64,000 nt of DNA. Origin: Favolaschia claudopus. Its lineage: Eukaryota; Basidiomycota; Agaricomycetes; Agaricales; Mycenaceae. The notes beneath the pieces were generated by a model that was not told the origin of the DNA, did not search any database, and saw only the letters and a program-made list of their open reading frames with translations. The position numbers and the translations under genes were made by a program. Numbering within the stretch: the stretch's first letter is position 1; every line of letters starts with the position of its first letter. The DNA lies in NCBI GenBank assembly GCA_037176885.1, contig JAWWNJ010000110.1, positions 744,001 to 808,000 of the forward strand, written 5' to 3'. Shown piece by piece: positions 1 to 64,000 of this stretch.

Positions 1-3000
1 CTAGACCAGACTCCAAATCTACCAAATTCCGATGGGTTCAACGTTCAGTCAATTCTTGTCTTCTCCATTCGTCGCTAAGTTGTTTGTAGTGGCCCACTTT
101 TCGTCTTTTGAACAAGCAAACGCGCGTAACATTATCACCTGAGTTTCTGGATCCTTCAAACGTACGGAGGGTACTGGCCATTGCAAATGCCAATGGTGGC
201 TTGTTTGCAGCTACTACTTCTGCAGGTACTCAATTTCGAGCTCTAGTTGTCTTTGGCTGAGGGTGAACAGGTCTTATTATTTCGCCATTGAGCGAACTAC
301 GGGACGCCTTCAACACTTCGAGTGACACCGTTTTCACTCCCAAACGAACCCTTCCATACAATCCTGTTTCCGTCGCATTTGCATGCAATGACACGCGTCT
401 GTTGGCTGGAACTGGAACAGGCGAAATTCTTGTGTTCGATGTTGCCCAGTTGAGCTCGTCCTCCGCGCAGGTAGATCCGATTCAAGTATTGCAGGGATCC
501 TCGAGTCCTGCCTCGCAAATTCTGCCCAACCCTAGCAACGAAGCTGAACTCGCGCAGTTGGTGGCCATTGTGAGGGTGGATGGAATGGTGCAAATGCTTG
601 ACATGCAGATGAACTCCAAAGGTGCTTGGGCTGGAACCGATTTGGAGAGTACTCCTGTGGCAGGTGTGTTTGTTATTTGGAAATCTCCTTCTCACAACAA
701 CTGAACTTTTTCAGCGTCCTGGTCTCCGAAGGGAAAACAGCTCGCGATAGGCTTGCGCTCTGGCGATATCCTCACAGTTGGATTGACCAACAACAGCACG
801 CCCCTAAAGCATATACCAGCCACTGCGTCATCAGCTCTTGTGTCTCTGCATTGGGTCGGCCCCGCTTTCACGTTCCGAACAAGCTACGAGGCGAACGCTG
901 TCGATCCGCCTCACCATATCGTTTCCTTGGATAGCAAAGCCAACACGGCGGCCTTCGTCCAGCTCGTACATCCATTCCCTTTATCCGGCCGTTCTCAGAA
1001 TGCGCAAGTTTTGGTTTTACCTCGTTGGGATCACGATCCAGGTTCACCATCCGCCGACGAAGCCAAAGCTCTAATCGTGGTAGGAGATTCCTCCTCTACA
1101 GACATTGAGGTTCTCGGGAATACTGGGCCGCGTTGGTTTCAACAGTCGCAGGAAAACCAACTAAGTATACCTTTGGACAAGAATGACAACGACACCTTCC
1201 TTCTTGCTTTGGATGTGGACTTGACCGGCGAGATGCCCATCATGTACGCTTATCTGAACGATGGCACGATACAAGGGTGGTATATAAACCATTCGGATGC
1301 GAAGCAATATGCTGGACTGGTGGGGGCTGGCCAGACGTCTCCTGCTGGTGGCCAGTCAGTTGGCAATGCTTCTTTTGCCCAGCAACAAGTTAATCCACCG
1401 TCCACGTCTCCTTTTCTCAAACCAACAACATCTGCATTTGGACAGTCATCCGGCTTTGGACAATCGTCGACTTCGGCCTTTGGTGGTCAGGGACAAGCTC
1501 AATCCCCGCCAGCGTTCGGGCAAAACCAAACTGCATCAGCGTTCGGCCAGTCAGGATTTGGTCAACAGCCAGCGTTTGGCCAAAGTTCGTTTGGCGCACA
1601 GTCTTCTGCATTCAATGCTTCAAACACCACAACCGCGTTTGGCGGATTTGCCAACGTCAACAACGCCTTTACTTCTTCCAGCGGTGGCGCGTTTGATTCC
1701 TCCAGCAACGCGCCCCCATCTGCGCCTCCACTATCATCGGCCCCTTCTGTTTCGATGAGTGATGCCACGCCTTCCTTTGGTGGTTTATCTCTCGGCAGCT
1801 CGTCCTCTGAAGACACGAAAAATAAGTCTATAGGCGGAGGAATGTTCGGCACCCCAGCTCCGCTTCCACTACCTCCCAACCACCCGGCGAACCAACCCTC
1901 CACCCCAACGCCTTCGAACTTTTCGGATCCGGTTTTGGTCAAGCCCGCAAGTGGCTTCGGTGCTTTCGGCGGTGTCACGAGCGGAGCCTTTGGGAACCCC
2001 AAACCAACGAGCGCTTTTGGTGGTGGAGGCGCATTCAGCGGCGGAGCCTTCGCTGGAGGTGGCGGCAGTACCAGCAGCTCCAACACTACATCATCAACTA
2101 CGAACAGCACTGCTTCGCCAGCCTTTGGAAAGACGGGTTTTGGACAGACAGGATTTGGGTTCGGGCAGACAGGTTTCGGACAAAAACCTGCGTCTGCGTT
2201 TGGAAGCACTGGATTTGGGTCTCAGGGGACAGCCTCGGCATTCAGTGCGTTCGCGGTTTCTGGACCGACGGGTTTCGGAACCGGTAACTCTGGTAATTCC
2301 GCTTTTGGTGTAGGAGGAACCACCGCTGCCCCTCCAGCTTCAACAACACCCACTGCACCATCTTCCGGAGGTTTCGGTGCATTCTCTTCCCAGGGACCCT
2401 CAGCATTTGGTGCCACTGGCTCAAACACTGCAAGTGTTTTCGGAGGCGGATCATCATCGTCTCCCGCTAGTGTCTTTGGTACGAATACGAACGCAAATAC
2501 TCCCCCCACCAACTCCGTAGCGTCAGCGTTTTCTGGTTTTGCCGCCCCTAGTAATTCTCTCTTTGGACCAAAGACTCCGCAGCCCTCTGAGACGGCGCAG
2601 CCCGATTCTACATCCTCGTCTCCCGAACCTTCGAAGGCTCCCAGATCGCTGTCGCCCGGGGATAGTCCTCCACCAGTGTCATCTCCGCCGCAGTTCACAA
2701 CTTCCAGTCCAGCAACGAGTGGTAATGCGTTTGGAAATTTGAAAGCTGCATCGTCTGGTTTCAAGCCTGCCTCGGGTTTCGGGGCCTTTGGCACCGCTGC
2801 TACCCCTCCTTCTTCTCCCTTCTTCAATGCTGGCCAGACGGCCAAAACACCTCCCGTTTCTGCCTTCGGTAGTCTCAGCTCGACGGCGCCAAAACCAACG
2901 GCCAGTGCTTCACCTGCTTTCGGTGCTCTGTCGCAATTAGGTGGACAGAAATCAGCGTTTGCACCAGTTTCTCCCGCCTCAACCCCCGCCGCAACACCAC

Positions 3001-5718
3001 CCGTCACTTCCGGTGGTTTTGGCGCATTTAGTAACAGTGCAACTAGTCTGACATCGTCTACAACTCCGGCCAAGTCCTTTGGTGATCTGTTGAAGAGTGG
3101 GGCTGAGCCGCAAGATAAGCCCAAACCGGCATCTGCTTTCGGATTCGCCCCTCAGGCTGACGCCCGGTCGCCCTCTCCTGCGGCCAGTGTATCCATTCAG
3201 CAGCATGCCCCTGTGTTTACGCCGCCTCCAAAAGAGCAGGCAACCGAAGTCAAGGACACATCCAAGGAGCAAAGCAAGCCATCTCAATCCTTACCAACCA
3301 AGGACAAGGATGGAGACGCGAAAGGAACTACTTCTGAGTCTTCCTTCGGGGAGTTATCGCAGTCTAGTTCGTTTGTTGAAGTTTCAGGTGCCGAGGCAGA
3401 AGACGATGCTGATGGGGAGGCCGAGGACGCTGAGAGTGCACCGGAGGACGATGACGGCGATTCTTTCCTGTCGGATAGCTTCGGCTCTGGTTCCGAGGCA
3501 CCCCCAGACGATGACGACGGCGAAGATGATTCTCGCTCGCCATCCCCGTCAACAGTACCGCTCCCCCCTTCCAGGTCGCCCTCGTCCACACCTCGTGCGG
3601 AGGTACCCCCACAGATCAGAGTATCCGAGTCACCCACCCCTTCAGAGGAAGAGGAGGAGGACGAAGGTTCTGATTCTTCTGAAGGTCGATTATCTACAAT
3701 TCGCGAGGAGAGTACGACCCCGCCCGGTAGCCCAGAGAAGAATCCGTCGCCGCCAACCAAGACTCCGCTTGCAGCTCCGATTCCTGTCGCCCCATCGCCG
3801 TTCGGGATAGGTCTTGGCCGACCTAGCACCCGTCCTACCCGAAGCTCTCCTTTGGCGAACGCTCCCGTATCTGGAGACGAAGACGCAAAACAGGCTAAGC
3901 CTACCTTTAAAGCACGACCTGCGTCCCCCAAGTCAGTGTTTGGGGTACTACCTCCTCAGTTAAAAACGGAATCCATCGAGGACAAGGCCGAACCCGAGGG
4001 CAAACCACCGAGACCGAAAACTCCCCCTCTTTCTGCACTATCCTTTGGATCATCAGCCCCCAAAGCTCCTCCGAATGTACCGAAAGTTCCCTTTGCTGGT
4101 GTTGCACTACCACCATTTCCCAGTCCCTCGCTGGTATCACCCACATCGCCGAGTCCGCTGTCGCCTGGTAGTTTGTTTGGATTCGGTACACCGAAGAATG
4201 TAACCTCTCCGGCCGCACCTGCCGCCGCACCGAAGGGTTTTTTCAGTTTACAGCCCACTAAGCCTGCTAGTCCGGTGCCAGTTGTGGTTCCTCCTCCGCC
4301 CGAGGCTACAATGGAGGAAGGAATGCAGAAAGAATGTGCCTTGTTATTCGCCAACATGACTCGCGAGTTAGAAGATGTAAGTTGGATAATTCGCTGGGTG
4401 CTTGACGACTAAATCTCTTCGTACAGTTCCGTTTACTGGCCCAGACTGCGAATCAGAAATTAGCGGAATTGAAGAAACCGGTTGGCGGATCTCGCCGCAC
4501 TGCCGATCTCGGCAACAAAACTAAATGGTCTCTGTCGGACGCGGTACAATTTGGGCAGACACTGCGGTTGTACGAGCAGGATTTAGCAAGTCTGAAGGAG
4601 GAGCGGTCTCAGAAGGAGGCATTGGTTCGGGAGTTGCAGAGCAACCTGCTCAAGGGTATGCTGATCTATCCATCCTCGCTCAAAACCCATGGACTCACCT
4701 GAGCACAGCTGGTACGCGTAGAGAGGAGATTGGGCGATTCATCAAGGCGCAACATGATAACGATTTCGCAAAAATGTTAAAGGCTCGCACCCTGGGTCCT
4801 GAACACCTCGAAACGCAGACGCATCTGCGGAGGAGTGTTCGAGTGAGTTGCCATGTCCGTTGTATTCTTCCATCGACTAAGACCCCGTCTTCAGGCTATT
4901 CGGGATCGTATTCAAAAGCTTGAGTCACATCTTCAGGAATCTAAGAAGCGGCTCAGTCGTGCCAATTCTGGCACTCCTGGCTTACGGTGAGTCCAACCAA
5001 CACGATAAATCCTGCCCTCTAATCAAGGTGTAGTGCTCCTACGCTTGACACTTTGAACCGGACATTCCGAAACATGGATATAGCCCTCGATAATCAGACC
5101 AATGAGGTTGAACGGTTGACCGCTCGAGTGGCGAAACTCGACATGAAGGCGGGACAGCGCAGCAATCTGTCATATAGCACTCGGGATGCCCGTCTTCCTG
5201 ATATAGCGACCAGGCAGCGCCCTCTGAATGTAACTCCCCATGTCGCAGTAACCACAGCAGCAGCTCTCAACGCCGAGCGGTCGGCACACAAATTGAAACG
5301 CGCCCTGTTGTCTGTGCGTAAAGAACCCCTACTGAATACGCAAGCGGCGTCTGCACCTCCCGCTGTGCAGGCGTTCAAGACGCCCCAGAAGGCTGGCATT
5401 AACTTGGGCCTGGGACTGAACGGAAGCGCACCGTCGACGCCCCCTCCGCCGGCCATGCTTGATTTCGACGATTTTCCCGAGGACAATTTTAATCCGTCAC
5501 CTATACTGCCGACAAGACGAGGCGCAGGTGGAGGGTCGAAGACGCGTATTTCTAGCTCTGTACCTCTGAGACGGAGCCCTGCAGGGCAATCCACGCCCTC
5601 GCCGCCCCCCTCGTTTGACTGGGGTCCTTTGCCGACCTTCCAGAAGCCAGCCTCAACAATCCGTTCTCCCGACTTAGGTGGCTCTTGGGTGGCGGATGGA
5701 TTTGGTAGCAAAAAGTAG
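1..5718 (+). CDS. FG-repeat nucleoporin, Nup159/Nup214 type (5' end outside window)
   Basis: Cytoplasmic-face nuclear pore protein for mRNA export. Exons read as 144-225, 271-663, 715-4376, 4427-4655, 4709-4842, 4895-4986 and 5034-5718; some codons before 144 are probably coding, but that first junction is unclear and the start codon lies upstream of the window. The first ~400 residues look like the N-terminal beta-propeller that binds the DEAD-box helicase Dbp5. About 900 residues of FG repeats (GFG, SAFG, FGQ) follow, rich in S, T, P and G, then an acidic stretch (near 3390-3540), and a C-terminal coiled-coil region (4427-5200) of the kind that anchors Nup159 in the Nup82 complex. Many long ORFs on the opposite strand here are shadows of the repeat composition. 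The nucleoporin class is secure; Nup159/214 identity rests on domain order. Confidence 0.85.
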
Positions 5719-5931
5719 TTGGAGCTTTTCCCTTTGAATAGAATTGTTTCCGACAGATATCATACAAGTACAACTTGTGGTCAAGATGTTACGGCGTCGG
5801 GTGGCCGTTTGAATTTTCTTCTTCATTACCTACAACACCATTCACCGTCCCATTTTCTGTGGGTTGATCTTCTGGATAGTAAATGATGGATTCAAGGTGG
5901 GCGAGGGCGGCCTGTGGAAGGAGGCCAAGTT

Positions 5932-6654
5932 CTAGTATGGAGCATAGCGGTTATCGTTGAGGAAATCGCTGCGCACCCTCCCAACTTCGCTGAGTTCTTG
6001 GTCGTCATCGCCCGTAAACACCTCGAAATTTCCCGTGTCAGCGTCAATTAAGGCGTCCATGTCCTCGTCGTCTGAAGCCGAAGCCTTGTCTGGGTGCAAG
6101 GCCGCGCATCGCGAGAGAGCCTCGAATATCGGTTCCACTGCCAATGTTCTTGAATTCAAGTCAATGGGCACATATCGCGCAAACGTACGCGAATCAGCGC
6201 TTTGGGGCACGATAGAAAGTTCGCGCATATCGCTCATCTCTTCATTCGAGGCAGCACCTTCGGGTTCACCAGCATGTTCATCGAGTTGGCAATATATTGA
6301 GGGCCCGGCCTCTGCGCGAGAGATGGCGTGCAGGGTGATGGCTGGGTACTCGATTTGAAAACCGCGTCCAGTGGTCGACATGAATGCTAGAACGCTGGAG
6401 TGAATCGATTTCCAGTACTAGAGAGAAAAATAACACGGATCGAACCTTTCTATTATATACAAAGTGCCTTTTGCACCGTCCTCCGGCGAAAACCCATCCA
6501 GTGGAGGATCCAGCGCTACCGAGACATTTTCCTCCTTGTGTCGAAGCACGGCCGGGATGTCGGAGAAAGAAGCGGGGGTTTCTGCTGCAATAGTTGTACG
6601 CTCTTCGCGCGAGACAAAGTGTGGAACGCTGGTTATCGGCGCTGTTGAAGGCAT
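5932..6654 (-). CDS. pICln / methylosome subunit (Lot5-like PH domain protein)
   Basis: Two exons, 6446-6654 and 5932-6394, joined across a 51-nt intron; the sum is 224 codons including stop. The spliced protein (223 aa) has the pICln PH-like signature: a strand ending GTLYIIES, then VLAF, then TTGRGFQIEYPAITLHAISR, and an acidic region (ASDDEDMDAL) after the CAALHPD motif. In animals pICln delivers Sm proteins to the PRMT5 methylosome during snRNP assembly; in fungi the role is less studied. ATG at 6654 was chosen because it directly precedes conserved sequence. Its 3' end converges with the nucleoporin gene, and its 5' end is divergent from the SH3 gene 110 bp away. Confidence 0.8.
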
Positions 6655-6764
6655 CGAGCAAGAGTTTTCAAAAATTTGATCGCACTCGTGCTTCTCTTGC
6701 TTACGCGCCACAGCTGACATGCGCTGACACTCGACCGAAACTTGACCAGAACCTCAACTGCGCC

Positions 6765-7866
6765 ATGGATTCGTCGGCTTTGCTCGCCCACATCGTTTCT
6801 CAGACCCGCCAAAATGTCGAGTTTCTGATATCCCAGAGACAGATTTCTCCTGCAGACGGGCGCGATATCATGGCGAAATTACCGATCGCGTCTGACAGGT
6901 CAATGGTGGCGCTTGAGCAGCAGGCTCAGAATCTGCTCATAACTCCGCCTCCAAGTCTTCCTCAGACACCTGCCGCGGCGCAACCCGTCCAAGCGAAGGC
7001 TCTCTGGGGCTTCAATGAGAATGGACAGGTTCGCTACTTAATACTTGGAGTCTCCGTGTCCCAAGTGTCTTCAGAACTCTCAAGACCTCAGTTTCCGTGC
7101 GGGAGACATAATTGAGATCGTTCACGAATCGAACTCAGACTGGTTGGTGTATTTCTGGGTCGCTCGTCGACTGCACCTAAGCATGCTTACTCAGGTGGAC
7201 TGGTCGACTGCACGGCAGAGAAGGTGTATTCCCTGCTAATTATGTTGAGAAGCTGGCTTCCCCCCCTCCTTTGTCATACGACTCACGCGATACATACTCC
7301 GCGCCGTCTGTCCCGTCGTTTCCTGGCCAGCCGTCGTACGAGCCTGCGTATCAGTCCTCCGCCAGTCCCCCCGCCGCTTACCGGGGCGAATATCAACCTC
7401 CTGCAGGTGGATATCAGCAAGGTCACTGAGATTTATTTCCGTCGCTATGTCTGACAATCATTCAGGATATCAAGCACCTGCACCTTACTCCGCTCCTTCA
7501 GGCCCTCCGCAGCCATACAATCCGTATATGCCTCCTCAGAACATGTACAATACCCCACCTCCTTTAGCTCCGAAACCGTCACCGGCTCCTCCTGCGGATA
7601 CTCAGGCGCAACAAGCTGGTGAGGAACTTTGTCATGGCATGTTTTTGCCCCTCACCTCTGTTTCCTGTCTTAACCAGCCCCGCCGCCTGGGTCTCCCAAG
7701 AAAAGCAAATTCGGAAAGTACGGCAGCATTGTTGGTCAGTCCGCTGCTGGTGGGCTAGGATTTGGAGCTGGTACGAGGGTTCCCCTTCATCCAACTAAGC
7801 CGCCCATCATCGCGTCCTTTGCTAGGCTCTGCCGTCGGAAGTGGTATCATCAACTCTATTTTCTGA
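6765..7866 (+). CDS. SH3-domain protein, Lsb1/Pin3-like
   Basis: Six exons (6765-7028, 7075-7142, 7195-7421, 7466-7618, 7678-7770, 7826-7866) give 281 aa in frame. An N-terminal helical region (residues 1-60) is followed by an SH3 domain at about 82-140, with an ALWGF strand, the RAGDIIEIV element, the tryptophan pair in SDWWTG and the ANYVEKL end. The rest is P/Y/A/Q-rich and ends in a glycine-rich hydrophobic tail. This is the layout of yeast Las17-binding proteins Lsb1/Lsb2, which regulate Arp2/3-driven actin assembly and endocytosis and are prion-related. The SH3 call is firm; the exact orthology is inferred from architecture. Confidence 0.8.
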
Positions 7867-8192
7867 ATTTTACAGACTTGCAGTACATGCACTGCGTCCA
7901 TCACAGATTAAAGGTATATTCATCTCGGAGTTTGTGCTCGTCTTAGAAAACTATGGTGTATACACGGTAGTTTATGTATCCCAGTGCGAAGAGTTTCTAT
8001 CCAATTATTGGAGCAAGTCTTAAGTTCGTGCGCTTCGGCAATTTCACCTGCCACACAAGCGTGGGAATTTGACGAGCAAATTGAGATCACCATAGCAGGT
8101 ATTACGTCGTGGGTTAGACACAGCTTGTACCGCAAAGTCGGACGGTCGTCCGCAGCGTCACTTCCCTTCCTCCTCCATCTCCATCCCCCGAC
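7867..8192 (+). other. Intergenic, tandem genes
   Basis: 326 bp between two same-strand genes, expected to hold the 3' UTR of the SH3 gene and the promoter of the membrane protein gene. It is pyrimidine-rich just before the ATG at 8193 (CCTTCCTCCTCC). No coding sequence, RNA gene or repeat is evident. Confidence 0.5.
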
Positions 8193-9759
8193 ATGTCTCT
8201 GCTCGATAGAATAAAGGATGGCATTACCGCCATCGTCCCCGCCAACAACAAGCGTCGCAACACAATTCCGCCACCTCAAGGAATAGGAAACGTTGGTGCC
8301 GGCCACGCTAATTTCGAGGATGATGTACGTCTTTTATGCTTCTCCCCTCCCACAGACAGCAGACAGCTAGTTCTTCGTTCGAAACCTTACATAAGCTTGC
8401 TGTCTGCCTCCTCTGCTCGTATCGCGCTCGTATGAGCTCCTCGAACGACCTGCTCATATTTCTCATTTGTCTCCCATTTGCCTGGACATTCTGGCTATGG
8501 GTGGGTTCGCATCTACCGAGAAACTATCTCCATCATCTTCGCGTGGTGTTGCTCTCTTGACGCGTCGGCTAACGCGTTCTTGTATCCTAGATGATAGTTT
8601 CAAAACCTATGATCGTCTTCCACTCTGGCCAAGTATTCTTCAATTTTCTGGCAATGGCTACTTTTGCAAGTGTAGCCGCGTTCCAGGCAAAGTGGCACGT
8701 AGGACCATGTTCGTCGCGTCTCGTTCATGCGATAAGATTTCGTACTCATCAATTAACTCGCAGCTGGTCTCACTGGATTCGCCATATTTCTGTCAATCTT
8801 GGGGATGCTACTTCCCCTTTTCATGCTTCTCGTACCTGTGGCCTACGAGGTGCGCTCCAGTGATTCTGTTGAAGTAGCAGCTGTTAAATACGTTTACAGA
8901 AATACGATAAATTCATTCGTCTTGCGCGTGCATTGAAAGAAGTTCGCGTCGGTTTCATACTCACGGGAACGGGAACTGCATTCGCCTTGTTAATAGCGTT
9001 AGTATCAAAAGTTCTTCTCATCGTGCATCTTGGTACTCACTTTTAGAAAGATTTACCACAACCATATCTGCTTTCACGCAGCCGGGATGCAAAGACGCAT
9101 CCAAGGACCCACACGCGGGAGACCGCGATGATGGATTCGTCAAGGGACTAGGGGGATGGTGTAGCACGAAGAAGGCTGGTGCCATCTTCTTTTGGGGCGC
9201 ATTCATCTTCTGGGGTGCTTCCCTGGTTCTCCTGGTATTGGACTGGCGAGGCGGCAAACTGCACTCGCACTCCGGTCCCCGCGATCCCCCCTTCACCCAT
9301 CCTCAGCAAGAAGCCACGGAATTCGAAATGGACTATGACCCAGACGACGAAGAATACCAGCATATTCCACCAGTGCGCCGCGCTACTGCATCCGACGGTC
9401 CTGCGTCGTATGATTCAGCTCCGTATGATTCCGCTCCATCAGGCGGGGCCAATCCCTTCTCCGACGCCAACCGCTATAATACGCCACAGACGCCGCCTGT
9501 ACATGGCCGACCTAGTGTCGATGCGTACGGCGCGTTCTCTGATCCGGCGCCATCTGGCTTCTCCCCTGCAGCACCGCGATTCGGTGCAGGCGGTGGCGGC
9601 CCGCCCGTTATTCCTGAGCAGGATCTGGGTCCGTCCGTCGGCATGAGCCGCACGATGCAATATGCGGACCCGTACGCTGCCGTGCGAGCTTCGATCGCTC
9701 CGGGCGGCAACACCCCACCGCAACAGGGCTACGATAGCGGATATCAAGGCTATCGGTGA
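8193..9759 (+). CDS. Four-transmembrane (Sur7/MARVEL-like) protein with cytosolic tail
   Basis: Six exons (8193-8324, 8437-8500, 8598-8708, 8764-8849, 8900-8997, 9051-9759) sum to 400 codons. Four hydrophobic segments are visible: VFFNFLAMATFASVAAF; GFAIFLSILGMLLPLFMLL; VGFILTGTGTAFALLIAF; and AIFFWGAFIFWGASLVLL. The loop before TM4 has cysteines (QPGCKDAS, GGWCST), as in claudin/Sur7-like tetraspans. The 160-residue tail is rich in P, G, Y and S with YDSAP repeats. Similar plasma-membrane proteins are common in Agaricomycetes, but I know of no assigned function. Two splice sites were chosen by reading frame: acceptor before 8598 and acceptor before 9051. Confidence 0.7.
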
Positions 9760-10123
9760 CAGTAGTTGCGTGGAGTAAGGAGATGAACGGATGTATTTTG
9801 CGCCGTCGAGGACTTCCTTGGTTGATGACCTTCACGATACATACTGCTACAATTATTGTAGTACAAAGTTAAGTGTATACTGCTACGCATAGGACGAACA
9901 TAAGTTAAGTATATAATGCTGCGATTGACATTTCTGCTCATTTGAAGCGTGTTGAATGCTTATGCGACACCAAAAGCCGATGATTACGGCGAAAATCAGG
10001 TTGCATTGGCGGTGCCCAAAAAACTGGTATCAGAATACAGAGATGTAAATACCTCAGACTACTCAGTAACTCGATAGTTCCACGGCGAACGCGACCGCAA
10101 GCTTTGAAAAGCTAGTTCAAGCG
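9760..10123. other. Convergent 3' intergenic region
   Basis: 364 bp between converging genes, AT-rich and expected to be 3' UTRs. It holds two near-copies of a short AT-rich phrase (atactgctac ... gttaagt, 9840-9872 and 9880-9930) and a small near-palindrome, CTACAATTATTGTAG, at 9849-9863. No ORF is supported. Confidence 0.5.
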
Positions 10124-11802
10124 TCAACTACAATGAAGGGCTGCGCAAAACATATGAACGTACTGCAACATGTGGTCAAAAGAGAATCCAGGCACATCGA
10201 TTCTGTCATTAGGGGTGTGGACGTCTGCAACAAAATTTATGGTAAGTGCTGTGACCGTTGCAAGTTATGTGTATCCTGACTTGGGTTTGTGTCTTTGAAT
10301 TTGGCTTCAAGGGTATGGCAGCTTGGGTATCCGGCCTTCTTCCAGCTGCTGTGGTCGCTGCTCGGTCCCCGCCCAGAGGGATTGACGGGGTAGGCGTCCT
10401 TCACCCAGGGAATATCCACTGCTCGATGTTTATTGTGAGAATCAACTTATGTAGTCAACATGTAACTCACGATGTTGGTCGATGAGTTGGGTGAGGAATT
10501 CGGTTAGTGCTTCGTCGACTTGTGATTCGTTGGTTATGACGGCGATTTCCTCTGGTAGGTCTGGATTGTGGTAGGCCTTGTTTAAAAGAGAAGAACGTTG
10601 GCAATGTGAATCAGAAAAGAAAAGTTTCGAAGGCTGACTGTCATGTCGAATTGAATCATCCCTCGGACCACTTTGCCTGTAGATTCGAAGCGGGAAGCGA
10701 GCCACTGCGATCCGAGAAGGCCTCCCTAAAAAAAGTGGTAAGAGGAGGAGGTTGAGTAACCCATGATCCAAACTTACCTCCTCCCCGGCATAGAAATGGA
10801 ATTCTAGCGGGGAAACTGGAATGTACCCGGATACCAAGAGTGCTGGAAGAGATGCTCGTTGAGCGATGCAAATGAGCGCGAGGTCGAACAGGCTAACCTC
10901 GATAGGCTTCGAGAATGGTGACTGTTCCGGAGCCGTCATCCCCAGCACCAGGAGCCCGGCTAGAAATTCAATGCGTCAGATGTCAGATAGACAAGAAGGA
11001 GATAGCTGGAGACGGACTCGGAATGGTTTCTCTGGTTGATACTATCTATGTGAGCACCGATAATTGTTACCGGATCGGAGTCGAGAGCGTCGGGAGGCGA
11101 TATGCTAACGACCTGAACGAAATTCAGCAGCTATGTCGGAACGGCCATTTTGCCCTCACGATGGACTTCTGCTTCCAAGGGTGGTCAACGTGTTCGATAG
11201 AAATGAGATCCTGTTGGTCTTCGCTCGCAAGTTCGGCTGTGTAAGTGAGAATTTTCGCATAAAGCCACTCTGAAGCTTCACGGCCAGTTTCGGTCTGGTA
11301 GTAGCGTGTGTGGTACGACGTTAGATGCTCCAAATTCACTCTAGGCTCGTCCTTGGAGAGATGAGATAAGATGCCGGCGACGATCGTCGAGTTCGGGGAC
11401 GGATACGAGAGATGCGGCTTTTCGGATAGTGTTCCCAGAAACGGCGTCTCCGTACTGTGACAATCTGCATTGGAAACATAGAGAAAGTGCTCGCGCTGTG
11501 AGCTCACATGTCCATGAAATCCCAGCCCATAGACTTTGCTTCGAACTTTTGGCGTTCGGTCATCCATTGCGGTTCAGAATCCAGTGAGAACTGAATCAAA
11601 CGACGTTCGTCCAAGTCCAGATCGATTCCTGGGAGTGACTGAGAAAATGCATATGGCAAGTCGCTATTCTGTGTTGCACACCATTCTGCTGTTCCTTGAA
11701 TTGGGCAGTCTCGAGGTGTGCGTTGAGAGGTGTCTGCTCAGATTGCGCGGCCGCGGCCAAGGAAGCAAAGGCACAGAAAAATGTGAGGATAGCACGGTGC
11801 AT
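10124..11802 (-). CDS. Secreted M28 family aminopeptidase (leucyl aminopeptidase type)
   Basis: Ten exons (11680-11802, 11508-11638, 11160-11454, 11018-11112, 10898-10959, 10778-10842, 10639-10725, 10471-10576, 10281-10418, 10124-10224) sum exactly to 401 codons. A signal peptide (MHRAILTFFCAFASLAAAAQ) starts the protein. The zinc-peptidase residues are all present: His in GAHIDS, the bridging Asp in GAGDDGSG, the Glu pair in YAGEEGG (catalytic base and ligand), Asp in IQFDMT and His in VHTPNDRID. Length and motif order fit the fungal M28E leucine aminopeptidases, which release N-terminal residues from extracellular peptides. A TATAAA lies about 40 bp upstream. It is divergent from the AA14-like gene, so both secreted enzymes share one 256-bp promoter region. 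Confidence 0.88.
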
Positions 11803-11839
11803 TTGGAGAGCAGCGCGGTCGATGGATGGCGTCGAGAGG

Positions 11840-11845
11840 TTTATA
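11840..11845 (-). promoter_or_regulatory. TATA box of the M28 peptidase gene
   Basis: TATAAA on the minus strand, 38-43 bp upstream of the ATG at 11802, inside the 256-bp divergent region shared with the LPMO-like gene. The position is plausible for a core promoter but untested. Confidence 0.45.
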
Positions 11846-12058
11846 GGCGATAATTGTGTGATGCGCAGTCTGTGTTGATCACTGCGGGCAGCATGGGGCC
11901 CATCGTCAGCGCTGCGGGAATTTGCAAAGGCGTAAGCGTGTGGCTGTGTTGATAGGACAATGCCGACGCGCCTGGACAATAGCGACTATTATAGCACGCT
12001 TGATAAAAGATGAGGCTGCCTGTCGTGTTGACCGTCCTCTAACTTGTCCTTCTCCGCC

Positions 12059-13726
12059 ATGGTCCCCCTCATCCTCTTCTCTTTTTCTTCTCTTCTTTTT
12101 CCCTTTGCTGCCGCTCATGTGGCAGCCTGGCACAAGGGCAAGTCCCATCTGCGTTCCCGTTGCTCAAATCGCGTGTTCTGACGCGTCATTCAGGCATGTA
12201 CTGTCTCAATGGAACCACACCTGGCCACGACGACCAGGATTTTAACTCTATCGCCAACCCGTTATTCAATGTACTATAGTCTTTCTGCGTCGCCACCCGT
12301 CAACTCAATAATTTTTCAATTCATAGTTGAAGAAAGACGACTGGTGGTTTCATGGACTCGACCAAGTCCGTTACGCGCCTCCAGCTCCCGTCACTTCTAA
12401 TCGCTCGTCACTCAGTGCAACCAATTTCCACCCGCCGACGGCGATTTTCTTGAACTGTGCGTCTTTGTGCTCATTTCGGCTGTGCCTGTCCTCAAATCCG
12501 AACCAGTCCTGCCAACGGGGAGTTTACAGTGGAACTGGCCGTCAATCGAGCATTCACTACGTTGAGTTATGGCGGCATGAACACAGGCACGTCCGTTGTC
12601 CAGATCGATATCTCAACTCTTATGCCACCGCTCTACAGGAGACTTCCCTGATGGTCAAAACTACCCAAACGGTCTCGGGGGCCAAGATTGTATTAGTGCT
12701 TTCAACAGTGCGGCTCCGCCACTATTCTTCCGAGATATCACACCGTCTGACTCTTCCAAAGTTCATACCCAGAACGAGAGCATGGCCTCTGGCAGCGCGT
12801 TTGCGATCTCATGTATGTCCGATCTTAGCCACTAATTGCCCATTTGACCGCGCCTATCTTCAGACCAGGTTTGCCCTACGTTTCTCCCGATAGGTAGCGA
12901 ACTGACCAATCATAGTCGGATCTTTCCCAAGTCACTCCCGAAAATCTAGTCGTGTTCACTACTCTCTACCAGTAAGCGTACTATACATCTTGAACCCGTC
13001 GAAAGTTAACCTCGCGCCAGCACGCCGTGGAAACGTATCGCCACATACGAAGTTCCAGACCTTCCTGAATGTCCGGATGGCGGCTGCATCTGTGCTGTAA
13101 GCTAAATTGATTGTAGTATCCCGCTATACATCGCTGACTTGTCCGTCAGTGGGGCTGGGTCCCGAACGGATGTGGCGAGCCCAACATGTATATGCAAGGT
13201 TCATCGCTTCATCGTTTCCCGCTGTGGAAGCCGCTCACCTCCCTCTAGGTTTCCGATGCAAAGTCACCGGTCAGCCCGGAAAATACGCCGTTGCTCCCGC
13301 TGTAGCTCCGACCTACTGCGCAGACAACTCGGCAGATTGCACCTCGGGCCCCCGACAAATGATTGTGAGTGATTATCATTCGGACACGTTCACTGGTTTG
13401 CGACATCTCATCTCATCCCGTTGTCATTTAGTACTGGAACCAGGCGGAGGGCAACAATATCGATGTTTCTGGTAATGACGCGCGGGGCTTCCCAAAGTCG
13501 CCCGCGTATAATGCCGTGCTGGGATTCGCAGAGGGTATGTGATTAGTTTCTTCCACGTTCATAACAGCGTTACGAATCTCGAGCAGGTGCTCAGCACGAC
13601 ATATTCTCGACAAATTCTGCTCCCACTGGTCCCTCTGGTCCGTCCGGCAAGCCGAGTGCAGCTCAAGGACGGCCGTCTTCTTACTGGTTACAGTATACGG
13701 GACTGTTGCTCCTCTCTTTGGCATGA
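12059..13726 (+). CDS. Secreted AA14-like lytic polysaccharide monooxygenase, GPI-type C-terminus
   Basis: Thirteen exons (12059-12137, 12194-12270, 12327-12365, 12416-12456, 12507-12586, 12639-12812, 12864-12868, 12916-12971, 13021-13096, 13150-13198, 13249-13364, 13432-13534, 13587-13726) sum to 345 codons. The signal peptide ends ...FPFAAA and mature His1 follows ([14 protein letters not shown]). Other landmarks are [35 protein letters not shown] (likely second brace His), LYHTPWKR and the Cys-rich [31 protein letters not shown] linker and a hydrophobic tail ([10 protein letters not shown]) suggest a GPI anchor. This layout recalls the AA14 copper LPMOs of white-rot fungi that attack xylan-coated cellulose; that assignment is from memory of the family. 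Two introns (12138-12193, 12587-12638) use GC donors, and exon 7 is only 5 nt. Confidence 0.7.
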
Positions 13727-14127
13727 ATCAACTTACGTTTCATTGGTGTATGATTTCTGTCTCTTGCCACTTGTTCGTCTTCTTAACCGTCTGCAGTGAC
13801 GAATCACACATGACTATCAACGACATCCTAGTGTATCTATAGGGCTTTTAGATTACTTGTATCACCATAATAACCCAAATCGCTGCTCGCAGCTTAGACG
13901 ATGCGGAATGCGAATCACAATGGAACATGCTACACATTCGTACAGTTACGACAAGGGGTCTACAATACACATAGATGAGCTCTAGGAAACTATAGTGATA
14001 TATATGTGCTAGATGAGGTCAGAAATATACACAAAGCAAGAATTCACAGAGCGAGAGGAGAGGATATAATGAGAAATAATAAAAAAAGGAGAAAAAAGAT
14101 AACCAAGAAGCCCTGCATAGGCATAGT
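13727..14127. other. Convergent 3' intergenic region
   Basis: 401 bp between converging genes. It is AT-rich, with purine-rich A-tracts at 14060-14100, and probably holds both 3' UTRs. No coding or RNA feature is supported. Confidence 0.5.
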
Positions 14128-17060
14128 TCACCGCTTCTTCCGCCGTCTTCCCGTCGGCGGTGGTTCATAGTCGGCGTCACCGCCATCATCATCCCCCCCA
14201 TCTTCTTGTTGACCTGGGTCGTCGAAGTCGTCTTCAACACCTTGAACGTATCCAACACCCATGAACACGGGGTCACCCCCCGCGCCACCACGAGCCAGAA
14301 ACCCTCGGTTTTTGGGCCGCGTCCCGACACCCACAAAGGTCCCGCTGTCCAAATCCAGATCCAAATCGGGACCAGCGTCCGGATGAGAATCCCAGTCTTG
14401 TTGAGAAGATCGGGACCGCGACCGCTGCGCCGTGCTAGCACTGCGCAACTCCTGCTCCAGCGTTTGGCGGCGGCGGTTTTTCGATGGGCGCTCCGTCCGC
14501 GCTGCAGTGGAAGTGGAAGTGGAAGCGGTGGACGACGACGCCGCGCTCGCTCTCTCGCGTGGACGAGACGGCGGGGGAGCGATTTGGAGTGCGGGCAAAG
14601 GAGATTGAGATTCTGAACGGGGGAGACGCTCTCGGGATTTCGTCCTGCCGTTCCCGTTCACCTCCTTGGCCTTCCCCTTCCCTTTCCCTTTCGAAATAGA
14701 ATGTGGATGTTTGTTCAAACCAATGCCAATGCCAGGACTGACGTCCTGCGAGTCTTGCGCAGCATCGAAGCGGAGGCTCAGCTCGTCTTCGTCTTCATCG
14801 TCGTCATCCTCATTGGCAAGGGGCGGGGGCGGCGCAGGCACAGGCGCTCGAGTCGTGCGACTGGGCGGACGAGGTTTTCGGGGGGACGGTTCGAGGGGCA
14901 TGGGGGACGACGGGGGCCGCATCGCGAACACATCCCGTCGCGAGCCACCTGGACCGCGAGAGGGTGGTGGAGGGGTGACAGCGATAGCGCGGCTGTCTTG
15001 CTCCTCCAGGTTCATGGTGATGTCGTCGGCGGCGATATCCTTCTCTTTTCGAGGGGGGACAACGAAGAGCGTCCGGACAGGCATAGCGGGATTTCGAGGA
15101 ATGATGGGGGGAGTGGAGGGAAGCCGCTCGTCTGAGTCGTCGTCGTTTCCTCTGTCGGAACACAAGGAAGGGGTGATCGTACTCGCTCTGGGGACGGTGG
15201 ACTGCCTGGAAGGAGGGAAAGATTGCGACAGTATAGAGCTGTGTTCCTGTGATGTGAAAGACGATGACGAGGAGCGACGTTTTGAAGCATGAGCTGCAGG
15301 GGATTCGCCATCAACTACAGCCAGAGTAGGTCAAGGGAATACTAACAAGGGTCGTCCGCAAATCTCTCGTCTAGGGATTGTGCCACTCTCTTCCTCTTTT
15401 CGCCAGTCTTCGCGGAATCAAACAGAGCACTGCGCTCTCGATCCCATGTAGAGGTTCGCCCAATCCAACTCGCATCCCCGGCAGTACTAGATGTCGACGA
15501 TTGAGACCGCGCAATGGACTCGCCCAGCTTTTTGAGAATAGCGGCATTCCCTGACGACATGCTTCGACCTCCTACTACCACCGTTCTACTACTATCCGTA
15601 GAGCCAGCACTACCTCCACGAGCGGTCGAGGCCTGTGCAGGAGGAAAACTGGTTTTCCTCAACTGGACTGTCTTCATCTCTGACAGGAAAGCGGCCATCT
15701 TCTCGGGTGGCACTGTGGACTGACCTGTTCGACGGGAGGGGAGCGAAGAATTGATCGGTGCTTCGTCTGGGAGGCTCCCAGTAGGTTTGAGGGAAGCGCG
15801 GGCAGCGGCGAAGGGGGCAGTCGTCGGAAGACGGCCGCCAGTGAAACCGGGTGGCGGTGGAGGAGGGGGAGGCGGTGGGGGCGGAATAAAAGCGTGTTGA
15901 AAAGAGCGGTTAGATAGCTGGACAGAACAGTCATGAAGCTAACCATCAGAGAAATGGTAGACAAAAACGAACTTCTTGTTTCAAGCGTAGGATCTCTTCC
16001 TCCAGTGTCCGAATCCTCTCCTTATCCTTCTCTCTCTCTTGGTCGCGCTCTGCTTGATCATCCTTGTCGCGCTCCCATCGTCGTTCCTCGTTCCGTTTCT
16101 GTTCTTCGCGAGCGGCAACGAGTTCGCGTTCTTTACCCCTCACACGCACTTCACCCGACGTGTCAGCTTCCAGTGTATCGTAGGCCCTCCCCTTGCCTTT
16201 CTCGTGAGAGGAAAACCGAGGGGAGTGATCGTGACTGACGGTCTCCTTGGCCTTGCCTTTCGAACTCGGGGAAGAGACAGGAAGATCTGCGTCTTCGGTA
16301 ACGAACCGCTGCCTATCGGAGGGAGGAGGTCGAGGTCGAGACGGACCCGATGGTGATAATTCCAAAGGCGGAGGCTCAGGCCGAGCTTTCGGAGGGCTAA
16401 ATACGTCCGCCGCCCAATGCACCTGTCGAGGCTCGGCATCCTCAGGATAGCGAGGAGGGGACTCTGGTTGGGTAGAGACAGAGCGCGGAAAAAGAGAGCC
16501 AGGCATTGTGATGGAGGAGCGGCGGCGAAGAACTGTGGGTAGCGGCGGGGGCGAGGGGGAACGCGACTGGGAGCGTTCAGAGCCAGAGTCTGTCAACTGC
16601 ATTGATCGTCCGGTGTGAGTAAGATTCTGCGAGCCCACCTTCTTCCGGTTCTAGGTCTGGTACTACGCGGTGGTTGGTTTTGCGTGTTGTGGTGAATATT
16701 TCCGGCGATGGAGGGGCGGGGGATCTTCGATTTCTGCGTTTGGAAGCTGCAGCGCGTTGTTTATCTCTAGAAACCCCGGGAGTGCGGCGTGGGGTGCGCA
16801 CTGGACCGCCGGGGTGTCTGGAGAGGTCATCGCGTGTTCTAGCGGGCGCGCGTTGGGTGATTTCTGGGGAATTTTCGCGTGAATCTGAGTCGTCCTGAGG
16901 GGGGACGCGTTGATGAGGCTTGCACGGTGGTGGACGGTTCGCGTACCTGTGGGATGGTGCCGCCTGTTGCGGTGATGAGGAAGGACTCGATTTCCCTGGA
17001 GACGAAGGAGAATACGCCGGAGAGGATGCCAGTGGACGAGGATGGGCCATCGGACGCCAT
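14128..17060 (-). CDS. Large proline-rich, coiled-coil protein with polyproline tract, unknown function
   Basis: Five exons (16947-17060, 16639-16894, 15973-16589, 15347-15917, 14128-15314) give 914 aa in frame. Visible parts, in order: a disordered basic N-terminus; a highly charged coiled coil (around 15975-16140: ERIRTLEEEILRLKQE); a polyproline tract of about a dozen prolines (15840-15890); a short amphipathic segment FLSEMKTVQLRKT that resembles a WH2 actin-binding motif; then disordered S/P/R-rich sequence with an acidic patch (EDDDDEDEDE) and a basic end (GRRRKKR). Coiled coil + polyproline + WH2-like element suggests an actin or profilin-linked scaffold, but that is inference. The start ATG at 17060 lies only 71 bp from the SEC14 stop. 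Confidence 0.65.
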
Positions 17061-17131
17061 CCTCGATGTAAACAAGGGCGCATTCAAATAAACGTAAACA
17101 ACCGCGTCGTGGGAATATTTCTATCGTCTAC

Positions 17132-18189
17132 TTACTTCCCGCCCTCCGCATTCCATGGTCCAACGTCGCTCAGCGAGCATCCTTGTGGGCACTTGCACGT
17201 CCCACCAAGCTCCTCCGGCAAGTTCCCCTCGTCAATTTGTTCCAGCAGCTCAGCCTTGTACTCTTTCGGCCCGCCTAATATATGCACTTTGTCCACCGTC
17301 ACTTCGTCAAGCCATCCCTTCACCACATTCCAGACCGTGCTGAAACCCATCGGCGCATTGATCACGTAAAACTTGCCCATGCACTCGGGGTAGTAGTTCT
17401 GTCCAATTTTGGTCGCCTCAGACACGTAGTCCTTGACGCGGATGAAGCTCGAGAGCGAGACGCCGCCAAGATCGAGGATACTGAACGACGTCTCAACGGG
17501 ATGACCCACCGCGGACGAGCAGGCGGGGAGTCGCGAGTTGAGGAAGGCTTCGTATTCGACAACAAGGTGCTGCAGAAGACGTTCTTGTGTCGTGCATTCG
17601 TACATGGCTTTCACATTCAGGTTGCCCAAGCGTTGGATGTATATTGGGCGACCGGACTGCCAACAAGCATAAGTGACTACGGCCAACTTGTGATACTCAA
17701 CTCACTTTGTCCATGTTCTGGGCACGAATAAACTTCAGTTCGCAGTGAACCAGCGGAAAGAACTTACATGATAGTATTGCGGTAAGTACTTGTCCACCTC
17801 TGCAACCTCTGTAAAGTCGAACGTCCTGTGACCGAGTTTTAGCACCTTATTGAAGACCATGGTGCATCCGTCCCTACTTACTTAACGAGCTCGTCCACAT
17901 TGAACTCCTTTCTCCACTTTTCGGCAGCCTTGAACATCTCCTTAGATTGTTCGACATCAAACTTGCGTGCGCGAAGGAATCTAAGGTGGTCGCCTAAGCA
18001 CGCCGGTCATGAGGGGAGTGGATCACAACGGCCACACCGCAACAGCGTCGCATCATCGTGACGCGCCTCAACCAAGACGCCGTCCTTCCGTAGCTCCTCT
18101 TTCAGCTTGCCAAGGGCCGCCTCCTGCTCAGAGGACAAATTCCCTAAATGACCTGGAGGCGGGGTGTAGTTGGAATTGGGTTGGGACAT
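17132..18189 (-). CDS. SEC14: Phosphatidylinositol/phosphatidylcholine transfer protein Sec14
   Basis: Five exons (18038-18189, 17882-17980, 17768-17825, 17706-17717, 17132-17656) give 281 aa. The CRAL-TRIO N domain has [15 protein letters not shown], and the lipid-binding domain has [34 protein letters not shown] and the gate-helix region DKVHILGG. It exchanges PI and PC at the Golgi to support vesicle formation. Exon 4 is only 12 nt and encodes NMDK; without it HNMDKSGRPIYI is broken. The protein ends soon after DVGPW, which is short for the family; a GTAAGT overlaps the stop codon, but the next gene starts 71 bp downstream, so extension is unlikely. Confidence 0.9.
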
Positions 18190-18356
18190 TGAGACGACGA
18201 TAGTACGAAGGGGAAGCAATGGTAAGGTGCGCGTCATCGACGAATCTGCGGCGCTGTTTCTATAAACCGAGAAAGAGCACACGTTCATCATGATGCGGTT
18301 TGGTGTGCAGAGTCACGGGATCGCGTACAGGAGGAAATATTTTTCTCTGCTCCCTA

Positions 18357-19624
18357 TCATCGCGAAAACAGCCTCCCAAACCATCCAGTCTTTCCTTTCG
18401 ATGCAGCGGCTGCAGTCGCAGTCGCAGTTGGCTTCTTAAAGGAAGACTCGTTGGGCGACCTCTTGTCAACAACCTTGACGCTTTCAGAATTTTCAAGCTG
18501 AGCATAGCGGCGCTTGTATTCTGAAGGAGACTCTGCTGAAGTCCCGCCGGCCCACATCCCTCTGCGCGCTGCTCTGGGATGATCGATTGTAAACGCAAAG
18601 GCTGAGCACCGGATGAAGTATGATACCCACTTCGCCTCATTCTCAACACGTAGAAACTCCTCCTTACCCCACTTGCCGTACTCCGCACCAGCCTGTTAAA
18701 TAAGATATAGTCAAAAAGATCGACGGAAAAGCGAGTTCGGCCCCACTTGTTCGTATGTTGTTACCCATCCAGCCCGCAGCATTTCGAGAGATAGGCTCTT
18801 CCCCGATGCCCAACTTGCGGGCAGGAGACGCGGTGAGAGGGTCACGATCGAAACCTGTTTCCGATGCAATAGGCATATAGTATGCGTGAACTATGCGAGA
18901 GGGAGGCGTACGGTTCGGCCATACTGATCACGGCGAAGGAGCTGACAGTAAACCGTTTTCCCTAGAATTTCTTCTCTTAGCCACGAGAGAGCCTCTTCCG
19001 CGTAAGCTGAGGGGTCGTGTTAGATTAGATACCCAGGGTGAGTACGCGTTTGTTTGAGTAGACACACGTTGAGCTGGTTTCCCAAAATGTGCAGCCTTCG
19101 AAAAATCGAGAACCACGTCAATATAAGTGAGTTGCACGACAGGCTAGTCATTACCTCTGGAGCGTCAACGCCGGCGATCCGGATGTGAAGCGTCTTGTCC
19201 TTCAGTTCTTGTACCATCATCAACTATCGTTTCTGAGACACGATTTATTTATATCAGAATCACCCTTCGTTGTGGATGGCACGCGTCTGAATTTGAGAGG
19301 CCATCGCCACCCAAATCCAGGCATATGATAGAACCGAAAGTTGTCCGAGTCGCCGACGCTTGTAACCTTGCCCTTTACCCATCGTCGCTTGGCGAGGACG
19401 TCGGGAGTTACCCAGTCGCCGTTGGGTATCCTCCGGAAATATCGTCTGTATACTAGAGCGCCGGATATCGAGGTCACGGAACCGAGGGCGAAGGCGGAGA
19501 GGGCTAAGACGGGAGCGGGAATTGCGTTCAACCTTGCTTGAGCTTGCGAGAGTAATCCTTGGGTTTCCTGCGAGGGTTCGCGTTTATTCCGGTCTGCTGG
19601 CCACAGTATGGGTATGGAAGGCAT
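18357..19624 (-). CDS. LCL3: Lcl3-like membrane-anchored staphylococcal-type nuclease
   Basis: Seven exons (19264-19624, 19155-19207, 19068-19095, 18912-19006, 18747-18854, 18631-18692, 18357-18573) sum to 307 aa. One TM segment ([21 protein letters not shown]) precedes an SNase-like fold with [10 protein letters not shown], the Arg-containing RIAGVDAPE, the Glu in [10 protein letters not shown] and the Arg in DQYGRTV, matching the R/E/R catalytic set of micrococcal nucleases. Yeast Lcl3 is a mitochondrial membrane protein linked to life span. The 28-nt third exon is required for frame. The gene is divergent from TAH18 across 85 bp. Confidence 0.88.
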
Positions 19625-19709
19625 GGTGTTGGTTGCAGACAGAAGTGTAAGTCTGTTCGGCGTGGCGGCCCGAAATCTCCGACTCACCTGGCTTCCGACT
19701 CTCACTTGC
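19625..19709. promoter_or_regulatory. 85-bp bidirectional promoter, LCL3/TAH18
   Basis: The ATG of LCL3 (minus) and the chosen ATG of TAH18 (plus) are separated by only 85 bp, so promoter elements and 5' UTRs must overlap or extend into the opposing coding region. No TATA box is visible. Confidence 0.5.
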
Positions 19710-21953
19710 ATGAGCGAGCAAGCGGCAGACCGCGATCTCCTCATCCTGTATGCCACCGAAACCGGCACTGCTCAGGATGCCGCAGAGCGCCTTGCGCGCC
19801 AGTGCCGCCGTATCCACTTCACATGTCGGGTTCTCAGCACAGACAAATATTCTTTGGTATCAAAACCATCCTCCTCAGCCTTGCCCCCCACCCTTATTCA
19901 ACCGATCTTGTTATCCAGTCCGATCTGCTCTCTGAGCCTCTCGTCCTCTTCGTCGTCTCGACAACTGGTTCCGGTGTAGAGCCCCGATCCATGACAATAA
20001 TGTGGAAGACCTTACTCCGTTCCGACTTGCCTGTCGACCTATTTGATGAGCTTTCGTTCGCTGTGTTCGGTTTGGGTGATACGGCGTACGAGAAATTCTG
20101 CTGGCCGGCCAAGAAATTGGCTCGGAGGCTCGTGAGTCTGGGTGCCACGGAAATCTGTGACAGAGGGGAGGGCGATGACCAAGATCCTCTGGGGTAAATA
20201 TCCCATCCCCCCTGCAGTAAGCTCGTGACAAAGCCGACTCAAATCTTTCAGTATAGATGAGGCTCTGGAAACATGGACGCAGAAAGTCATGGATGCTTTA
20301 CTGCTCGCCCATCCACTGCCGAAAGACGTTGAGATACTCCCAGTCGACTCACTGCCTCCTCCGCGTGTGAATATGGTCCGGGACCCTTCATCTTTCGCCT
20401 CAACCTCGTCAGAAACTCCTAGAGGTTTCTTTTCGGCGACAGTGAAAGTGAACAATCGCATAACTGCTGAGGATTGGTATCAAGATGTTCGACATCTTGA
20501 GTTTACATTGGACCACGACATCCGGCAAGTTATAGACAAGGCGGATCTTTGCTTTTGTTTCTGATGGTCAGCGTAGGTATTCGCCTGGAGACGTCGCTAT
20601 CATACAGCCTATGGCGTCTCCCAAAGACGTCGAATCGCTCCTCGGCACTCTGGGTTTTTTAGAAGTGGCGGATGCACCATTTCGAATAGATCACACCATG
20701 TCCTGATCGTTTCCACTGGATTCTATCACCTGGCTCACGTTTCCCAGTTAGGACAGACCTTTCCCTACCCGAATATCTCGCAGACGTCGTGACCCCAAGG
20801 ATACTGTTCACCCGATATCTCGACTTCAATGCCGTCCCCCGTCGATCCTTCTTCGAATATCTTCTCCATTTCACAACGGACGAGTTAGAACGCGAAAAAC
20901 TGCAAGATTTTCTCTCTCGAGAAGGAGCTGTTTGTGGTCTCTGCTCGCTTTTTTTCGCGCTGTCGAATTCACACAGAGCATAGGATGAATTATACGACTA
21001 CTGCCATCGAGTCCGACGAACGATTCACGAAGTTCTAGTCGAGTTTCGCCACGTTAAAATACCTCTAAATTATGTCTTCGACGTATTCCCACCGCTTCGG
21101 CCACGCTTATTTTCTATCGCAAGTTCAGCACAGGTAATAGTATCTCCGCCTTCACAGAAACGTCATATTCACAGATACTCAGCATTCTCCTTCCGAGATA
21201 CATCTTTGCGTTGCGATCGTGAAATTTCGTACCAAGTTGAAGGTTCCGAGGAAAGGGATATGTACCTCCTTCCTCGCGTCCTTGAAACCAGGTACATATT
21301 CGTTATATCTTCTCAAGTCACGATCTCAAGCGCACAGCAGGCGATACACTGCAAATGGGAGTCCAAGAAGGTTTAATGAAGTTGCCGACCGACGATAAGC
21401 CTGTCATTTGCGTCGGACCTGGCACTGGAGTCGCTCCAATGAGAGCCGTCATTCAAGAACGTCTGCACAAGGGAGCTACCAGTCTGTATCTCTTCCCCGC
21501 TTCTCGGCTTCATTGATGAAAATATCCAGACAACACTCTGTATTTTGGCTGCCGCTCAGCGTCGAAAGACCAACATTACGGGCCAGAATGGAGTTTGTAC
21601 GCCTCTACTGGTGCTGTGAATTACCGAGCTGCTTTCTCTCGCGACGGTCCTGAGGGCACAAAACGCACATATGTGCAAGATCTCTTGCAAGAGGATGCGG
21701 AGCGGATATGGGCCCTACTTGAGGCTGGCGCCAGTGTCTTTATATCTGGGTCAGTCAGCGAGCCACGGAGGATCGTTGACCGAGCTCAATAACATCTGAA
21801 TTTCACAGTTCCTCCAACAAAATGCCCGCCGCTGTTAAAGACGCTCTGCGTTTTGCTGTCGAAACCTACGGCAACTTGCCATCGACAGAAGCAGCCGAGT
21901 ACATCTCTGCTATGGAGGCAAGCGGGCGGCTAATTGAAGAATGCTGGAGTTGA
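19710..21953 (+). CDS. TAH18: NADPH-dependent diflavin oxidoreductase (Tah18/Ndor1)
   Basis: Ten exons (19710-19856, 19919-20193, 20252-20524, 20577-20699, 20752-20929, 20984-21133, 21183-21291, 21338-21481, 21530-21749, 21809-21953) sum to 588 codons. An N-terminal flavodoxin domain has the FMN loop LYATETGTAQD and VSTTGSG, then FGLGDTAYEKFCWPAKK. The FAD-binding domain has PRLFSIASS, and the NADPH domain has CVGPGTGVAPMRA and SLYFGCRS-like TLYFGCRSASKD. It passes electrons from NADPH to Dre2 for cytosolic Fe-S cluster assembly. The intron at 20525-20576 has a GC donor (GCAAGT), needed for the reading frame. Confidence 0.92.
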
Positions 21954-22194
21954 GAGATGAAGGTCGAGCCTTCGATGGTCACATATACGATTTGGATAAT
22001 CTTCCTACAAGCCAACGCCAGTGAACAATACTCGTGGATATCTGTGGCGGATATAGATTGATTTTCAAGATACTCTAAGTCATCGAAATGTACAGTACAT
22101 CCACGTCTTTGCTGCGCCAATCCATCCCAGCGCGGCTTTTGTGATGGGGCACCAAAAGCTTTTACGCTCCCAGACGCCAATATTTGGGTAGCCC

Positions 22195-23676
22195 TTACTC
22201 TGGCTTGTAATCCGGACGAAGGGAACGCACGGTCTTGCCAGCCCGCCAGATCTCCTGGTCGTTGATCTCCTTGAGTTCCCGAGCAAGGTCCTCGCGGTAG
22301 GTTGACCGGCCATTGAACTCGAGCGACTTGCGGGTCTCAGTTCCGTTGCGCACGCTCTCGTACAACTGCTCAAAGATCGGTACGTTGGCCTTTTCAAAGA
22401 CAGGTGCCCAGTCAAGGGCTCCGCGACGGGCTGTCGTTGAGCAAGCATTGTACATGTAGTCCATGCTGATAGAGCAACACATCAATTGCGACCACTGACT
22501 GATCGGTCGCATGTACTTACCCATACTGGCCAACGAGCGGGTAGAGAGACTGGGTGGCCTCCTCGACGGTCTCGTTAAATGCCTCAGAAGGAGTGTGCCC
22601 GTTCTTGCGTAGAACCTGGTATTGGGCCAGGAAGAGACCCTCTGCGTAAAAAATCAGTGACTGCTCGCGAATCAGACCAAATAGCGTACGGATGGCACCC
22701 ATAAGCTGCAGGTTACATCTCAGCTTCCATTATTTACAAGCATTGGAAAGAGACGTACGACACCGCGCTCGCCATATAGGTCAGAGTAGACTTCTTTCTG
22801 GAAAGTCGTGTCGTACATGTATCCAGAGCCAATGCCGACACCGAGAGCAATGGCCTTCTCCTTTGCCTTACCAGTGACGTCTTGGAAGACGGCGACACTC
22901 GAATTGATGCCGCGGCCCTCCTTGAAGAGGGTACGAACAGTACGACCAGAACCTTTCGGGGCCACAAGGATAACGTCGACGTCCGCAGGGGGAATGACTT
23001 TGGTATCCTCCTTGTAGACGATGGAGAAGCCATGAGAGAAGTAGAGAGTCTTGCCCTTGGTGATGAGCGGGGCGATGGTTGGCCATGTCTGCGACTGCGC
23101 AGCGTCGGACAACAGGTTCATGATAATTGTGCCTTTGTTAATGGCCTCTTCGATGGGGAATAGAGTCTCCCCGGGAACCTTTGAGAAAATAAACGGGAGA
23201 CCAAGAATCAGAAGCGACTGTTACAGACCCAACCGTCCTCCATCGCTTGCCGCCAGCTCTCTCCATCCTTGCGTACACCTACGATCACGTTGAGGCCGTT
23301 ATCGCGAGCGTTCAATCCTTGACCGTGTCCTTGAGAACCATAGCCGATGAGAGCAAGTGTATCGTTTTTGAAGTAGTCTTGGAGCTTGGCAAGCGGCCAG
23401 TCACTTCGTTCATATACAACCTCTTTCGTTCCAGCGAAGTCAAGGGTCTTAACACCACGCGTACCCTATGATCGTGTAAGAGGAAGACTGATTTTAATGG
23501 GATGTAAATTGGCTAGCCTTGGCAGCAGACCGCCCAGACCTGGCAGCAGCAGCATGAGCGAAGAGAGAGAATGAAGCAGTCTGTGCCGGCTTCAGGGATG
23601 CGGAAGAAAGGGCGCGAGGAGCGCGACGCGAGGCGGCGCGAATGGCCTGAGAAGCAGAGCGAGCAGCGAAGGACAT
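22195..23676 (-). CDS. ILV5: Mitochondrial ketol-acid reductoisomerase (acetohydroxyacid reductoisomerase)
   Basis: Six exons (23518-23676, 23229-23465, 22759-23178, 22690-22705, 22521-22641, 22195-22465) sum to 408 codons. A mitochondrial presequence rich in R, S and A is followed by the Rossmann fingerprint GYGSQGHGQGLN, VAPKGSGRTVR, EGRGINSS, the Mg-binding ETVEEATQSLYP region and STTARRGALDW. It catalyses the second step of Val/Ile synthesis. The first intron appears to have a GC donor (AAG|GCTAGC); no GT alternative keeps frame. Exon 4 is 16 nt. The 48-nt intron 22642-22689 is a multiple of three with no stop. A TGACTC Gcn4-type site lies 57 bp upstream of the ATG. Confidence 0.93.
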
Positions 23677-23998
23677 GGTGGGGGGAAGGAGGAAGTAAAA
23701 CGGTTGAAAGGTCCCAAAACTTTTCAATTCACTGACTCCATTAACGTAAAGATTGTCGGCCGATCGGCTTTGTCGGCCATCGTAAGCGATCGGACCTGAG
23801 GCTGACGTCGGCCGATGATTGCTTCATCCAACTCTACCTCGAATCGCACGGCGTTTTCTCTGCTTAAATTGCTTGCAAATTATAGCGAAAATGAGATGAC
23901 TCGGCTACTACATACATTCATGTAATCTCATCGTCTAGTAAGTACTTACAGCAGTGTACAACAACTATTTGCGTTTACCTTCCCCGACTTTTCGCCAT
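23677..23998 (-). promoter_or_regulatory. ILV5 promoter region with repeated GTCGGCC motifs
   Basis: 322 bp between ILV5 and the downstream end of the transaldolase gene. Three GTCGGCC occurrences (23755-23761, 23772-23778, 23817-23823) sit within 70 bp together with two CGATCGG stretches, plus a CRE-type TGACGTC at 23813-23819. The spacing suggests clustered binding sites, but no factor can be named from sequence alone. Confidence 0.4.
23733..23738 (+). promoter_or_regulatory. Gcn4/Cpc1-type site TGACTC
   Basis: TGACTC core 57 bp upstream of the ILV5 ATG. Gcn4/CpcA bZIP factors bind TGACTC(A) upstream of amino-acid biosynthesis genes, including ILV genes in other fungi; function here is inferred. 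Confidence 0.4.
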
Positions 23999-25294
23999 TT
24001 ACGAAGACAGCTTCTTGCGCAGGAGCTCTTTGAGTGTCTCTCCGTCCTCGGCAAACTTCTTGATGCCCTCGTGAAGCTTGTCGAACGCCATCTGGTCCTG
24101 CAGGAGTGCCCATCGGAATTCCGGCTCGTTGTCGATGAAGCTGACTTTTGCAATGGGATCAGCCTTTGCAGCTGTACAAAAGCTTGGTTGATGTGGTCAA
24201 GACACTGGACAGACTGCGCTCACCAGCTTGAGAGTCGAGCTTCTTCGGTACGGGCTCAGTGGAGGACTTGAGCTCCTCCAATAGGGCGGGTGCAATCGTC
24301 AAGAAATCTACACCAGCAAGCGACTTGATCTCGCCAATCTGAGAATTGTCCATCAAGATAAATGCACACCCGGTCAGAAACTGTACGGACATTGCGGAAC
24401 GAAGCGCCCATGACGATTGTCTTGTAACCATGCTGCTTGTAGTAATTGAAGATCTTCTTGACGGACTGGACACCAGGGTCCTCGTCGCCCTCGTAGGTCT
24501 TGCCGGTGGACTTCTTGTACCAGTCGAGAATACGACCGACGAAGGGGGAAATCAGAGTAACGCCCGCCTCGGCGCAGGCTACGGCTTGCCCAAAGCCAAA
24601 GAGCAAAGTCAGGTTGCAGTGGATGCCATCGTCCCGCTCCAACTCCCGTGCTGCCTGGATACCTTCCCAAGTTGAAGCGATCTTGATCAAGATACGATCC
24701 TTGTCGATGCCAACCGACTTGTAGAGAGCGATGAGCTCCTTCGCCTGTAGTTATGCCTTCATTAGCACGCTATCACCCAAGTAGATGGATGTGGCGCGCA
24801 CCTTGGCCTTAGTTGCAGCCTTGTCGAAGGAAAGACGAGCATCGACCTCAGTGGAAACTCGGCCGGGGATGATTTTGAGAATTTCTGAGCCGAATTCCAC
24901 CAACTGCAAAATCATGAGACACCCAACTGCAAGCAGTACTTGCTTGCATTACCAGTCGGTCGGTCGCTGCGTTGACTTGGTTGTCTAGGCTGCCGCCTTT
25001 CTCTTTGCCATACTTGACGGCACTATCGATGAGTTTGGCGTAGCCGGACTTGTTGGCAGCGGCCAAGATCAAAGAGGGATTGGTGGTCGCATCCTATCGA
25101 GCAGTTCTTTGAGCTTCAAAGTCATATGGAGGCCACAGCGGCGTACTTGGGGCTTGTAAACGTCGATCGCTTTGTAGAACGTGAGCCGAAGAGACTCGGA
25201 GCAATGTGGGCAGCTTCAACGCACTCTCAAAGTCACCGGAGTCGGATACAACAACGGTTCCGCTCTGCTTGAGTAAATCCAAAGAAGTGGTCAT
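23999..25294 (-). CDS. TAL1: Transaldolase
   Basis: Pentose-phosphate enzyme that transfers dihydroxyacetone units. ATG at 25294 starts [12 protein letters not shown]; stop at 23999. Landmarks: [27 protein letters not shown], the Schiff-base lysine in [43 protein letters not shown], and GASFRN. At least six introns; one small exon of about 23 nt encodes IDVYKPQ between two 50-60 nt introns and is required for a proper N-terminus. The length (about 325 aa) is normal. It lies in the same orientation as ILV5 and UTP22. Confidence 0.93.
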
Positions 25295-25552
25295 GGTGTA
25301 CAAGTAGTTGGATGGTGGTGGTCAAGAAGGAAACCAATTTAAGGCAAGTAATATGTGACGGTTTTTGCATCATCGATCCCATGTTACCCGACTCTGGCCG
25401 GTTTAGTTTCTGCCAGTTTCTGCAGCTTTCTCTTACTGATACCGGAGCTCACAAATTCGAAACGCCTCGCCGAGCTCAAACGAACGTTGTTGTGTCAGGG
25501 ACAGAGCACTCCGATAACAAACCGGCCGGTAGATACCACTAATGTGAATGTG

Positions 25553-28500
25553 CTAAACCTGGACCGTCAGCTCGCGCACCAGACCGGCCCCAAGCCGTTC
25601 GATTTCGCAAAGGATCCCAGCTTCGTTCAAGACAACCAACCCTTTGTCCTTTTCCGTTTCCTTTTGCTGACAAAAAAGTGAGGTTTAGTTCACCGCAATC
25701 TCTCATGTCCGTACCTTTTTCACCGGTGTGCTTGAGAACCCTCCCAAGACCCGGAATGGCCGGGGTTGTCTCAGACTCGGGTCCCAGACGGCACCAAACC
25801 GGTCGCCGCCAAATGGATCACAGAAAATCTTGAACGTGTTGGTGTAAATACGCTAAACGGACGTCATTTACACGAGCTGCATACGCTCAGGTTAACACAC
25901 CTGCAAATCGTCGTATAATAAACGCGCAGGGTCGAATCCCGGTCGCAGAGACTCGTCGGGATCTTCTCGGGGATTCATGTATCGTCCGCCAATGGCCAGG
26001 GATGAGTCGATGTTTTGTGCATATCTTGGCAATGCAGAAGGATCAAGGCGGACAACAAAATCGTAATCATCGGTCGGATGAATGAATATGGCCTGGGAGA
26101 TGAACATCAATTACTGAGGTTGACTGGCGAATGGGAACGAAACTCACCTTTACATCGAGCTCTCCCTCTTCCATATTCTGCAAATAATCACATGTCGCCT
26201 TAGCAAGGGCTCGGACACGATTCGCAACCATGGCATCAGGACCATGCACAGTCCAAACGTTTCCTTCACGGTCAACTTCGGTGGAGATTTTCCATACTCC
26301 CGACCTTGAGTTGTTGGACGCTGGCAGCGGGTCTCCTGCTGCCGACTCCGGGCCGTACAGGGGAACAAAAAGGCCCTCCTCCCATTTCCAGTCCTTCAAA
26401 AACTGAACGACACTTGCAAACCCGCGCTCTTTACTCCCTGGAACACCCGATCGCTCTATGAAGCCACTGTCCGGCTCCAGATGAAGATCGCTACCGTCTC
26501 CGACGAATGCGCTTGCACAGAGTATCTCCACGACCTCTTCCGAGATGTGACCATGTAGAACCCAATGTGATGCTAACCATCGTTTCACGAGCCGGACAGT
26601 GGGCGAATAAGCAGAAAAACGGTGGTTTAGCGCCGTGATAGCGCGATGATGACGCGGGGCATGAATGAAGCGCCGCAGGTAAACTTCCTTAGCATCGACG
26701 GCCTCTTGATTTGCCTTGCCCTTCTTCTTTTGAGATGGAAAATTAATATGCGGCAGCGCGCCTTTGCCAGTAATCAGACGGTCCAAAAGCGTGGCTTCGC
26801 GATCGTGCCAAATGCGCGCAGAAAAAGCCCACCCTTCGGGAGTGACAATATCCAACCTGGAGACGTCTTGTATCTCGGAGGTGGTCACGCCATCGTCGAC
26901 CACAACCCTGGCTTTCAGACCTTTCACAGACGACATCAGAGCCATTGCTATTCGTTCGAAGAACGCCAGCTTGATCTTCTGAATCGCCCGTAGCTCATCC
27001 GGCCACTTGGCGGATTTTTCGAATTGCAGGATCATCTCCATCGAGGGCAAATAGCGTGCATTCTGTGGCAGTGACTGCGCCAGAGATTCGGATAGCGGAA
27101 CAGGACTGAACACGCTGGCATAACGCAGCTGTTCGGAAACGGGGCTGACAACAGCCAGACTCAGAGGAAGTTGTTCGTTGAGGGCTTTCAGCGCTTTGAC
27201 GAGACTATCAAAGGCCACCATGGCACCTTTGAACCCGACCGCGACTCCGGAGCCCATGTACACCCGCGAGACTGCTTCAGAAAGCTTGGTGACCTGATCA
27301 AACCCACTCTGCCAACTTTGCACCGCCGTGGCATCGAGGTTGAAATGGCGATGCAGGACATGTCTTACAATCATGGCAGGCACACGAGATCGTTCGTCTG
27401 CGGATTTGATGTCCCAGACCACGCTCTCGATGATGCGGCCGTCTTTGAAGCGCCGAAGCTCGGCCTTGTCGCCCCAGAATTCACGAAAGTGCTCGGCGAT
27501 ACTGGGATCCGACTCTTCCGCAGCCGGGCCATGGTCAACAAGGCGAAGAGCATTTTGCGGGTCATGAATAAGACCAATGTATAGAACATTGGGACTTGTT
27601 GGCAGGGCTTGCGACAGCGGCCGCGTGGACGGGGACGAATGGAGTATTGCCAGTGCGTTTACTCGGTTACCTAGTCCTTCCCGGAGGAGAGCTGGCATGG
27701 AGGAGATCAGGGCGTTAGCCGGAGAGCCAATGTCGAGGGTCGAATGCAGAGACGAGGAGCGTGGCTGGGCGGAGGAAATATCAACTCTGTTAAGAATCGT
27801 GTCAAACAGATTCAACTCAAATGCCAAGTAGCTTTACCGAATGACGGTGTCAAATCGTGTCAACAAGTCGCGTTTGTCTTGCAGGAAGACGTTGGAGAAC
27901 AGATCATTAGCAACGGATGTGGCATTCAACTCCTCCAGAGTCTTGCGGGCATCAGTTCGTAGCTGAGAATGACTCAGTGACACCAGGCTAGATTCATAGA
28001 TATAAGATCATACCAGCTGCAAAGAGCCGATGGGAACACCCGCTAGAACATTCAACGTAGAAGATGAATCCACTAGCACAGCTTCGTGGTGTGCTTCATA
28101 CTCCTCTGGTGGAAACTATAACAGTAAATGTCGGTGAGTTTGAGATGAAAGAAATGACATACTCTGTGACCTTGATTGGCTTTGTGGAAGGCAGCCGTTT
28201 TTTCGAAATCATGTCTCGCTTCTTGGAAAGTGAGCACGAACCTATCACAACAGTCAAAAAAACGTACACAAAAAGTCCAGCGCCGCCCTGAAGAGCTGAT
28301 ATGAGCTGAGTCCTCGTCCCAGAGGCTTTCTCTTGGCCTTGTTGACCGATTCCTCGCCGAAAACCAACAATCCCAACAGAACAGTCCAGAATGATCCCAG
28401 GCTATCAAAACCACGCACACACAAACGAGAACCTTCCCCGTAGCCGCGTTGATTAGCCCATACCCGCAGAAGAGTGAGAGCGTCTCCGAAAGATGGGGTA

Positions 28501-29708
28501 TGTTCGTTGAGGGTGAACGCAGATAGCAGGTGGGCTCTCGGAATGAGAGCCGTGAGTAAAGCCGAATTATACAGCGGAGTGGGGATTGATTCAGGATCGC
28601 CATTAGCCGAGATTCGGAAATTCGAGTGTGAAGGGGAGAGGCGTTGTAGAGGGATGCGAGAGTTTGCAGGTAAGACTGGGACGATGCAAACTCGTGCATT
28701 GAGCTTGGTGAAATCGTCGTGCGTTTCATCTAAGGCTGTCAAGTCAAGTGCGTAATCATATAGAGAGATGGTCACCTTTTCGAGGCTCAAGCACCAATTT
28801 GGTGAGCCGTGGATCGTTGGACGCCGATTGGTATGCAACCTCAACGTTCAAACGCTTGGAGCTCTGAATTGCGTCCGCGAGGGTCGCGAGGTAGAAAGCC
28901 CGTTTGTGGAAAAAACGGCCGTTCAGATAATCCTTCTCTTGAAATAAATCCTTCGCAGCAAGGTCAAACGATAGCATATAGATATATCAGAGACTCACGG
29001 ACGGCATTTCGACGGCCAAGTCTATCCCAAACTTGCACCCATCCTTGGCCTTGACACTGATCTTGTTAGGCCAACTTCCAACCATTGTTATGTCGCTAGG
29101 TTTTTCAAAAGCAACTTTCCAATTTGTGTCCTCCAATGGTTGAGGCAGACAGAATGGCACCGAGACGCCTTTCTTAATCAATTTACGAGCTGCTTCGAGG
29201 GGATGTTGAGGTGCGACCGAGGGCAGATTAGTGAGGACCCCATGCAAAGTCTGAAGAAAACGGTCCAAGGGAGGGATTCTAGCAGCTTTCGGTCGAACGG
29301 TGGGTAAAAGAGCGTCGACCTGAGATAATAATAATGTGGGATGAAAGCAACAAAGATAACTGCAACCATACCTGGAGTTTGAATGTGCTCGATTTGAAAA
29401 GGCTGGATGCATCCTTAATCACTCTGAGCTCTTCGCCGGACGGCGGGAGCTTCGGCTTCGTACCAGGGCCAGTACTTTCCGCAACAGGTGCCGTCATGTT
29501 TTGAGCCATTTCTATACCCCCCCACTCATCATCTTCGCCGGCGTCGACCTCAGATTCGTCTTCTCCTACATCGGAAACGGCGTCCAAGTCGTCTTCGCTT
29601 AATTTACGCGTCTACGATTTGTGAGGAAGAGAAGCAGCGAGCCACCGAAGACAGTACTTTACGAGGCTTCACGTCGCCGTCCCGTTTGCGCTTCAGGTTG
29701 AGGGCCAT
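25553..29708 (-). CDS. UTP22: U3 snoRNP protein Utp22 / Nrap
   Basis: Large (>1,100 aa) multi-exon gene starting MALNLKRKR at 29708. Nrap hallmarks are PPLDRFLQTLHGVL, KAKDGCKFGIDLAVEMP, the LFQEKDYLNGRFFHKRAFYL block, EFWGDKAELRRFKDGRI, PTVRLVKRWLASHWVL and HPTDDYDFVVRLDP. Utp22 is part of the UTP-C complex with Rrp7 in the small-subunit processome. The last exon (25553-25666) follows an intron at 25667-25714 and encodes VVLNEAGILCEIERLG, matching the conserved Nrap C-terminus, so the in-frame stop just past 25715 is intronic. An acidic patch (DVGEDESEVDAGEDDEW) lies near the N-terminus. Confidence 0.9.
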
Positions 29709-30401
29709 GGAGGAGATGGTCGAAAAAATCGCATCAAATTGATCGGCATCTCCCGACAGCCTGAACAACTGTTGAATTGCTGCTACTCCGCCATGTCACT
29801 TCAAGTTCCTCTGCGGCAACGTACACTAGTGAATATAATCTATCGCTCCCGCGACCTACCCCCGATGGCAGTCTTCTTGATGCTACGACCACCGACGTTC
29901 TGCCTTGATGATCGCATTATGGTGTTCAACGACCGCCGCTGCGCTGATTCTCAGTGACCGACAGGTATTGGATGACGGTAAAAAGACATCCAGAACGCTC
30001 GAGAGTTATTGCATCCACGACCCACTATCTACAATGCGCAAACGGATTGCTGCGGTCATCTTTGACTTCGTTTGGGTGGGGGCCGATCATATCAATGCAC
30101 TGTCGTCCTCGTACTTAGCACGCCACTCCATCTGACACTACGATGCGCGACTGTTGCTGGCCACCTTTCATCCACTTCTGAACCAGCAGTAGCTTGTAGC
30201 TTGTGCGATATGAAGAGGCTTCCGAAGAGCAGGTGTGCACACATCTGCCTGGTTCCCAATCAACTGACCCATCTTGCCGCTTGCGGATATATTTTGGCGG
30301 TGCTGTCATCACAGAGAGATGGTGAGTATAGTATAAATGGCTCAAGCGCCGTAAGCTCTCTCTGTCCTCCACGTCCTCGTTCCCGCCAATACGACTCGGA
30401 G
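29709..30401. other. Divergent intergenic region with TATA box for the 7-TM gene
   Basis: 693 bp between UTP22 (minus) and the first 7-TM gene (plus). TATAAA at 30332-30337 is 65 bp upstream of the 7-TM ATG. Open frames in this stretch have no coherent product. Confidence 0.5.
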
Positions 30402-31759
30402 ATGGGTGACCAGGTGTTTCCCCTGGAACGGTCTTGGTATGTGGGAAACACCATCTTCGCGATCCTATACGCAAGTTCAAACTGCCCTGTGCGTCTGAGT
30501 TTCTCCGGTACTGAACGGTTTCTTAGGGAATCGAGCTATGCATGTTCTTCATGTCGGCTTACTTCTTGTGGAACACCAAAAAACCCGACAAGAACCGATC
30601 TTTCTACATCATCTATGGCGCGGCTTTGTTGGTGTTCATTACCATCGCGATGGCTTGTAATCTCTTTTTCGGACAAATGATGTGGATCGGTGAGTAGGGA
30701 TTTCTGGAGAGCCGAGACAGCTTCACGAGCTGCCGTTGGGAACAGAACATAGAGACGTTCCAGGAGGTCCCGTCCAGTTCTTCTCCGACAATATCGCTGC
30801 GTGGTACAACACCTTTGGGACAGCAGCCGATGTGACGGCGAATGTACTTGGAGACGGACTCATGGTGAGAGCAGCCAAATTTTCATTTGTTTTATTTAAC
30901 ACGGCACAAGCTCTATCGATGCTACATGTTTTGGTGCAACACCAGCGTCTGGGTTGTCGTGTTTCCTGCTCTCATCTTCCTAGCCTCGACAGGTATATTC
31001 CTTCACTCCGTTGTTTGACGCTTGCTTCATTTCTTCGCCTAGCCATGGGAATTGCTGCGACCATTCAAAGCGGTCTTCCGGGCAACGATTTCTTTCACGG
31101 CGTCACTGTGTCATTCACAACACCATGGCTGTCACTGACCATCGCGTTCAATGTCATAACAACAGCCATGATCGCATTCAGACTGTTTGCCGTGAGTCGT
31201 AGCATGAGAAGTGTGCTTGACAAGGAACGGGCCGAGGTATATACCGGGGTCATCGCCATTCTAGTCGAATCCGCCGCGCCCTTCTCCATCCTCGGCATCG
31301 TATATCTCGTCCTATATGTCAGAGGCGACCCGCAGGCCCTCGCTCTGGCTGATATCTGGGGAAGCTGTGCGTGCATGTTCTTACTTTAAAAGTGATTTCT
31401 GACTGGTAATACTTGATACAGTTGTTGTAAGTCGCCGTATGCGTTCACACCGTTTTAGCACTGAGTTTGCTCCCGACCAGGCCTTGTCGCCACAAGCAAT
31501 TATTTTACGAGTTTCGATGGGATCTGCGTGGTCAAAAAAGACTGTAACACAGTACGGCACCAATACTGCTGTCGTTTTCACGGAAAGCTACATTCCCGGA
31601 CCCGAAAGTTATACGAGTTATAGAAGTCATAACACTCCTCTGCATACGTTTGGAATGGACTCTGTCACCTCGAAGTCTGGCTACACTGCCGGGGATTTGT
31701 CAAGAAAATCTCGGGAGCTCGACTCGCGGGGAAGCGAGATTGTACTGGGAACAGTTTAA
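30402..31759 (+). CDS. Seven-TM membrane protein, basidiomycete family (paralogue A)
   Basis: Seven exons (30402-30470, 30527-30689, 30746-30864, 30911-30992, 31043-31366, 31422-31426, 31481-31759) sum to 347 codons. About seven hydrophobic segments: FAILYGIELCMFF; AALLVFITIAMACNLFFG; a loop with AAWYNTFGTAADVTANVLGD; VWVVVFPALIFLAST; LSLTIAFNVITTAMIAFRLF; YTGVIAILVESAAPFSILG; ALSPQAIILRV. The cytosolic tail is Ser/Tyr-rich. The paralogue at 34486-35797 starts with the same MGDQVF.LERSWY.GN block. Topology resembles an orphan receptor, but no ligand or GPCR motif is recognisable. Intron 1 has a GC donor and exon 6 is only 5 nt. Confidence 0.75.
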
Positions 31760-32048
31760 GTGTCAACATGTACTATACCCAGAATTTGCAAATAATTGTA
31801 GCCATAATATACCCCGAACGGAAGAGAATCTGAAATCCTCGTGGACATGAAGACTCGCCAGCGCATCAAGTTCGTTTGCGCAGGCTAAACAACAGCAACA
31901 CTGACACCAGTCGCTGAAATCGTACTCGGCCGCCGTGTCAACTTGACAGTGAGAGCTAGACGATGGAGGTGTCTCATTTGATATAAATTCGAGATCCGAG
32001 TTTGCACTGGACGTTCAAGAACAGAAAAATTCGATTCGCTCCGCTGTA

Positions 32049-33053
32049 CTAAACGGTCTGATACTGATACATATAGAGCCCTGATGAGTCGCGTCAGTGT
32101 CGAATGACAGAGCAAAGAAGCATGGAAGGATACCCGAAGCTTTATCCCCGTTGCCCATGACATCAATTTTGCAGCCGGGTGTTGAACACTTAAATTCGAA
32201 TGTCTGATAGGTGCCAGCAAGACAGTGATAACCAGGCAATCGGTGGGTTTCCCCAAAAGCAACGGGCAAGGATCCCAGCAATGTTCCGCCTGTAGGACGA
32301 GTAGCATAGGATAGCTTCTGCATATTCAACTTCTTCTTCAGCGGATATGACCAGATTTCGATAGTCGCTGGTTCGTCTTGAATGTGGTCGTGTGACTCCT
32401 CGCGAGGAGGGACCGTGATAGACATACTGCAATTCTCCATACCGAAATCCGCCACTCTGAACTGAGCAACGGTGGACATCTGGAAAACGGAGTCAGAATC
32501 GATACTGGGGGAAAGTGAAAAACGAGACCGTAGGAGTAACCAACAAATGCCGCTGGTACTCGGGAACCATGCCGTCCGCTATAGGCCGCATTAGCCCGTA
32601 AGGGGGAAAAACTTTGTGGGGTTCGGTAGCAGATATCTGAACGAATGCCCGTGCATGGTTCACAATGGGATCATGTTTAGAGCTCTTAAGCGGCGTTTGG
32701 GCATAGAGCTCAGCAAGATTCACGTAGGGACTGCGAATTTCCAGATCGTCGTCTTCAGCGCCGGGCACCTTGTTGCGAACGGAGTGCTGCTGGACACCGA
32801 GGTAGAGGATGAGCAACAGGTCGATAACTGTGCATAGTAATATAATCAAGGTAGCGAGGCGAACGAGACGATCCAGGCGAAAGACCGTTCGAGGCAGAGG
32901 CTCTAAAGCTGCACAACGTGAGCGATAATGCCATGGCGGTTACGGGCAATGCTGACCAGTTTCTTTGCTTGTGTCGTCGAGGAGAGCCGTGTACTCCTCG
33001 TCCGATTCACGAGGCGTCGAAGGACTCTGGGGAGGCAGTGGGGTGTAATTCAT
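32049..33053 (-). CDS. Single-pass membrane protein with But2-like C-terminal domain
   Basis: Four exons (32944-33053, 32541-32901, 32134-32479, 32049-32080) sum to 283 codons. A short cytosolic part (MNYTPLPPQSPSTPRESDEE) is followed by one TM segment (TLIILLCTVIDLLLILYL), a linker with NLAELY, and a beta-rich domain with RVADFGMENCSMSITVP, WSYPLKKKLN, TFEFKCSTPGCKIDVMGNG and the end motif LYMYQYQTV. This layout recurs in many Agaricomycete paralogues and resembles the But2/ubiquitin-3-binding C-terminal fold; the cell-wall or surface role is unknown. The first intron (32902-32943) was placed by reading frame. Confidence 0.65.
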
Positions 33054-33501
33054 GCCGGTGAGGAGAATGGTCGAGAGTTTGGGAAATTGCGGGATACATA
33101 AGATCGATAAATCTATGAAGTTTACCTAGCTGGAAGTGGTTGGGAATGAAGCTCGGGCCGATCAAAGTCGGCGCCCATCTTGGCCAAATTGGGACAAGTC
33201 AACTTCCATCTCATCTTCTTCTACCGCAAAAACGCAATGCCAGTCCCTCCATTTCTGTTTGATAGTCATCGGGCTATGTGTTTCCAGTGTGTTTCCGTAC
33301 ACTAGCGCACGAAATCGCTGCTATTTCCGCTGCTATTTCTTTGGTCATTTCTTGCTCCGGGCTCTGACCCCCCGACACCTTTGTGCACGGCAATGTTGGG
33401 TCGGACGATAGAACGAGTTTCGTTGCAACTGTGGCAAATATTCCAATTGGCTCCATGCTTAGCTACAGTGAGGTACCATACGCCCTCTTCAAGTTAACAT
33501 T
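33054..33501. other. Divergent intergenic region
   Basis: 448 bp between the But2-like gene (minus) and UstYa-like gene 1 (plus). It should hold both promoters. No repeat or RNA gene seen; small ORFs here are not supported. Confidence 0.5.
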
Positions 33502-34216
33502 ATGCATCTTGTTCTGCTGGCCCTGCTGTGTCTCGCTGCGACAAAGATAGGCGGCATCGTATGGCTTCGTCGAGACTTTGTCTCGAAAACATACAGTAGG
33601 TTGTTGCCCTTGACCCAGTTTCCGTTCACTCATGCGTTCGACGCCAGCATTTGTCGGGGAAGACTACCCCCGCGTCTGGCCCATAAAATGGCCAGAAAGA
33701 CAGGTTCTAATCCCTGTTCACGACACTGTTAGATATCAGCTCGAGACAGACGATGGCGCTGCCGAGTGGTCTGCTTCGCTGCCCGGAGATGGCATAATAT
33801 ATCTAGGAGAATGTCGACCATACACCATCGGCATGTTTCATCAAATACGGTGAGCTTGAAACAGTCGAGTGCCATAGTACTATGTATGCTCAATGTTCAA
33901 GGTGCTTGGATATTCTGCGGAAAGCTTTGGTTGGTGTTCAGTCACGAAATACTTCCATACCACACGACCCGGTAAACCGGGATATTGCTCGCCATTGTGT
34001 CCGTTCTTGCTGTTTAGTTTCACGCTGCCGACTCAATTCGCACTCATCTAGATGGGATATTTGAGGCAAATGGTCCTATGCCGTTCGCGCTCGTACATAG
34101 ACCCAGTTCTGGGTTATCCGCAGCCGAATGCGCATCCAGACACCGACCAATGCCGCGACTGGACGGCAGTGTACCAGGAGGCCAAATGGACTCATCAACG
34201 TTGTGGCAAAACGTAA
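33502..34216 (+). CDS. UstYa/DUF3328 family protein 1
   Basis: Four exons (33502-33595, 33648-33849, 33902-33998, 34052-34216) sum to 186 codons. A TM anchor (LVLLALLCLAATKIGGIVW) is followed by VGEDYPRVWPI, EWSASLPGDGIIYLGE, GMFHQIRCLDILRKAL and RHCMGYLRQMVLCRS, then DTDQCRDWTAVYQEA. These are the UstYa signatures. In ascomycete RiPP pathways (ustiloxin, asperipin, cyclochlorotine) UstYa proteins act as copper-dependent oxidases that cyclise or hydroxylate peptides using HxxHC motifs. Here the first motif is HQIRC and the second lacks its first His, so catalysis is uncertain. Confidence 0.75.
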
Positions 34217-34485
34217 GCGACGCCTTCTAGTCATGAATTACTCACCGAGAATGTTGTGGGTAGCTGATTTATATTCTCTGTGGCTGATCTACTACATTGA
34301 TATGAATGGTGGCGGTTGTCACGAAGACCACGAAGACGCGTGAACGTATCGACTTGCGTTATGGATTCATGTAAAGACGTTAAACAACATGGGCTACCAA
34401 GGTACCAGAAAGCTTAGTACATGAAGGATTACACAACGAATGATCTTCACGAAACCCCGACTAATCGTACAGGTGAAGATTTGTT

Positions 34486-35797
34486 TTAGACATGCGACGA
34501 TGAGCTGCGAGACTTGGCGTCCCTATCTCCCTCCAAATCGTTGGTCGCATTGTCGATTACGGACAGCTCCATTCCCGATTCCAGGCGATTGAACGTTTCC
34601 TTGGTCCACGCTCCGCCCATAGCGATTCGGAGAACGATTGCTTGAGGAGAGAGGGCCTGAAGAGGCAGAAGGTTAGGACTAACTCGTTGTCTTCACGAAG
34701 TGAAACACACCACGAAAGCCTTAACGACCATGACGATGAGCCTCAGCGATCAATGGGCCTGAGAAAGAAAACACTTACCCCCCAGATATCCGCAAAGGCC
34801 AATGACTCGGGAATCTCTTTGACGTAAAGTGCTAGATAGCAAACCCCGAGCACGGTAAACGGAAGCGCCGACTCCACCAGAATGGCAAGAAGGCCCGTGT
34901 ATCGGTTTGTTGCTTCCCTCCCGACTACTTTGTTCATCCTGTAATGCACAGAAAGCAGTCTTGTCACGATCATGGCAGTCACCACAATATTGAACACGAT
35001 GGTGAGGACTGAAAAGACGTCAGAACGCGGTAGGTACGACACGGGAGAGAGAGAAACCCAGCCAGGGAATCCCAAAATTGACGGCCGTCCCCTTGAAGAA
35101 GTCGCCGCTTGGAAGGCCACTCTGGATGGTAGTAGTAATTCCCATGGCTTGCGACTCGGTCAGTGTCATTCGTCCTCCTGATTTCAGAACAAGTCTCTCA
35201 CCGACAGAGCCGAGATATAAGAGAACAGGAAATACCATTGCCAGCGGCGAGTGTCCCCAGAAGACATGGCAGCGATAGAGCTGGAAATTTGCGCTCGATT
35301 TTTTCTTTCTTTTTCAATTCCATGATCAAAACTGCTCACCATCATTCCATCGCCTAGAACATTTGCAGTTACGTCGGCTGCGGTTCCCAAGGTATTGTAC
35401 CATGCAGCTATATTTTCGCCGAAGTACGCGGCTGGGCCACCCTCGAAGTCTCGGTGCTCTGTTTTGACTCATTTTGTATTTATCTGCACACTCTTCTTAA
35501 AGTTCGGCTCACCAATCCACATCGCTTGCCCGAAGAATAGATTACACGCCAGAGCGACGGTGATGAAGCAGAGCAGAGCCGTCGAGAATACAATGTTGAA
35601 CGTTCTCGTTCTCCGGCTCCCTTCACTTGTATTCAGAGACAAGTATATAGTTTGAAAGTACATTGATAGCTGTAATCCTATTTTGTGCACATTTTAGTTT
35701 ACACTCGATTAAGGTGGAGGCTGATACCGTATAGGATTGCAAAGAACGCGTTTCCTATGTACCATGATCTCTCAAGCTGGAACACTTGATCGCCCAT
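34486..35797 (-). CDS. Seven-TM membrane protein, basidiomycete family (paralogue B)
   Basis: Paralogue of 30402-31759 on the opposite strand. ATG at 35797 begins MGDQVFQLERSWYIGN, almost identical to paralogue A. Shared blocks continue: NAFFAILYGLQLSMYF; LLCFITVALACNLFFGQAMWIG; LGTAADVTANVLGDGMM; MGITTTIQSGLPSGDFFKG; IVVTAMIVTRLLSVHYRM; YTGLLAILVESALPFTVLG; ALSPQAIVLRIAMGGAWT. The tail is shorter and acidic (ending SSSSHV). Introns fall at equivalent positions, but here a normal GT donor replaces the GC donor of paralogue A. The pair brackets the But2-like and UstYa-1 genes. Confidence 0.75.
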
Positions 35798-35862
35798 TTT
35801 CAGAGTTGCAACTTGAACGAACGATGTGGAGCCCACGGGGGGTTTGCCGAGTGCCTACAATC

Positions 35863-35892
35863 GCGCCTGCAAGCTTATATACACGCAGGCGC
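35863..35892 (-). promoter_or_regulatory. TATA box inside a perfect 8-bp inverted repeat
   Basis: TATATAA on the minus strand (35875-35881), 78-84 bp upstream of the 7-TM paralogue B ATG, lies in the loop between GCGCCTGC (35863-35870) and its exact complement GCAGGCGC (35885-35892). Confidence 0.45.
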
Positions 35893-36438
35893 CAGCAGGC
35901 CCATTCGGCAGATCACACGGGGCGGTCAGTGCCATTGGCATGAGAAGAATCAGGCACCGAAAGCAAAGAAGAGCGGAATAAATTGTTCTATTCTACGTCG
36001 GTTCAAGGTAATTAAACGTATACTTCCTGTCATGAACATTACCTTCATTAGTCGATATCGGGTAACCACTGAAGACCGGCAAGTATACTTTGGGTTGAGC
36101 GAATTGAAAGTTGAATTGAAACATCGATACATGTATATAAAGTACACATTTCGAACTTCTGCAGCGCATAGGATAAGAGACAAAGGCAAGGAACTGTTGG
36201 ACATGGGAAGTCGGAGGAATGTGATGAACCCGAAGCAGAATCTGTGGCCCAAATTACGGCGGACAAACTCTGGGAAGGGGAACAAGGAAATCGTCAGCGC
36301 TGAATATGGTGAGGTAATTGCGGTACCTCGAAGGTTGCGCTCAGTTGCCGTTAAGCAAAGTAAGCAGCCGGTGAGGGCCGCTCTCTTCAAGACCCCAACG
36401 AAGGCATCAGCTCAAGATCAGCATTGCCGTGGAAGAGA
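35893..36438. other. Intergenic, no supported gene
   Basis: 546 bp upstream of 7-TM paralogue B and downstream of the small peptide gene. Long open frames on both strands across 35900-36500 lack homology signals, hydrophobic pattern or splice support; I regard them as chance. Confidence 0.45.
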
Positions 36439-36604
36439 TTACGCACCAGCTTCAGCCGCGCTCGGTGGCGCATCGCTAGTATCGCTGGCTACAGAAACAA
36501 TGAGATGTGCTTATGAGTGAAGAGATTTACGCACTGTCGACTGGCAACGCAGTGACGGCGATTGCGAGCAGGGCAAGAACAAAGGCGAATTTAGCAGAGT
36601 GCAT
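36439..36604 (-). CDS. Tiny secreted peptide (39 aa)
   Basis: Two exons, 36535-36604 and 36439-36488, joined by a 46-nt intron, give 39 aa: a clear signal peptide (MHSAKFAFVLALLAIAVTA) and a mature part of about 19 residues rich in S, T, D, A and P (begins LPVDTSDTSD). No Lys-Arg processing site, Cys or Tyr is present. A second GTGCGT donor overlaps the stop; if used, a third exon from about 36370 would replace the last residues and add a Tyr. It sits between a 7-TM gene and UstYa gene 2, which makes a processed peptide product conceivable, but no core repeat is seen. It could also be an ordinary small secreted protein. Confidence 0.4.
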
Positions 36605-37129
36605 TGTGGGGATGACAATATTCGATGAAGACCATGTCTCTTTCCGTATATATGTGAAAGGCAAGTGAAGCTGAAAAAGAACATGGTCAAATTTCAGCAG
36701 GTTCCGGGGTCTGCCTTTGGCTAAAACAGGGAGATGCACCGGAAAACGTGAGCGCGATTGCTATCCATTACAGGATTTGGTTGGCGAGCTACGGGTCCAG
36801 CGGCAGAAGATTTAATTGGAATTGTTGTGAATATGCAGCGGCGTGAAGTTCCCGCACGGTTTCTACCTGACAAGCATTTCACAGCTTGGGAGAAGATCGC
36901 AAGATCGGGAGCGTGTGATGGTCATGGAAAAGGCTGATTGATGGCAGTCTAAGCCACGGGGAGTCGGAATTGGCGACATTTATTCCATATGGATAGCATA
37001 TAGCACTAGATTCCACGGAAACAAAAGATCTGGCATCACGATATAGTCAGTAGCCACGCAGCCGAGAAAGCACTTCTGCATAACAGGATTAGCGAAGCAG
37101 TGATTTTATGGAGAATCGAGCGCCCACCA
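36605..37129. other. Intergenic, no supported gene
   Basis: 525 bp between the small peptide gene and UstYa gene 2 (both minus). Expected to hold the peptide promoter and the UstYa-2 3' UTR. Nothing else recognised. Confidence 0.45.
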
Positions 37130-38076
37130 TTAGTGGGTAACGTTATGAAACTCTTTCCATACCGACACCCAGTCGTTCCAGTTCTCGTCGACCACGGAAA
37201 TCACCGCATTCCAATCGCGGCAGACGTGAGTTGCGCCGACCCGATCTTGAGCGAAGTTTCGCTCAGTGAAATCACCAGGTTCAAGGGTCAGATCGGCCTG
37301 ACACAACGCTCGTTCACGCAGATAGTTGAGCTAGAGCAATTTTGATCTGAGGTCACTGATTCAAATAAAGCAAAAAAAGGCTTACGCAGTGGTGCAAGTG
37401 GCCCCAAGCGACATGGGGATTGAGATCGACTAAAGTATCGCGGAATTGCTGCAGACAGTGGAGCTTCAAGAGATGAGAAATTTCAACTCCTTCATGGACG
37501 CAGCATTCATACCTCGTGGTACATAGACCTATGCTTGATTAGGACGGATTCAGGAGCAGGTCATTGAGAAATGCGTACACGAAGAAAGTGCGGTGGTGTG
37601 TACCGAGTCGAACAGAGCCTGAACATATATTGTTTAACATTTCTTAATCGCTGGGAGTGCGGCTCGACACTGACCTACACCATCGGGAAATGCAGCATAC
37701 CATGCTGGCCTGGCTTCCGAACTCAGGGAGTAGTGAACGCTTTCTTCGACGACCATTTTGACTTTGTCGCCGAGAGGGACTCCGGGGAGCATGGTTGGAA
37801 AATCATCTTCGAGAAATGAGATGCAGCGCCACAGTGTCCAGCAAGATATTACCTCCTACGTAGGCTGCACGGCGTCGGTCTAAGTCACAGTGCATAAGAA
37901 AAGGCCGTACTATAGGAATTCGGATCCCGAGTCTGCCTGTATGCTTTGCCCAGAGACACCGGTAGTAGTTGGGTTGTTACGACGCGGACATAGCTGAATA
38001 ACGTCCAAGTAAAGAAGATAGAAACAAGGCTTAGAGAGATGAGCAGAGCGGAAAGAGTTCTTTCGTGCTTGACCAT
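37130..38076 (-). CDS. UstYa/DUF3328 family protein 2, canonical HxxHC motifs
   Basis: Assembled from short exons: N-terminal exon from ATG 38076 (TM segment SALLISLSLVSIFFTWTLF); an exon ending at 37681 (FLEDDFPTMLPGVPLG, VEESVHYSL); 37579-37618; a 16-nt exon 37513-37528 (SMYHE); 37386-37463; and 37130-37330. It has both canonical motifs, HELHC (YHELHCLQQF) and HLHHC (GHLHHCLNYLRE), then ALCQADLTLEPGDF and CRDWNAV. In UstYa enzymes the HxxHC pairs bind the metal and are needed for peptide oxidation. The junction between exon 1 and EDDFP is not certain (acceptor probably near 37845). Of the three family members here, this one looks most likely to be catalytically active. Confidence 0.72.
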
Positions 38077-38276
38077 CGCGAACTCGAGTTCAAGTTGTGG
38101 AAGGAGAGCAGTGGCGGCACCCGGACCGAGGACCGTCTGCAGTTCAACCCGGAGTCCTTTCAAATTACCGGCGGTCTTTCTCCCTTGAGTCCCTTCTGTG
38201 CCGTGCATACTGCACTCGTCTGCTATCCTCTACTTTGCAAGTACTGCAGATAGTCTTACAGAAACTCACAAGGAAA

Positions 38277-39242
38277 ATGGCTTTCCATGTTCGGCTTGCA
38301 TCCCAGATATCAGGTATTCAATTGTATCATCATTAACGCTGCTGGACGCAGTGAACACTGGCCGACAGATCGCGAGCTGGAAGACGCTGTCGATGTATGT
38401 GTCAAGGCCTATGTGGGAGGTAGGTAGCCTCTCCAAACCACATCGATTCTCTCTGCTTTTGCCAACAAACTCAGAAACCGCAAGCAATTCAATGGTAGGA
38501 GGCGATGAATCTCTTAAGCCTCTGATTTGGAGGGCCATGATCCGCGCCGGACTACTAGCGGGTGAAGTATATCTCGCCATGGACGATGATGCTTCTGGCA
38601 AGGTCATTGGCGTAGCGATATGGTTCCCCCCTGGCCAATCCTTATTTGACTCGTTAGACTCCCCGCTTCATTTTGACCTGATCTTAGCTAATTCGGTTCA
38701 TCATAGAGAAGAGCAGAGAGCTCTTGGGTTCGATGATTTCATGAAGAGATTATCTCCAGAGACACAGGAATTTTGGGCCAATTCATACATCCCAGTCGTT
38801 GACAAATATCTGGCGGGAGTCATAGGTCCCGAGGTATGCTTTCTAATTGAACTAGGACATAGCAAGCAGAGTATTCATTCTCTCAGGGAGTACGTGAAAC
38901 GCAGTACCTCAACCAATTGGCCACAGATCCCGCATATCAAAAGCAAGGTGTAGCTACCTTGCTCCTGAAGACGGTTCATGATAAGGCACATTCCACTTTC
39001 TTCTGTGTTTTAGGCCTCTCTGAAGTCTGGCCAACAGTTGGCACAAAGCAATACACGTCCGATGTTCGCACATTGTGCCGCCAATGAGAAGAATGTGTGC
39101 TATTGCATTAACGGCTAAATATATTTGCTAATACTCTTCTTTGTAGGCCCGATTTTACGAATCGTGCGGTTACACAGTTAGAGGGTCAATGCATTTACAT
39201 GCCCCAACGGGAGATTATCCGGTGATCGTTCTGACAAAATGA
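38277..39242 (+). CDS. GNAT family N-acetyltransferase
   Basis: Spliced product contains GRSEHWPTDRELEDAVDVCV, SLKPLIWRAMIRAGLLAGEVY, GVAIWFPPGQSLF, the acetyl-CoA loop YLNQLATDPAYQKQGVATLL (Q-K-Q-G-V-A) and NEKNARFYESCGYTVRGSM, a standard GNAT motif A/B pair. The family is common in basidiomycetes with unknown small-molecule or peptide substrates. The 5' end is uncertain: ATG 38277 or ATG 38287, the latter being in frame with the domain without an intron. At least four introns. One near 39010-39045 is short and its limits are unsure. Stop TGA at 39240-39242. Confidence 0.75.
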
Positions 39243-40091
39243 AGACTGGATGGCATACCTTTCTCCGAGAATATGTTTGTCCTTCATTTCAGGAAACCTG
39301 GTGCTCCGCCGGTTTACGGTAGCAATGCATCTATGTACGGTCGCATCATTCATTCAACATCCGTTCAGGCCAATTGTACAATCGTGGAATACAGCTCGGG
39401 CTGTCATAGGCATCTAACATGGGAACCCGACACTTCTACCGTCATCCCACTGAGAAAATATTCCGCGGTAAAAGACACATGTACGTATGCATGAAAAAAT
39501 TCTAGTGCGACCGGCGTATTGAAATTTCCGCTATCATAGAACGAGTGAGGAATGCAACACTCGGGATGCTCCGCTCTGGAAAAGGAAATTGGAATGGTGC
39601 AAGTCTAAGGGAATATTCTGGTCACATTGTCTCCCAGTGTCGACGCTCAAGGGAGCTCGCATATAATGGATTAGTTGACGAAAGGACGATAAACATCGAG
39701 ATTCATTCCGGGTGAGTGATTCATCTCATCTCACAAGGAGGGAACAACTCTTTGCCGTCCATGCCCGGAATCCGAGCCAAAAATCGCATACACCAAAAGC
39801 GCTGTATCCACCCAAGATCTCTAATTCTGGCTAAACCTTTTTCTGAATTGGATTTTGTTGAGAACGTGGTACTAACGTGGTATTAGGCGGCGTGCTGTCA
39901 TGATCCACTCCCGCCTGCCAGATCTGGCTCTGTCTGTCCAGTCCATCGCATCAGCGTGGGACAATCGGACCATATGAGGTTACTTCTCGAAAGGGCAAGT
40001 TATGCAGTCTCCTACCCAGCCGCAGTTTCGAGGTTCCTCAGTGCTTGTAGAAAGTATTTTCAAAGTGAATTCATTTGGGAATTTACGGGAT
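39243..40091. other. Gene-poor stretch
   Basis: 849 bp after the GNAT gene. One 73-codon ORF (39273-39494) has no recognisable feature. No RNA gene, tandem repeat or terminal repeat seen here; the stretch borders the inverted-repeat element. Confidence 0.45.
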
Positions 40092-40127
40092 CAGTGTGAC
40101 AAATGATGTGACAAGAGTTGGGATGAA

Positions 40128-40175
40128 CCTCTCCACGGCGGCTGGCACAAAACATCTGTCAACAACATAGCCACA
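40128..40175 (+). repeat. Left core inverted repeat arm
   Basis: 48-bp arm identical, but for one C/T change, to the reverse complement of 40549-40596. Confidence 0.85.
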
Positions 40176-40548
40176 AGACCCCGGCCTTTTTCGGCGATAT
40201 CCGCCCAAACTGATCGTCTGCGATGCACTCGCTATGAGTGGTGTCCTGGCGTCGAAAAGTCAACAGGATGGCCTGATATACAGTCCAGAGTCACATTAGT
40301 TGAATATATTTCACTTACACGGCCGACATCCTTATCACTTTTGAGGAAGGCACGGATCCCCAAGAGATACCTGATATCGAGGCAATTTGACAGCCAGAGC
40401 GCGTATTTCGACTGGGGAGTATTGCGACTGTGTGTTGGTAGCGATTTTCGGCGGGACTGGGGCCATTGCCGCGTGAATGAGACAGGCAGAATTTCTTTTT
40501 GGCGCGTTGTCCGAATGCGAGTGGTGCCGGATGCTTGCGGGGTCCTGG

Positions 40549-40596
40549 TGTGGCTATGTTGTTGACAAATGTTTTGTGCCAGCCGCCGTGGAGAGG
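40549..40596 (-). repeat. Right core inverted repeat arm
   Basis: Partner of 40128-40175; the arms are separated by 373 bp and could form a long hairpin in RNA or single-stranded DNA. Confidence 0.85.
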
Positions 40597-40833
40597 CTCA
40601 CCCAAAACTTCAGTCACACTTAGTCACACCAGCCTGTCACTCATTATTCCATTTTCTTTCGTCTCGGAATCAGCCTTGTAAAACTCCCTCTGTGACTGTG
40701 AGCCTCGAAACCGCGGCTGGGTAGGAGACTGCAAGTTATGATACATCCCGGCCCCCGCCCACAACAGCTACATTTGGCCTGGAATCGCAAGGACCCTGTT
40801 GCACAGCACCGTCCACTCACCCAACTCTGCAAG

Positions 40834-41618
40834 ATGCTCCCAACACCCACGAGATTTAGCAGCCAAGCTCTTATTTTTTTGCTCATTCTCCTCGTTGTCA
40901 AGGCTGGAAGCTTGTTATGGCTCCAGCAGCTTGCTCGAAGGTCGGCTACACGAGTGCATAGTGAGCGGTTGGCTGAAAAATCAACACCAAAACTCATTAC
41001 TATCCTCTGCAGGCTATGTTGGCGACGATTATCCAAGGGCATGGCCGATACCGATGGCCGGACCGGTCCTGATGCCGCTCGAGAATACTCGTAGATGTAC
41101 GCTTTCCAGTTTGAGCTCTAAAGTCATACAGACAAACATACGAAGCAGATATGATTGATGGCCCAGAGAGCAACCAGGAATGGGATGCAGCCGTTCCAGG
41201 GAATGGAATGATCTACCTCGGCGAGCAAAAACGAAAATTTAGTATCTCCATGTTTCATCGTAAGAGCACCTTTGCTGCATATCTCACATATTAACAATGA
41301 GATATGTAGAGCTTCGCTGTATTTCTCACTTGCGCAAGGAGATGTTCTCTGCCCAGAAAACGGGAATTGTGAAGCCTGACTCGCAGTTGAACCAGCATTG
41401 TTTAAATTACATGCGCCAGGTGCCCGTAGTGCCTTGAATGTTCCACATATACTCACATATCATTGTAGATGCTGTTCTGCGCTTCGGATACGATCCTCGA
41501 CGAGGTACTGAGCCCGGTCTCTCATCCCCTCGTCGTCCCAGAATTTTTTGAGTGCAAGGATTGGAGCTTGATTTACGACGCGGTGGAGCGGAATCAGAGA
41601 GAGAACCGGCCTTCGTAG
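40834..41618 (+). CDS. UstYa/DUF3328 family protein 3
   Basis: Five exons (40834-40960, 41013-41096, 41146-41259, 41310-41419, 41469-41618) sum to 195 codons. A TM anchor (ALIFLLILLVVKAGSLLWL) is followed by YVGDDYPRAWPIP, GNGMIYLGE, SMFHQLRCISHLRKEM, NQHCLNYMRQMLFCASD, and ECKDWSLIYDAVE. Closely parallels gene 1 in layout and motif form (HQLRC and QHC rather than HxxHC). The acceptor before 41146 was chosen because it alone keeps frame; comparison with gene 1 leaves that junction slightly uncertain. It begins about 200 bp after the MITE-like element. Confidence 0.75.
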
Positions 41619-41693
41619 CTTTGTTGTCACTTTGTAGTAGTTCAGCGAATAGTGTCAGTGGAAAGATTGCGCGGAAAAAGCTTTCAAAGGTTT

Positions 41694-43688
41694 TTATACG
41701 AAAACTCTGGCGGCACCATAATCGAGGAGATGATACAATAAAACCTTTCCCCTTGTGTTGCCTACAGCCACGTACTCGCTTTGCGCAGAGAAGTCGATGG
41801 CACTGACGTGCCCGGACGGCGTGCTAGACGTCGGCCAGTTAGAAAAGGCTGTGTGGCTAGGCAGATGGATCTGTGAAGAAGACGTTTAGAACCACGAAGG
41901 TAGGGACACGGAAGAACCTGACTAGTCGGAAGGCGTCCTTCTTCTCCTTACTAGCCATTGCCATTATCTGAGCGTCATGATTGAATCGTAACGTCGAGAT
42001 GGAGGTTGTGAGGTGGCCGAGTGTCTTGACTGGCTTTGGTTGAGACGCAAATGACGTGTTCTCTAGAGCATCGGAACCATAGATGTTGACCAAGCCAGTA
42101 TTGGATCTGGCTAGTTGTGAGACACCGTCAATTGAAGAAAATGAGGGAACTAACCCAATCGCCATCCAGCCTTTCGATGAACCTGACATCGCTCGAGCGG
42201 CGCCACGGAAACCACCTTCATCCTTCCATCGTCGCACGCAACGCCTTTCTCCAACATCCCACAGGAACACCTCCGAGTCATTGGTGAGGGCGGCGAGATG
42301 GCCGCCATCCGCATCAGCACCGGTCCACCACAGTGCATTGACGGTCGTTCCACATTTGAGACTGCCTACAACCTGCCCAGCCCCGCTCTTCCAATCCAGC
42401 AGATGCACGTTCCCTCCCCGTCCAGCCACAGCAAGCATATCTCCAGAAGGATTGAATGAACTGATCTCCATTCCTTCGGCATTGCCGCGCGCTCCTTGAG
42501 ACTGGCCGTCAGTCCCGCGTCGACGACCGCGTTTTCGAGTCGCAACGGACGTCGTAGAGTCATAGGAACCCCATAGTCCTCGCCCAGCTTTGTGTCGCAT
42601 TTCGCCGCGTTGAAGATCATAGACAAAATAGAATGGGCGTGCGCCTGTGAGGAGAACAGAACTGCCGGAAGGATGGAAGTTGATGGAGAATTGGGAAAGG
42701 GGAAGGGTAGGTATGTGTAGTGTTTGTAGGAGAGGAGAAGTGTGTCCGTCCACCTTATGAAAAAACATTTAATGTATTGTATGGTTGGGGAACGCACAAA
42801 ACGCACGTTGAACAGGCGTATACGCCGATCTGCGCTGCCTACACAGAGAACGGGCACTTGCGCACTGGGGTGGAAAGCGAGAGATTTTATTTCTCCGCAC
42901 CCCGACTCCGCCACTGCTTGGTTTGCATCACGTAGTCGTTCAATGGAGACAGTCCCAGAAGGAAGGGTAAATTTTCTGGGCCGAGAGGCAAGTAATGCAG
43001 ACGTGGATGATAAGAGACCATCAATCCTAACATCGTCTGACTCTCGGAGCCGTTCTTTCGCTGCTTTCGCCCAAGCAGGTTGGGGATTGATTCGTTCGTA
43101 CTGTCGTCGCAAACGGGATTCATATTGACCTCCAGTCAGGGTGGTTTCTGAAGGTTGGTCGCGCAACTTCCGAAGTCGTTTCGATTCAATAGAGACAAGA
43201 GGAGGATCAGACGGGTCCTCCCATGCAGGCGGTTTCTTTGACTTGAGAGGGTTGGGGGCGTCGTCCGAATCGAACTCGCTTTGGGAGTCAGAGGAAAGAA
43301 CATCATCATCGTCTGAATTATCATCGTTGAGAGATCTTTCGGAACCCAGGTCCTCGCCGTCTTCTTCATCGCTGTCCGAACCGTATTGCAAGTCCGAGAT
43401 TTGGGAGGGCTCCCCGCTGTCCACAAAAAACAGCTGTTCTAGTCAGAAACTTTTTGCGTTTGGGCGCGAAGCAATTACATCGGTATCTCTGAGGTTCTGC
43501 ATCTCCTTGCTTACGCTGTTGTCGGGCCTGAGGTCGAACTCAGTGCTTGCGGCGACATATTTTGCGCCAAATAAGAGACTCTCGAGCCTTCGCTCTTCAT
43601 CGTCTTTGCTGGCATCGTCCGAGAGAGGGTTCTGCACGTCGGACGCGTCGTTGGCGGTCTTCTGTCGCTTGCGGGGATGTTTTGGCAT
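41694..43688 (-). CDS. UTP18: U3 snoRNA-associated WD-repeat protein Utp18
   Basis: Starts MPKHPRKRQK at 43688. An acidic/Ser-rich N-terminus (SDSDEEDGED, DNSDDDDVLSSDSQSE) precedes a WD40 propeller: KSLAFHPSAQVPVLCVGSADRRIRLF; SINFHPSGSSVLLTGARPFY; ISSFNPSGDMLAVAGRGG; LRFNHDAQIMAMAS. The last exon ends GHVSAIDFSAQSEYVAVGN then GKVLLYHLLDYG, the conserved Utp18 C-terminus. It belongs to the UTP-B complex of the SSU processome. An intron joins DTD to LFFVDSGEP near 43445-43490. Divergent from OLA1 across 204 bp, which itself carries snoRNA-like introns. Confidence 0.9.
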
Positions 43689-43892
43689 TTGCAGAAAATA
43701 TTTGCCGAGTGTGACCATTTGTGACCCTCTACTTTGCTGCCATTTCGGCGTGTGGCTATGTCACAGTATTTTTTTCTTCGACGCCACCTGTTCGCTGCTT
43801 CGAATTCTGTGCTCTGCTGTCGATATCCTCCAGTTCACCTCACGGTCCAAGCACACCCCTTCTCTACCTCACTCCCACGTCTCAAGAAGAAA

Positions 43893-46113
43893 ATGCCTCC
43901 GAAAAAAGCGGCTGCAGCGGAGAAAAAGACTCTGCTGGGACGACCAGGAAACAATCTCAAAATCGGCATCGTAGGTCTGTTCGTACACAAAATCTTCGAA
44001 ATACCAAGTCTCATATCAGGTCAGGAGTACCAAACGTTGGCAAGTCGTCGTTCTTCAACGCTCTCTCCGAGACAGGTCAGTCGACAGTCCGCATCGTCTG
44101 ATTGTCGTTGATAACCTCGTCTCGTAGATCTCGGGAAAGCAGCCAACTTTCCTTACGCCACTATAAAGTGAGCCACTCGACAGTCTGTACTTTTACAGTT
44201 GGCGTTGACTTTCTGCTCCTAGTCCTGAGGTCAATGATCTCAAGTGGTAATTGATCTTCCGAAATTTATGCTTCATGTCCAGGAAGCGCGCATCCCCGTA
44301 CCCGACACCAGATTCGAATGGCTATGCGATACATACAAGCCACAAAACCGCATCCCCGCATTCCTTACCTGCATCGACATCGCTGGGCTCACTGCGGTAT
44401 AATTGTCTCGTTTTGCTGTATTCTTTATTTCCTGATCTGAATGCCACAGGGTGCCTCTACAGGCGCTGGTCTCGGCAATGCCTTCTTGTCACACGTCCGT
44501 GCCGTTGATGGGATATTCCAGATGGTTCGAGCGTTTGACGACGCTGAGGTTATCCATGTCGATGGGGATGTTGATCCCATACGCGATATGGCCACCATTC
44601 AGACGGAGTTGCGACTCAAAGATATTGAGTGGACCGAAAAGGCCCTCGAGAATCTGAAGAAAACGAGTCGTAGTTTGAACAGTACTAGTCTCGCTGACAA
44701 AGCGAAAAAGGAGGAGCTGGTTCGTGTGCTGCAATTTCACCTATCGTCTTTCGACTCAGTCATGTTCAGGCCACCGTAGAGAGGATCCTTGCCCATCTCA
44801 ATGACGGCAAGGACGTGCGCAAGGGTGACTGGAATAACAAAGAGGTGAATACACAGATCATATATCCTTCATGACGATAAAGAGCGATAAGCTCGATAAC
44901 CCAGCTCGTCGAGGCGGGAGTAACGCCCCAACATGCCCATGAGAACATTTTTCATCTGATTTCCTTGCCCACTCGATGAACGTCAGACTTTTTACTGATT
45001 TCATTTCGTCTAGGTAAATATATGCTTCAGTCGCCGTCCACTTCCCCCCCTTTTGTATGACGATAAAGAGCTGTAAGCTCGATAACCCAGCTCTTCGAGG
45101 CGGGAGTAACGCCCCAACATGCCCATGAGAACATTTTTTTTCTGATTTTTCTTTACCACTCTCACTGCGAGAACAACGCTGACATCCGCTATTGTTAGGT
45201 GAATACTCGTGTCCATTTTTGTCTGCTTCGCTCCACATGAAGATAAAGAGCTGTTAGCTCGATAACCCAGCTCGTCGAGGCGGGAGTAACGCCCCATTGT
45301 GCCTATGAGAACTAGTTTTCTCTGATTCATATTCATCTCACTTTGTCGTTGACCGATTTTGCGCTAACCAATCGTGTGCAGATCGACGTGATCAATGGAC
45401 TCATGCTCTTGACCGCTAAACCCGTAACATACCTTGTCAATCTAAGTGAGAAGGACTTCGCGCGAAAGAAGAACAAATGGTAGGTATTCTGACCGGAGTC
45501 GAAAATTCGCTCATTTGGCTGCAGGCTACCGAAGATCAAGGCCTGGATTGACGAGAACAACCCGGGTGATAGCCTCATTCCTTTCTCCGTCGCTTTGGAA
45601 GAACGGTTGGCGCCGCTGTCTCCTGCTGAAAGGGAGGAAGCCCAGAAGGCGGCCGGCGCAACCAGCTCTCTTGGCAAGATCACACAAGCAGGATATGCTA
45701 GTCTTGATGTGAGGCGTCTCGGAAAAATAAAAAGCTAGCTCTGACCTGCTTCAGCTTATCCGTTACTTCACTTGTGGCCCAGTTGAGGTTCGTGCATGGA
45801 CCATTCGAAAGGGAACCAAGGCTCCTCAGGCTGCTGGCGTTATCCAGTCAGTGTCATTGACAAATCACTACCTTGCTTGCTGACTCGACTTGCTCAGCTC
45901 CGACTTTGAAAATAAATTTGTCTGTGGCGAAATCATGTCGTACGAAGATTTGAAAGAACATGGATCCGAAGCTGCTGTCAAGGCTGCTGGGAAACTGAGA
46001 CAACAGGGCAAACCGTACGAAAGTGGGTCCATTCTGCTGTCACAACGAAGTCGGTGCTGAACAAATTGGCAGTGATTGACGGTGACATTGCCTACTGGAA
46101 GGCAGGCGCATAA
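43893..46113 (+). CDS. OLA1: Obg-like ATPase Ola1
   Basis: Starts [21 protein letters not shown]. The P-loop [43 protein letters not shown], the altered G4 motif NLSEKD that gives ATP rather than GTP preference, and a C-terminal TGS domain ([31 protein letters not shown]) are present. It is a ribosome-associated ATPase linked to translation and stress control. Exon structure is unusual: a 7-nt exon at 44223-44229 (encodes the end of NPE before EARIPVPD) and a 537-nt intron (44845-45381) between NNKE and IDVINGLM, about ten times the local intron size. That intron is a triplicated tandem intron. Confidence 0.93.
44871..44959 (+). ncRNA. Candidate intronic box C/D snoRNA, copy 1
   Basis: 89 nt from a C-box-like ATGACGA to a perfect D box CTGA, ending 54 nt before the unit acceptor. 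Conserved body: AACCCAGCTC (44898-44907), complementary to GAGCTGGGTT of 25S rRNA, followed at a one-base gap by a degenerate D' (TCGA), then a GGCG...CGCC hairpin and a C'-like ATGAGAA. The terminal stem is weak, and the C box has one deviation from RTGATGA, so snoRNA identity is a strong hypothesis rather than proven. Confidence 0.6.
45057..45145 (+). ncRNA. Candidate intronic box C/D snoRNA, copy 2
   Basis: Same length (89 nt) and boxes as copy 1: ATGACGA start, CTGA end, 53 nt before its acceptor. AACCCAGCTC at 45084-45093. It differs from copy 1 mainly at the first small loop (TG for GA), one base after the guide (T for G) and the variable stretch before the D box. Confidence 0.6.
45237..45325 (+). 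ncRNA. Candidate intronic box C/D snoRNA, copy 3
   Basis: 89 nt, ATGAAGA start and CTGA end, 56 nt before the acceptor. AACCCAGCTC at 45264-45273 is unchanged. This is the most diverged copy (ATTGTGCCT for ACATGCCC, different pre-D sequence), yet with no indel. Confidence 0.6.
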
Positions 46114-46346
46114 TCAGTGTTGGAGCCACGGCCAGAGTATCTTAAATGTACCCATATGTAACACAGAAGCTGAGAGTGTAAGCAGATCCTAGAGGAATAT
46201 GGCCCAGCTGCAGTATATCTTATAGAACCCATAAAAGGAAACATAAGTACGTTCCGCAAGTCACGTCCTTGCGCAATACCCTTGCACCAGTTGGCTTGCC
46301 CTCGACGACCACTACAATCGCTACCACGACTTCAGCCCTCAAGACA

Positions 46347-48397
46347 ATGGCGTCTTCTCTCGATGAACACACCCGTCGAACATTCAAGTTCCAAGAGCTC
46401 GAAACTCACATCAAAGTCAAGAATTTTCTCAAGCACGAGCATAGGATGGGGCCGGAGACTCTACAGTCATTGCTACTCTCCATAAAGCACCCTTCTTACG
46501 GTGAAATCGGATACATCTCAGCGACCCGTGTCCAGTATCGCTCGGGAGGCCACGGACTTTTCTTGGAAACAATGGACGTGGATGACGAGTTGTTCGCCAT
46601 TGGTTCAGCTCTGTTCAACAAATACGGAGAAATTCGTCCTTGGCTAGTGGACAACGAATATCACAGAGGCAGTGGACTGTGGGGGCGAGAGCTCAATGAG
46701 GGCAACCTAATCATCATACATTGCGTTTCCGTCGACCCTGCGGTAGGTGCTCGAATTCAACGATGCGAAACCCTAACGTTCAATCCTTGATAGTATCGGA
46801 AGCAAGGAATTGGGTCGTGGGCGCTCCAGCGACTCTACTCGTCGGAATACGTCGATAAAGACGATAAGCTGCTCTGCTGGCCTAGGTTAGCTGATCGTAT
46901 TGCTCGCCTGCCTCTCATGATATTTTTTGCCTATCGATATCAGTCCCATACCTCATCCTCCCTCAGAACAGTGGATACCTGTTTTGGATGGAATTATCCA
47001 ATTCTTCAGAAAGGTATGGCTTGACTGTAACCAAGATTAGATCACGGAGTAACTCACTGAACCTCTTAGGCGGGATACCGCAGAGTGGGCCGTACATCGT
47101 TCTTTGCGTATTCTCTGGATCCCGAGCATCCATCTCGGAAAATAGCTTATTCGGCAGATTTAAACCCGGAAGATCATTTCAACGCCAAAGGCCCCCAGCC
47201 ACGCCTAGCCCTTCAGTATGCCATTTTTGAAGATAACTCCGAGAAAATCGTCGAGGTGATCGAGGACGCATACACTCAAGATCCTGGTTCGATCTCTCTG
47301 CCAGATGTACATGGATTCCGACCGATTTTCGTCGCCGTAAAAAGCAACAACTTGCATGCCGTTCGCACCCTGATCTCCCTGGGATTATCAGACCAAGATT
47401 TCAATTCTAGAGAGAACGGCAACCATATGACGCCGCTGGAGGGTTGCAGTGCAGATATGTGTTTCAATCGCGAATTCGAAGAAATTTTGGTACACCAAGG
47501 TTGGAAAGGGTACTCGGATACGAGTCTTCTCATCAAAGCGGCACTCAAGCGAGCAATGAAGCAGTCGATGCCGCCAACCGATGCAGAGTACCTCGCTTCG
47601 AATAAATGGGGTTGCTCCTGCGGCAAGTGTTATGATGGCTGGCTATCCGGAAGAACTTTGATTCGTTTGCAAGGTGAGACCTGAGCCATTTTCTTTTGAC
47701 GAAGCGGGACAGATTCAAAGGATATACAGTTACAGCACAAAACGCGCACAATGCATTACAGATGTCCCTCGATTTCGGAAACATATCCCCGATTCCGCAT
47801 CAGCCTTTAGATCCTAAATTCATCGATTTTGAGCTCACTCTGGGTTACATCCCCAAACATCTCTGGCCCCAACTTTTCAAAACTTTCATCGTCGGCTACG
47901 CACACGTCATCAAAGGAATCGTCGAGCTACTGTCGCGTCCCGTTCTCCCAACACAAACATCGGTCCTGGAGGCGTTACGGGATGGGGTAACAGATTTTTT
48001 TGGGGTTGAGGCGGCGAAATTTTTCTTCAGCAAAGGAGGTCGGGTCGAGTATGCCCTCGCTGCGATCATTCACGCTGCGGAGACTAGCTTCATTGATCTC
48101 TCGGGCACAGATCTGGATTTCCACAAGGACGACCCGAATTACCAGGAGACGCCCACTTGTGCCAATGATAGAGAGTTTGCTCTGGTCAGGAACAATTTCG
48201 GCTTGGATCCGACGCAGAGTTGGGGCCCGTACGACAGCCTAGCTGTGGCGACGAGAGTAGCGTTCGACAGTGATTCTTCCGAGGAACATGATGAGATGGA
48301 CGAGGAAGAGGAAGAGGACGAGGATGAGATGGAACTGGACGAGGACGAGGAGGATGAAATGGAACTGGACGAAGAGGAAGAGGAAGCCGGCGTTTAG
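46347..48397 (+). CDS. GNAT-like/ankyrin-type protein with acidic C-terminal tail
   Basis: ATG 46347 (MASSLDEHTRRTFKFQELE). N-terminal part has SVDPAYRKQGIGSWALQRLY, an acetyl-CoA loop-like R-K-Q-G-I-G, suggesting a GNAT fold. The middle has ankyrin-like units (SLPDVHGFRPIFVAVKSNNLHAVRTLISLGL split over residues, and NGNHMTPLEGCSADM) and a CSCGKCYDGWLSGRT cysteine cluster. The tail is a long run of D, E and M (48270-48390). Five exons; the acceptor before GYTVTAQ was chosen by frame. Similar lineage-specific proteins occur in Agaricomycetes; no function is known. The gene downstream of its neighbour (49868) is also ankyrin-bearing. Confidence 0.65.
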
Positions 48398-48681
48398 ACG
48401 CCAGAACATCTTGCGAGACTCAAAGCAGGAACACAGTGAAAGGAGACACACTTGCCACATGCAGATTAATCGTAACAAGCGGCCGCGCATAGAAAAGTCA
48501 CGACGAATATGTGATCTTGACAATTTTCTGAGATTTTTGTTGTTGTGAAGTAGTGTATTACATTGAATTGGGTTGGCCAAGCTCCAGGCCGAGAATCAGT
48601 GCATGATTGTCCGGGAAATTACCGCACCATCTCCTTCGGACGCAGTGATGTATGTCATCAACAGGATACTCCAAAGCATTT

Positions 48682-49724
48682 TCATTTACTGGAGGTCTCG
48701 CTGCTGGGAGCGAAAGGGTCGACGTTCGGCACCGATAGCTTGAGCTCGCCAAGCAATTGCGACGGAGCTTGCGGAACGCGGCAGTCTTCCTTCCAATGGG
48801 CACCGCCACAGTTGGGGCATGGGTTTTGAGGAGGATTGTCCGACTGGACAAGCGAGCTCTTAACCTGAGAAATGGTCTTGTTGCTGCGACGTGCCGCCTT
48901 GGTGACGGGGCAATCAATACGCCAATGGGACCCCCTACAAATAGGACATGGGGGTGAAGAAATCGTGTGCCGGGTGGGACAGGCATTGAGGATATGAGCA
49001 CCCCCACATGCGGGACACACAGATGTATTTTTCTTCTGAGGAGCTCGTATTTCGTCACTGGACGTGCTCTGTTGAACACTTTTGGCAGAGTCTTTTGAAG
49101 GTGAAGGTGTGGCCCAAAACTGAAGTGTCGCACAAAGCTCTTCCCAGGTAGGCCGTGTACGGGACGGGCCAATTTCTACGCCAGGTCTGAATGTGTTGGA
49201 AGGGAGGGAGGAGACGAGGGCAGCAAAGCGAAGATCGCGCAAGGTGATTCCTTGGAGAACACGGCTTTCGGGTGTATCACTCGAGTTCCACTCTGGCCGC
49301 AAAGCGGAATGCGTGGTGCTACAGATCTGGACCGACGCATTCTCGCCCGAATTCATGAGCTTAAGCCAACTAGGGTGATGCTAGAATGATTGGAAAGTAG
49401 AAACCATAATTGATTTGTGAAGCTCACCTTTTCCGTTTCTGTTAGAGTCAACACATCCTTAATAAATATCGCAGCGGGCGAACAGGATTCAAATGTGAAA
49501 CGACAAGCGAGACCAGCGGTCTTGACTGTTGGAAGATCGCTCGAGACTGCAGTAATATACCAGCCCTGAGAGTAAAGTGGGAAGAGATATTCTGCGGCAT
49601 CTGCTTCCGTGATCCATGGGGTGGGCCAGCCCTTGGCCCTTGGCGGGACAGGGAACAGAACATCTGAGAACAGTCGACGACCCTCGACGGCGCGTAGACG
49701 ACACGAGTATCGAAGGGCCAACAT
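48682..49724 (-). CDS. Pterin-4a-carbinolamine dehydratase-like domain fused to three CCHC zinc knuckles
   Basis: ATG 49724 gives MLALRYSCRLRAVEGRRLFS, a plausible mitochondrial presequence; longer upstream ATGs are possible. One intron (about 49365-49426) joins LTETEK to HHPSWLKLMN. The region TEADAAEYLFPLYSQGWYI ... FTFESCSPAAIFIKDVLTL ... EKHHPSW ... VQICSTTH ... GITLRDLRFAALV follows the pattern of PCD (L...GW, FKDFxxAxxF, HHP, V.I.LTTH, LTxxDxxLA). The C-terminal third has CPACGGAHILNAC, CPICRGSHWRIDC and CPNCGGAHWKEDC, three CxxCxxxHxxxxC knuckles. PCD recycles tetrahydrobiopterin; the knuckles suggest RNA binding. The fusion is unusual. Confidence 0.65.
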
Positions 49725-49867
49725 ACAAAAAAGAAAATTCGCGTGACGTAACGTGTCGGAACTTCGCCATCGACCTTGCCATCGACCACCAGCCTGAGCT
49801 ACCACCATCTTGTGCTCTCTTAGCTCTAGTCTATCTATCAAGTTCGCCAACGAGCGCGACGCTGACC

Positions 49868-51502
49868 ATGCCCGTGCCACAAAGTTCAAAACCTTTGCTA
49901 CCCGCTGAGCTCGTCAAGAAAATCCTGTACGACGATATGATGGTGGGCTTCAAGTCTGACATCTTTGGCTCAATGTTCCACGAGATGCGTCTCACGGTGC
50001 GCAACTACCGCACACCGATGTCGCCCGACGCGTTCATAATGCAAGGTTCTGCTATCGGGTTCAAGGCAGAGATGAAAAGGACTGCGCTTCATAGCGCAGC
50101 ATATGACGGCGATGTTCTCGCTGTCCATGAACTCCTCGCCTGGGGTGCGACAGCCGACAAACCAGACACTTCTGGCATTACTCCCATCTACCTCGCCATA
50201 TCTCACATCTCCCTCATTTCCTCCTCAGTGCCAGGCGCCGTGTTCATTCGGTCCGACACTGGCCGCCCAACTAGTTCGACTGAGCTTAAACGAGAAATTT
50301 CTCGACTCACCGCTGTCGCCCGAATTTTGGTGGAACAGCATGTCGGGCTGAACACAACCATCAATGGTGAAACACTCATTTACCTGCTTTGTCGTGCCAA
50401 GGCGTGGGACCTCATTGCTTTGTTCTTTGAGCATGGCGCAGACCCGCCGAAACCCAAAGACGTCGCGGCGTTATTCAGGACTGCTGCTGACCGCGGACGG
50501 TTCAAGACCATGCTTCAGGAGCGCACGAACGTTACTTCACGCCCTCCTCGAAAGTGTCCCTGTGGGTCTGGTATACCCGTTTCAGAATGCCATGCCACAT
50601 CCCAACCTTATTCACTTGAATATGTCTGTATCTGTGGATCTGGAAAAACATATGAAAAGTGCTGTTTCTACCGCAAATATTTTGTGACGGGGCAGTGGAA
50701 TCCGAACACAAATCTCATTGTCTATGATTTTGAAAATTCAGCGACACACATATACGAAAAGGCTATAGGTCGGAGATACAACGAGGTGCATGAAGCCATT
50801 GCCAGCGCCACGGGCAATCCACTTGATCAGGACTCGTTAAATCCTCCGACCCTGAACCTGGAGGTGTTGCGCATGTTGGCCAAGGAGCTAGTCAAGAAGG
50901 ACCCCGGGTCGATAGACCCAGCATTTGCCTATGCATTTGTCCGATCTACTTTCTTACCAAGGTTGGTTGTCTTTTCAAACGCAGATTCGTGGCTTTCGCC
51001 GATGCATGCACGTATAGACCTTGGGGACGCAAGCGACCTCGTGAAATTTGCGAAGCCGAACAAGCCGAATGGAATGCGCTTGTAGATGAGTACATTGAAA
51101 CACAGAGTGACAAGCGAACAAGATACAACATAGAGTGTGCCGCCAAGATTGGAGTCTGGCACGGCGCCCTGTATCGAAGATGTGAGGGCCCCGGTTGCGG
51201 AGAAGTCGAGGGGCCCAATGTGGCGGCCTTGAAGCATTGCAGTGGTTGCAAAATTGTGCGACGTTCGTTTTGTCTTGTCGTTTCCCACCATTGATCCCAA
51301 ACCATCCCAGTCTGTGTACTGCAGTCCCAAGTGTCAAAAGGCCACTTGGGAGGACCACAAGAAAGAATGCGGTAAGGACGGACAACGAGAACAGTCATTA
51401 TCTTCCCAGGACATACTGCTAGACCGGGCTCGGAAAACGACGGATGAGGGTCTGAAGCTCTTCCAACAGGTGTTGGACTATGGAGCTAAGACTTTCACTT
51501 AA
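49868..51502 (+). CDS. Ankyrin-repeat protein with SEC-C-like and MYND zinc fingers
   Basis: Three exons. Ankyrin repeats: RTALHSAAYDGDVLAVHELL, TSGITPIYLAI, NGETLIYLLCRAKAWDLIAL. A SEC-C-like pair follows (CPCGSGIPVSEC and CICGSGKTYEKCCF). After helical sequence there is a MYND finger: CEGPGCGEVEG, CSGCKISVYCSPKCQKATWEDHKKEC. The intron after FLPR (56 nt, ending ..CGTATAG) restores RPWGRKRPREIC; the second intron restores KISVYC. MYND domains bind proline-rich peptides. Paralogous ANK-MYND proteins are frequent in Agaricomycetes with unknown roles. Divergent from the PCD/zinc-knuckle gene (143 bp). Confidence 0.78.
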
Positions 51503-52101
51503 TTGCCTTCACAGAGTAATTTGCTGTGGTCTTGTGCGCGTCACGTAAAGAGGCGAAGCAGTTTCTTCTTCCAATGTCTGTAGTTGTCGCGACAAGACTG
51601 AACATCACCTGTGACTCGGGATTCTGAAATATTGAAAACCGTACGGGTGATGATCTGTGCATGTCGCACTGGAACACTTGTGAAGAAAATCAAATTTTGA
51701 ACTGGGACGCATCCTCACAAAACAGATTCAAGTCTGGTCCGCTGGCGTTCAATAGATCCTTACTTGATCTTGATCTTGAATACACGGAGTGGCCTTCTTT
51801 TGAATGAAAAGGCATTGCCGAATGCCAACTGGACGCAAAGGAGGGGGGTTTTGGTGGGTATATGTCCCTTGAATGCAAAAAAAATGGAATAGGCTGATTG
51901 ACTTACGGCCGGAGTCCCACACTGGTATAACCGCGTCCCGGGCAATTTCTGGCAAACTACCAGAGGAGGTAGGGAACAACTTGGAAAGCATCTGCTGCCT
52001 GAGTTTGGTTTGCTTAAATCCGACGCTCCAAAAAAAAGTGCAAGATTCCTGAGTGTCCGGCGATTTTATTACTACAGTATACATACAGCGAACGGTTTGT
52101 G
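51503..52101. other. Convergent intergenic region
   Basis: 599 bp between converging genes. A minus-strand open stretch (51749-52000, with MLSKLFPTSSGSLPEIARD and a GTAAGT donor) could be an exon of a small unrecognised gene, but no product can be assembled with confidence. Confidence 0.4.
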
Positions 52102-52801
52102 TCACCTCCCGTCTCTTGACGGATTGCGACGTCGACGGGGAGGAGGAGAGCGACTGCGACGATCTCTGTATTCAATTTTGCGTTCAAAGCCGTCACGGCT
52201 GCGGTAGTCGTGACTGGATCGTGGTGGGGACAGCCTCCGCCGAGGAGGAGAACGCGAGCGTGAGCGTGAGTGATCACGATAGCGGCGATCGTCATCGTAT
52301 TCTGAGGCAGGACGCTCGCTACGCTCCAGTCTACGCTGCTCCTTTCTTGTCCGCTTCTCTTCTTTACGCTCGGCTTTCTTGCGTCGCCTCTCTGCTTTCT
52401 CGGCCGCTTTCTCGAGGACAGCAACGTTGGGATCCTCCGGAGCTTTGGGGGAACTAGAGCCGGCTGCGGGGTCGGCAGAGGTTGATTTGGCGGAGGGGGC
52501 GAATCCGAGCGCGACGGACAACGCGTCGGCTTCTGCTTCCTTTATTTTCCGAATCTCTTCATTGCGTTCATCTTCGGACTGCTTCTGGTCGCGGTTGTAC
52601 CAGTGGACGTCCTTGTTCTTTTGCCAACGACCAGTGGGAGCATTTATACTGTGTCCGAGATAGTTCTGGGCAAATTTATGAGTGTTGCAAGCAGATGGCG
52701 AGAAGCAGAGATTGAACCTCTCTGTCCTTGTCTGCGGAGACGTCTGTCCACTTGAACTCAGCCTGACCACCACGAGTGCCGCCGCGAATGGGTTCAAACA
52801 T
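52102..52801 (-). CDS. MMTAG2-like (multiple myeloma tumour-associated protein 2 family) SR-type protein
   Basis: Two exons. The N-terminal domain MFEPIRGGTRGGQAEFKW ... DKDRE + NYLGHSINAPTGRWQKNKD ... HWYNRD is the conserved MMTAG2 domain. The rest is charged (EKAAEKAERRRKKAERKE) and ends in an RS/SPPRRR-rich tail, typical of splicing-associated nuclear proteins. The family's function is poorly defined. An in-frame ATG 9 nt upstream (52810) gives MAL before MFEP; 52801 was preferred because family members begin MF.P. Only 77 bp separates it from the divergent MSS4 ATG. Confidence 0.82.
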
Positions 52802-52878
52802 TAACGCCATGACGAGAGTGGAAGGATGGAAGGAAGATGATGTAGGACAACACAGCCAAATAGTCACTTTGGTGTTCC

Positions 52879-55133
52879 ATGACCGCTGCATTCAGACAGA
52901 GCTCAACTCCCCCACTCATGGCGCCCAGCCCGCTCTCTTCTACTGCTCCCTTCCCCACCGCCCACTCATCACGCTCCTCGTCCGCCCACACCTTGTCGCA
53001 GCAGCAGGACTCTGCCATTCATCCTCTTCCCCAGCTCCCACCTCTTCCTCACGGCGACCTCCGTGTGCTCAAGGTAGCACCGGACCAAATCTCTCAGGAC
53101 TCGTACTTTTCACGCCAGAACCATATTTCAAACGACGGTGACAGGATCGGTCCTCCACCACCGTCTCCTCCAGCAAGCGTCGACCTTGCTGTTGACCACG
53201 GCGAACCTCCCATCCTCGACCTCGCCAGCCCTAGCACCAGTTCTGGGCGCGTCATCTTTGACGAACCCGAACCGTTGCATCCAAATGTCTCCTCATCAGC
53301 CGCATCAACTTCCTCCTCCGCGCTGCGTGCCGAGTCTCTCGTGCGCTCATCAACCGACGTAAAGCTCGTCTTTCGCACACCTACCATCCCTGCCATCCCT
53401 CCTTCCGAATCTGTCGTTGACACGTCCTTAAAAACCACCCCTCTTCCCCCCGATTCCTACCTGGCACCGCCCTCGTCACGGCCCACACGCCGGAACACGA
53501 CTGGTTCCACTACTTGGTCTTCCTCGGGGCTTCATCCCCTTCGGACTTCCCTTCATTCCCAGTTTGGCTCTCAACCTCACACATACGAAGCGGAAGATCT
53601 CGAGGGCGAGCTTGCATCCGACATACAACAGCATGCCGACCAAATACGTAGAGAGCGTATGTCGAAGCGCGCGAAACAGCAGCAGGAGGCAGAGGCCGCG
53701 CTCACACGCAACGAGCGCGCGCCGCAGCGTCGAGAATCAACAAAAGACGATGTCGTATTGGTCGGAAATCTCATTGGCGAAGACCATGCCAACTATGTGC
53801 TCATGTACAATATGTTGACTGGAATCCGCGTCGGTGTCTCCCGATGTCAGGCCAAAGTCAAGCGCCCCCTCACGGACGAAGACTTCTCTGCACGGCATAA
53901 ATTTTCGTTCGATATGTACGGTCCCATTAACTCCGCTATCCGAGTCTCTCCTGACGTTTCAACATAGTGTCGGGAATGAACTGACTCCTTCCGCGAAGTA
54001 TGATTTCAAGTTCAAAGACTATGCGCCGTGGGTTTTTCGCGAATTGCGTGAAGACTACTTTCACCTTGATCCTGCCGACTACCTCCTCTCGCTCACAGCC
54101 AAGTACATCTTGTCCGAGCTCGGCTCTCCCGGCAAATCCGGTTCCTTCTTTTACTTCTCCAGGGACTACCGCTTCATCATAAAAACAATACACCACTCCG
54201 AACACAAGTTCTTACTTTCCATCCTCAAGGATTACCACCACCATGTGAAGAATAATCCACATACGCTGCTGTCCCGATTCTACGGCTTGCACCGTGTGAA
54301 ACTGCCCGAGGCCGGAAAATCCATTTTGTCATCATGAACAACCTCTTCCCTCCACACAGGGACGTCCACGAGACATATGATCTTAAGGGAAGTACTGTGG
54401 GCCGCGAATACCCCGTTGAAAAAGCCGCAACCAATCCTCGTGCCGTTCTCAAAGACCTCAACTGGATCAATAGCGGGAAGATGCTCGAACTAGGCCCCGA
54501 AAAACGTGCTCTCTTGACCGAGCAGTTGCGACGCGATGCCGAGTTTTTGCGGAAGATTTATGTGATGGACTACTCCCTCCTCATCGGTATCCACAAGATG
54601 GAGCGTGGAAATCGCGACAACGTGCGACGCAACACTCTCAAGGTGTTCTCTCCTGGAATTACCATGCACCGCCGCGCAACGACCGTGGCCAAGGGCGGCA
54701 CGTCACCCGAGGCCATCGCCATGCGACGCGCGATGCGTGAATCCAACCCAGAGCGGTTGGGTCAGGGCAGGAGCGCGTTGTTGTTGCCTGAGGAAGACAC
54801 GGGAGACAGACGTGACTTCATATTCTATCAGGACGAGGGTGGTTTACGCGCCACGGACGAGGCAAACGAGTCTCTGGACAAAATCTACTATCTCGGCGTC
54901 ATTGACATTCTCACTCCGTACTCTACGGTCAAGAAGCTTGAACACTTTTGGAAGGGGCTCAGCGCCGATCGGGTAAGTGGTTTACTCTGAATTGTTATGC
55001 CCTCTGATCTCACGATTGTCCTCAGCACAAAATCAGCCCCGTCGAGCCGGGTGAGTATAGTGAACGGTTCTTCTCTTTCATGAAAGCCGTCATGCGAGGA
55101 GGAGGTGGCGGGGAGCGCTTCAAAGCCGAATAG
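52879..55133 (+). CDS. MSS4: Phosphatidylinositol-4-phosphate 5-kinase (Mss4 type), apparent 1-nt frameshift
   Basis: Makes PI(4,5)P2 at the plasma membrane. A disordered N-terminus (to about 53700) precedes the PIPK domain: [20 protein letters not shown]; the P-loop-like [10 protein letters not shown] with Lys in [34 protein letters not shown]; and the activation-loop end [18 protein letters not shown]. Introns at about 53917-53969 and 54974-55024. Reading moves from one frame to another within the conserved stretch [17 protein letters not shown] near 54305-54312, with no room for an intron. One base appears to be missing, so this is either a sequence error or a broken allele. Because MSS4 is essential in yeast, error is more likely. 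Confidence 0.88.
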
Positions 55134-55737
55134 CAATCATCCATTCTTTGTTGTTCCTCCGCCAACTCCGCCGATATGGATAGCTCGCGGCTTTCCAAGG
55201 CACAATAGGTCTTGCATATGCCTATGCCTCTCCATGCCTCTCTCCCTATCCGACATTTTGCACACGCACCATCATCGTGTATTTGTAGCCCTCGCCGCAT
55301 TCATGCACCAACGACGACGCTCCGCACCAGCATTAACTTATATTAACCTAATCTTTGCTATTTACGCACTCCGCCACGCTCTTTGATACCTTATACTTCG
55401 ATATTCTTCTCCGTTTTGCGCTTTCATGGTCGCCCACGCTCCTTTGGCTGTATGTATGCCACTCTGCACTCTGGCTTTGGCCGATGCTGCCTCACACTCG
55501 TTACCTGGTTTCGATGCCTCATCTACAGACGGACTGGATAATTGTGCTACTTTATAACTACGTCGATAGATACTTCCAAAAAAACTCTCATACTCCGCAG
55601 TTGAAATGGAAGGAAAGGAAACCGAAGGGAGGAACTGAAGCGAAAGGGTTACGAGATTAAACAAAATGCATCCACGTGACCGTGTTGGCGACGCGTGGGT
55701 TACGTAACGCGTTAACGGTCCCTTGCTCTCCTCCACA
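55134..55737. other. Intergenic between MSS4 and SMC2
   Basis: 604 bp holding the MSS4 3' UTR and SMC2 promoter, pyrimidine-rich around 55240-55480. An MCB-like ACGCGT lies at 55691-55696 and an ACGCGTT at 55706-55712, close to the SMC2 ATG; ACGCGT is the MBF site of G1/S genes in fungi. No gene is supported. Confidence 0.45.
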
Positions 55738-58700
55738 ATGCGCATCGAGGAGCTTGTCCTGGAAGGTATCTTCTCTGCTCTCCGATGAAGCGCGACTCTG
55801 AAACACGCCAAAGGATTCAAGTCCTACCCTGTCCGGACTCAAATAACTGGATGGGACGCGTCTTTCAATGCCATTACTGGGCTCAATGGCACGGGCAAAT
55901 CCAACATTCTCGACGCGATCAGCTTCGTCCTAGGGCTCACCAACATGTCTACTGTATGCTGAATCTTTGCATATGCCACCGAATCGACTGACTGGGCGCA
56001 GATGCGTGCCGCGAATCAAACGGACCTCATATACAAGCGAGGGCAGGCAGGGGTGACCAAGGCTAGCGTCACCATTGTATTCGATAATTCAGACACCAGC
56101 AAAAGCCCTCTCGGTCATGAATCGTCCAAGCAGATTACCGTGACGCGCCAGGTATGTCGGATGGGCAGCAGATGTATGATGGGCTAACGCGCCACTGAAG
56201 CTCTCACTTCCGAATGTGACGAAATATCTCCTCAATGGGCACAAGGTTACACAGCAGGCGATACAGAATTTATTCCAGTCCGTACAGCTGAACATAAACA
56301 ATCCGAATTTCGTTATTATGCAGGGTAAGATCACCAAGGTATGCACCCATGGCTTACAGGAGTGCCATATGCTAATTCTTTGTTCAGGTCTTGAATATGC
56401 GCCCTCAGGAAATTCTCGGCATGGTGGAAGAGGCCGCGGGGACACGTATGTTCGAAGATCGGAAGGACAAAGCAATCAAGACCATGTCGAAGAAGGACAA
56501 GAAAGTGCAGGAGATCACAGCGCTTCTCGCTGAAGAAATCACCCCGAAATTAGACAAGTTGCGGAAGGAGAAGCGCAAGTTCATTGAGTTTCAGAAGTCG
56601 GAGACGGAGCTGCAGCGGATCGAGCGTGTGCTGCGGGCTTGGGAATGGGAAGAGGCGCGTCAGCGGGAGAAGCAAAAGCGCAAAGAGATGGCGAAGAAGC
56701 AGGGTGATGTGGAGACGCATGAAGGGAAGAGGGATACGTTCCAGCGTGAGTGTGATGCTGCTGAGGAGGAGAAGAAGGAGGTCGAGGAGAAGCGGAATCA
56801 AGAGCAGCGCAAGGGTGGGAAGCTGGCGAAACTTGAGGAGAGTGTTGCGGAGCTGGACAAGGGCGTCGTCAAAGTTCGCACTCAGGTTGAGCTTAAGAAG
56901 GGGTCAATCAAAGACGAGGAGACCCGGGTGAAGGAATGTCGGACTCAGCAGGAGCAGGTCAGAAGCCATTGTTACTTCAATCACGATTCTCTCTAAACCG
57001 GGCTGTAGGACGCAGGCTCGATTGCAGTCAAGAAAACGGAAGTTGACGCCGTTAATGCTGCTTTCAAAACTGTGAAAGACAAGCATACTGGTCTCACCGA
57101 CAAACTTGCGTCTGCCGAAGAACTACTGCAGAGTCTGCTGACCGGTCTGTCGAATAACAAAGACAATAAGGCCACTGGCGGTGGCGGCTACATGGGACAG
57201 CTCGCAAATGCAAGGCAACAGGCGACGCAAGCAGCAGCCGAGGAGCAGCAGAGTCGTGTTAAGCTGGGGATGAGCCAGACCGAGTTGAAAACTTTGGAGG
57301 CGCGTTGGAAAGCTCTGGAACGTGAGGCTGGCGACGGGCGGAAAAAGCTCGAAGCTATGCAGAAAACCGTTGAGGATTGCCGCAACAAGGTCGCACAGTG
57401 TGCTTGGAGTCAAGAGAAGGAAACCGCTGCCGAGGGCCGCCTTCAGGAGCTTAAAGCACAAGTGGCGTCACTTGAAAATGTTCGTCGTTCATCTCCTTCG
57501 AGTTCTTCCCGATCTGACTGTTGCACAGAAACGCGACAGGGTTCAACAGGGTTTAGGCTACCTAGACTTCAAATACGCCCTGGGTCCCCATTTTGACAGA
57601 AGAAAAGTCAAGGGCCGCGTCGCCTTGTTGCTTAAGTTGGCGAGGGAGAATTACCCCTCAGCACAAGCCCTGGAGGTAGCCTCAGGGGGAAAGCTCCAGA
57701 GCGTTGTTGTGGACGACGAGAAGGTTGCGAAGGACCTCTTGAACAGTCGTTTGGAGAGGAAGGTCCACTTGATTCCACTGAACAAAATTGAGCCCCGCAC
57801 TATCAGTGCTGCGGTAAGTCGCTACAATATTGGCCCGTCGTTGTCGCTGAGAACACAGTAACAGAAATTGCATCACGCTGAGAAGATCGGCAACGGTCAA
57901 GTACGCACGGCACTCTCGCTTGTCAACTATCCTGCGAATGTCTCGAAAGCCATCGAGTTTGTTTTCAGCGATATACTCATCTGCGATACTCCCGAAATTG
58001 CGAAAGCGGTTACGTTCCACGATCAAGTGAGAGTCAAGTCCGTGACGTTGGCGGGTGATTTGTACGATCCTTCTGGTTCCCTGTCTGGTGGTTCGGCACC
58101 CAATACCACGGGTGTTTTGATCCGGGTACAAGAACTACTGGAGGCGGAAGATCAACTCGACGACGCCAAGGGTCGTTTGCGGGACCTGGAGAGCACACAT
58201 GCCCAGTCTCAGAAAGTTCGCGAAGAGTGGAAAGCGCGAGTCAAAGAGCTGGACATGCGGTCACACGAGCTGAACCTAATGGAACAGCAGATACAGGGTA
58301 GTAATGCAACCCAGGTAGGCCCCACTACAGATGGCCCGATTCTGTGCTAAAACGCTCTTTCTCAGCTTGGCGCTCAAGTCGAAAAGCTGAAACAGACCAT
58401 CGTGGATCTGAACGCGGCGATTCAGACTGCGCAGGCAAAGCAAGCCGAAGCCCATGAGGATTGTGAACGCCTTAAACGAGACATGGACGAGTTCAAAAAC
58501 AATAAAGACGGCAAAATTGAAGAGCTCAAAGTCATTCTCTTTGCTCTCCATTTAATTCAGCACTTATCGTATGTATAGGCTGATATCTCTAAGCAGAAGG
58601 CAGCATTGCAAAAGCACTCCGTCATTGTCAAGACACAGCAAAGAGAACAGCAAACGGCTGTGTTAGAACTTGGTGCGTTCAGTTCAAGCGTCGTGCCGTG

Positions 58701-60060
58701 CATTGATATAATGCCGATCCCAGAGCAAATGGAGACCGATCTCGAGAAAGGCAGAAACGCGGTAGACGATGCAAACGCCGCTGTCGCAACTCTTAAGGAT
58801 GAGCTCATCAAACTTGAAGATCTTCTGGTGAAAAAGAAGGTAACGGGATGAGCCACCACGATTTTCTTCAGCTATGGATGTCTCAATTTGTTGCTAGGCT
58901 GCATACGATGATGCCAATGCTCAGCTTCAAGAAGAACGTGCCACTCTCAAGCGCTTCGATAACGAACTGCAGGCCCTTGATCGCGTCATCAAAGACAAGA
59001 AACAGGCCATCTCTAAGACGGAGTTGGCTATCCAGAAACTCGGGATTGAAATTCAGAATCTGACAAAAGAGGCGAATGCCGCATCGAACATGGTGGCCAA
59101 TCTCGAGAAAGAGCACGAGTGGATCCAAGAAGAAAAGGAGTGAGTACGCACGGTATCATTGATAGCATTTTCTGAACAGTTTTCTAGTCAATTTGGAAAG
59201 CAGGGGGGACAGTTCGACTTTGCAGCTCACAACATGCCTGAAATGAAAACACGGGTCGAGGAATTAGCGACCAAGACCAAGGGCATGAAGAAATCTATCA
59301 ATCCGAAAGTCTTGGCCATGATTGATAAGTGAATAAACATGTTCATGTCCACTGGCCTCTACTTAACCAATAATTCAGCGTCGAAAAACGAGAAGGTAGC
59401 CTCAAGAAAATGCTGTCAACAGTTTTGAAGGACAAAGAAAAGATCGAAGAAACCATTGCGGAGCTGGACAGGTACAAACGGGAAGCCTTGGAGTCGACTT
59501 GGAAGAAGGTCGATGGGTGCGTCTCAGACAAATCTCGCGCATTCTCCCAGTCTTTGAGACGCATTCATTCGCAGCGACTTTGGCGGGATCTTTGCCGAAC
59601 TATTGCCAGGGAACTTTGCGAAATTGCAGCCACCAGAAGATCAAGACTTGATGCAGGGTCTCGAAGTCAAAGTGCGACTCGGGAGCGTATGGAAGCAGAG
59701 TCTGACAGAGCTGAGCGGTGGTCAACGGTGGGTGTTCCGTATTCTCATCGAGTAAGATGGCTGACTTCCTTGTCGGCCAGGTCTCTTATTGCCCTGTCTC
59801 TCATCATGTCACTGCTGCAGTTCAAGCCTGCGCCGATGTATATTCTCGACGAGATCGACGCGGCGCTGGATCTCTCCCACACGCAACACATTGGGCAATT
59901 GTTTCGAACGCGATTCAAGGGATCTCAGTTCATCGTCGTCTCTCTCAAGGAGGGACTCTTTACCAATGCCAATGTGCTCTTCAAAACCCGGTTCCGTGAT
60001 GGGACGTCCATCGTGGAGCGGACAGCACAACGGTCCACGTCCTCGATGTACGACAAGTGA
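55738..60060 (+). CDS. SMC2: Condensin subunit Smc2
   Basis: About 1,200-residue SMC ATPase with at least ten introns. Starts [20 protein letters not shown]. Walker A is [35 protein letters not shown] follows, the Smc2-specific block. Two long coiled coils surround a hinge ([20 protein letters not shown] at about 58030-58090). The signature [17 protein letters not shown] spans an intron at about 59730-59780, and Walker B is [12 protein letters not shown]. Ends SSMYDK. With Smc4 it forms the condensin core that compacts mitotic chromosomes. Several introns were placed by frame (for example [13 protein letters not shown] near 57480-57530). Confidence 0.92.
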
Positions 60061-60568
60061 GAGAAGGGCCGGATCTTTGCTTTCGTCTATCCTATTTAAT
60101 CTGAATATCTATCAACGTGTACACTATGCACTACTTATGTATGTTTTTAGCTGGCTGGTCACTCTTGACGCTCTGAAGTCTGGCAACGTTGGAGTTGCGA
60201 ATCCCTCTCAGTCGCTTCATTTCGCATTATCCCACCGGTCTGTGGAATCCCAAGACTATTCTAAGGTACATACACACGATTCTGACGCTGATTTGCTGCT
60301 GTACATACAGCCCTCGTCGCGTCGGCCATATTGGGCGCGATGATCAACGATGATGAAGGTGATCTTCCCGAATCTTCGCACAGCATATTGACGGAGATCA
60401 GATCGAGTGTCCGTTGCTCTCTCTCCAACATGCTTTCATTGTGCATTGTTGGGATGTTTCTGTCTGCACAGACTGCACATATTACCACCACCTGCTTCGC
60501 CGCTACGTTCGGTCTTTTGACCTCTTCAGGTCCAACCTCCATTCTTTACCCCACACACTCTTTCTGCA
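60061..60568. other. Intergenic
   Basis: 508 bp between SMC2 and the DUF6534 gene, same strand. Small ORFs (60331-60597) look like chance. Nothing else recognised. Confidence 0.45.
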
Positions 60569-61941
60569 ATGAATCCCAATCTGCTTGGAGGGATTGAGAT
60601 CGGGGCACTTGTAGCGGTTATTCTGCTGGGTATGGTCACGGTCCAGGTAAGTCCTCCGCCGGCATTCCTCGACTCCTACTAATTGAACAGATTTACGTGT
60701 ATTATATGAACTTCCCTCTTGATTCCAGAATCATCAAGGCTCTGGTGCGTAACTGACTCCGATTGCTTTTCGAATGCCAAAACAGCAGTGCTTAGATTGC
60801 TATAATCTGGATAACCGAGGCCGCTCATGCTGTAGCAACCTGCCATGGGATGTATAAGGTAACGGTTACACGATACGGCCACCTAGACTTGCCTATACCT
60901 CTTGAGCTTTGCATGGCTGCTATTCTCGGCAACGCGATTCATCCTGTGGTGCAGGCGCGTTGCATTCTGTATCGTCTCGTTTACTGTTCTTACAACATCC
61001 TGTACAGGCCATATTTATCGCTCGCATCTACCAGTTTTCCAAGCACTTGTCGAATCGGGCCCTCACAGCCGTTTGCTGGGCCATATCTGGATTCACGTTG
61101 GGTGCAACAGTCTTGCTCTCGATAAAGGTGTTTGCCGCCACCTCCCTTGATCTGTTCGAAGAAGAATGGGATTGGCTCATTCTCGGCTTATTTGGGGCGA
61201 CGGGTGGAGTTGACTTGATAATCGCCGCGTCGATGTGCTACTACACCCTCAAAATTCGAGCGATATTGAAAGTCGAGTACGTCGCTTTTTAGTTTGCTCT
61301 TCGATTCATATGCTCATGGCCGCAATACAGGACTGGCACAATAGACACGATTATATCGTGGACTGCTCGTGAGCAAATGCTGGACTGGTTTTGTCGTTGT
61401 TTGAACGCATTCCGCAGAGACGGGGTTGTTCACATGCATGGCTGCAATCGCAGTGGCTGTCTGCGTTAGTCTGATTCCTTGTTGGATGCTCTGATTTTGG
61501 ATCCTTACTGAATGCGACAGTTCGCTACCATGAGACGTGACCACGTATGGCTTCCCCTTCTCATTGTTACAACCGGAAGTGTGTTGTCTTCTTGCAATTT
61601 TCAATCAATACCACTGACGCTGATTTCCATGTTTAGTTTATAGCAACTCCCTCCTGTCTTTACTCAATGGAAGACTGAATCTTGGCTATCAAACCGAGTC
61701 CCCTTTCGTCTTCTCCCTTTCAACATTCCGCAAAACGAATCGCAGTCGCGGCCTACGTAATGCGCAATTTTCGGTGAGTGTGGTGAGGCGACAGGTTCAA
61801 AGATGATCAACTGATTCTCAGCAGGATCCTCCCAACGTCCACCTAGAATTACCACCGCCCGCGACACCGAAGCCGGGTTCTATTTGGGTAAGATTCAGGC
61901 TGGATTTTGTTCGCTGTGTACTGACCCGATCGCTCTTTTGA
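60569..61941 (+). CDS. Seven-TM DUF6534-type membrane protein
   Basis: ATG 60569: MNPNLLGGIEIGALVAVILL then GMVTVQIYVYYMNFPLD, the common start of DUF6534 proteins. Further TM segments: AIIWITEAAHAVATC; LELCMAAILGNAIHPVVQAIF; LTAVCWAISGFTLGATVLL; LILGLFGATGGVDLIIAAS. Also TGTIDTIISWTAQTGLFTCM and the family end block YSNSLLSLLNGR. At least seven introns. The one before AIFIARIYQF may use a GC donor (CAG|GCGCGT) or a GT donor a few bases upstream, which would drop VVQ. The tail after 61830 is uncertain: the stop at 61941 is in frame, but a GTAAGA donor at 61888 could extend it. No function is known for the family. Confidence 0.72.
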
Positions 61942-62177
61942 AAGGCTGGGTCAACGCGTGCTGGATCCACCCATGCGGAATCAGCAGGGATGACGCGCCA
62001 CTACACATTGGCACGCATGTCGACTGTCCAACAACCTCCGCTGGGTTTACCAATGGCCGTATGAATGCGGCACACTGTATCTTCATCGCTTTGTAATTAT
62101 AGCCCTGTATTGAAAGAACATTTTCGCGCTTCGGTTGTTATGCTCTAGACCCCTACAAAATGTCTCCGATTTTGCCT

Positions 62178-63466
62178 CTACTCGTCCTTCGCCTCTTTGC
62201 CCCACACTGTCCTCTCAACTTCGACTCGTCCTCCGGTTATTGCCAGCCACAGTCCCTTACCGGCGGTGGCGAGAGGGCTGAACATGCCCACACGTGCCCG
62301 GTACGCGGTGTACGCGGGATACTTTGAAGCAGTAATGGCTTCGGTATACAGTGTGGAGGAAAAGAAGAGTATGGAAAGGGCCACTGCGGGTGTCAACGGA
62401 GCGATGGCCGTCAGCAGGGAGCCCAAGTCGAATTTTCCTGCCACGAATGCTGAGGTGCGCAGGTTGGTGATGGAGAGGAGCTGGGAGGAGGGGAGGGACG
62501 CAATGTTCATGATCCACCAGAAGGATTGTTCGCAGGCGAAGTTGGGATGCCGCGACCATGCCCAGAGACCACGCGTAACGAAACCGCGTTCTGCGTCGGC
62601 GGGAGCCCATTGGAGGCGCGAACCTATCCATTGGTGGGTGGTGTGGAAGCGGCGGGGCTCGTGTTTGAAAGCTTGGTAGGCGTATTGTTGGTTGTCTGAG
62701 GTGAACTCTAGGACGAGGATGAGGAGGGAGAGAAATATGACGAAATAATCGCGGTTTTCGAGGGGCTGGGGTGGTTGGGATGCGGCGATGTAGGCGGGAA
62801 TGCCGAGCGCCAGCAGGAGGACGTTCTGAATGAAGCCTGTTTGTTGAATATGATATGAGTGAAAGTCACCAACGAAAAGAATTGCACAGCACTGATGAAG
62901 CCGAGGTTGAATATTTGGAAGAGAATTGGGTGCATTTGCTGGCGAAGGACGAGCCAACGGTAGTCTTCGTCCTTGCTGTATCAATTTTTTTTTTGTTAGC
63001 TACGCGGATTGGAGGTGAGAAATGCCACGTACAGGTTGAACAGACCGCGCCTGTACGTGTTGTAGCTCAATCTACGCGTATATGAGGAGATGTGAGGGAG
63101 AGCACGGCGTCAAGCAGCAAACCTAAACATCCAAGTTACAATGAGCGCCAGCATCATGAGAGCTCTCGGGTTGTATGCCCCCGGTGGGATACCGAGGGAG
63201 GCGGGTGTGTATGGAACGAGATAGAAAGGCTGCGTTTGGGGCCAGAGCGGAAGCAAGGCGAAGTACGCGGTGTAAATGGTCGGCAAGAACGTCCAGAGGC
63301 GGTCGACTTGGGAGACATTGGAGGTGATTATGGACGCGACGTAGGTTGCGACTGTCGAAAAAATGCAAAACTGGACCGGCCACTGGAAAGCAGGGGGGAT
63401 GGAGCCGAGAACGTCCATGGCGTCGGTGGTGGAAGAAGTCGTGGGCAAGGTCAAAGCTAAGATCAT
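62178..63466 (-). CDS. DUF1295 / steroid 5-alpha-reductase-like integral membrane protein
   Basis: Starts at ATG 63466 (or in-frame ATG 63418, MDVLGSIPPAFQWP). Contains ASIITSNVSQVDRLWTFLPT, ALMMLALIVTWMFR, a middle exon with FNLGFISAVQFF, and the C-terminal GLWAWSRHPNFACEQSFWW, the motif shared by DUF1295, steroid 5-alpha-reductases and ICMT-type methyltransferases, where it contributes to NADPH or SAM binding. About 6-7 TM segments. Two or three introns around 62830-63120. The true substrate is unknown. Divergent from the peroxiredoxin gene. Confidence 0.78.
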
Positions 63467-63818
63467 ACGACGAATTTTAGGGAATTACGGCGGATACTTC
63501 CCACCTCTCACTCTCCCACCGCTACAAATGGTCACTCACTCTCTACATTTTTTGTGTGTTCACCTCTGTTCACCTCAGGCTGAGGTATAAACGTCTGTAC
63601 ACCGTTCAAGACGAAGCGTTGACGCCTGTTTCAATTATTCGAAGGCCTTGGCAATGGCTATAGCGATTAAGCATTCTCTCGTGACAGGCACCATTGCGCC
63701 ATCGATTTTGTGTCTCGTCGCGCACGCCATTCTTGTCAATTCTTCGTCACCTTGAAGGCTTTATCTACTTAAGCCAGCTTTGGTCGCCTAATCCCCATCT
63801 TGCTTCCTTCTTATCCAA
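63467..63818. other. Divergent promoter region
   Basis: 352 bp between the DUF1295 gene and the peroxiredoxin gene. TATAAA at 63585-63590 on the plus strand is about 230 bp from the peroxiredoxin ATG. A direct repeat GTTCACCTC(T/A) occurs at 63558 and 63568. Confidence 0.45.
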
Positions 63819-64000
63819 ATGGCCTCTTTCCCCAAGCACGAGTACTCCCTCCGTCTCGGCAGCACCGCGCCAAACTTTGACGCAGAGACGACCATCGGCA
63901 AGATCAACTTTCACGAATGGCTCGGTGACTCTTGGGTATATATATGTTCGCGCTTTCATTTTTATCTCGTTTTTACTCGACTTTCCAGGGCATTCTATTC
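63819..64000 (+). CDS. 1-Cys (Prx6-type) peroxiredoxin, 3' truncated by window end
   Basis: Starts MASFPKHEYSLRLGSTAPNF at 63819 and continues DAETTIGKINFHEWLGDSW, then an intron (GTATAT ... CCAG, about 63937-63988) and ILF at the window end. The SLRLGSTAPNFDAETT ... HEWLGDSW pattern is characteristic of Prx6/yeast Prx1-type 1-Cys peroxiredoxins that reduce peroxides with one catalytic Cys; that Cys (in the expected PVCTTE motif) lies beyond the window. Confidence 0.85.
   Translation, partial: MASFPKHEYSLRLGSTAPNFDAETTIGKINFHEWLGDSWVYICSRFHFYLVFTRLSRAFY

Follow-up and report, generated by a model that had tools for sequence, protein, structure and literature searches.

Adjoining snoRNA introns with no exon between them were described as 'complex introns' in the noncoding clusters I–III of ascomycetes (Luo et al., 2013; PMC3596301). 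Of 42 spliced ESTs in that work, 18 were missing intron I, 14 introns I and II, and 10 all three introns, and the ESTs together with RT-PCR fit a stepwise removal from 5′ to 3′, alternative use of acceptors also being possible. The clusters were explained by exon loss, with losses counted in Hemi-, Eu- and Archiascomycetes, and the cluster snoRNAs were all intronic in the Basidiomycota sampled. In work on the recursive and nested splicing of snoRNA polycistrons in Candida and Debaryomyces, an exon size of zero between snoRNA introns is likewise given for Debaryomyces (PMC5033589). Intron 7 of the gene encoding OLA1 (Obg-like ATPase 1), analysed here, resembles these systems in that several apparent snoRNA introns adjoin at an exon length of zero. 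Both the ascomycete clusters and the yeast polycistrons have noncoding hosts and carry different snoRNAs, whereas intron 7 lies in a protein-coding gene of a basidiomycete, repeats one snoRNA and varies in its number of units between copies of the locus.

Several other systems share single features with intron 7. In the polyubiquitin gene UBC, tandem repeats are bounded exactly by a dual-use AGGT that serves as 3′ or 5′ splice site, but those repeats are coding and can be kept or skipped in frame, whereas all of the OLA1 units must go to keep the frame (PMC10809524). Stwintrons are fungal compound introns that need successive splicing (PMC8469720), as would intron 7; in a stwintron a splice element of the outer intron is split by an inner one, whereas the elements of the OLA1 units are all whole. 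The copy number of the SNORD115/116 tandem repeats is thought to change by non-allelic recombination (PMC11028025), although these form large imprinted arrays rather than a run of short adjoining introns within a single coding gene. Most box C/D snoRNAs of Neurospora lie one per intron, and the distance of a snoRNA to the 3′ splice site matters (PMC2780460). The guide and D′ box of the Rfam snR69 alignment recur in the OLA1 units, which differ from snR69/Afu_304 and Neurospora CD27 in standing three in a row, in scoring below the gathering thresholds and in the stretch that follows D′. The combination of a protein-coding host, a basidiomycete, one repeated snoRNA and a varying number of units was not found in searches of open-licence papers, made mostly at the level of listings.

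Host gene and copies of the locus

Within the window (the whole 64-kb stretch of DNA analysed), the spliced OLA1 frame (Table 1) has its closest protein matches in Mycena Obg-like ATPase 1 (93% identity). Intron 7 (44845–45381; 537 nt) lies between the codons for NNKE and IDVING, and the remaining 10 introns measure 45–55 nt each, in agreement with a sequence-only reading that had put it at about ten times the local norm. The locus occurs on three contigs of the assembly, namely C110 (that of the window), C23 and C51. Neighbouring parts of the window, separated by as much as 24 kb (tested within 36001–63000), stand in the same order on all three contigs at 92–98% identity, one of the compared stretches carrying an insertion in C23. 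The three contigs are probably haplotypes, and their number suggests three haplotypes or a third nucleus.

The 14 closest proteins all bear the label Mycena, and in 13 of them NNKE, ANKE or TNKE runs directly into IDV with no residues between. Among the 120 protein matches listed of 7978, the junction could be read with a sequence pattern in 109. The OLA1 of Mycena polygramma (P0012) has nine extra residues exactly at NNKE/IDV, probably reflecting a wrongly called acceptor of the same intron, and two Pisolithus proteins (P0070 and P0109) differ there by one or two residues. No insertion was seen at the other junctions read in this set, proteins being uninformative on introns.

Table 1. Features of OLA1 and its intron 7 (positions are those of the window).
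Feature	Position	Strand	Remarks
OLA1 (Obg-like ATPase 1) coding region, host gene	43893..46113	+	12 exons, 11 introns, 392 aa; spliced open frame
Intron unit 1, 169 nt	44845..45013	+	GTGAAT...TCTAG; CTGAT 44995–44999; unit 1 of C23 and that of C51 also have GT, CTRAY and AG
Intron unit 2, 185 nt	45014..45198	+	GTAAAT...GTTAG; CTGAC 45179–45183; C23 unit 2 and C51 unit 3 retain the signals
Intron unit 3, 183 nt	45199..45381	+	GTGAAT...TGCAG; CTAAC 45364–45368; C23 unit 3 and C51 unit 4 retain the signals
AG/GT junction of units 1 and 2, zero-length exon	45012..45015	+	
AG/GT junction of units 2 and 3, zero-length exon	45197..45200	+	
Copy 1 of the box C/D snoRNA-like core, 89 nt from C box to D box	44871..44959	+	Rfam snR69 31.7 bits, Afu_304 28.3 bits
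Copy 2 of the box C/D snoRNA-like core, 89 nt from C box to D box	45057..45145	+	Rfam snR69 39.8 bits, Afu_304 27.1 bits
Copy 3 of the box C/D snoRNA-like core, 89 nt from C box to D box	45237..45325	+	Rfam Afu_304 31.1 bits, snR69 26.2 bits
Guide AACCCAGCTC of copy 1	44898..44907	+	D′ TCGA shortly downstream
Guide AACCCAGCTC of copy 2	45084..45093	+	Letters same as Rfam snR69 consensus
Guide AACCCAGCTC of copy 3	45264..45273	+	Exact guide-plus-D′ word

Splice signals of the three units

The sequence-only reading had divided intron 7 into three units, each with its own donor, branch motif and acceptor, that meet at AG/GT with zero-length exons. Borders, junctions and branch motifs are exactly as it described them, and the sequence supports three complete introns lying back to back. 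The branch A is followed by 15, 16 and 14 nt in units 1, 2 and 3 respectively. Over the three copies of the locus, AG/GT is present at 7 of 7 internal junctions (both of those in C110 included) and GTRAAT, CTRAY and YAG are kept in all 10 units, with only conservative changes between copies (CTGAT to CTAAT and TTAG to TTTAG).

An exact CTRAY stands close to the 3′ end of every unit but of only 3 of the 10 other OLA1 introns, so that in this respect the units are better than most introns of the gene. Their donors, GTRAAT, lack the G at +5 that is found in 8 of the 10 other introns. The composite pattern CTRAY-N8–20-YAG/GTRNNT occurs twice over the two strands of the 64-kb window together, both occurrences being the intron 7 junctions, against an expected mean of 0.27 per 64 kb and approximately 0.0004 per 95-nt spacer (30 first-order Markov sequences), and a looser pattern asking only for YAG/GT occurs nine times over both strands (0.0067 per 95 nt); the sites were already known when the patterns were composed, which makes these chance odds post hoc. 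With the donor form GTNNGT, common in OLA1, the composite has no match in the window, and neither junction fits it.

A 106-nt repeat occurs three times in intron 7, at spacings of 186 and 180 nt, its outer copies being 84% and 83% identical to the middle one. The flanks outside the snoRNA resemble shuffles in five of the six pairwise comparisons among units 1–3 of C110; only the 5′ flanks of unit 1 and unit 2 stand out, their similarity being equalled by 9 of 500 shuffles. Within C110, a shared origin of the units thus seems visible mainly in the snoRNA core.

snoRNA-like cores and their likely target

Each unit contains a box C/D snoRNA-like core resembling snR69 and Afu_304, which guide methylation of 25S rRNA. 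The core was overlooked in the sequence-only reading, and its presence likely explains why the units have each retained splice sites of their own. The snR69 match of copy 2 has an E-value of 0.00021 for 2.4 kb and 0.0055 for the whole window. All snoRNA matches fall below the Rfam gathering thresholds, the best reaching 39.8 vs 50 bits for snR69 (RF00475) and 31.1 vs 35 bits for Afu_304 (RF01511), and no Rfam match in the 64-kb window is at or above gathering; all four matches at E ≤ 1 in the window lie inside intron 7. The snR69 guide and D′ sequence are present, unit 2 reading AACCCAGCUCUUCGA, like the Rfam snR69 consensus. Nine of the 10 units contain the guide-plus-D′ word GATAACCCAGCTCNTCGA without a mismatch, and each copy of the locus has three intact guides. 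Nine exact places were listed in the 264.6-Mb assembly, all nine within the three copies of intron 7, and the exact word search found no other source of this guide there. Two mismatches added 16 further places, compared with 20 at up to two mismatches for the reversed control. The core had no match in viral contigs, and a search of the genome itself with RF01511 gave none either but carries no weight, its controls having been equally silent.

Box C/D snoRNAs have the consensus RUGAUGA for the C box and CUGA for the D box. The D box is CTGA in 10 of 10 units, and the C box (ATGACGA, ATGAAGA or GTGACGA) is one base off the consensus. A terminal stem was not seen: in all 10 cores no pairs abut the boxes, at most two consecutive pairs form within offsets of 4, and the flank-to-flank duplexes have energies of −1.9 to −7.0 kcal/mol. 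In mammalian systems, box C/D snoRNAs without such a stem depend on their position relative to the branch point. The distance from the D box to the 3′ splice site is 53–56 nt in all 10 units, though the 5′ flank spans 26–47 nt, and that from the D box to the branch A is 37–42 nt. The constant spacing to the 3′ splice site, with no terminal stem, favours each unit using its own branch point. After D′, the stretch GGCGGGAGTAAC (44913–44924) stands in the same place in the other two cores and may simply be a hairpin arm; it may equal a conserved sense stretch of 25S rRNA, which was not found in L019, the rRNA locus examined.

The guide AACCCAGCTC pairs with GAGCTGGGTT at L019 5940–5951, approximately 50 nt outside the Rfam LSU match (5999–6138). 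This site lies in a 28-nt word, matching exactly once, that we take to be 25S sequence. The C of GAGCTGGGTT faces the guide position five nt upstream of D′, and the nucleotide paired at that distance from the D′ box is the one methylated. In a scan of pairings the site ranked among the top three for only two of the 10 units, below longer pairings that involve unannotated parts of L019; a 13-nt pairing to one such part was top-ranked in 9 of 10 units and was given no weight. The GAGCTGGGTT site, presumably in 25S rRNA, would be the likely target of the guide. LSU Cm2945 is listed as guided by snR69 (PMC3511168), and the intronic Neurospora CD27 has snR69 as its yeast counterpart, at 26S-Cm2906 (PMC2780460). 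L019 5940–6138 is a 25S rRNA fragment within contig C42; full-length or intact rDNA was not found in the assembly with two patterns.

Variation between the copies

Whereas C110 and C23 hold three units each (168, 190 and 183 nt in C23), C51 holds four, of 169, 186, 193 and 183 nt. The second C51 unit is a mosaic. Its 5′ flank matches that of C110 unit 2 (43 identities, no mismatches, one gap), whereas its 3′ flank matches that of C110 unit 1 (51 identities, two mismatches, one gap). Along the 65 alignment columns that separate unit 1 from unit 2, many of them gap columns (18 of the first 34 are one single gap) and hence not independent, the first 34 comprise 33 that are unit-2-like and 1 that is unit-1-like, and the last 31 comprise 29 that are unit-1-like, 1 that is unit-2-like and 1 that is neither. 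The switch falls between the guide and the fourth base beyond the D box. We infer that this unit is the product expected of a crossover between unit 2 on one strand and unit 1 on another.

The neighbouring C51 unit 3 (L007 3401–3499) has lost most of its guide, yet its donor, branch motif and acceptor are intact. Its core scores 64.6 bits compared with 114.8–120.5 bits for the nine others, from which the model itself was built. Of the 29 alignment columns that distinguish this unit from C110 unit 2, only one lies in the 3′ flank, and its history may include a further recombination. DNA searches of the genome, whose counts are lower bounds, found the unit nowhere beyond the three OLA1 loci, and an introner-like or transposed origin is not supported on this ground.

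A control locus

A U14-like (SNORD14-like) locus was compared at five places, which fall into two types (L029, L031 and L033; L030 and L032). Matches at all five score 31.2–35.1 bits against a gathering threshold of 64. The match extends over approximately 200 nt against a 111-nt model, an unusually long U14. At two of the five places the preceding intron contains a weak SNORD12-like match (24.6 of 43 bits; E-value 0.35). Between the SNORD12-like and the U14-like introns, some 40–60 nt read as exon in an alignment of the five places with splice sites placed by eye. An AG stands directly before the GTGAGT donor at one of the five places (L029) and one base before it at L030. A zero-length exon appears not to be kept at this locus, being possible in single copies, and zero-length exons as a general habit of the genome are unsupported by this one control. 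A pattern for snR70, with three places against one for its reversed control, was dropped.

Discussion

We consider it probable that intron 7 is a tandem exonless array of three complete introns, each bearing one snR69-like snoRNA, that are removed stepwise and multiply by unequal crossing-over. The spliceosome would take out the units one after another, probably from 5′ to 3′, each removal leaving the next donor whole and rejoining the exon end GAG to a fresh GT, until the final step joins NNKE to IDV. The order would not be forced, because the remaining junctions still read AG/GT after any removal; a 5′-to-3′ order is favoured by the spliced ESTs of the ascomycete clusters (PMC3596301). Each lariat would then be debranched and trimmed to yield one snoRNP methylating the snR69 site of 25S rRNA, and one snoRNA per intron would fix the distance of each snoRNA to its own branch point. 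Partial splicing would not give OLA1, because every combination of retained units over the three copies (29 of 29) meets a stop within 21 codons. Against an array of working introns stand the donors without a +5 G, the lack of any junction fitting GTNNGT and the absence of clear flank homology in five of six comparisons; against the snoRNA identity stand the sub-gathering scores, C boxes off RUGAUGA and the missing terminal stem. The splice signals may also persist simply by descent, the copies differing by only a few per cent.

Removal of all 537 nt in one step, as a single intron with a cluster of three snoRNAs that an endonuclease separates and with internal AG/GT that are unused relics, appears unlikely to us. 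Two snoRNAs do occur in a single intron and can stay joined (PMC11028025), and the internal donors, lacking a +5 G and a fit to GTNNGT, would agree with disuse. The internal junctions nevertheless exceed the chance estimate (itself post hoc) and are intact at all seven places, even beside the decayed snoRNA, in a gene whose other introns do not exceed 55 nt, and snoRNA copies 1 and 2 would sit far from the branch point used.

The origin of the array is a separate matter. An origin by exon loss, in which the exons that once kept individual snoRNA introns apart disappeared, the explanation offered for the ascomycete clusters, would suit flanks of units 1–3 that are no better than shuffles in five of six comparisons, but we regard it as quite unlikely: the same snoRNA occupies all three units, the C51 mosaic points to the gain of a whole unit, and no lost coding exon is visible at NNKE/IDV in 13 of the 14 closest proteins. 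The sequence-only reading had proposed tandem duplication of a whole intron. That part which concerns gain and loss of whole units fits the difference between three and four units, whereas the flanks of units 1–3 are mostly shuffle-like, and the original duplication is a supposition. The extra C51 unit, as a unit-2/unit-1 mosaic, is the only place where whole-unit duplication seems to be seen directly. Either the duplication is old and the core has been kept alike by selection or recombination, or the cores came into separate introns; an old duplication would be the more economical of the two because of the C51 mosaic.

Alternatively, the donor at 44845 might be paired with acceptor 1, 2 or 3 at choice, with no use ever made of the internal donors. 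Alternative acceptor use was likewise held possible for the ascomycete clusters (PMC3596301), but we find it improbable here, since products ending at acceptor 1 or 2 would retain stops in frame until they were spliced a second time, and since all internal donors have preserved GTRAAT. Repeats are prone to assembly error, yet misassembly as the source of the repeats or of the four-unit copy is very hard to credit given the mosaic structure of the extra C51 unit, the 29 alignment columns that set its neighbour apart from C110 unit 2 and the presence of the three-unit state in two copies. A stwintron was rejected, no splice element being interrupted and donor, CTRAY and AG being whole in every unit.

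For the tandem array of complete introns, the C51 mosaic suggests how the number of units could change: unequal crossing-over within the near-identical snoRNA core would add or remove one complete intron and leave the OLA1 mRNA unchanged. We lean, with some reserve, towards the wider view that an intron-plus-snoRNA cassette multiplies within a protein-coding gene by unequal crossover, so that new and fully functional introns, separated by zero-length exons, would be gained and lost as copy-number variation between copies of the locus within a single assembly, with the protein untouched and each snoRNA keeping its own intron. Intron gain would then require no new splice site, since recombination within a conserved snoRNA would place an additional whole intron inside an existing one. 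Because copies of the locus have three units or four, both recursive splicing and the rule of one snoRNA per intron could be tested in a gene that encodes a protein, and the decayed copy in C51 would permit a direct comparison of the upkeep of splice signals with that of the snoRNA.
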